Positions 1 through 40,826 of a stretch of 40,826 nt of DNA are shown piece by piece. The DNA is from Acidimicrobiia bacterium. GTDB lineage: Bacteria > Actinomycetota > Acidimicrobiia > Spongiisociales > UBA4744. The translations under genes and the position numbers were made by a program. Where the stretch lies: positions 1 to 40,826 of the forward strand of contig JANTGE010000003.1 of NCBI GenBank assembly GCA_024763085.1, written 5' to 3'. Each line of letters starts with the position of its first letter. Position 1 is the first letter of the stretch. The notes under the pieces were generated by a model that had not been told where the DNA came from, searched no databases, and was given only the letters and a program-made list of their open reading frames with translations.

Positions 1-126
1 TCCATCAGGGAGGTCATCCCGTTCCCGAAGACACAGACCGGCACCGACCCGATGACCGGCGCTCCGACCACGGTCGACGACACCCAACTCGCCGAACTGG
101 GCCTGAGGCTGCGACCTCAATCCTGA
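1..126 (+). CDS. aspS: Aspartate--tRNA ligase, C-terminal fragment (5' truncated by window)
   Basis: Frame 1 reads [41 protein letters not shown], the typical AspRS C-terminus; stop TGA at 124-126 overlaps the rarA ATG. Confidence 0.9.
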
Positions 127-1436
127 TGGGGGATCTGTTCGACGCTGCACGGGCCGAGATACAGCGCCGCGTCGCCCCGCTCGCCGCTCGGATGCGTCCT
201 GCCACCCTCGATGACGTCGTAGGCCAGGAACACCTGCTCGGCCCCGACGCGGTGTTCCGGCGCCTCGCCGAATCAGGAGCCCTCGTGTCGATGGTGCTGT
301 GGGGGCCACCCGGATCGGGAAAGACCACCCTGGCCCGTCTGCTGGCCGAACGCGTCGATGCCGAGTTCGTGCAACTCTCGGCCACCTCGGCAGGCGTCAA
401 AGACGTCCGTATCGTCCTCGAAGAGGCTCGCCGTCGTCTCGGCGAGCTCGGACGACGCACCGTGCTGTTTCTCGACGAGATCCACCGGTTCAGCCGTTCA
501 CAGCAGGATGCGCTGCTGCCGGGGGTCGAAGACGGCACGATCGTGCTCATCGGCGCTACTACCGAGAACCCGTTCTTCGAAGTGAACGCACCCCTCCTTT
601 CGCGATGCACCCTCTTCAGACTCGAGCCGCTGAGCGAAGCGGACATCGAGCGTCTGGTGGACCGTGCCCTGGCGACCGAGTTGGAGGGGATGACCATCGA
701 CCCGGAGGCGCGTGCCATGCTCGCGGCGCGAAGCGACGGTGATGCCAGGATCGCCCTCAACGTGCTCGAACTCGCAGCTGCCGCCTCAGCCGGTCCTGGA
801 ATCGGCGTCGGCGAGGTGACCGAGGCGCTGCAACGGCGGATGGTCCGGTCGTCGCGAGACGCCCACTACGACGTCGTCTCGGCGTTCATCAAGTCGATGC
901 GCGGCTCCGACCCCGATGCCGCCGTGTACTGGCTGCACACGATGCTCGCGGCCGGAGAAGACCCTGAGTTCATTGTCCGGCGCATGATCATCTTCGCGAG
1001 CGAAGACGTGGGACTCGCCGACCGGTACGCCCTCGGCGTCGCCATCGACGCCTCGCGGGCACTCGCCTACGTGGGTCTCCCGGAAGCCGCCTACGCCCTC
1101 ACCCACGCTGCGCTCTACCTGGCGACGGCGCCCAAGTCGAACTCGGTCACCAGGGCGATGCACGCCGCGAGGCAGGCGGTCGAGAAGACGCCGGCTGCCC
1201 AGGTGCCTCTCCACCTCCGTTCGGCCGGCTTCAGCGGCGCGGAGACGATCGGCCACGGCGTCGACTACCGCTACCCACACGCGTTCGAAGACCACATCGT
1301 GGAACAGCGCTACTTGCCGGATCAGGTCTCCGAAGTGCTGTTTGTCCCGGAACCGATCGGCGATGAGGCCGACATCGTTCGGCGTCTCGACGATTGGGAC
1401 CGCAGGCTTGGCCGCCCTCAGCGCCAGGGCGGCTAA
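126..1436 (+). CDS. rarA: Replication-associated recombination protein A (RarA/MgsA AAA+ ATPase)
   Basis: Walker A GPPGSGKTTLARLLAE, Walker B LFLDEIHRF, family-typical C-terminal domain. Confidence 0.93.
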   Translation: MGDLFDAARAEIQRRVAPLAARMRPATLDDVVGQEHLLGPDAVFRRLAESGALVSMVLWGPPGSGKTTLARLLAERVDAEFVQLSATSAGVKDVRIVLEEARRRLGELGRRTVLFLDEIHRFSRSQQDALLPGVEDGTIVLIGATTENPFFEVNAPLLSRCTLFRLEPLSEADIERLVDRALATELEGMTIDPEARAMLAARSDGDARIALNVLELAAAASAGPGIGVGEVTEALQRRMVRSSRDAHYDVVSAFIKSMRGSDPDAAVYWLHTMLAAGEDPEFIVRRMIIFASEDVGLADRYALGVAIDASRALAYVGLPEAAYALTHAALYLATAPKSNSVTRAMHAARQAVEKTPAAQVPLHLRSAGFSGAETIGHGVDYRYPHAFEDHIVEQRYLPDQVSEVLFVPEPIGDEADIVRRLDDWDRRLGRPQRQGG

Positions 1437-1446
1437 GGTCCCCGCC

Positions 1447-1671
1447 ATGTTCGTTCGTCTTTGGTGGTTCGCGCTGGGTGTCGCGACCGGCGTGTGGGGA
1501 TCGATCCGGCTGCTCGACGGTGTCCGCCGGGCTCGGGAACGGCTCACTCCGCGATGGGTGGTTCGGCAGACAGGCCTCGGACTTGCCGACGCGCTCGACG
1601 GGGCAGCCGAACGTCTCGGCCCCCCACGGGCGGAGCCTCTCACCATCGCCCCTCGAGCCGACGCCCGCTGA
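1447..1671 (+). CDS. Small hypothetical protein with N-terminal hydrophobic segment
   Basis: ATG at 1447 in the 1342-1671 frame: MFVRLWWFALGVATGVWGSIRLLDGVRRARERLTPRW...; sits between rarA and alaS on the same strand. Confidence 0.6.
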   Translation: MFVRLWWFALGVATGVWGSIRLLDGVRRARERLTPRWVVRQTGLGLADALDGAAERLGPPRAEPLTIAPRADAR

Positions 1672-1701
1672 GTCGAGCGGCTCACTATCCTGAAGGCCTC
1701 C

Positions 1702-4320
1702 ATGAATGCCAAACAACTTCGCGCATCGTTTCTGCGCTTCTTTGAAGAGCGTGGCCATACCGTGCGTCCGTCGGCGTCGCTCATTCCCGTCGACCCGACC
1801 CTGCTGCTGACGAACGCCGGGATGGTGCCGTTCAAGCCCTACTTCCTGGGAGAGGAGACGCCGCCATTTCCACGAGCCACCTCGTCGCAGAAATGCTTCC
1901 GCACCGTCGACATCGACATCATCGGCACGACGGCACGGCATCTGACGTTCTTCGAGATGCTCGGCAACTTCAGCTTCGGGGACTACTTCAAGGAGAAGGC
2001 GATCCCCTGGGCTTACGAGTTCATCACCGAAGTCGTAGGCGTCGACCCGGATCTTCTCTGGTTCACCGTCCACGAGACCGACGACGAAGCCGCCAGGATC
2101 TGGATCGAAGAGGTCGGTGTTCCCCCCAATCGGGTCCAGCGACGCGGCAAGGACAACTTCTGGCAGATGGGTGTACCCGGGCCATGCGGACCCAGCTCCG
2201 AGATCTTCTACGACCGCGGACCCGAATACGGACCAGACGGGGGCCCGGTGGTCGACGAGGAACGCTTCGTCGAGATCTGGAACCTGGTGTTCATGCAGAA
2301 CATCCAGGATGAGCCCTACCACGTCGTCGGCGACCTGCCTGCCAAGAACATCGACACCGGGATGGGTCTGGAACGCACCTCGATGATTCTGCAGGGTCTC
2401 GACTCTGTCTTCGAGGTCGACACGGTCCGGCCCGTGCTCGACACCGCCGCCGCCTACGCGGGTATCCGGTACGGGGACGACCCGATCGCCGACGTGTCGC
2501 TGCGGGTCCTGGCCGACCACGGACGATCCATCACGTTCCTCATCGCCGATGGTGTGGTGCCGTCGAACGAGGGACGCGGCTACGTGCTGCGCCGGGTGCT
2601 GCGCCGGGCGGTGCGGCATGCGTGGCGGCTCAAAGGCAACGGTGCCGTCACCCCGGCACTGGTGGAGGCGACCATCGACACGATGGGTGACGCCTACCCG
2701 GAGCTGGTGACCCAGCGCGCGTTCATTCGTGACGTGGTCGCCAGAGAGGAAGAGAAGTTCCGTCAGACGCTCGCTGCCGGCCACACACTCCTCGAGGATG
2801 AGCTGGACCGGCTCGAGGAAGGGGCGCTGCTTCCAGGGTCGGTCGCGTTCAAACTCCACGACACGTTCGGGTTCCCCGTCGAGCTGACCACCGAGATCGC
2901 CGCAGAGCGCGGCGTCGACGTCGACCTGCACGAGTTCGACGAAGCGATGGAGGAGCAGCGCCGGCGGGCGCGGGCGGCCAGGAGCAGCGACGAGGGTGCT
3001 GACGTCGCCGTGTACCGGGCGGTGCTCGACACGGCGGGCCCGTCCCGGTTCGTCGGCTACACAGAACTGGCGGCCCCCTCCACCGTCGTCGGGCTGCTCG
3101 TCGATGGCGAACCGGCAGAACGAGTGGAGGAGGGCATGCAAGTCGAGGTGTTCCTCGACCACACCCCCTTCTACGCCGAAGCAGGTGGACAGGTCGGCGA
3201 CAAGGGCATCCTGGAATCGGAGACAGGTCGCTTGGTGGTGCACGACACGCAGCTCGCCGTGCCTGGTCTGATCTCACACCATGCCACCGTCGAACGGGGC
3301 AGCCTGCAGCGCGGGCAGACGGTCGACGCGCTCGTCGATGCCCCGCGGCGAGAGGCGGTCTCCAAATCGCACACGGGGACCCACATCCTCCACTGGTCGT
3401 TGCGGACCGTCCTGGGACCCCATGTCCAGCAGGCCGGTTCCCTGAACGAGGCGGGGAGGCTCAGGTTCGACTTCAGTCACTTCGGTCCTCTCAGCGAAGA
3501 AGAGTTCGCAGAGGTCGAACGCGTGGCGAACGAACGCATCATCGAGAATGCCCGGGTACATGCCTTCGTCACCTCGATCGAGGATGCCCGACGCCAGGGA
3601 GCGTTGGCGTTCTTCGGCGACAAGTACGGCGAGCAGGTACGGGTCATAGAAATCGGGGACTACTCGAAGGAACTGTGCGGAGGCACACACACCCCGAGCG
3701 CCGGTCAGGTCGGGCCGGTGATCGTGCTCGCCGAGTCTTCCATCGGATCGAACCTGCGCCGCATCGAGGCCCTCTCTGGCGACTTCGCCTACGAGCACAT
3801 TGCTTCGTTGCGGAGGCGGCTCGGAGAGACCGGGCGACTGCTCCACGCTCGTCCCGAAGAGGTACCGGAACGGGTACGCAAGCTGGTCGAACGGACCCGG
3901 GAGCTCGAGTCGGAGCTGTCGGCCCTCAGACAAAAGCTCGAAGCCGAAGAAGCCGCCGAACTCGCAGAAGGCGCCGAGAGAGTCGGTGACGCCGGCGTCG
4001 TCGTCGTCGAGAGAGACGGGCTGGGTCCAGACCAGATGCGAGCTCTCGCCCTCACCATCAGGAACCGTCTCGGCAGCGGCGTCGTCGTCGTCGGCTCCCG
4101 CAACGGCGAGAAGGGCTCCCTGGTCGGTGTCGTCAGCAAGGACCTGGTGGAAAGGGGCGTCTCGGCGGCCGACATCCTCCTGCCGGCAGCCAAGCTCCTC
4201 GGAGGAGGCGGAAGCCGGGATCCGGAACTGTCCCAGGCCGGAGGGCCGCGAGGCGAACATCTGGCGGAGGCGCTGGAGGTCGCGAAAGAGACCGCAGCAC
4301 GCCTCGTCGCTGAGGTCTGA
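1702..4320 (+). CDS. alaS: Alanine--tRNA ligase
   Basis: MNAKQLRASFLRFFEERGHTVRPSASLIP..., HTGTHILHW and CGGTH motifs, full length. Confidence 0.97.
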   Translation: MNAKQLRASFLRFFEERGHTVRPSASLIPVDPTLLLTNAGMVPFKPYFLGEETPPFPRATSSQKCFRTVDIDIIGTTARHLTFFEMLGNFSFGDYFKEKAIPWAYEFITEVVGVDPDLLWFTVHETDDEAARIWIEEVGVPPNRVQRRGKDNFWQMGVPGPCGPSSEIFYDRGPEYGPDGGPVVDEERFVEIWNLVFMQNIQDEPYHVVGDLPAKNIDTGMGLERTSMILQGLDSVFEVDTVRPVLDTAAAYAGIRYGDDPIADVSLRVLADHGRSITFLIADGVVPSNEGRGYVLRRVLRRAVRHAWRLKGNGAVTPALVEATIDTMGDAYPELVTQRAFIRDVVAREEEKFRQTLAAGHTLLEDELDRLEEGALLPGSVAFKLHDTFGFPVELTTEIAAERGVDVDLHEFDEAMEEQRRRARAARSSDEGADVAVYRAVLDTAGPSRFVGYTELAAPSTVVGLLVDGEPAERVEEGMQVEVFLDHTPFYAEAGGQVGDKGILESETGRLVVHDTQLAVPGLISHHATVERGSLQRGQTVDALVDAPRREAVSKSHTGTHILHWSLRTVLGPHVQQAGSLNEAGRLRFDFSHFGPLSEEEFAEVERVANERIIENARVHAFVTSIEDARRQGALAFFGDKYGEQVRVIEIGDYSKELCGGTHTPSAGQVGPVIVLAESSIGSNLRRIEALSGDFAYEHIASLRRRLGETGRLLHARPEEVPERVRKLVERTRELESELSALRQKLEAEEAAELAEGAERVGDAGVVVVERDGLGPDQMRALALTIRNRLGSGVVVVGSRNGEKGSLVGVVSKDLVERGVSAADILLPAAKLLGGGGSRDPELSQAGGPRGEHLAEALEVAKETAARLVAEV

Positions 4321-4721
4321 TGAGCCGAATCCTCGCGCTCGACTACGGAACCGTGCGGATCGGAGTCGCGATGAGCGACCCGTTGCGTCTGACGGCACAG
4401 CCACTCGACGTCCTCGCCGCCGACGACTGGCACGATGCGTTGGAGCGGCTCGTTGCCGAGTACCAGATCGAGGAGATCGTCGTCGGATTGCCGACGTCCC
4501 TGGACGGGTCCGAGACGGCGGCGGCCATGGCGGCTCGGAGCTTCGGTGAGGAGGTGGCGGCGCTGACCGGCCTTCCGGTCTCGTTCGTAGATGAGCGCTT
4601 TAGCACTCGCATCGCCCACGACGCGATGCTCGCCGCCGACGCGTCGAGGGCAACCCGTCGCGGAAACATCGACAAGGTGGCCGCCGCGGTGATTCTGCAA
4701 AGCTGGCTGGATCGCCGATGA
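4320..4721 (+). CDS. ruvX: Holliday junction resolvase-like protein RuvX/YqgF
   Basis: MSRILALDYGTVRIGVAMSDP...VGLPTSLDGSE...VDERFST. Confidence 0.93.
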   Translation: MSRILALDYGTVRIGVAMSDPLRLTAQPLDVLAADDWHDALERLVAEYQIEEIVVGLPTSLDGSETAAAMAARSFGEEVAALTGLPVSFVDERFSTRIAHDAMLAADASRATRRGNIDKVAAAVILQSWLDRR

Positions 4722-5779
4722 CGAGTAAGGTCCGCCCCATCGTGGTACTCGCCGCCGTGGCGCTGGTCGCGGTGGTGGCGGTCACGGGGGCCAGAAAGCT
4801 CGCCGCTTGGGTAGGCGGTCTCGGAGGTGTCACCGACGTGACCGCGCCGGCCGACATCGTCGCGGGGGAGAGCGTCGAGGTGGTCATTCCGGCGGGTGTC
4901 GCTGCGAGGCAGATCGGGTCGCTGCTGGCCGAGAAGGGCATCGTCGATTCGTCTCTGGCGTTCGAGGCCGAGGTCCGTCGGCAGGGCGTCGCCGATCGGC
5001 TGCAAGCGGGCACCTACCGGATGGTGACCGGCATGGGACCTGCGGCAGCTCTGGAGGTGTTGCTCAACGGCCCCGAAGACGCTTCTTACCGCATCACGCT
5101 GAGGGAAGGGCTTTGGGTCAGCGAACTGCTTGCTTCGCTGGCGGAGCAGACGCCCTATACGCTGAGCGAGTTCGAAACTGCCCTCGACCAGGTTACGTCT
5201 CCCTATCACAACGGGGAAGCCGCAGACCCGCAGACGTGGGAAGGGCTGCTCTACCCGGACACCTACGAGATCTCCGAAAGCGCCACGCCGGTCCAGATAC
5301 TGCAGAAACTCGCCGACACCATGACGGCGCGGGTCGACAGCCTCGACTGGAGCGCGCTTCAAGCCCGCGGCCTCTCGGTCTACGAGGGCATCATCGTCGC
5401 TTCGATGGTCGAGGCCGAGGCCAAGGTGGACGACGATCGGCCTCTCATCGCCTCGGTGATCGTCAACCGGCTCGAGATCGGCATGCCGCTGCAGATCGAC
5501 GCCACCGTGCTCTATGCGCTCGGCGAACGCGGCAAGGCGCTGACGCTCGACGATCTCGAGATCGACTCGCCCTACAACACCTATCGGATCGGCGGCCTGC
5601 CCCCGACGCCGATCGGAGCGCCGGCATTGCGAAGCCTCGAAGCGGCGGCGCATCCCGCAGACTCCGACTTCCTGTACTACGTCCTTACGTCCGCCGATGG
5701 ACGCCACTCGTTCGCCGAGACGTACGACGAGTTCCTCCGTCTCAAAGCTCAGGCCAAAGCCGACGGGGTCCTTCCCTAA
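4718..5779 (+). CDS. mltG: Endolytic murein transglycosylase MltG
   Basis: GLLYPDTYEI, SMVEAEAKVDDDRPLIASVIVNRLEIGMPLQIDATVLYALG, NTYRIGGLPPTPI motifs. Confidence 0.94.
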   Translation: MTSKVRPIVVLAAVALVAVVAVTGARKLAAWVGGLGGVTDVTAPADIVAGESVEVVIPAGVAARQIGSLLAEKGIVDSSLAFEAEVRRQGVADRLQAGTYRMVTGMGPAAALEVLLNGPEDASYRITLREGLWVSELLASLAEQTPYTLSEFETALDQVTSPYHNGEAADPQTWEGLLYPDTYEISESATPVQILQKLADTMTARVDSLDWSALQARGLSVYEGIIVASMVEAEAKVDDDRPLIASVIVNRLEIGMPLQIDATVLYALGERGKALTLDDLEIDSPYNTYRIGGLPPTPIGAPALRSLEAAAHPADSDFLYYVLTSADGRHSFAETYDEFLRLKAQAKADGVLP

Positions 5780-5840
5780 AAGTCTCAAGCCCGCTCTCGT
5801 CCGCGCCGACATCACGAGAGGAACAGGAAGGGCAAACATC

Positions 5841-6797
5841 ATGTCATTGACCGGTGCGTTGGAGGCATTCCCGATCGCCGAGGTGATCGGTCTGATCGGT
5901 AAGACTCGCAAGAGCGGGGTGCTCAAGATCGACGGGGATCACATCGAGGCGCGCGTCTACTTCTCGGAAGGACGGGTCTCGTACGGCACGACCCGAAGGG
6001 ACGAAGAGTTCCATGCCAAGCTCGTCGAGGCGGGTCTCGTCGATCCGAAGCAGTGGGTGCACGTCGAACGTCGAGAGCGATCCATCGCAGACATTCTCGC
6101 GTCGGGAGCATCAGAGGAGACCCTCACCGCGTTCCTCAAAGATCAGGTTTCCGATGTCCTGTTCCGGATTCTGCGCCAGGACGCCGGCACCTTCTCGTTC
6201 AGCGACGACGTGGCTCCACGGTTCGATACCGGCGTCGTGCTCGACGTCGGCGAGTGCGTGGATGAGGCGAACCACCGCATGGCCCGCTGGGCCGACATCG
6301 AACAGGTCATTCCCGGCGTCGGCTTCCATCTGAGGCCGGTGGCAGCCGCCGCGCCTGACGACGGCTCCCTGCAACTCGACGCCGACGAGTGGCGCGTACT
6401 CGCCGGGTTGCTCGGCCAGGCATCGGTCGAGCATGTGGCCCGAACGCTCGGATGGTCCGAGTTCAAAGCAGCCGAAACCATGGCGGCGATGGTTCGGCGA
6501 GGTCTGCTCGAAGTGGCCGATCACCGACCAAACGCCCGGCATGTGTACGGGGAAGAGGCCGAGGATGTCCCACCGATCGAAGTAGTCGGACCGAGGGTGC
6601 CGGCGTCGCAGGAAGAGGGCCAGGAGGCGTCCGAGGCGACCGAGGAAACCGAGTCCGAGCCGTCGGCCGGCTCCGATGACGACGAGCGGGAACTCCTGAA
6701 AGGAGCCCTCTCCGACATGGTGGCCGAGCCGGATGACCGCCTCTCCGGTCTCCGACGCCGCCGAGGCATCGGGTCGATCGGGAGGGACGGTTCCTAG
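5841..6797 (+). CDS. DUF4388 (PATAN-like) domain protein at the head of the pilus block
   Basis: ATG 5841 with upstream AGGAAGGG; MSLTGALEAFPIAEVIGLIGKTRKSGVLKIDGDHIEARVYFSEGRVSYGTT is DUF4388-like; acidic low-complexity C-terminal region. Confidence 0.75.
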   Translation: MSLTGALEAFPIAEVIGLIGKTRKSGVLKIDGDHIEARVYFSEGRVSYGTTRRDEEFHAKLVEAGLVDPKQWVHVERRERSIADILASGASEETLTAFLKDQVSDVLFRILRQDAGTFSFSDDVAPRFDTGVVLDVGECVDEANHRMARWADIEQVIPGVGFHLRPVAAAAPDDGSLQLDADEWRVLAGLLGQASVEHVARTLGWSEFKAAETMAAMVRRGLLEVADHRPNARHVYGEEAEDVPPIEVVGPRVPASQEEGQEASEATEETESEPSAGSDDDERELLKGALSDMVAEPDDRLSGLRRRRGIGSIGRDGS

Positions 6798-8486
6798 ATG
6801 ACCAGCCGCGGCATGGTCAGAAGAGACGCCGGCCACCTGGGCGCGTTGCTCCTCGAAGAGGGGATCGTCACCCAGGAGGCACTCGACCGCGCCCTCGAAA
6901 TCCACGCCGAGTCCGGTTTGCCGCTCGGCCGGGTTCTCGTCGACGAACGCCTCGTCGACGAACGTGACCTGGTTCGGGTGCTGGCGAGATCGATCGGGCT
7001 CGATTTCATCGACCTTCGGGAAGAAACGGTCGATCCGGCAGCGGCCTCGCTGATCCCGGAAGCGCTCGCCAGGCGATACGCCGCGCTGCCGGTTGCTTTC
7101 GACGGCGACAGTCTCGTGGTTGCGATGGCAGACCCGGCGAACGTGCTGGCCATCGACGACATTCGTGCCATCACCGGCCGTGAAGTGCTGCCGAAGGTCG
7201 CGACACGTTCCGACGTCGAAGACGCTATCGGAAAGATCGCTGCGCTCGATGGGTCGGTTACCGACCTTGCCGAACTTGCGGCGGAGGACAGCGTAGAGAC
7301 CCAGGACCTCGGTGCGGTCGAAGCGGCCGCCGACGAGGCGCCGGTCGTGAAGCTCGTCAACATGCTGATCACGAGGGCCGCCGCCGACAGAGCTTCCGAC
7401 ATTCACATCGAGCCCACCGAACGGGATCTCCGAGTTCGGTTCCGCATCGATGGGGTCCTTCACGAGATCATGCGAACGCCCCGTTCGATCTCCAACGCCG
7501 TGGTGTCCCGGCTGAAGATCATGGCAGACATCGACATCGCCGAACGCCGGCGCCCTCAGGACGGGCGCATCAACCTCAAGGTCGGAGGCAGGCAGCTGGA
7601 CCTTCGAGTGTCGTCGCTGCCCACGATCTACGGCGAGAAGGTCGTGATGCGCCTCCTCGATACTTCGACGGCGCTCCTCGAACTCGAAGATCTCGGCTTC
7701 GAGCCCGACACCCTCGAGCGCTACGCCGCTTCCTACACGAAACCGTACGGCACCATCCTGGTGGTCGGCCCGACCGGATCCGGAAAGTCGACGACGCTGT
7801 ACGCAACCCTCAACGTTCTCAACCGGCCCGAAGTCAACATCGTTACCATCGAAGATCCGGTCGAGTACCGGCTTTCGGGGATCAGCCAGGTGCAGGTGAA
7901 CAAGAAGGCCGGACTCACCTTCGCTTCCGCGCTGCGGTCGTTCCTTCGTCAGGACCCGGACATCATGCTCGTCGGCGAGATCCGGGACACCGAGACCGCA
8001 CGGATAGCGATCGAGTCGGCTCTGACCGGACACCTGGTGCTGTCAACGCTGCACACCAACGATGCGCCGTCTTCGATCAGCCGCCTCATCGAAATGGGCG
8101 TCGAGCCGTTTCTCGTCGGCTCGGCGCTCGACGGGGTACTTGCCCAGCGACTGGCCCGCCGCCTCTGTGACAACTGCAAAGAGCAATATGAGCCCACAGA
8201 ACAGGCACTCGAAGAGATCGGATGGGAAGGAGATCCCCCCGAGACGCTCTACCGGCCTGTCGGGTGCAAGGTCTGCTCCAACACGGGGTATCGGGGCCGA
8301 GTGGCCATCCACGAACTCATGTTGGTCGACGAAGACATCGAGCGCCTTGCAGTGGAGCGGGCCTCGACGGAAGTGATCACCCGTGCCGCCATCGCAGGCG
8401 GGATGCGACCTTTGAAACATGATGGGCTGCGAAAAGTGGCCGCAGGGATCACCAGCCTGGAAGAAATCCTCCGGGTCGTCGTCTGA
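6798..8486 (+). CDS. pilB: Type IV pilus assembly ATPase PilB (GspE family, N-terminal MshEN-type domain)
   Basis: GPTGSGKSTTLYATLNVL, EDPVEYRL, GEIRDTETARIAIESALTGHLVLSTLHTND, Cys4 motif (LCDNCKEQ...CKVCSNTGYRGR). Confidence 0.93.
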   Translation: MTSRGMVRRDAGHLGALLLEEGIVTQEALDRALEIHAESGLPLGRVLVDERLVDERDLVRVLARSIGLDFIDLREETVDPAAASLIPEALARRYAALPVAFDGDSLVVAMADPANVLAIDDIRAITGREVLPKVATRSDVEDAIGKIAALDGSVTDLAELAAEDSVETQDLGAVEAAADEAPVVKLVNMLITRAAADRASDIHIEPTERDLRVRFRIDGVLHEIMRTPRSISNAVVSRLKIMADIDIAERRRPQDGRINLKVGGRQLDLRVSSLPTIYGEKVVMRLLDTSTALLELEDLGFEPDTLERYAASYTKPYGTILVVGPTGSGKSTTLYATLNVLNRPEVNIVTIEDPVEYRLSGISQVQVNKKAGLTFASALRSFLRQDPDIMLVGEIRDTETARIAIESALTGHLVLSTLHTNDAPSSISRLIEMGVEPFLVGSALDGVLAQRLARRLCDNCKEQYEPTEQALEEIGWEGDPPETLYRPVGCKVCSNTGYRGRVAIHELMLVDEDIERLAVERASTEVITRAAIAGGMRPLKHDGLRKVAAGITSLEEILRVVV

Positions 8487-8506
8487 GCGTCAAGGTGGAG
8501 GTTTCG

Positions 8507-10057
8507 ATGACCGATAGAAAGGGTATGACGGTGCGTTCATCTCGTAAGCTCGGCGAACTGCTGGTCGACCAGCGTGTGCTGCCGCGGGACGTGCTGGAAG
8601 ACCTGCTCCGGGTCGAAGCCGACTCGGGCCGTCCTCTGGCCAAACTGCTGGTCGAGCGCGGCCACGTGCGGGAAGAAGACGTCCTTCGGGCAGTGGCGTC
8701 ACGCGTGGACGTTCCCTTCGTCGACCTTGACGATGCGCTGCTGGAACCGCAGGCAACCGGCATGCTTCCTTTCGAACGTGCCGCCGAACTGCTGGCCATG
8801 CCGGTCCGGAGAGAGTCAGACGGGACCGTGCTCGTCGCCGTCGCCGATCCGTTCAACGGGAACCTGCGACTGGCGCTCGAAGAGGACATGAAGAGTCCGG
8901 TGACGCTGGCGATGGCGACTCGAGAGGGCATCCATCGTGCCATCGAGTTCGTGTACGGAAAGGCAGCCGTCACCGCAGAGTCGAAGCCGGAACCTTCGAT
9001 CAACGACATGCTGACCTACGTGATGGAGAATGGTGGGTCAGATCTTCACCTGACCAGCGGAGTCCCACCACAGATACGGGTCAACGGTCGCCTCATGCCC
9101 ATCCCCGGATACGACCCGCTGATGCCCGCCGAACTCCGCCGGATGATCTACGGGATTCTCACCGAACGGCAGAGAGAAGCTTTGGAGGAGCACCTCGAGT
9201 TGGATGGGTCGCATCCGCTGCCCGGTCGCGGCCGATTCCGCATGAACGTGTTCTTCCAGCGGGACTCCATCGGCGCGGTGTTCCGGGCGATACCGACCGA
9301 GATCATGTCGATCGAAGAACTGGGCATGCCACCGGTCCTTGCCGAGTTCGCCGAACTCCATCGTGGCCTCGTGCTCGTCACAGGTCCGACGGGGGCCGGC
9401 AAGTCGACGACGCTCGCGGCGATCATCGACCGTATCAACAATCGGCGAGCGGTGCACATTTTGACCATCGAAGACCCGATTGAGTTTCTTCACCGGCACA
9501 AGAAGGCAATCGTCAATCAACGGGAGGTCGGGAACGACACTCTCGGCTTCCAAACGGCGCTCCGGCATGCACTTCGACAAGACCCGGACGTGCTGCTGGT
9601 GGGGGAGATGCGGGATCTCGAAACGATCTCCACGGCGCTGACGGCTGCCGAGACCGGCCACCTGGTGTTCGCAACGCTGCACACCCAGGACGCGCCCCAG
9701 ACGGTGGATCGGATCATCGACGTGTTTCCCGCGCATCAGCAACAGCAGGTCAGGGTGCAGTTGGCGGCGACGTTGCAGGCCATCGTCACTCAGCAGCTCG
9801 TACCCAGCCGAGACGGTCGCGGCAGGGTCGCCGCTGCCGAGGTGTTGGTTGCCACCCCGGCCATCAGGAACCTGATCCGGGAAGGGAAGACCCAGCAGAT
9901 CGCCACGGCGATGCAGTCCGGCGGGAAGTACGGGATGCAGACCATGGACCAGTCGCTCGCTGACCTGGTCAAGCGACAGAAGATCACGTTCGAAGAGGCC
10001 GTCGATCGCTGCGTGAACCTCGAAGACCTGCGGCGGCTGACCGGACGAGTTGCCTGA
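8507..10057 (+). CDS. pilT: Type IV pilus retraction ATPase PilT with an extra N-terminal MshEN-like domain
   Basis: INDMLTYVMENGGSDLHLTSGVPPQIRVNG...GPTGAGKSTTLAAIID...GEMRDLETISTALTAAETGHLVFATLHTQDA; N-terminal RKLGELLVDQRVLPRDVLEDLL...PLAKLLVERGHVREEDVLRAV. ORF track starts at GTG 8495; ATG 8507 has an upstream GGTGGAGG. Confidence 0.9.
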   Translation: MTDRKGMTVRSSRKLGELLVDQRVLPRDVLEDLLRVEADSGRPLAKLLVERGHVREEDVLRAVASRVDVPFVDLDDALLEPQATGMLPFERAAELLAMPVRRESDGTVLVAVADPFNGNLRLALEEDMKSPVTLAMATREGIHRAIEFVYGKAAVTAESKPEPSINDMLTYVMENGGSDLHLTSGVPPQIRVNGRLMPIPGYDPLMPAELRRMIYGILTERQREALEEHLELDGSHPLPGRGRFRMNVFFQRDSIGAVFRAIPTEIMSIEELGMPPVLAEFAELHRGLVLVTGPTGAGKSTTLAAIIDRINNRRAVHILTIEDPIEFLHRHKKAIVNQREVGNDTLGFQTALRHALRQDPDVLLVGEMRDLETISTALTAAETGHLVFATLHTQDAPQTVDRIIDVFPAHQQQQVRVQLAATLQAIVTQQLVPSRDGRGRVAAAEVLVATPAIRNLIREGKTQQIATAMQSGGKYGMQTMDQSLADLVKRQKITFEEAVDRCVNLEDLRRLTGRVA

Positions 10058-10070
10058 CGGGAGGCCCAGC

Positions 10071-11288
10071 ATGGTCACATACGCATATCAGGTCAAAGAC
10101 AAAGAGGGCCTCATCCATAGCGGTGAGCTGAACGCAGACTCGACGGCTGCGGCAGTCCGCACCTTGCGTGATCGGGGCCTGTCTCCGATCTCGATCGAGG
10201 AGCAGAAGGCCTCCGCGCTGCAGAAAGAGATCAAGATCCCCGGTCTCTCCGGCCGGATCAAGACGAAAGAAGTGGCGGTCTTTTCTCGCCAGTTCGCCAC
10301 GATGATCAACGCTGGCCTCTCGCTGCTGCGATCCCTTGCGATCCTGTCCGAGCAGACGCCCAACCGGGCGTTCGCCGAGATCATCTCGGAGATCAAGGCC
10401 GACGTCGAAAAGGGCAAGAGCCTCTCCGAGGCGATGGACGGTCATCCGAAGGCCTTCAATCGACTGTACGTGGCGATGGTGCGCGCCGGTGAGATCGGCG
10501 GCGTGCTCGACGAGACCTTGCTTAGGTTGGCGGACACCCTGGAGCGACAGGTGGAGCTGCGCGGCAAGGTGAAGTCTGCGATGAGCTACCCGATTGCGGT
10601 GCTCGGGCTTGTTGTCCTGATCATGGCGGCCATGCTGATCTTCATCGTCCCCATGTTCGAAGACATGTACGCAGACCTGGGAGGGACGCTGCCGGTTCCA
10701 ACCCAGATACTGCTGTCTGTTTCACAGTTCGCCGTCGCGAAATGGTGGATCGTGCTGCTCGGCTTCGGGGTCTCCTTCTTCGCGTTCCGCAGGTGGGTGG
10801 CGACCGAACAAGGCCGTTTCCTCTTCGATTCGTTCAAACTGAAGGTGCCGATCTTCGGCGGTTTGACGCAGAAGACCGCGATCGCCCGCTTCTCAGAGAC
10901 GCTTGCGTCCCTGACGAGAACTGCCGTCCCGATCCTCCAGGCGATGGATATCGTCGCCGAGACCGCCGGCAATGAGGTCGTCGCTCGAGCCGTCAGGGAG
11001 GTCCGCTCGTCGGTCAAAGAGGGCGAGTCGTTGGCACAGCCACTGTCGAAACATCCCATCTTCCCGCCCATGGTCGTGCAGATGCTGGCCGTTGGCGAAG
11101 AGACTGGGGCACTCGACACGATGCTGGAGAAGATCGGCGACTTCTACAACGCCGAGGTCAACGCGACGGTGGACAGCCTGACCTCGCTCCTCGAACCACT
11201 CTTGATGGTCGTGCTGGGCGGGTCCGTTGGCGGCATGATCGTCGCCCTCTACATGCCGATGTTCAACCTCATCAACCTGGTGCAGTAG
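10071..11288 (+). CDS. pilC: Type IV pilus inner membrane platform protein PilC (GspF family)
   Basis: EVAVFSRQFATMINAGLSLLRSLAILSEQT...VPMFEDMYADLGGTLP...; three hydrophobic segments. Confidence 0.93.
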   Translation: MVTYAYQVKDKEGLIHSGELNADSTAAAVRTLRDRGLSPISIEEQKASALQKEIKIPGLSGRIKTKEVAVFSRQFATMINAGLSLLRSLAILSEQTPNRAFAEIISEIKADVEKGKSLSEAMDGHPKAFNRLYVAMVRAGEIGGVLDETLLRLADTLERQVELRGKVKSAMSYPIAVLGLVVLIMAAMLIFIVPMFEDMYADLGGTLPVPTQILLSVSQFAVAKWWIVLLGFGVSFFAFRRWVATEQGRFLFDSFKLKVPIFGGLTQKTAIARFSETLASLTRTAVPILQAMDIVAETAGNEVVARAVREVRSSVKEGESLAQPLSKHPIFPPMVVQMLAVGEETGALDTMLEKIGDFYNAEVNATVDSLTSLLEPLLMVVLGGSVGGMIVALYMPMFNLINLVQ

Positions 11289-11396
11289 GCAGGCGACCTG
11301 CGACCCCAGAGTGCGGCTCTGAGAAAGTACCTGGTACTTGGTACCAGGTACTTTGGCATTGAAAGCCATCCACTTCGGGTTGGTCATGTCGCCTGC
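11289..11396 (+). ncRNA. Candidate structured RNA domain in the pilC-pilA intergenic region
   Basis: Outer perfect 9-bp helix GCAGGCGAC (11289-11297)/GTCGCCTGC (11388-11396), then GACC (11302-11305)/GGTC (11382-11385), enclosing three hairpins. By-eye prediction only. Confidence 0.4.
11324..11354 (+). repeat. Perfect inverted repeat, 14-bp arms, 3-nt loop
   Basis: AAAGTACCTGGTAC-TTG-GTACCAGGTACTTT. Confidence 0.95.
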
Positions 11397-11536
11397 GGTT
11401 TGGTCGACAGGGAACTAGTCCGCCGAGCAGGCCGACGATTGGTTCGCGTATGCGACTGAAAGTGCTCAAGGACATACGCTCGGTGGTCGATAGCGCATCT
11501 GAGGGACCGAGATCCGGTCCGGAAGGAGAAACCATC

Positions 11537-12010
11537 ATGATGCGCAAGATCCGCGAAGGACTTCGCAACGAAGAAGGCTTCACCCTCGTCGAGTTGATGG
11601 TGGTCGTGCTGATCATTGCCATTCTCATGGCGATTGCCATCCCGACGTTCCTGGGTGCTCGCGAGAAGGCGCAGGACCGCGCCGCGCAGAGCGACCTGCG
11701 GAACGGATTGACTGCAGCGAAGGTGTTCTATGTGGATGGGGAGACCTACCTCGACACTGACGCTGCAACGACGGCGGCTGCCTACGAAGCCCTCGAGCCG
11801 AGCATCGACTTCGATACGGTGGCAAATACGAGCACCAGCAAAGTCGGCGTGCTCGCCACAGCCAGTACCGTTCTGTTGACCAAGGAGAGCGCATCAGGGA
11901 CGTTCTTCTGCATCGCCGATGATACGAGCGGTGGCGGCACGACCTACGGGTCCGGTGCTGCGCTGGCCGATGTAGACACGGTCCTCGAGTGCAACGGCAC
12001 CAGCTGGTAG
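11537..12010 (+). CDS. pilA: Type IV pilin, major-like
   Basis: Prepilin signal EEGFTLVELMVVVLIIAILMAIAIPTFLGAREKAQ; SD GGAAGGAG at 11521-11528. Confidence 0.9.
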   Translation: MMRKIREGLRNEEGFTLVELMVVVLIIAILMAIAIPTFLGAREKAQDRAAQSDLRNGLTAAKVFYVDGETYLDTDAATTAAAYEALEPSIDFDTVANTSTSKVGVLATASTVLLTKESASGTFFCIADDTSGGGTTYGSGAALADVDTVLECNGTSW

Positions 12011-12028
12011 TCCGAGAACCGAACGCCG

Positions 12029-12055
12029 AGAGAGGGTGGCTCAGCCACCCTCTCT
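12029..12055 (+). terminator. Stem-loop between the two pilin genes (terminator or processing stem)
   Basis: AGAGAGGGTGGCT-C-AGCCACCCTCTCT perfect inverted repeat 19 nt after the pilA stop; weak T tract. Confidence 0.6.
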
Positions 12056-12105
12056 TCGCGTTGCGGGGTGTTCCACTCAAGGTGAGCCCTCGCCGCACCG
12101 ATGAC

Positions 12106-12561
12106 ATGAGCGATATGAAATCGGAGAGAGGCTTCACGCTTGTCGAGCTGATGGTGGTGGTGCTGATCATCGCCATGCTCATGGCGATCGGCATCCCGAC
12201 GTTCCTAGGTGCGCGAGAGCGGGCGCAAGACCGGGCAGCTGAGAGCAGGCTGATAGCCGCTCTCAAGACCGAGGAGGTCGTCGCCGTCGACGATGCCCAG
12301 TACACTGCCGTGGTGGCGATCTTGGCTGCTGCGGAACCGGCGCTCGACTGGTCGGGCGTTGCCGACGACTCGATTCACATCGTGGTCGGCGCGACGGTCA
12401 ATGCCAACGACACGGTGCTGCTCTACACGCAATCGAGCACCGGCTCGTGGCTCGGCGTGAAACGAGTCGCACAGGGTCCTACCACCGGCGTCTACACCTG
12501 CATCGGAGCGGCCCGCGCGGATGTCGATGACCTTGCCGACTGCACGGGGACGGAGTGGTAG
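12106..12561 (+). CDS. Second type IV pilin-like protein
   Basis: MSDMKSERGFTLVELMVVVLIIAMLMAIGIPTFLGARERAQDRAAES; ATG at 12106. Confidence 0.88.
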   Translation: MSDMKSERGFTLVELMVVVLIIAMLMAIGIPTFLGARERAQDRAAESRLIAALKTEEVVAVDDAQYTAVVAILAAAEPALDWSGVADDSIHIVVGATVNANDTVLLYTQSSTGSWLGVKRVAQGPTTGVYTCIGAARADVDDLADCTGTEW

Positions 12562-13319
12562 TCGCTCTCGCCGCCATCCTTGGCCTCATCGTCGGTTCGT
12601 TCATCAACGTTGTCGCCTATCGGGTTCCAGAAGGAAAGTCCGTCGTTTCTCCAGGATCGGCGTGTCCGAACTGTGGAACTCCGATCAGACCCTATGACAA
12701 CATCCCGGTTGTCTCATGGCTCGTGCTGCGTGGGCGGTGCCGGGACTGTGGTAGTCGCATCTCCGTACGGTATCCGGTAGTGGAGGCGGGGACCGCAGTA
12801 CTCTTTGCCGCCGCCTTATTGGTCGTGGGCCTGCATTGGATCCTGGCCGCGTACCTGTGGTTTGCCGGTGTGACCATGACCCTCATCCTCACCGACCTCG
12901 ACCATCATCGACTACCCAACAAGATCGTCTATGTCGGAACGGCGGTTGGGGTCGTCCTCCTGACTGCCGGTGCTGTTGCCGACGGTCTGACGTCGAACTT
13001 GGGGAGGGCGCTGCTGGGCGGCGTGATCTACTTCGGCCTGCTCCTCCTCATCGCCATCGCTGCCCGCGGGGGCTTCGGCATGGGGGACGTCAAGCTCTCC
13101 TTCATGCTCGGCGTGTTCCTCGCCTTCCGCTCCTGGGCGGTGCTCGCATCCGGCGTCTTTCTGGCGTTCTTCGTCGGTGGCATCGTCTCGGTTGGCTTGC
13201 TGCTGCTGAGGCGGCGTGGTCGTAAGGACGCGATCGCCTTCGGCCCGGCCCTCATCGTTGGGGCCTGGCTTGCCCTGGGCATCGGAGAGCCGCTCGTACG
13301 GTGGTACCTCGGCGTCTGA
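12555..13319 (+). CDS. pilD: Prepilin peptidase (leader peptidase/N-methyltransferase)
   Basis: CPNCGTPIRPYDNIPVVSWLVLRGRCRDCGSRIS, LTDLDHHRLPNKI, GFGMGDVKL motifs; GTG start. Confidence 0.92.
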   Translation: MVVALAAILGLIVGSFINVVAYRVPEGKSVVSPGSACPNCGTPIRPYDNIPVVSWLVLRGRCRDCGSRISVRYPVVEAGTAVLFAAALLVVGLHWILAAYLWFAGVTMTLILTDLDHHRLPNKIVYVGTAVGVVLLTAGAVADGLTSNLGRALLGGVIYFGLLLLIAIAARGGFGMGDVKLSFMLGVFLAFRSWAVLASGVFLAFFVGGIVSVGLLLLRRRGRKDAIAFGPALIVGAWLALGIGEPLVRWYLGV

Positions 13320-13412
13320 TTGCTTGCAGCTTCTACCGTCCATTGGTAGGGTTCAAACAACATCGATGTAATTCGATGGTTGCCGGAGCGCTACCGGCTG
13401 GGCGGAGTAAAC

Positions 13413-14477
13413 ATGACGACGAATGTCGGGTTGGACATCGGCACCAGTGCTGTAAGAGCAGCCATGGTACAGATGCAAAGGGGAGCACCGGTACTCAAAC
13501 GGTACGGCCAAGTCGCGCTGACCGAAGGTGCCGTGGTCGGCGGTGAAATCGTCGACCCCGATCTGGTGCGAGATGCCCTGATCGCGCTCTGGAAGAGCGC
13601 GAAACTCCCGAAAAGACGGGTCGTCGTCGGCATCGCCAACCAGCGGATCATCGTTCGCCGCCTCGACGTTCCCTACATGTCCGAAGAGGAACTGCGGGAG
13701 TCGCTCGCCTTCCGGGCGGCGGAGTACGTTCCGATGGCGATCGACGACGCCGTCCTCGACTTCGTGCCCCTCGAAGAGTTCGCCACTCCAGAAGGCGAAG
13801 CCATGCTGTCGGTCCTTGTCATTGCCGCCCAGAAAGACATGATCGACGAAGTGCTTGGAGTGGTGACGGGGGCCGGCATCAAACCTATGGCGCTCGACCT
13901 TCAAGCGTTTGCGATGGTCCGGGCCGCGTTCGGCACCGAATTCGATGTGCCCCCGGGTTCTCAGGCAATGGTCAACATCGGTGCTGGGGTGACGCAGGTT
14001 GCGATCCTCAAGAACGGAACCGTTCGCTTTCTGCGCATCATGCCGATGGGAGGGAGCTCATTCACGAGAGCGCTGGCAAGCGCCGCGTCCATTTCATCGG
14101 ATGAAGCCGAACGCTTGAAGCGCCGCATCGGTGTTCTTCCAGAGGGCCGCGCAGATGCGGAAGGGGACCCGGGGAGAGCCGCCCTCACGAGGGAAGCCGA
14201 CGCCCTCATCGAGGAAGTTCGGGGGTCCCTCGACTTCTACCTCTCCGAAGCCCAGGATGAACGCATTGAGCGAGTCCTGATCTCCGGCAACGGAGCCAGA
14301 CTGCCCCATCTGGCCAACCGGCTGGCTTCGCAACTCGAGGTACCCATCGAACCGCTCCGGGTGTTGGCAGAGGGAAGGGTGCAAACGGGCAAGGTCGGCA
14401 TGTCCGAAGCAGAACTGGCACAGATCGAACCGGTCTTGCCTGTGCCGCTCGGCCTTGCGATGTGGGGTGAAGCCTGA
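13413..14477 (+). CDS. pilM: Type IV pilus assembly protein PilM
   Basis: VGLDIGTSAVRAAMVQ, actin-like fold motifs, VNIGAGVTQVAIL, ISGNGARLPHLANRL. Confidence 0.9.
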   Translation: MTTNVGLDIGTSAVRAAMVQMQRGAPVLKRYGQVALTEGAVVGGEIVDPDLVRDALIALWKSAKLPKRRVVVGIANQRIIVRRLDVPYMSEEELRESLAFRAAEYVPMAIDDAVLDFVPLEEFATPEGEAMLSVLVIAAQKDMIDEVLGVVTGAGIKPMALDLQAFAMVRAAFGTEFDVPPGSQAMVNIGAGVTQVAILKNGTVRFLRIMPMGGSSFTRALASAASISSDEAERLKRRIGVLPEGRADAEGDPGRAALTREADALIEEVRGSLDFYLSEAQDERIERVLISGNGARLPHLANRLASQLEVPIEPLRVLAEGRVQTGKVGMSEAELAQIEPVLPVPLGLAMWGEA

Positions 14478-15097
14478 TGCGTCCCGTCAACCTGCTGCCG
14501 GGAGAGCTGGCCAAGAAAGCCGCAGGCCGCCGCCGACTGTTTGGCCTCATGGCCCTCGGAGCAGCCTATGTGTTGGTGCTGGTCATGGTGGCCGTGTGGT
14601 GGAACGGGAAGCTCGCAGACGCCGAGGCGGAGCTGGCGCGGCAGGAGCAACTCAACACTGCTACCTCAGGCAAGATCGCAGCGCTGAAAGATGCCGAGGA
14701 GCTCAGATCCACCTACGACACCGATGTGGCCCTGGTACAAGCTGCGCTGGCACGCGACGTCGCATGGGGGCGACTCTTCAACGACCTTGCCCGGGTGATT
14801 CCCGAGCGGGTATGGCTCACAGGATTCTCCGGGACGGCCGTCGATGATCCGGATGCGCCGGAAGTGTACGGACAGCTGCAAATGAGTGGCACGGCGTTCG
14901 ACTACCCGGACGTCTCGACCTGGCTTCGGGTACTCGACGAGGATCCCTGGCCCTCGGTCGGTGGAGGATGGGTGACATCAGCCACGCTCTCGAGCATCGG
15001 TGAAGTCCCGATTGTGGAGTTCAACTCTGCTGCATCTCTGACCGCAGCAAGCCTTTCCGAACGCGCCGCCGAACGGATACCCGAGGTGCCGCAATGA
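14477..15097 (+). CDS. pilN: Type IV pilus assembly protein PilN
   Basis: MRPVNLLPGEL..., single N-terminal TM, coiled coil, VIPERVWLTGFSG, position after pilM. Confidence 0.85.
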   Translation: MRPVNLLPGELAKKAAGRRRLFGLMALGAAYVLVLVMVAVWWNGKLADAEAELARQEQLNTATSGKIAALKDAEELRSTYDTDVALVQAALARDVAWGRLFNDLARVIPERVWLTGFSGTAVDDPDAPEVYGQLQMSGTAFDYPDVSTWLRVLDEDPWPSVGGGWVTSATLSSIGEVPIVEFNSAASLTAASLSERAAERIPEVPQ

Positions 15098-15741
15098 AAC
15101 GTCAGACGCTGGTCGTCGCCTTGCTCGTCTTCGTAGCGGTCACGGCCCTGTGGTACATGTTCGGACTGCGGCCGATCAACGAGAAGATCGGCGAGACGGA
15201 TTCCCAGCTTCAGGCTGCGCAGGATGAGGCGGTGCTTCTGCAAACCAGATTGGCGAGACTGCAGAAGATCCGTGACAACGAACTCAGCTACATCTCGGCC
15301 ATAGGTGCCCTCGAAGCGCAGATTCCGCCGACGCCGAGTATGCCGGGACTCATCGAAGACCTGAACACTCTTGCCGATGAGACCGGCATCGACTGGCTCG
15401 GTGCGACCTGGGGCGCTCCGACGGAGATCGAAGGTGCAGGGTATTTCGAGATACCCATCACCTTGCAGGTCGAAGGACAATTCTTCGAACTGCTCGGCTA
15501 CCTGTACGGGATGTCGGACCTGGAGCGACTCGTCCGGATCGACGGCGTAACGATCTCCCCAACCGAGCAGGACGGCTTCATCGTGCTCAACGTGACGATC
15601 AACGCCAAAGCGTTTGCTACCAGCGGCATTGCGGTTCCGGAGATCCCTGCCGACGAAGAGACCACCACGACCACGACCGAACCGTCGACCACGACTACGA
15701 CGACGGAGGCAACCACGACGACCACGACAGGAGGTGCCTGA
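15094..15741 (+). CDS. pilO: Type IV pilus assembly protein PilO with Thr-rich C-terminal tail
   Basis: N-terminal TM, coiled coil, IPTPSMPGLIEDLNTLADETG-like region; position after pilN. Confidence 0.82.
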   Translation: MKRQTLVVALLVFVAVTALWYMFGLRPINEKIGETDSQLQAAQDEAVLLQTRLARLQKIRDNELSYISAIGALEAQIPPTPSMPGLIEDLNTLADETGIDWLGATWGAPTEIEGAGYFEIPITLQVEGQFFELLGYLYGMSDLERLVRIDGVTISPTEQDGFIVLNVTINAKAFATSGIAVPEIPADEETTTTTTEPSTTTTTTEATTTTTTGGA

Positions 15742-16238
15742 TGACGGCGAGAACCGGCACCGCGGTCGCTGTCTCCATCCTGATGCTCGGCGTCGCGGTG
15801 GCGGTGAGCTGGCTCCTGCTCGGTCCGGCCATCATGGGAGCGTCCCCCGCGGCCCTCGACGGCCCTCTTGCCCAGCCGAGTCCTGCCGCACCCGCCCCGG
15901 CAGGGCTCGCAGGGCAGGAGATCGCCACCGGTGCGTTTCAGCTCGCCCAGCCCCGGGACCCGTTCAGGCCGCTGATCACCGAAGGATCCCCGGTTGGAGG
16001 TGGGGGAGGGACCGGCACCTTCGAGCCGTCCGGGATCCGGGTAGAGCTCATGGAGGTCCGCGACGTAGCCGGTGTCTTGCGAGCGACGGTGCAAGTCGAC
16101 TCCACCTCATACGATGTAGGAGTCGGTGACGTCTTCGCCGACGACTTCATGGTGGTGAGTCTCGACACCGACTCAGTGGTGATCCTCTACCGGGACAACG
16201 CCTTCACCCTGACGGTTGGCGATGTGATCTTCAAGTAG
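15741..16238 (+). CDS. PilP-like pilus assembly protein
   Basis: N-terminal TM, Pro/Ala linker, RDPFRPLI, then small beta domain ending VVILYRDNAFTLTVGDVIFK; position after pilO. Confidence 0.55.
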   Translation: MTARTGTAVAVSILMLGVAVAVSWLLLGPAIMGASPAALDGPLAQPSPAAPAPAGLAGQEIATGAFQLAQPRDPFRPLITEGSPVGGGGGTGTFEPSGIRVELMEVRDVAGVLRATVQVDSTSYDVGVGDVFADDFMVVSLDTDSVVILYRDNAFTLTVGDVIFK

Positions 16239-16276
16239 GACTTGCCGAGCCGTCCGACCGTGTCGAAACTATCACC

Positions 16277-17410
16277 ATGTTGCGATTCCTCACCGCCGGA
16301 GAGTCTCATGGTGTCGGACTCGTCACCATCGTCGACGGTCTGCCGGCTGGTCTTCGGTTCACCGCCGATGGGCTCGCCGGAGAGTTGGCACGGCGCCGGC
16401 AGGGATACGGCCGCGGACCGAGGATGCGGATCGAACGGGATGAGATCGAGATCATCGCCGGGATCCGGTTCGGCCTCACCACCGGCGCGCCCGTTGCGGT
16501 GGTCATCCGCAACACGGAAGCGGAACGGTGGAAGGACGAGTTGGACCCCGCTCCAGGAGGCAGGCCGAAGCGCCTCCTGACGACTCCCCGTCCCGGACAT
16601 GCCGACCTGCCCGGCATGCAGAAATACGACACCGGGGACGCCCGCCCGATCCTGGAGCGGGCCTCGGCCCGAGAGACCGCCGCAAGGGCGGTTGCCGGCT
16701 ATGCCGCCGAGGAACTCCTGGCGGCGCTCGGGGTGTCCGTCGTTGGCTCGGTCGTCCAGATTGGCGGCGAGACCGCCTCCCGGGCCGCCACCGTCGCGGA
16801 GCGGGAACTCATCGAAGCGTCGCCGACCAGATCCGTCGATGGTGCCGAGGCCATGATGATGGCGATCGACCGTGCCAAAGCCGACAGGGACACGCTGGGA
16901 GGAATCTTCGCGGTGGTAGCCGAAGGCGTACCCGCCGGACTCGGCTCTCACACCCAGTGGGACCGGCGACTCGACGGTCTGCTTGGACGGGCACTTCTGT
17001 CGATTCCCGCGGTGAAAGGCGTCGAGATCGGCGACGCGTTCGCCACGGCAGCGGGCCCCGGATCGGCGGCCCACGACGAGATCGACACCGATCGACGGCG
17101 CCTCTCCAACCGTGCAGGTGGCGTCGAGGGAGGAATGAGCAACGGCGAACCGATCGTGGTCAAAGCGGCGATGAAGCCTCTCTCGACGCTGATGCGCCCG
17201 CTTCGCACCGTGGACGTCGCAACCGGCGGGGCCGATGTGGCCTTCCGGGAGCGATCCGATGTCTGTGCCGTCCCGGCCGCGTCGGTCGTCGGCGAACACA
17301 TGGTGGCATGGACCCTTGCCGTGGCTTTCGTCGAGATGTTCGGAGGCGACACGATCACGGACGTGCAGGAGCGGGTCGCCGCCTACCGCGCGAGACTGGA
17401 CGAACGTTGA
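16277..17410 (+). CDS. aroC: Chorismate synthase
   Basis: MLRFLTAGESHGVGLVTIVDGLPAGL..., GRASARETAARVA-type motif, SNGEPIVVKAAMKP. Confidence 0.97.
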   Translation: MLRFLTAGESHGVGLVTIVDGLPAGLRFTADGLAGELARRRQGYGRGPRMRIERDEIEIIAGIRFGLTTGAPVAVVIRNTEAERWKDELDPAPGGRPKRLLTTPRPGHADLPGMQKYDTGDARPILERASARETAARAVAGYAAEELLAALGVSVVGSVVQIGGETASRAATVAERELIEASPTRSVDGAEAMMMAIDRAKADRDTLGGIFAVVAEGVPAGLGSHTQWDRRLDGLLGRALLSIPAVKGVEIGDAFATAAGPGSAAHDEIDTDRRRLSNRAGGVEGGMSNGEPIVVKAAMKPLSTLMRPLRTVDVATGGADVAFRERSDVCAVPAASVVGEHMVAWTLAVAFVEMFGGDTITDVQERVAAYRARLDER

Positions 17411-17898
17411 AACTCTGGCTGGTGGGGCTGATGGGGGCCGGCAAGAGCACCGTCGGACGCAGAGTCGCGGAACGGCTGTCGACGACCTTCGGCGACATAG
17501 ACGCCGAACTCGCAGCCAGATACGGGCCGATCGAGGAGCAGTTCCGCAACCAGGACCTGTTCCGTGAACGCGAACGAGCACTCGTCGAAGAGTGGGCAAG
17601 GTCAGAACATCCTGAAGTCGTCGCCTGCGGTGGGGGCTCCGTCCTGCACCCAGACGCCCGGGCGGCCATGAGAAGGTCCGGTGTCGTCGTATGGCTCCGA
17701 GCGGGGCCTTCGATCCTCGCCACACGCGCCGATCCGGAAGGCCGCCCCCTGCTGCAGCACGATGACCCGAGTGCGGTGCTGGGCGACCTCGAACAAGATC
17801 GGAGAGCCGCCTACGACGAAGCGGCCCACGTCATGGTCGATGCCGGGCGGCCGATCGAGGAAGTCGTCGATGAGGTGATGCAGGCATGCAGCGGCTGA
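17407..17898 (+). CDS. aroK: Shikimate kinase
   Basis: TTG start overlapping the aroC stop: MKLWLVGLMGAGKSTVGRRVAERL...DIDAELAARYG...CGGGSVL. Confidence 0.92.
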   Translation: MKLWLVGLMGAGKSTVGRRVAERLSTTFGDIDAELAARYGPIEEQFRNQDLFRERERALVEEWARSEHPEVVACGGGSVLHPDARAAMRRSGVVVWLRAGPSILATRADPEGRPLLQHDDPSAVLGDLEQDRRAAYDEAAHVMVDAGRPIEEVVDEVMQACSG

Positions 17899-18890
17899 CA
17901 GCGGGACACACCGAAGTCGTCATCGGCCGGCAGGTCGCTGTCGAATGCCTGCCCCAGCGGAGCGACCGGACCGGCGTCGTCGTGCTCGCCCAGCCGACCG
18001 TTGCGGCGACGGCTCAGGCGGTCGCGTCGGCGCACAGGGCTCCGGTTCTCGAGCTTCCCGATGGGGAGGCAGCGAAGCAACTGTCGGTCGTGGCATCCGT
18101 CGTCGAGCGGCTCGCGGAGCTGGGCCTCGACCGGCAAGGGGCCATCATCGGAGTCGGAGGTGGCGCTGCCACCGACACCACCGGGTTCGTCGGATCGGTC
18201 TACCTGCGTGGGATCGAGACGGCGTATGTACCGACCACGTTGCTTGCCGCAGTCGACGCAGCCATCGGCGGCAAGACGGCGGTGGACGCCACCGCGAAGA
18301 ACCTCATCGGGACGTTCTGGGAACCTGTCCGCGTGGCTGTCGACCTCGACATCCTCGAACGGTTGCCTGCCCACCTCGCCGCCGACGGATACGCGGAGAT
18401 CATCAAAGCCGCCATGATCGGTGGGGGACGCCTGTTCGACCTCCTCACCTCGGGCGCCGCGGTGGCCGAGGAGGTCATCTCCGAAGCGATTCAAGTCAAG
18501 GCGAGGATCGTAGAGAAGGATCTTCGAGAGCAGGGACTGAGAGCGGTGCTGAACTATGGCCACACGGTTGGCCATGCTTTCGAGGCGGCGGCCAATCTCC
18601 GTCACGGACACGCCGTCGCCATCGGCATGGAGATAGCTGCTGCCTTGAGTGAGGCACGGTTCGGATTTGATGGTCGCTCGATCCAATCCGGGCTGCTCGA
18701 CCGCTACCGGGTTCCGCGCTCGGTTCCGCAGGTTGGCTGGGATCAGCTCGTGCCGCTGCTGCGTCGCGACAAGAAGCGGACGGCCGGCCGTCTGCGGATG
18801 GTCTTGCTCGAGAGTGTCGGGCGCCCGGTCCTCGTCGAGGTCGACGAAGATGCGGTACGAGCGGTCGTCGAGCGATACACTGCCGTATGA
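17886..18890 (+). CDS. aroB: 3-dehydroquinate synthase
   Basis: GGGAATDTTGFVGSVYLRGIETAYVPTTLLAAVDAAIGGKTAVDATAKNLIGTFWEP. Confidence 0.96.
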   Translation: MQRLTAGHTEVVIGRQVAVECLPQRSDRTGVVVLAQPTVAATAQAVASAHRAPVLELPDGEAAKQLSVVASVVERLAELGLDRQGAIIGVGGGAATDTTGFVGSVYLRGIETAYVPTTLLAAVDAAIGGKTAVDATAKNLIGTFWEPVRVAVDLDILERLPAHLAADGYAEIIKAAMIGGGRLFDLLTSGAAVAEEVISEAIQVKARIVEKDLREQGLRAVLNYGHTVGHAFEAAANLRHGHAVAIGMEIAAALSEARFGFDGRSIQSGLLDRYRVPRSVPQVGWDQLVPLLRRDKKRTAGRLRMVLLESVGRPVLVEVDEDAVRAVVERYTAV

Positions 18891-19444
18891 TTTCGACGAA
18901 CGACGCCAGGCCGGGCATGGCCCTCGACCTTCCCGAAGGGCTGTTCGCCGTGCTCGAGTATCAGCATGTAAAACCGGGCAAAGGCAAGGCCTTCGTTCGG
19001 ATGAAGCTCAAGAATCTCGACACCGGAGCAGTCATCGACCGTACCTTCCGGGCAGGAGAGAACGTGCAACAAGCGGTCATCGACCGCCGGGAGCATCAGT
19101 TCCTCTACCGGGACGATCTCGGCTACCACTTCATGGACCTCGAAACGTACGCCCAGCTTGCAATCCCCGAAGAGGAGGTAGGCGAAGCCGCCGGCTACCT
19201 CGCCGACGGCCTCGTCGTGATCCTTCCCATGTATCAGGGAAACCCGATCAGCGTCGAGCTGCCTGCGTCCGTCGAGCTCGAGGTGGTCGAAGCCGAACCC
19301 GGGGTCAAGGGAGACAGGGTCTCCGGAGCGACCAAACCGGTCACGCTCTCCACCGGACTCGTCGTGCAGGTGCCCCTTTTCGTAGAAGCAGGCGACGTCG
19401 TCAAAGTAGACACCCGGACCGGCGACTACATCACGAGGGTCTAG
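18887..19444 (+). CDS. efp: Translation elongation factor P
   Basis: VLEYQHVKPGKGKAFVRMKLKNLDTGAVIDRTFRAGENV; full length. Confidence 0.97.
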   Translation: MISTNDARPGMALDLPEGLFAVLEYQHVKPGKGKAFVRMKLKNLDTGAVIDRTFRAGENVQQAVIDRREHQFLYRDDLGYHFMDLETYAQLAIPEEEVGEAAGYLADGLVVILPMYQGNPISVELPASVELEVVEAEPGVKGDRVSGATKPVTLSTGLVVQVPLFVEAGDVVKVDTRTGDYITRV

Positions 19445-19446
19445 CC

Positions 19447-19797
19447 ATCGAAGCGAGAGCCCGCGCCGTGCAGGCGCTCTACGAAGCCGATCTTCGAGGC
19501 GGTGCGCCAGAGTTGAGCGACCTGCCACCCAAGGCTCGACGCCTGGTCGAGGGCACCCTCGAGCATCTTGCCGAACTCGACGCGGAGCTGGCCGCGACGT
19601 CGCGTCGCTGGCGGGTGGAGCGTATGGCACCGGTCGATCGGGCAATACTCCGGCTCGGACTCTATGAGCTGCGCCACGAAGCCACTCCGCCCGGCGTCGT
19701 CATCTCCGAGGCGGTCGATCTGGCAAAGACCTACTCGACCGACCGCAGCTCCGAATTCGTCAACGGGCTGCTTGCAACGCTCGCCGCCGACCGCTGA
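19447..19797 (+). CDS. nusB: Transcription antitermination factor NusB, probable non-canonical ATC start
   Basis: (I/M)EARARAVQALYEADLRGG...RWRVERMAPVDRAILRLGLYELRHEATPPGVVISEAVDLAKTYSTDRSSEFVNGLLATLA; no ATG/GTG/TTG at the natural N-terminus; GAGGG SD 7 nt before ATC. Confidence 0.88.
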   Translation: MEARARAVQALYEADLRGGAPELSDLPPKARRLVEGTLEHLAELDAELAATSRRWRVERMAPVDRAILRLGLYELRHEATPPGVVISEAVDLAKTYSTDRSSEFVNGLLATLAADR

Positions 19798-19825
19798 TCT
19801 GCTACGCTCGCCGAAACCCTTTAAC

Positions 19826-21334
<1,509 letters not shown>

Positions 21335-21348
<14 letters not shown>

Positions 21349-22588
21349 GATCACACTCATCAACGGGACGGTGTTGACCCCCGACGGAGCCGTCTCGGCC
21401 GACGTCGTCATCGACGGAGACACGGTGGCCGCCGTCGGCAGTGACGGAGAGCGTCGTGGTGAGGTGCTCGACTGCGCGGGAGCCTACGTCGGTCCGGGGT
21501 TCGTCGATGTACACGTGCACTTCCGGGAACCCGGCTTGGAATGGAAAGAAGACATCGCCAGCGGTTCCGCGGCGGCAGCGGCCGGTGGGTTCACCGCCGT
21601 GGTGACGATGCCGAACACGGATCCGGCAATCGACAGCGGCCACCTGGCCAGGTACATCCTCGACCGCGGGAGAGAGGTCGGCTTCGTGGAAGTTGTACCG
21701 GCAGGAGCGATCACGCTTGGGCGGGCCGGTAGCGCCCTGGCGCATCTCGACGAACTCTGGAACGCCGGTGTACGGATCTTCAGCGACGACGGCGACGCAG
21801 TCGCCGACGCCGGGCTGCTCCGAATGGCGATGGAGTACCTGGCGGACAGGGGCGGGGTCATCGCCGAGCACGCGGAAGACGCCGGCCTGACCCGGGACGG
21901 CCACATGCACGAAGGGTCCGTGTCGTCACGCCTCGGGATGGGCGGCATGCCCGCGTTGGCAGAGGAAACGATCGTGGCCCGCGACCTCCGGCTGGTCGAA
22001 TTGACCGGCTGCCGATACCACGTTCAACACGTTTCCACGGCAGGCACCGTCGAGCTGGTTCGGCGGGCCAAAGCAGCAGGTATGCCGGTGACCGCCGAGG
22101 CCACACCTCATCACCTCACGCTCGACCATCGGGCGGTCGAGTCGATGGATCCGGCGTACAAGATGTACCCCCCGCTGCGTACACCGGACGACCTCGAGGC
22201 CGTGCGTGAGGCGCTGCGTGACGGGGTCATCGACCTGGTAGCCACCGACCATGCCCCCCATGCGGCCCATGAGAAGGACGTTCCCTTCGAGCATGCCCCG
22301 AGGGGGATCATTGGACTGGAAACGGCAGCTGCGCTCGTCGCGCCCCTGCTCGACACGCAGACCCTGTTCGATCGGTTGTCGGTGGCTCCGGCTCGCCTCG
22401 CCGGACTGGAGCGTCACGGATGGTGGATAGAGCCAGGGGCGCCGGCCAATCTGGTGGTTTTCGACCCGGACACCAGCTGGACGGTGCAGAGGTTCCGATC
22501 CAAGTCGGAGAACTCGCCGTACTTGGGGAGCGAGCTCACCGGCGCCGTGCGCTACACGATCTTCGAAGGGGCGGTTACCCACCGATGA
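21335..22588 (+). CDS. pyrC: Dihydroorotase
   Basis: GPGFVDVHVHFREPGLEWKEDIASG, DHAPH, PANLVVFDP. Confidence 0.96.
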
Positions 22589-23487
22589 ACATCACGGCCT
22601 CGGTTGGACCGCTCGACCTGAGAACACCGCTGGTAGCTGCTGCCGGCACCGTCGGTTCGGTTGTCGATGTGGCGCCTGTCGCTGCGTTCGAAGCCTACGG
22701 AGGGGCGGTAGCGAAGTCGGTCAGCGATGAGCCCTGGCCAGGCCGGGAACCGCCGAGAGTCGCTCCGATTGCCACGGGCATGCTGAACGCTATCGGGATC
22801 CAGAACCCTGGTATCGAGGCCTGGATGGAGGACGTGGCTCCGCATCTGGGCGACGTCGGGGTGCCCGTGTGGGCTTCTGCGGTCGGTACGAATCCCGGAG
22901 CGTTTGCGTCGGTTGCGCGGCGTTTCGAAGATGCCGGCGTCGCCGCCGTAGAAGTCAACCTCTCCTGTCCGAACCTCGACGGCCACGGCATCATCGCCCT
23001 CGACCCGGAAGCGTCCCGACGAGTGATCCGCGAGGTCGCCGACGCGGTGGAGCTCCCGGTAGGTGCGAAGCTGTCGCCGAACGCGCAAGACATCGTCGGT
23101 ATCGCAGAGGCGGTCGTCGAGGCAGGGGCGTCCTTCCTCACCTTGACCAACACCATCTGGGGCGCTGCCATCGATCTCGACACGATGACCCCGGTGCTGT
23201 CTGCCGGGAAGGGTGGCTACTCGGGTCCCGGGTTGAAACCGATCTCACTTCGGTGTGTCCTCGACGTGCATCGAGCCATGCCGACCGTCCCGATCGTCGG
23301 CACCGGGGGAGTGCAGACCGGTCGCGATGTCGTTGAGTATCTCCTCGCGGGAGCGTCGGCAGTCGGCATCGGAACCGTCCACTTCGCGGAGCCGAAGGCC
23401 GGGCGCCGCATTCTCAAAGAGACGGTGCGTCTGGCCCGTCGTATGGGTGCCGCAACGCTTGGCGAACTGATCGGAGCGGCTGCGTGA
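22585..23487 (+). CDS. pyrD: Dihydroorotate dehydrogenase, class 1 (1B-like)
   Basis: MLNAIGIQNPGIEAWMED, VNLSCPN, GGYSGPGLKPISLRCV, GTGGVQTGRDVVEYLLAGASAVGIGT. Confidence 0.93.
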   Translation: MNITASVGPLDLRTPLVAAAGTVGSVVDVAPVAAFEAYGGAVAKSVSDEPWPGREPPRVAPIATGMLNAIGIQNPGIEAWMEDVAPHLGDVGVPVWASAVGTNPGAFASVARRFEDAGVAAVEVNLSCPNLDGHGIIALDPEASRRVIREVADAVELPVGAKLSPNAQDIVGIAEAVVEAGASFLTLTNTIWGAAIDLDTMTPVLSAGKGGYSGPGLKPISLRCVLDVHRAMPTVPIVGTGGVQTGRDVVEYLLAGASAVGIGTVHFAEPKAGRRILKETVRLARRMGAATLGELIGAAA

Positions 23488-24161
23488 ACGCCAACCCTCT
23501 GATCGTTGCACTCGATGTTCCCACCGCCGAGGAGGCCGTCCTGCTCGCGAGGCGGCTCGCTCCGGCCGTCGGTGGGTTCAAAGTTGGACTGGAGTTGCTG
23601 TCCGGACCGGGACCGGCGACGGTCGCGGCGGTGGCGCGCCTCGGTAAGCCGGTGTTCATCGACGCGAAGCTCCATGACATACCGGCCACTGTCGGTCGGG
23701 CCGCCACGGCTCTGCGCCGCTTCGGCGGCCGCTGGCTCACCGTGCACGCGGCTGGAGGACCGGCCATGCTCGAGGCTGCGGTCGACGGGTTCGGTGACGG
23801 TGTCGTTGCGATCACGGTCCTGACGTCTCTCGACGACGCCACGCTCGCGAAGATGGGCTACCAGACCTCTGCCGGGAGACTCGTCGCTCGTCTGTCGAAG
23901 CTTGCCGCGGGTGCCGGTTGCGAAGGGGTGGTGGCTTCGGTACACGAACTTGGAGTCGTTCGTCAGGTCGCCCCCGACCTCACCGTGTTCACCCCTGGTA
24001 TCCGCCCGGAAGGTGCGGAGGTTGCCGACCAGAAGCGGGTCGCCACCCCGGGGGAGGCAACCCGCCGGGGAGCCGACTACCTCATCGTCGGCAGGCCGAT
24101 CACGAGGGCGGCCGACCCGCTCGCGGCAGCCGAATCCCTGCTGGTAGAGTGCCGTCCATGA
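23484..24161 (+). CDS. pyrF: Orotidine 5'-phosphate decarboxylase
   Basis: LIVALDVPTAEEA, FIDAKLHDIPATVGRAA, TPGIRPEGAEVADQKRVATPGEA. Confidence 0.95.
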   Translation: MNANPLIVALDVPTAEEAVLLARRLAPAVGGFKVGLELLSGPGPATVAAVARLGKPVFIDAKLHDIPATVGRAATALRRFGGRWLTVHAAGGPAMLEAAVDGFGDGVVAITVLTSLDDATLAKMGYQTSAGRLVARLSKLAAGAGCEGVVASVHELGVVRQVAPDLTVFTPGIRPEGAEVADQKRVATPGEATRRGADYLIVGRPITRAADPLAAAESLLVECRP

Positions 24162-24469
24162 CACCTCCTTCACTTTCCGACGAGCAGCGTGCCGCCGCTC
24201 TGGCCAAAGCTGCCGAGGTCCGCCGTGTCCGGGCCGAGGTGAAACAACTGCTCAAGATGGGGGCCATCTCGTTCGCCGAAGTGCTCGAACGTGCCGAACA
24301 AGACGAGATGGTCGCCGGCATCAAAGTCTATGCCGTGCTGTCCTCGCTTCCCGGGTTTGGGAAGGTGAGAGCCAAACGGCTCATGGAGCAACTCGACATC
24401 GCGGACAGCAGGAGGCTGCGTGGGCTCGGTCGGCGGCAGCGGGCAGGACTCCTCGAAACGCTCTCGTAG
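24158..24469 (+). CDS. mihF: Integration host factor, actinobacterial type (mIHF)
   Basis: ATG 24158; LLKMGAISFAEVLERAEQDEMVAGIKVYAVLSSLPGFGKVRAKRLMEQLDIADSRRLRGLGRRQRAGLLETL. Confidence 0.92.
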   Translation: MTPPSLSDEQRAAALAKAAEVRRVRAEVKQLLKMGAISFAEVLERAEQDEMVAGIKVYAVLSSLPGFGKVRAKRLMEQLDIADSRRLRGLGRRQRAGLLETLS

Positions 24470-25037
24470 CGGCCGGCTTCTCGTCGTCTCGGGACCTTCC
24501 GGAGTCGGCAAGACGACCGTCGTGCGCGCCCTCGCCGCGCGCCATCCACTCCACTTCTCGGTGTCGGTGACGACCCGTCCGCCCCGTCTCGGTGAACGCG
24601 ACGGGATCGACTACCGCTTCGTCACCGAAACAGAGTTCGACGAGATGCGCCGCCGCGGGGAACTGCTCGAATGGGCCGAATACAGCGGGTATCGATACGG
24701 TACGCCGCGAGCACCGGTGCTGGCGCATCTGGCCGCCGGAGAGGATGTCCTGCTCGACATCGAAGTCAAAGGGGCCATGCAGGTGAAAGCAGCGATGGCA
24801 GAAGCCGTCACCGTCTTTCTGGCTCCGCCGTCCGTTGCCGAACTGGAACGCCGACTCGCAGGGCGCGGCGACACCGACCCGACCCAGGTGTCGCGACGTC
24901 TCATCATCGCCCGATGGCAACTGGAGGTAGCTCCGAGGATCTTCGACCATGTCGTCGTCAACGACGACGTCGAAACCGCTGTCGAACAGATCGTGCGTAT
25001 ACTGGAACACCCCGAACCGAGAGAGAACCCATCATGA
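24420..25037 (+). CDS. gmk: Guanylate kinase
   Basis: RLLVVSGPSGVGKTTVVRALAARHPLHFSVSVTTRPPRLGERDGIDYRFV; GTG 24420 preceded by AGGAGG with 4-nt spacing. Confidence 0.95.
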   Translation: MGSVGGSGQDSSKRSRSGRLLVVSGPSGVGKTTVVRALAARHPLHFSVSVTTRPPRLGERDGIDYRFVTETEFDEMRRRGELLEWAEYSGYRYGTPRAPVLAHLAAGEDVLLDIEVKGAMQVKAAMAEAVTVFLAPPSVAELERRLAGRGDTDPTQVSRRLIIARWQLEVAPRIFDHVVVNDDVETAVEQIVRILEHPEPRENPS

Positions 25038-25270
25038 TGCAACCACCGATCGAGGACCTGGTCGACGTCGCCGGAGGCCGCTTCGACCTCGTCGTCCTCG
25101 CCGCACGGAGGGCCCGACAGATCAACGCCTACTTCAACCAGCTCGGAGAAGGCATCGGCCACTATGTGCCACCGCAGGTGCACACGTTGAGCCACAAGCC
25201 GCTCACGATCGCGTTCGAGGAGATCGCCGCAGGGAAGGTCATCGCCGAGCGGACCGAAGAAGAAGCCTGA
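25034..25270 (+). CDS. rpoZ: RNA polymerase omega subunit
   Basis: MMQPPIEDLVDVAGGRFDLVVLAARRARQINAYFNQLGEGIGHYVPPQV...KPLTIAFEEIAAGKV. Confidence 0.92.
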   Translation: MMQPPIEDLVDVAGGRFDLVVLAARRARQINAYFNQLGEGIGHYVPPQVHTLSHKPLTIAFEEIAAGKVIAERTEEEA

Positions 25271-25272
25271 AG

Positions 25273-26442
25273 GTGCTGGAGGGTCGCCGCATCCTCATCG
25301 CCGTCAGTGGTGGTATCGCCGCCTACAAGACCGCCTACCTGGTGCGAAGGCTCCGCGAAGAAGGAGCGGAGGTTCGCGTCGCGATGACGCAGGCAGCCGG
25401 CGAATTCGTCGGAGCGCAGACATTTGCCGCGTTGACCGAACATCCTGTCGCCGAGACACTCTTCGGCGCCGTGAGTCCCCACACGGAACTGGCTGCCTGG
25501 GCCGACGGCATCGTTGTCGCACCCGCCACGGCGACGCTGCTCGCCAAAGCGGCCAACGGTATCGGCGACGACCTCGTCACCGCTACGCTGCTCGCAGCTC
25601 GATCCCCGATCCTCTTCGCTCCGGCCATGCATACCGAGATGTGGGAGCATCCGGCGACCCGACGCAACGTCGCCACTCTCCTCGCCGACGGCAGACGAAT
25701 GGTCGGCCCCGACTCGGGAGCCCTCGCGGGTGATGATCGAGGGATTGGTCGAATGGCCGAACCCGAAGAGATCGTCGTGGCTCTCGACGCCATGCTGAAC
25801 CCGTCGCTGGCCGGGCGGCGTGTCGTCGTCACCGCCGGCGGGACCAGAGAGCCCATCGATCCGGTGCGCTACATCGGGAATCGGTCCACCGGCAAGATGG
25901 GGTACGCCATCGCAGAAGAAGCGGCACGACGGGACGCGGCCGTGACGCTCATCTCCGCATCCGCTCTGCCGGTGCCGCCACGTGTCGATCTCGTTCCGGT
26001 TGAGACGGCCCAGCAGATGCTCGAAGCCGTCACCAGGACCAGCAGCGACGCTGATGTACTCGTGATGGCTGCCGCCGTCGCCGACTTCCGACCTGCCGTT
26101 CTGGCCGAGGAGAAAATCCGACGCAGCGACGGTGTCCCGCAGATCGAACTGACGGCAAATCCCGACATCTTGGCATCGGTCACCTCCCAGGATCGCCGCC
26201 CATTCGTCGTCGGATTCGCCGCCGAAACGGGGTCGCTCGATCGTGCCGTCGACAAGGCGAAGAAGAAGGGCGTCGACGTGATGGTCGCCAATGACGTCAC
26301 GGCACCCGGATCTGGGTTCGGCACCGACACGAACCAGGTGACCGTCATCCACGATGGCCAGATCGACCGTTGGCCGATGTTGTCGAAACGCGACGTCGCG
26401 CACAGACTCTGGGATCTCATCGAGTCACAACTGGAGCCCTAG
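25273..26442 (+). CDS. coaBC: Bifunctional phosphopantothenoylcysteine decarboxylase/phosphopantothenate--cysteine ligase
   Basis: RRILIAVSGGIAAYKTAYLVRRL, PAMHTEMWEHPATRRNVATL, VVVTAGGTREPIDPVRYIGNRSTGKMGYAIAEEAARRDA. Confidence 0.95.
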   Translation: MLEGRRILIAVSGGIAAYKTAYLVRRLREEGAEVRVAMTQAAGEFVGAQTFAALTEHPVAETLFGAVSPHTELAAWADGIVVAPATATLLAKAANGIGDDLVTATLLAARSPILFAPAMHTEMWEHPATRRNVATLLADGRRMVGPDSGALAGDDRGIGRMAEPEEIVVALDAMLNPSLAGRRVVVTAGGTREPIDPVRYIGNRSTGKMGYAIAEEAARRDAAVTLISASALPVPPRVDLVPVETAQQMLEAVTRTSSDADVLVMAAAVADFRPAVLAEEKIRRSDGVPQIELTANPDILASVTSQDRRPFVVGFAAETGSLDRAVDKAKKKGVDVMVANDVTAPGSGFGTDTNQVTVIHDGQIDRWPMLSKRDVAHRLWDLIESQLEP

Positions 26443-26496
26443 GCACCAGCAAGCGTCGATTGCATTTGTGTCCGTCGTTGACACCGCGAATGGCCG

Positions 26497-26502
26497 TATA
26501 CT
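26497..26502 (+). promoter_or_regulatory. -10 element (TATACT) 6 nt before the metK ATG; candidate leaderless promoter
   Basis: TATACT-CGCCTG-ATG; no SD upstream of metK. Confidence 0.6.
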
Positions 26503-26508
26503 CGCCTG

Positions 26509-27669
26509 ATGCACTGGTACTTCACCTCCGAGTCTGTCACCGAAGGCCACCCTGACAAGGTCGCCGACCGAATATCCGATAGCGTGGTCGACCTCGTTCT
26601 CGGGTTGGATCCACGGGGAAGGGTCGCCTGTGAAACCCTCGTCACGCCAGACAGGGTGTTCGTCGCTGGAGAGATCGGAACCAGTGCCGACGTCGACAGC
26701 ACAGCGATAGAAGCCGTGGCGAGAAGCGCCATTGCCGCCGCCGGCTACGACGATCCGTCGGCGAGCTTCTCCGACAACGTCCCTATCGAGGTGCTCATCG
26801 GACCTCAGAGTCAGGACATCGCGGGCGGCGTTGCCGAGAGCTGGGAGTGGCGCCACGGATCACGGGACCCGCTCGACAAGGTCGGTGCAGGTGACCAGGG
26901 CATCATGTTCGGCTATGCGTCGAACGAGACCGACGAGCTGATGCCGGCCCCGATCCTCTACGCCCACCGGCTCGCCCGCCGCCTCGCCGAGGTACGGAAG
27001 ACCGGCAAGTTGGCCTATCTGCGTCCAGATGGCAAGACACAAGTGACGATGGAGTACCACGATGGCCGACCGATCGGCGTCAAACGTCTGCTCATCTCGG
27101 CTCAGCACGCCCCTGATGTTTCCCTGGAGGAAATGGAGCAGGACCTCTGGAACCTCGTGGTCGATCCGATCGTCGAACCGCACTTGCGAGCCGGCGACGT
27201 CGAGTTCCTGGTGAACCCGTCCGGGCGTTTCGTGTCGGGTGGGCCCGAAGCCGACACCGGACTCACCGGGAGGAAGATCATCGTTGACACCTACGGTGGG
27301 GCCGCCCACCACGGAGGCGGCTGTTTCTCCGGCAAGGATGCCACGAAGGTGGACCGTTCGGGAGCCTACGCGGCCAGGCATGCTGCCAAGGCAGTCGTTG
27401 CCGCCGGTCTCGCCGACCGTTGTGAGCTGCAGATCTCCTACGCGATCGGACGGGCGCGTCCGTTCTCGATCCGCATCGAGACGTTCGGAACCGAGCATGC
27501 CCCGTTCGAAGAGATCGAAAAGGCAGTGCTTCGCCACGACTTCCGTCCCGAGGCGATCATGGAACGGTTCGATCTTCGCCGACCGATCTACACACCCACG
27601 TCCGCCTACGGGCACTTCGGACGCCCCGAGTTCCCGTGGGAAGAGCTCGACGGAGGTTCGGCAAGCTGA
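26509..27669 (+). CDS. metK: S-adenosylmethionine synthetase
   Basis: FTSESVTEGHPDKVADRISDSVVD, GAGDQGIMFGYA, GGAAHHGGGCFSGKDATKVDRSGAYAAR. Confidence 0.97.
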   Translation: MHWYFTSESVTEGHPDKVADRISDSVVDLVLGLDPRGRVACETLVTPDRVFVAGEIGTSADVDSTAIEAVARSAIAAAGYDDPSASFSDNVPIEVLIGPQSQDIAGGVAESWEWRHGSRDPLDKVGAGDQGIMFGYASNETDELMPAPILYAHRLARRLAEVRKTGKLAYLRPDGKTQVTMEYHDGRPIGVKRLLISAQHAPDVSLEEMEQDLWNLVVDPIVEPHLRAGDVEFLVNPSGRFVSGGPEADTGLTGRKIIVDTYGGAAHHGGGCFSGKDATKVDRSGAYAARHAAKAVVAAGLADRCELQISYAIGRARPFSIRIETFGTEHAPFEEIEKAVLRHDFRPEAIMERFDLRRPIYTPTSAYGHFGRPEFPWEELDGGSAS

Positions 27670-29423
27670 TCGCCACCGTCGTACCCGACGTCCCGTCCTT
27701 CTCCGTCGACGGCGGGTTCCGATATGAGGCGCTCGAGGGTACCCAGGTCGGGTCGATCGTCAGAGTGCCCCTCGCCGGACGAACGGTACGAGGCTGGGTG
27801 ACCCGCCTCGAGGAAGGTGACTCGAGCGGTCTGAAGCGCATCAAGTCGATTTCGGGGGAGCTGCCCATATTCGATGAGCGGCTACTCGAAGTGCTCCGGT
27901 GGGCCGCGTACCACTATGTGGCGCCCCTCTCGGTAATGCTGCCCCGAGCCGGTCCACCCAACCTGCCACGGATCGCCAAAGAACGACAGGGAGCACCCCC
28001 ACATGCGGCGGGCGATCATCTGCCGGCGCCGGTCAGGGAACTCACCACAGGGGCCCGGCGCCGACCCCTGTATGTCCTGGCAGGCAAAGAGGAGCAGCAA
28101 GTGGCCGCCGATGCCGTGCTCGCTGCTGCCGCTGCCGGGAGGTCGGTCATGGTGGTGCTTCCCACCGCCGCCGAAGTGGAAGGGTTCGCCGACCGCGTCG
28201 ACGACCTTGGGGGGCAGCCCCTCGTCGTATTGCCCTCCACCCCGGCGCGGGCCGCGACTCGTGCATGGAGCCAGGCCGCCACCCGGCCAGGAACGGTCAT
28301 CGTCGGTACCCACCGGATCGTGTTTTGGCCCGTCAAACAACTGGAACTGATCGTCATGATCGAAGAGGGCAGACGGGCGATGAAGGACCGCCAGACTCCT
28401 ACCGTCCACGGCAGAGATGTTGCCCGTCGGCGTGCCATCATCGAGAAATTCGGAATCCTGTATGTTGGGTCGGTTCCCTCCACCGCGCTCCTGGCTACCG
28501 GGGTTGAAGTCACCACCCTCTCCGGACATCGGCGTGCCTGGCCGCCCGTCGAGATCGTCGACCGAACCGAAGAGCCGCCCAACATAGGGCTGCTGGCAGA
28601 CCGGACCCGGGCGGCGATCGCCCAGGCCCTCCGTACCGGACGCCGTGTCTTCGTGTTTACCCATCGGCACGGCTACGCACCGGCCTCTCGGTGCGCTTCG
28701 TGCCGCACGATTCGTCTCTGTCCGGGCTGCGGTACCCGCCCCGAACCAGGCGACGTCTGCACCCGCTGCGGCGCCGCGCTCGGTCCGTGCGTCGCCTGTG
28801 GCTCACGACAGTTCGTGCCGCTTGGTGCCGGCACCGGCCGAGTGCAGGAGGAGATCCGGCGGGCGTTCGGCGACGTCGTCGGAGGCGTGGGGAGCGAAGC
28901 GTCCATCTGGGTAGGCACCGAACGAGACCTGCCGCGTCTCGGAGAAGTGTCCCTCGGGGTGGCCATCGATGCTGATGGGCTCATCCACGGCAGCGCCTAC
29001 AACGCCGCGGAAGAGGCGCTGCGGGTCCTTGCGAGACTTGCCAGTCTGATCCCGTTCGGAGACGGCCGAAGGCTCATCGTCCAAACCATCGAACCGCGCC
29101 ATCCTGTCTTGGAGACGCTCACCTCCGGGGATCCTCTGCCGTTCCTCCGCCGGGAGATCTCAGCACGGGCTCGACTCGGACTGCCGCCCGCAGGCGAGGT
29201 GCTGGTGCTCGAGGTGGCCGAGGGAACCGCCGGCGAACTGCTCGAAAGCGTCGCCACCAAGGAGGTATCGATCCTCGGGCCCGCCCTCCACCACGGACGG
29301 GAACGCTGGCTCGTCCAGGGTGCCGACTTGACCCGGTTCAAACAGACGCTCCGCCCGCTCGTGCAACGACTGAGAGACGGAGGAGCCACGGTGAGGATCG
29401 ACGTCGATCCTCTGGACCTCTAA
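27636..29423 (+). CDS. priA: PriA-like primosomal protein N' lacking recognisable helicase motifs
   Basis: ATVVPDVPSFSVDGGFRYEALEG (PriA DNA-binding domain), Cys-rich zinc region CASC...CPGC...CTRC...CVAC. Walker A not found. Possible true start ATC 27669. Confidence 0.85.
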   Translation: MGRARRRFGKLIATVVPDVPSFSVDGGFRYEALEGTQVGSIVRVPLAGRTVRGWVTRLEEGDSSGLKRIKSISGELPIFDERLLEVLRWAAYHYVAPLSVMLPRAGPPNLPRIAKERQGAPPHAAGDHLPAPVRELTTGARRRPLYVLAGKEEQQVAADAVLAAAAAGRSVMVVLPTAAEVEGFADRVDDLGGQPLVVLPSTPARAATRAWSQAATRPGTVIVGTHRIVFWPVKQLELIVMIEEGRRAMKDRQTPTVHGRDVARRRAIIEKFGILYVGSVPSTALLATGVEVTTLSGHRRAWPPVEIVDRTEEPPNIGLLADRTRAAIAQALRTGRRVFVFTHRHGYAPASRCASCRTIRLCPGCGTRPEPGDVCTRCGAALGPCVACGSRQFVPLGAGTGRVQEEIRRAFGDVVGGVGSEASIWVGTERDLPRLGEVSLGVAIDADGLIHGSAYNAAEEALRVLARLASLIPFGDGRRLIVQTIEPRHPVLETLTSGDPLPFLRREISARARLGLPPAGEVLVLEVAEGTAGELLESVATKEVSILGPALHHGRERWLVQGADLTRFKQTLRPLVQRLRDGGATVRIDVDPLDL

Positions 29424-29433
29424 GCTCCAACCC

Positions 29434-29931
29434 ATGGCGATCTTCCCCATCCGAACGTTTGGCGACCCCGTGTTGCGGGCGAAGGCCGAACCGGTCGACC
29501 CGATCGACGAGAGGGTCCGCCGGCTGGTCGAAGACATGATCGAAACGATGTACGACGCGCCTGGTGTCGGCCTGGCCGCCCCGCAGATCGGGGTCTCGAA
29601 GCAGGTGTTCGTCTTCGATGCCGGTGAAGGACCAAAGGTAGTGATCAATCCGATGCTGGTAGAGACGTCGGGGGAGTGGGAATTCGAAGAGGGCTGCCTC
29701 TCGGTCCCCGGCTACTTCTGGCCGATACGACGAGCGGCGTTTGCCAGGGTGACAGGGTGGGATGAGCACGGGCGTGAAGTCGAGTACGCCGGCGACGAAC
29801 TCTTGGGTCGAGTGCTGCAGCATGAATACGACCACCTCCAGGGGATGCTCCTGCTCGAGCGCCTGGCACCCGACGTGCGCAAAGAGGCCCTCCGCCATCT
29901 ACGCGAAAGGACGCTGGGGCTGGGCTCATGA
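29434..29931 (+). CDS. def: Peptide deformylase
   Basis: GVGLAAPQIGVSKQVFVFD, EEGCLSVPGY, QHEYDHLQGMLLLERL. Confidence 0.96.
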   Translation: MAIFPIRTFGDPVLRAKAEPVDPIDERVRRLVEDMIETMYDAPGVGLAAPQIGVSKQVFVFDAGEGPKVVINPMLVETSGEWEFEEGCLSVPGYFWPIRRAAFARVTGWDEHGREVEYAGDELLGRVLQHEYDHLQGMLLLERLAPDVRKEALRHLRERTLGLGS

Positions 29932-30836
29932 CCCGGGTGCTGTTCCTCGGTACGCCGACGTCGGCGGTGCCGACGCTGAAGAGGCTCGTCACCGAGTACG
30001 ACGTGGTCGGGGTGGTCACCCGTCCCGATCGGCCCAGAGGGCGATCGAACCGCCCTCAGCCGTCCCCGGTGAAGCAGGCGGCGGAGGAGCTCCACCTGCC
30101 GGTCGTGTCGTTGCGCGATGGCATCGCCGAACTTCGGCCCGAAGTGGCGGTTGTCGTCGCCTACGGGGTCATCATCAAACCCGAGACCCTCGAAGCCATC
30201 CCTCACGGTTTTCTCAATGTGCACTTTTCCCTGCTGCCTCGATGGCGGGGAGCGACACCGATCGAACATGCCCTTCTGGCCGGCGACGAAGTGACCGGGG
30301 TCACCATCATTCGCCTGGACGAGGGGCTCGACACCGGGCCCATCGTTGCTCAACGAGCCGTACCTATCGGCGAAGAAGACGACGCCTCCACGCTCACCGC
30401 CTCACTTGCCGACCTCGGAGCGGGCCTGCTCGTCGAGACACTGCCCGCCCATCTCGCCGGGACCTTGGCTCCGAGGCCCCAGGATGACGCATCGGCGACG
30501 TACGCTCCCCGCCTGCCCGACTCGGTCTTCGACCTCGATCCGGAACGACCCGCCTTCGAGCTGTGGCGAACCGTACGAGCGGCGACGACACGTCGCGGAG
30601 CGAGCATCGACCTCGACGGCCAAAGAGTGAAGATCTGGCGGGCCCGCGTCGGCGACTGCGACGCAGAACCGGGACAGGTGATCGCCGTCGAAGACGGCAT
30701 TGCCATTGGCACAGCAAGCGGCTGCCTGGTCCCCGTCGAGGTTCAGGCACCGGGACGTAAGCGCATGCCTGTCGCCGCCTGGCTGCGCGGCCTCCGGAAG
30801 ACGCCGACGGTGGCCCGGCGCCCTACACTCGACTGA
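29928..30836 (+). CDS. fmt: Methionyl-tRNA formyltransferase
   Basis: VLFLGTPTSAVPTLKRLV, FLNVHFSLLPRWRGATPIEHALLAGDEVTGVTIIRLDEGLDTGPI. Confidence 0.96.
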   Translation: MTRVLFLGTPTSAVPTLKRLVTEYDVVGVVTRPDRPRGRSNRPQPSPVKQAAEELHLPVVSLRDGIAELRPEVAVVVAYGVIIKPETLEAIPHGFLNVHFSLLPRWRGATPIEHALLAGDEVTGVTIIRLDEGLDTGPIVAQRAVPIGEEDDASTLTASLADLGAGLLVETLPAHLAGTLAPRPQDDASATYAPRLPDSVFDLDPERPAFELWRTVRAATTRRGASIDLDGQRVKIWRARVGDCDAEPGQVIAVEDGIAIGTASGCLVPVEVQAPGRKRMPVAAWLRGLRKTPTVARRPTLD

Positions 30837-31495
30837 TGCGCACTCCACGAATCGCACCCTCGATCCTGTCCGCCGACTTCGGAGCTCTCGCCACGGACGT
30901 CGCCCGCGTCGAACCCGAAGCCGACCTGTTGCACCTCGACGTGATGGACGGCCACTTCGTACCCAACCTGACCTTCGGCATGCCGGTGATCAGAGCGCTT
31001 CGCCGCAGCTCGGCGCTCTTCTTCGACTGCCATCTGATGACCACCAACCCGCACGTCTACTTCGCCGATCTCCAGAAAGCCGGGGCGGATCTCGTCACCG
31101 TACACATCGAGGTGTATCCGAACCCCACCGAGGTGGCTGCGCTGGCCCGAGACCACGGCCTGTCGTTTGGCCTGGCACTCAACCCGCCTACGCCGTACGA
31201 GGCCGTCGAACCCTATCTCGACCTCGTAGACCTTCTGCTCGTCATGTCGGTGAACCCAGGGTTCGGCGGGCAATCGTTCATGCCCGAGGTGCTCAAAAAA
31301 GTCGAGCGGGCCAGAAAGGCCATTGACCTCGAGGGACTTCCTGCCGATATAGAGATCGACGGAGGCATCAGCCCCGTCACCGCTCCGCAGGCTCGCAGAG
31401 CCGGGGCCGACATCTTCGTGGCCGGAAGCTCCGTGTTCCGGACGCCAGATCCGGCCCAGGCGATCAGGGATCTGCGGGCAGCCGTAGAGGAGTGA
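30836..31495 (+). CDS. rpe: Ribulose-phosphate 3-epimerase
   Basis: RIAPSILSADFGAL, LHLDVMDGHFVPNLTFGMPVI, MSVNPGFGGQSF, EIDGGI. Confidence 0.96.
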   Translation: MRTPRIAPSILSADFGALATDVARVEPEADLLHLDVMDGHFVPNLTFGMPVIRALRRSSALFFDCHLMTTNPHVYFADLQKAGADLVTVHIEVYPNPTEVAALARDHGLSFGLALNPPTPYEAVEPYLDLVDLLLVMSVNPGFGGQSFMPEVLKKVERARKAIDLEGLPADIEIDGGISPVTAPQARRAGADIFVAGSSVFRTPDPAQAIRDLRAAVEE

Positions 31496-31496
31496 A

Positions 31497-32426
31497 ATGG
31501 CAGAACGGATTCTGGTCGTAGACGACGACCCGGACATCCTGCAGTTCATACGGGTCAACCTCGAACTGGAGGGATTCGGGGTCGAGTTGGCGACGACCGG
31601 CGCCGACGCGATCGAGTCGGTGTCGCAACAGCCGCCCGACCTGGTACTCCTGGACGTCATGATGCCCGGGATGGACGGCTTCGGGGTACTTCGCAGACTG
31701 CGAGCGCATCCCGCCGCGGCCAACACGTCGATCATCCTCCTCACCGCCAGGACGCTGCCCGAAGACCGTATCCGGGGTCTCGAACTCGGCGCCGACGACT
31801 ACATCACGAAACCTTTCGATGTCGACGAGCTGATCGCCCGGGTGAAGGCGGTACTCAGAAGGTCGCAGACGATGCGGGACGTGTCGCCCCTCACCGGGCT
31901 TCCGGGCAACTTTCGGATTTCGCAGGAGTTGGAGCGTCGCATCCGGCAAGGGAGTCCACTGGCCATCGTCCAGGCGGACCTCGACAACTTCAAGGCCTAC
32001 AACGACCACTACGGCTTCATGCGGGGAGACCAGGTCATCAAGTTCACCGCCCATGCGCTCCTCGAAGCCGCCGCCGGATGCGGTGCCGCCGATGCGTTCG
32101 TCGGGCACATTGGAGGGGATGACTTCCTGGCCGTCGTCCACCCTGACGCCGTTGAGACCTTCTGCAAGCTGGGAATCACGACCTTCGACAACGGCATTCT
32201 GGACTTCTACGACACCGAAGACGCCCTCCGGGGCTACATCGAGGTGCCCGACCGGCGGGGAGAACAGCACGCGTTCCCGATCGTATCTATCTCGATGGGT
32301 GTCGTAACGAACCTGCATCGTCCGATCACGTCACAGTGGGAGGCCTCGGCCATCGCCGTGGAGATGAAGGAGTTCGCCAAGCAGGTGGCCGGCTCCTCCT
32401 ACCGGATCGACCGACGGACCGCCTGA
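31497..32426 (+). CDS. Response regulator with C-terminal GGDEF-like (GGDDF) domain
   Basis: REC motifs LVVDDDPD, LVLLDVMMPGMDGFGVLRRLR, TKPFDVDEL; output domain QADLDNFKAYNDHYGFMRGDQVI...VGHIGGDDFLAVV. Confidence 0.85.
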   Translation: MAERILVVDDDPDILQFIRVNLELEGFGVELATTGADAIESVSQQPPDLVLLDVMMPGMDGFGVLRRLRAHPAAANTSIILLTARTLPEDRIRGLELGADDYITKPFDVDELIARVKAVLRRSQTMRDVSPLTGLPGNFRISQELERRIRQGSPLAIVQADLDNFKAYNDHYGFMRGDQVIKFTAHALLEAAAGCGAADAFVGHIGGDDFLAVVHPDAVETFCKLGITTFDNGILDFYDTEDALRGYIEVPDRRGEQHAFPIVSISMGVVTNLHRPITSQWEASAIAVEMKEFAKQVAGSSYRIDRRTA

Positions 32427-32450
32427 CCTCCACTACACTGGCCGTGCCCA

Positions 32451-32561
32451 CCTTCAGGGCAGGGTGCAATTCCCGACCGGCGGTGAAAGCCCGCGACCCC
32501 CGACTGGGGTTGATCCGGTGGAACTCCGGAGCCGACGGTGACAGTCCGGATGGAAGAAGGC
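32451..32561 (+). ncRNA. FMN (RFN) riboswitch
   Basis: TTCAGGGCAGGGTGCAATTCCCGACCGGCGGTGAAAGCCCGCGA...GGTTGATCCGGTGGAACTCCGGAGCCGACGGTGACAGTCCGGATGGAAGAAGG matches the RFN consensus throughout; directly upstream of rib genes. Confidence 0.97.
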
Positions 32562-32603
32562 GGGTGTCGTGCGTGCGCGCGCCCACCCACCAGAGAGGAC
32601 CAC

Positions 32604-33644
32604 GTGGACGCGACGCATCTCGAGAGAGCCGTCGAATTGGCGCAGCAGGCTCAGCCGCACCCGAACCCGCGGGTGGGAGCCGTCGTCGTCGACACGGCCG
32701 GCCAGGTGGTTGGAGAGGGTATGCACCGCGGCCCCGGCTCGCCTCACGCCGAGGCGGTCGCTCTCGAGGTGGCCGGGAACCGGGCAGCAGGCGGCACCCT
32801 CTACGTCACCCTGGAACCCTGTAACCATCAGGGCCGCACTCCGCCGTGCACCGACGCGATCATCGAAGCCGGCATTCGTCGGGTGGTGGCGGCGGCAGAA
32901 GACCCTGACGTTCAGGTCAGCGGACGTGGATTCGACCGGCTGCGAGCAGCCGGCATCGAAGTGGTGGTCGGCGTTCCCGGTGTAGACGGAGAGGCGGTGG
33001 ACCCTGGCTACTTCATCCACCGCCGTCTTGGCCGGCCCAGAGTCACCTTGAAAATGGCAGCCACCTTCGACGGGCAGACCGCAGCCGCCGACGGCAGTTC
33101 ACAGTGGATCACCGGCGAGGCCTCGAGGGAGGACGCCCACCGGCTCCGCTCCGAGTCGGACGCGGTGATGGTCGGAATCGGCACGGTCATCGCCGACGAT
33201 CCCCGGCTGGATGTGCGGCTCGTGGAAACTGCACGGCAGCCGCGACCTATCGTGGTCGAAGGAAAGCGCGAGGTCCCCGCCGATGCAGCGATCTTGCAGA
33301 GAGACCCACTGATCCTCAGTCCGCGGGAAGGCGGCGGACGCATAGCCGTTCCTGACGGATCCTCTGTCGACCTTCGGAGCGGCCTGCAGGAACTCGGGTC
33401 TCGGGGCATCGTCGATCTCCTCGTCGAAGGAGGTCCGGGACTCGCCGCATCGCTGTGGTCCGCCGGGCTGGTCGACAGGCTGGTGGTCTACCTCGCAGGG
33501 AAAATCGCAGGTGGGATCGGCAAGGGAATGTTTACGGACGTGTTCGCGACGATCGGACAGGCGACACCGGTGAAGATCGCCGGTGAAGAACGGCTCGGGT
33601 CCGATCTTCGCATCGAGATGGAGGTGAGATGTTTACCGGCATAG
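32604..33644 (+). CDS. ribD: Bifunctional diaminohydroxyphosphoribosylaminopyrimidine deaminase/5-amino-6-(5-phosphoribosylamino)uracil reductase
   Basis: HPNPRVGAVVVD, HAEAVAL, LEPCNHQGRTPPCTDAI, reductase domain; GTG 32604 with GAGAGGA SD (ORF-track start lies inside the riboswitch). Confidence 0.94.
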   Translation: MDATHLERAVELAQQAQPHPNPRVGAVVVDTAGQVVGEGMHRGPGSPHAEAVALEVAGNRAAGGTLYVTLEPCNHQGRTPPCTDAIIEAGIRRVVAAAEDPDVQVSGRGFDRLRAAGIEVVVGVPGVDGEAVDPGYFIHRRLGRPRVTLKMAATFDGQTAAADGSSQWITGEASREDAHRLRSESDAVMVGIGTVIADDPRLDVRLVETARQPRPIVVEGKREVPADAAILQRDPLILSPREGGGRIAVPDGSSVDLRSGLQELGSRGIVDLLVEGGPGLAASLWSAGLVDRLVVYLAGKIAGGIGKGMFTDVFATIGQATPVKIAGEERLGSDLRIEMEVRCLPA

Positions 33645-34216
33645 TGGAAGCGCTCGGGCAGGTGCGTTCGCTCGAGATGACCGAGCGCGGGGCCCGACTG
33701 CGAGTCGAGGCGCCCCTCGAAGGGTTCGACATCGGTGACTCGGTCGCGGTCAACGGAGTCTGCCTGACCGTCGTCGAACATGACACGGAAGGCTTCTCCG
33801 TCGACGTCGTTCCCGAGACGCTCCAGCGCACCAATCTCGGTCTTCTCTCCGTGGGAGACGCCGTCGATCTGGAGCGGCCGCTCAGGAGCGACGGTCGCTT
33901 CGATGGGCACATCGTCCAGGGACATGTCGACGGTGTCGGGGAGATTCGGGACGTGATCGAAGACGATGATGGCGTGAGGATGCGAATCGGCGTCGGTGCC
34001 GACCTCGCCCGCTATATAGCCGAGAAAGGTTCCATCGCCGTCGATGGGGTGAGCCTGACCGTCACCAAAGCCGGCGATGACTGGTTCGAGGTGGCCCTGA
34101 TCCCTCACACGCTCGCTGTGACGGTGCTTGGCCGACGGACATCGAGGGACTCGGTGAACCTGGAGGTCGACATCGTAGCCAAGTACGTCGAACGGCTCTG
34201 GGGAGGTCGCCGATGA
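33629..34216 (+). CDS. ribE: Riboflavin synthase alpha subunit
   Basis: [20 protein letters not shown], duplicated barrel domain. Confidence 0.95.
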
Positions 34217-35433
34217 GCTTCGCTCCGATCGAAGAGGCCGTCGCGGCGATGAAGGATGGACGGTTCGTGATCGTCGTCGATGACGAAGACCGGGAGAACG
34301 AGGGAGACCTCATCCTGGCGGCCGAGAAGGCCACCCCGGAGACGATCGGTTTCATGGTGCGCCACACCAGCGGCATCATCTGCGTTCCGCTGCTCGGAGA
34401 GCGACTCGACCAGCTTCGTATCCCGATGATGGTGACCCACAACACCGACCTGCGGAACACGGCCTTTACCGTCTCCGTCGACTACGCGCCCAGCACGACG
34501 ACCGGCATCTCGGCACGAGATAGGGCGGCGACGATCACCGCCATGGTCGATGAGGCCACGGCACCTGAGGACCTGACCAGGCCGGGGCACATTTTCCCGT
34601 TGCGGTACCAGCCCGGAGGTGTGTTGCGTCGTGCCGGACACACCGAGGCTGCCGTCGACCTGGCGACGCTGGCCGGGTTGTATCCGGCCGGGGTGCTTGC
34701 AGAGATCGTCAACGAAGACGGGGAGGTAGCCCGTCTGCCCGACCTCGAACGGTTCGCCAAGGAGCACGACCTCGTGATGATTTCGATCGCCGACCTCATT
34801 GCGTACCGGCGGCGGCAGCAACGCCTGGTGCGGCGCGGTGCCGAAGCAAGGCTGCCCACCGAATTCGGGGTCTTTCGCGCCATTGCCTATGAGTCGCTCA
34901 TCGACCACCGGGAACACCTGGCCCTCGTCATGGGAGAGGTCTCCGGAGAAGAGAACGTCCTCGTACGGGTGCACTCTGAATGTCTGACCGGAGACACGTT
35001 TGGCAGTCTCCGTTGCGATTGCGGGTTCCAGCTACGAGACGCCATGCGCCAGATCGCCGAGGAAGGCCAAGGGGTGCTGTTGTATCTCCGCGGCCACGAG
35101 GGTCGCGGCATCGGACTCATGCACAAACTCGAGGCGTACGCGCTGCAGGACCATGGCCGCGATACGGTCGAGGCCAACCTGGAACTTGGACTGCCGACCG
35201 ACGCCCGCGACTACGGCGTCGGTGCACAGATCCTCTCCGACCTGGGGTTGAGCACCCTCAGGTTGATGACGAACAACCCAACGAAGCGGGCCGGCATCGA
35301 GGGGTACGGACTCGAGATCGTCGAGACGGTACCGCTCGAGGTGGCGCCGAATCCTGAGAATCTCGCCTATCTCACGACGAAAGTCGAGAAACTCGGCCAC
35401 GAACTGCACCTGGAGGGACATGACCATTCGTGA
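34213..35433 (+). CDS. ribBA: Bifunctional DHBP synthase/GTP cyclohydrolase II
   Basis: [22 protein letters not shown]..., [41 protein letters not shown]. Confidence 0.96.
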
Positions 35434-35890
35434 GGTACAAGGAACCCCCGCGGGGAACGGTCTCCACGTCGGCGTCGTCGTCGCCGACTTCAACGCCTCG
35501 GTGACCGACGCCCTCCTGTCCGGAGCTCTGGAGGCTCTGGAACGACATGGGACCGACCGGGTCACCGTTGTCCACGTACCCGGGGCATGGGAACTGCCTC
35601 TCGCCGCGCAACGCCTTGCGGAGGGGGTCGATGCGGTGGTGGCCGTCGGTGCCGTGATCCTCGGGGAGACCGACCACTACCACCACGTCGCCACCCAGGC
35701 GATGGAGGGCTTGACCCGGGTGGGCCTCTCGGCCGGGAAACCCGTCACCAATGCCGTGCTGACCGTCCGCGAGTTTCGCCATGCGCAGGAGCGGTCGGAG
35801 CCGGGTCCAGGCAACAAGGGCTACGAGGCGGCCGAGGCGGCACTCGCCATGGTGTCGGTGCTGGAGCAACTCGACGGTTCCGCCTCCTGA
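35420..35890 (+). CDS. ribH: 6,7-dimethyl-8-ribityllumazine synthase
   Basis: [56 protein letters not shown]. Confidence 0.95.
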
Positions 35891-35896
35891 CCCGCG

Positions 35897-35924
35897 TTGA
35901 CACGGACCTGGCGGTCCGTATACT
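35897..35924 (+). promoter_or_regulatory. Sigma70-like promoter for infC-rpmI-rplT with palindromic spacer
   Basis: TTGACA - 16 nt - TATACT; the spacer is exactly CGGACC-TGGC-GGTCCG. Confidence 0.8.
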
Positions 35925-35928
35925 GCAT

Positions 35929-36045
35929 ATGACAACCCAGGCAAAGCGGAGGAAGCGCTCCCACCCGGCCACCGTAGAGGTGCGCCGAGGTCCCCGAAAC
36001 GGTGGCTTGCTTCGCGATGCCGCCGTTTTTCATAGGAGGAAGTGA
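35929..36045 (+). CDS. Candidate 38-codon basic leader ORF upstream of infC
   Basis: MTTQAKRRKRSHPATVEVRRGPRNGGLLRDAAVFHRRK*; TGA overlaps infC start region (GTGATC). Confidence 0.4.
   Translation: MTTQAKRRKRSHPATVEVRRGPRNGGLLRDAAVFHRRK
35997..36030 (+). terminator. Candidate attenuator terminator in the infC leader
   Basis: AAACGGTGGC (35997-36006)/GCCGCCGTTT (36019-36028), one G-U pair, followed by Ts (run of five T, 36026-36030). Confidence 0.7.
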
Positions 36046-36596
36046 TCGCAGAGCTACGTGTCAACGGCTACATCCGGGCGCCCAAGGTCCGGGTCGTGGC
36101 ACCCGACGGCAGCCAAGTCGGAATCAAGAGACTCGAAGAGGCCCTGTGGCTGGCCGACCAGCTCGGCCTGGACCTCGTCGAGGTGGCCCCCAACGCCGAT
36201 CCGCCCGTGTGTCGGCTCATGGACTACGGCCGGTACAAGTACGAACAGTCGGTCAAGGCACGCGAAGCCCGTAAGAAGCAGACGCGCAACATCGTCAAAG
36301 AGGTGAAGTTCAAGCCGAAAATCGGCGAGCACGACTACATCATCAAACGGAACAAGGTCATCCAGTTCCTCGAACAGGGCGACAAAGTGAAGATCACGAT
36401 CTGGTTCCGCGGACGGGAAGCCAGCCGACCGGAGCTCGGTCTGAAGATCATCGACCGGCTCGTCGAAGAACTCGGCGACCGCGCCAAAGTCGTGCAGGCG
36501 CCGAAGCAGGAAGGCCGCAACATGTTCATGGTGCTGGCACCAGGGAAGGTCGAAGAGTCTGGCGACGAAGCGATCACCGAAGAGGAGACCGAATGA
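36042..36596 (+). CDS. infC: Translation initiation factor IF-3
   Basis: IAELRVNGYIRAPKVRVVAPDGSQVGIKRLEEAL...FKPKIGEHDYIIKRNKVIQFLEQGDKVKITIWFRGRE. GTG 36042 or more likely ATC 36045. Confidence 0.95.
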   Translation: MIAELRVNGYIRAPKVRVVAPDGSQVGIKRLEEALWLADQLGLDLVEVAPNADPPVCRLMDYGRYKYEQSVKAREARKKQTRNIVKEVKFKPKIGEHDYIIKRNKVIQFLEQGDKVKITIWFRGREASRPELGLKIIDRLVEELGDRAKVVQAPKQEGRNMFMVLAPGKVEESGDEAITEEETE

Positions 36597-36787
36597 AACA
36601 AAAGACGCATCGCGGAGCCGCCAAACGGATCCGACGCACCGGGTCGGGGAAACTCGTCCGAGCGCGGGCAGGGCGCGGCCACCTGAAACTCGCGAAGAGC
36701 CGGAAGCGGTTCCGGCAGCTCAAGGGCTACACGGAACTCGCACCCGGCGACCGCAAGGTCGCCAAGCGCATGCTGGGAGGTAAGTAG
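36593..36787 (+). CDS. rpmI: 50S ribosomal protein L35
   Basis: MKQKTHRGAAKRIRRTGSGKLVRARAGRGHL. Confidence 0.95.
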   Translation: MKQKTHRGAAKRIRRTGSGKLVRARAGRGHLKLAKSRKRFRQLKGYTELAPGDRKVAKRMLGGK

Positions 36788-37138
36788 ATGGCCCGCGTGA
36801 AACGAGCCGTCCACGGACGGAAGAAGCACCGCAAGGTGATGGCCAGGGCGAAGGGCTACAAGGGAGCCAAGAGCCGCCGCTTCAAGACAGCCAACGAGCA
36901 GGTCATGCACGCGATGGCGGACTCATATGCCCACCGCCGTGCGCGCAAAGGGGAGTTCCGGCGCCTTTGGATCAGCCGTATCAACGCGGCTGCCCGGCAG
37001 AACGGCACCACCTACTCGAAACTCATGGCAGATCTGAAGGCGGCAGATATCGAGGTCGACCGCAAGATGCTCGCCGACCTCGCGGTCACCGATCCGGACG
37101 CGTTCCGCAACATCGTAGAGGCAGCAAACCGCGGCTGA
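36788..37138 (+). CDS. rplT: 50S ribosomal protein L20
   Basis: MARVKRAVHGRKKHRKVMARAKGYKGAKSRRFKTANEQVMHA. Confidence 0.97.
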   Translation: MARVKRAVHGRKKHRKVMARAKGYKGAKSRRFKTANEQVMHAMADSYAHRRARKGEFRRLWISRINAAARQNGTTYSKLMADLKAADIEVDRKMLADLAVTDPDAFRNIVEAANRG

Positions 37139-37139
37139 G

Positions 37140-37838
37140 ATAGCATCTCCGCGTAACCCGCGAATCGTCGCCGCGGCGAAGCTGCATCAGGCAGCGGAGC
37201 GGCGACGAAGTGGTCTCGGGCTTCTGGAAGGGCCTCATCTCGTCCATGAGGCCCTGACGGCCGGAGTGACCTTCGAAGCGGTGTACAGCATCGAACCGAT
37301 GGGTATCCCCGGTGAGATCAGCATCTCGGAGGAGGTGCTGAAACGCCTCGCCGGCACCCGAAGCCCGCAAAGCCCGGTGGCAGTGTTTCGTCTTCCCGGC
37401 GAAACGCCGCCGGCCCGGTCGATGCTGGTGTTGTGGCAGGTCGCAGACCCGGGCAACGTCGGCACCCTCATCCGCAGTGCGGCGATGTTCGGCTTGGACG
37501 TGGTCACCCACGGGGGAGCGGACGTGTGGTCGCCCAAGGCGTTGCGGGCGGGGGCCGGAGCCCACTTCCACACGGCCATCTCGTCGGTCGATCGTCTCGA
37601 AGACCTCCCCCACGACGCCGCTTTGGTCGCCACCGTCGTGAGCGACGGCCTTCCCCTCGACGAGGTACCCGACGGAAGAGTCGCAGTGCTCATCGGCGCC
37701 GAGGCCCAGGGACTGCCCGATACCATCGTCGATCGGTGCGACGTGGCGGTCACCATCCAGGGTTGCGGCGATGTCGAGAGCCTCAACGCAGCCGCCGCGG
37801 GTTCGATCATCGCTTCTGTCGTCGGTTGCCGGGACTAA
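37140..37838 (+). CDS. SpoU/TrmH-family rRNA methyltransferase, probable non-canonical ATA start
   Basis: (I/M)ASPRNPRIVAAAKLHQAAERRRSGLGLLEGPHLVHEALTAGVTFEAVYSIEPMG...VLWQVADPGNVGTLIRSAAMFGLD...VLIGAEAQGLPDTIVDRCDVAVTI. First canonical start in frame (GTG 37266) would delete the conserved N-terminus. Confidence 0.85.
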   Translation: MASPRNPRIVAAAKLHQAAERRRSGLGLLEGPHLVHEALTAGVTFEAVYSIEPMGIPGEISISEEVLKRLAGTRSPQSPVAVFRLPGETPPARSMLVLWQVADPGNVGTLIRSAAMFGLDVVTHGGADVWSPKALRAGAGAHFHTAISSVDRLEDLPHDAALVATVVSDGLPLDEVPDGRVAVLIGAEAQGLPDTIVDRCDVAVTIQGCGDVESLNAAAAGSIIASVVGCRD

Positions 37839-37850
37839 CCTGCCACCTCT

Positions 37851-38882
37851 ATGCAAGAACTCACTGAGCTGCTCGCCGCCGCACCGGGCCGCATCGACGC
37901 CGTAGGAGACTTGGAGAGCCTCGAAGCCCTGGAACGGGAGCTGATCGGCAGAGAGTCGGTCATCGCCACGATGCGCCGCAGCCTGGGCTCGCTTCCGCCC
38001 GAGGAGCGTCCCGTCGTCGGAGCCCGACTGAACGAGGCATTCACCCGGATCAGAGAGCTCCTGGCCGAACGGCGCGCGGCGTTGGAACGAGCTGCCGAAG
38101 ACCAGCTGCTCGAAGAAGAGCGCGTCGATGTGACGCTTCCCCTCGTCGACGTGCCGGTCGGGCACCGCCACCTGCTGAGCCAAACACTCGACGAGGTCAT
38201 CGACATCTTCGTGTCGCTCGGCTACGCCGTCGCGCGGGGACCGGAGGTCGAGACGTCCTACTACAACTTCGACGCCCTGAACACCCCGCCCACTCATCCG
38301 GCCCGGCTCGAGTCGGACACGCTCTACGTCGACTGGGGCGAACCTGAAGATGAGCTCGTGTTGCGAACCCACACCTCGCCCATGCAGATTCGCTACATGG
38401 AGACACACCAGCCTCCCGTGTACGTCGTCGTTCCGGGACGTGTCTACCGGGCCGACACCCTCGACGCCACCCACTCGCCCGTCTTCAATCAGGTCGAAGG
38501 ACTCGCGGTCGACGCCGACATCACCATGGCGGACCTGAAAGGAACCTTGGCGGCGTTCATGCGTGCGTTCTTTGGCAAAGAACGCACCGTGCGTCTCCTC
38601 CCACACTTCTTCCCGTTCACCGAACCTTCTGCAGAGATGCACGTCTCCTGTTTCAATTGCGACGGGTCCGGCTGCCGTGTCTGCTCCAACACCGGTTGGA
38701 TCGAACTGCTCGGCTGTGGAATGGTCGACCCCAACGTGTTCGAGGCGGTCGGCTACGATCCGGCGGCCGTGTCGGGGTTCGCCTTCGGGGTGGGTGTCGA
38801 TCGGCTTGCGTTGGTCAGACATGGCATCAACCACATCAAGCATTTGTACGAGAACGACCTGCGCGTGTTGGAGCAGTTCTGA
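37851..38882 (+). CDS. pheS: Phenylalanine--tRNA ligase alpha subunit
   Basis: HRHLLSQTLDEVIDIFVSLGYAVARGPEVETSYYNFDALNTPPTHPAR; FAFGVGVDRLALVRHGINHIKHLYENDLRVLEQF. Confidence 0.96.
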   Translation: MQELTELLAAAPGRIDAVGDLESLEALERELIGRESVIATMRRSLGSLPPEERPVVGARLNEAFTRIRELLAERRAALERAAEDQLLEEERVDVTLPLVDVPVGHRHLLSQTLDEVIDIFVSLGYAVARGPEVETSYYNFDALNTPPTHPARLESDTLYVDWGEPEDELVLRTHTSPMQIRYMETHQPPVYVVVPGRVYRADTLDATHSPVFNQVEGLAVDADITMADLKGTLAAFMRAFFGKERTVRLLPHFFPFTEPSAEMHVSCFNCDGSGCRVCSNTGWIELLGCGMVDPNVFEAVGYDPAAVSGFAFGVGVDRLALVRHGINHIKHLYENDLRVLEQF

Positions 38883-40826
38883 TGAGAGTGTCGCTGCGTT
38901 GGCTCAAGGAGTTCATCGATCTCCCAACGGATGATCCCGCGGAACTGGCCGAAGTGTTCGCGTCCCTTGGCCACGAGGTCGAAGGCGTGGAACATCTCGA
39001 AGCGCCGTTCAGCGGTGTGGTCGTAGGGAAGGTCGAACATGTCGAGCCCCACCCGAACGCGGACCGGCTTCGGTTTTGTCGGGTCCGGGTCGGCGACGGT
39101 ACCCACGACGTCGTCTGTGGTGCGTGGAACTTCGAAGCCGGCGCCGTGGTCCCGGTGTCGCTGCCTGGCGCCACGCTTGCCAACGGCATGGAGGTGGGAC
39201 TGCGTGCCATTCGGGGCATCGAGTCGTTCGGCATGATCTGTTCGGAAGGAGAGCTGGGGATCGGAGATGATGCCGAGGGGATCCTCGTCCTCGAAGACGA
39301 TACCGTGGCGCCTGGAACCGACTTCGCCGAGCTGCTGCCGTATCCGGACGTCGTCTTCGACCTGTCCATCACTCCGAACCGACCCGACGCGATGTCCATT
39401 CATGGGATCGCGAGAGATCTTGGGGCCTACTACCGGCTGCCGGTGCGGATGCCACCCACCGAGGTGGCCGAAGCAGGGCCCGATTCGGACGTTGTCGTCG
39501 AGATCGACGATCCCGATGGAGCTCCAAGGTATGTGGGACGGGAAGTGCGTCAGGTGGCCGTCGGCCGCTCACCGCTCTGGATGCGACTGCGCTTGAGAGA
39601 TGCGGGGGTTCGTCCGATCAGCAACATCGTCGACATCACCAACTACGTGCTGCTCGAGTTGGGCCAGCCGCTGCATGGGTTCGATCTCGACAAGGTCGCC
39701 GACCACACGGTCATCGTGCGGCGCGCCCGACCAGGCGAGCACCTGCGTACGCTGGACGGCGTCGAACGTGAGCTCACCGAGGAGGATCTCGTCATCGCCG
39801 ATCCGAGCGGGCCCATCGCGATCGCCGGAGTGATGGGAGGTGAGTCCTCCGAAGTGGGTGATGGCACGAGTCGTGTGCTCATCGAAGCCGCTCACTTCGA
39901 CCCGCCGAGCGTGCTCTTTACGGCGAAGCGGCATGGTCTTCGCACGGAGGCGTCCGCACGTTTCGAACGCGGTGTAGACCCCGAACTCCCGCCGATAGCG
40001 GCAGATCGCGCCGCTCGACTGATGAGCGAAATCGCAGGAGGGCTCGTCGCCGCGCCGCTCGTCGACGCCTATCCGAAGCCACATCAACCAGTGCACATCC
40101 CTTTCCCGATCTCCGAGGTCTCCCGTCTGACCGGCGTCGAGTTGCCGGCAGGGGAGGTCGTAGACATCCTTTCCCGACTCGGTTTTGAGGTTTCGGGCGG
40201 GGACGTCCTGGATGTGGTCGCGCCGTCGTTCCGTCCCGATGTGACAAGGCCGGCCGACCTGGTAGAGGAGGTGGCTCGGCTCTACGGCTACGACAAGATC
40301 CCCGAACGAGTTCGGGTCGGCACCGGTGCAGGGTTCTCACCAGACGACCGCCTGCTGCGACGCATCGGTTCGGTCCTCACTGGTATGGGCATCCACGAAG
40401 CAGCGACGTTGTCATTCGTAGCCGAAGAGGACCTGCGCCGTATGGGACACGACGGCGGTGTCGTGAGAGTCCGGAACCCGCTACGGGACGATCAGGCCGT
40501 GCTGCGCCCGACCCTTCTCCCCGGCCTCCTCGAGGCGGTACGGTTCAACGTGGGATACGGAGCCAAGAGGGTTGCGCTGTTCGAAACCGGACGGGTGTTC
40601 CTCGACCGCCCTGACGACGACGATCCGCGCATTCCGGCACAGCCACAGCGACTTGGCGTGGTCGTTCTCGGTCCGCTCGCTTCGGATGGGCCCGACTCGA
40701 ACGTGTTTCTCGCCACGGCGATCCTTCGCGGCCTTGGTGATGCACTCGGCGTCTCATTCACCCTCCAACAGGGGGAGCAGCTGCCGATGCATCCGGGACG
40801 AGGAGGCCAGGTGCGGTTGGACGATA
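38882..40826 (+). CDS. pheT: Phenylalanine--tRNA ligase beta subunit (3' truncated by window)
   Basis: MRVSLRWLKEFIDLPTDDPAELAEVFASLGHEVEGVEHL..., tRNA-binding domain HPNADRLRFCRVRVGDG; ORF runs off the window so it is absent from the ORF track. Confidence 0.93.
   Translation, partial: MRVSLRWLKEFIDLPTDDPAELAEVFASLGHEVEGVEHLEAPFSGVVVGKVEHVEPHPNADRLRFCRVRVGDGTHDVVCGAWNFEAGAVVPVSLPGATLANGMEVGLRAIRGIESFGMICSEGELGIGDDAEGILVLEDDTVAPGTDFAELLPYPDVVFDLSITPNRPDAMSIHGIARDLGAYYRLPVRMPPTEVAEAGPDSDVVVEIDDPDGAPRYVGREVRQVAVGRSPLWMRLRLRDAGVRPISNIVDITNYVLLELGQPLHGFDLDKVADHTVIVRRARPGEHLRTLDGVERELTEEDLVIADPSGPIAIAGVMGGESSEVGDGTSRVLIEAAHFDPPSVLFTAKRHGLRTEASARFERGVDPELPPIAADRAARLMSEIAGGLVAAPLVDAYPKPHQPVHIPFPISEVSRLTGVELPAGEVVDILSRLGFEVSGGDVLDVVAPSFRPDVTRPADLVEEVARLYGYDKIPERVRVGTGAGFSPDDRLLRRIGSVLTGMGIHEAATLSFVAEEDLRRMGHDGGVVRVRNPLRDDQAVLRPTLLPGLLEAVRFNVGYGAKRVALFETGRVFLDRPDDDDPRIPAQPQRLGVVVLGPLASDGPDSNVFLATAILRGLGDALGVSFTLQQGEQLPMHPGRGGQVRLDD

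Follow-up and report, generated by a model that had tools for sequence, protein, structure and literature searches.

The window, a stretch of 40,826 nucleotides from the fragmented genome of an uncultured Acidimicrobiia bacterium (contig JANTGE010000003.1), contains a riboflavin operon with an FMN riboswitch. The last gene of this operon, ribH, ends at 35890 and is followed by a promoter, a leader and then infC, rpmI, rplT, a SpoU-type methylase gene and pheS. The FMN riboswitch itself (RF00050, 114 bits; 32446-32565, forward strand) lies ahead of the riboflavin genes that precede infC. The features of the leader and of the first three genes behind it are as follows:

35897-35924, forward strand: near-consensus sigma-70-type promoter (TTGACA-16-TATACT) upstream of the leader
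35940-35946, forward strand: conserved 5' segment with the AAG box (AAG at 35944-35946)
35942-35992, forward strand: two-hairpin leader element, matched by models R1 and R2 (z -3.07)
35946-35956, forward strand: predicted 5' strand of the P1 antiterminator, pairing with 36005-36015
35948-35961, forward strand: P1 hairpin (35948-35951 paired with 35958-35961)
35963-35991, forward strand: P2 hairpin with an ACC/GGU base and single-nucleotide bulges at 35983 and 35988
35968-35975, forward strand: GCCACCGT, part of the P2 5' strand and apical loop
35996-36030, forward strand: intrinsic terminator (stem 35996-36029, T tract 36026-36030)
36005-36015, forward strand: predicted 3' strand of the P1 antiterminator, within the terminator 5' half and loop
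36034-36039, forward strand: Shine-Dalgarno sequence AGGAGG
36045-36596, forward strand: infC (IF3; IF3_N and IF3_C domains), with its start at ATC 36045 and not at GTG 36042
36593-36787, forward strand: rpmI (L35; Pfam L35p)
36788-37138, forward strand: rplT (L20; Pfam Ribosomal_L20, E 9e-41), the presumed regulator

In 62 of 63 relatives a -10-like hexamer precedes the AAG box, in most cases by 18-22 nt. In many relatives the hexamer is followed by a short ACAAYYGAG-like motif (for example, GACAATTGAG), which in the window lies at 35931-35942, near the expected transcript start.

The start codon of infC is unusual. GTG 36042 is too near the Shine-Dalgarno sequence and is not conserved, and the start deduced from Shine-Dalgarno spacing and conservation is other than AUG, GUG or UUG in 62 of the 63 relatives (ATC in 59, ATA in 2 and ATT in 1), with the Shine-Dalgarno sequence at suitable spacing. 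The infC gene of Streptomyces has been stated to start with ATC and to take part in an IF3 feedback loop acting on non-canonical starts (PMC5472188). The window thus has an AUC start in common with the known IF3 autoregulation through non-AUG infC starts (AUU in Escherichia coli, AUC in Streptomyces; PMC5472188), and because infC starts at AUC, this loop probably acts here as well, independently of the leader element. A leader open reading frame (ORF) also spans 35929-36045 and overlaps infC via TGATC. The first-pass annotation had made this ORF a component of an attenuator; the ORF does exist, but such a role does not hold, since relatives lack it: no equivalent is present in the nearest relatives (L084-L086), and the ORFs found elsewhere differ in start, frame and length. 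A leader peptide was rejected, as the ORF is not conserved and has no Pfam match. One could imagine that translation of the ORF from or near the 5' end carries ribosomes through the terminator and that IF3, by disfavouring such starts, represses its own synthesis, as the position of ATG 35929 only 4 nt past the -10 hexamer and the TGATC overlap with infC might suggest. However, a transcription start 6-7 nt past the -10 hexamer would fall inside or just after this ATG, and together with the variability of the ORF among relatives this makes the scheme extremely improbable. The ORF is probably accidental.

The leader element is far better conserved. Its consensus in the infC upstream regions of relatives is CAAG-N-GGARGC-loop-GCUUCC-CACC-CGGC-CAC-loop-GUG-N-GCCG-N-GGUC, in which the AAG box reads AAG in 76 of 87 sequences and GAG in the other 11, and the CC/GG pairs that close P2 never vary (87/87). 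Both hairpins were recovered unaided by RNAalifold. Among 32 sequences, 97.6% of alignment cells are able to pair, and 7 pairs are doubly changed, compared with 2.8 in shuffles. In a broader set of 86 distinct sequences, double-sided changes occur in 14 of 17 pairs (5.5 in shuffles), and 97.3% of cells are paired as against at most 48% in slid controls, in an alignment that was fitted to the covariance model and hence favours the structure. Covariation across the clade, which the first-pass annotation had named as a check on its own proposal, is therefore strong for these two hairpins. In some members of family f2 (L117, L120, L124 and L129), P2 is a variant that does not fit the two-bulge form well.

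A covariance model built from the window's order only (R1) scored the window element at 56.5 bits (E 1.5e-10), the sole match in its own genome. In a blind search of whole genomes (247 of the class, 71 of these from the order), R1 found the element before infC in 67 of the 71, usually with one match per genome. Two of the four misses have particular features: G047 (L111, identical in sequence to L007) does contain the element, with a long P2 loop, and in G010 (L133) the sequence is masked at the position of the element. Outside the order, blind R1 matches were obtained in 13 genomes of the phylum sample, reaching other actinobacterial orders and classes, and 9 of these 13 lie immediately 5' of infC; the matches in L154, L159, L164 and L165 lie away from infC and were treated as chance. 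A second model, R2, whose matches were placed by comparing their positions with mapped infC genes, gave new infC-leader matches in genomes that had not been used for training (for example, G335, G325, G302, G303 and G266). Many actinobacterial families had no model match in the phylum sample; at this search sensitivity, the element is common but not universal across Actinobacteria.

The Rfam model of the L20 leader (RF00558), described as a Firmicutes family, matched the control genomes of B. subtilis, L. lactis and T. maritima but not the window, either at the gathering threshold or up to E 5; it likewise gave no match in the window's own genome or in genomes of its order within the phylum sample. 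Direct Rfam assignment of the window yielded weak chance matches only (for example, Xoo2, 18.5 bits). In the phylum sample of 397 actinobacterial genomes, RF00558 matched 56 at E up to 0.001 and only one above the curated cut-off. Where infC was mapped in the RF00558-positive actinobacterial genomes, the match lies directly before it in every case (25/25). R1 recovers 18 of the 30 actinobacterial RF00558 loci, at the same stretch, and a residue-by-residue comparison at one of them (L193) puts the AAG, the helix of P1 and the ACC/GGU pairs at the base of P2 in the same register in both models. The window is thus linked to RF00558 through intermediates that both models recognise. Eight Firmicutes infC loci were also tried as bridges, and none of them matched RF00558.

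In B. subtilis, the L20 site is formed by the junction of hairpins H1 and H2, and the terminator forms on L20 binding (PMC6097659; reviewed in PMC10931766). The AAG box (conserved in RF00558 too), an H1 hairpin (P1) and an H2 hairpin closed by CC/GG (P2, with its ACC/GGU base) are all found in the window in the order in which they occur in RF00558, and the window also shares with the Firmicutes leader its location 5' of infC-rpmI-rplT and an intrinsic terminator between the element and infC. The differences are that the window's order goes unrecognised by the Rfam model, that P2 is GC-rich with two single-nucleotide bulges, and that a predicted alternative pairing between P1 and the terminator and an AUC start of infC set the window apart. 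More generally, L20 sites combine an AA dimer with two consecutive G-C pairs (PMC7247131), a description matched by the AAG box on the one hand and the invariant CC/GG pairs on the other. The E. coli L20 operator (rpmI-rplT) and the Deltaproteobacteria L20 motif bind L20 through the same combination, whereas their scaffolds differ from that of the window, the E. coli operator being a pseudoknot plus hairpin that acts on translation (PMC10931766, PMC7247131); for the window, we infer the same ligand from its sequence. The first-pass annotation had considered the leader to be differently built from the L20 leader. This view can be set aside, as the 5' half shares the Firmicutes architecture and both models match the same nucleotides in other actinobacteria. 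Because R1 and RF00558 match the same stretch, and do so in register where they were compared, the leader in the window is most simply read as a divergent member of the L20 type, missed by Rfam.

In the 23S rRNA of a relative, CUAAGUGGGAAACG, near what we take to be the L20 site (H40/H41), resembles AAG-N-GG; as the stretch searched contains nine AAG-N-GG sequences, this comparison serves as a lead only.

The terminator that the first-pass annotation described, with AAACGGTGGC (35997-36006) as the left arm pairing with GCCGCCGTTT (36019-36028) ahead of a run of Ts, is clearly present: the hairpin has a folding energy of -20.7 kcal/mol (z -5.3), and none of 200 shuffles was as strong. A terminator-like hairpin was found in 48 of 63 relatives, and the other 15 have no clear one, so the output may differ by lineage. 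Many of the leaders L118-L127 (mostly family f6) and L134-L136 (family f2) keep the sensor without a clear intrinsic terminator; their output may therefore be translational or Rho-dependent.

As to the antiterminator, the same annotation had pointed to two 8-nt blocks, GCCACCGT (35968-35975) and ACGGTGGC (35999-36006). Their coordinates are right and they are perfectly complementary; their pairing would exclude both P2 and the terminator, and with its extension the duplex reaches -19.3 kcal/mol. On these grounds they could constitute the antiterminator of a leader built unlike the L20 leader, with the leader ORF taking part. However, a complementarity as long as this one arises in 3.4% of dinucleotide-shuffled leaders, and the helix never accounts for more than about 1% of the ensemble, whichever transcript length is folded. 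Even within the same family, relatives retain only 5 contiguous pairs, and over all relatives P2 gives no signal as a partner of the terminator (z 0.00; permutation 0.86). As the ORF assigned to this scheme is not conserved either, we regard the scheme as quite improbable, and GCCACCGT/ACGGTGGC was rejected as a conserved antiterminator. What stands of the proposed antiterminator/terminator pair before infC is the terminator and the existence of competing structures, with GCCACCGT/ACGGTGGC as a minor pairing.

The pairing supported by the comparison of relatives involves P1. The terminator 5' arm and loop are complementary to P1 with a mean z of -2.03 over 43 leaders, against 0.00 for the P2 control, and 0 of 10,000 permutations of P1/terminator pairs equalled the leaders' own pairs, a count that is optimistic owing to the relatedness of the leaders. 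Families f3, f4, f5, f7 and f8 carry this signal. Family f1, to which the window belongs, shows little or none of it, with a complementarity below that obtained with the P1 of other families (p 0.11 for the window), which renders the antiterminator less certain here than the sensor and the terminator. In folds of the window, the P1 antiterminator, which may be extended by pairing of 35940-35943 with 36018-36021, is the minimum-energy structure at transcript ends 36015-36027, and the terminator wins at 36030. Given the conserved pairing in five families, the fold of the window and the weak signal in f1, antitermination by the P1 hairpin is well supported as a class of mechanism, and the exact antiterminator of the window's species is a prediction of the folding model.

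Taken together, the computed results make it likely that this leader attenuates transcription of the operon in the manner of a divergent L20 leader. They comprise the conserved two-hairpin element, the terminator behind it, the operon itself, the coincidence in place with L20-leader matches and, across families, the complementarity of P1 to the terminator. In the transcript from the promoter at 35897-35924, P1 and P2 would fold first, together with the AAG box. At low levels of free L20, the left half of the terminator could be captured by P1 and the sequence on its 5' side; no terminator would then form, and RNA polymerase would read on into the operon. Surplus L20 would bind at the P1/P2 junction, the presumed L20 site, and keep P1 closed, which would free the terminator and stop transcription before infC; we infer this direction of response, like the ligand itself. 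A second, translational loop would run via the AUC start of infC, disfavoured by IF3. The operon also encodes IF3 and L35, and the element might instead bind one of these products, or another ligand, with the same terminator logic. We consider this unlikely, because the element coincides with the L20 leader in place and register, its invariant residues fit L20 sites (PMC6097659, PMC7247131) and a route of its own, via the non-AUG start codon, is already known for IF3 (PMC5472188). Of the two effectors named in the first-pass annotation, L20 and IF3, L20 is the better supported for the leader element.

The R1 element is also contained in Scr1601 (RF02830), which is filed as a Streptomyces sRNA, at L158:1469-1681 and L177:1185-1408, both from Streptomyces-like genomes. 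Scr1601 directly precedes infC at both loci, the latter of which was retrieved via its infC. It shares with the window the element, a terminator-like 3' end and the position before infC, whereas it is catalogued as an sRNA and is longer, with extra hairpins between the element and the terminator. Scr1601 has been reported as an expressed non-coding RNA in S. coelicolor, and its S. ambofaciens homologue was found in untranslated regions and not among the predicted sRNAs (PMC8388888). Scr1601 appears to be the infC leader, and a terminated infC leader would explain both observations.

According to a 2018 paper, the B. subtilis L20 RNA has a narrow distribution, within Firmicutes (PMC6097659), and the literature searched (openly licensed papers only) yielded no description of such a leader from Actinobacteria. 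The window leader shares the anatomy of the L20 leader and falls below the threshold of the curated model, and the action of L20 on it is suggested by sequence comparison. We see an even chance that one ancient family of L20 attenuators spans Firmicutes and Actinomycetota, with Scr1601 as the prematurely terminated infC leader and with an actinobacterial P1 that acts as antiterminator strand besides contributing to the L20 site, so that L20 binding and antitermination would compete for this hairpin. If so, L20 attenuation would be much wider and older, the Rfam L20_leader model would lose nearly all of a phylum, with a single genome above its cut-off, and a catalogued Streptomyces sRNA would gain a function testable in an organism that is easy to handle. 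The leader element would also stack with the probable IF3 start-codon loop, so that ribosome assembly as well as initiation would feed back on a single operon. A T-box leader (92.3 bits, cut-off 93) was additionally observed on the reverse strand at L193:654-887, the same locus as an L20 leader.
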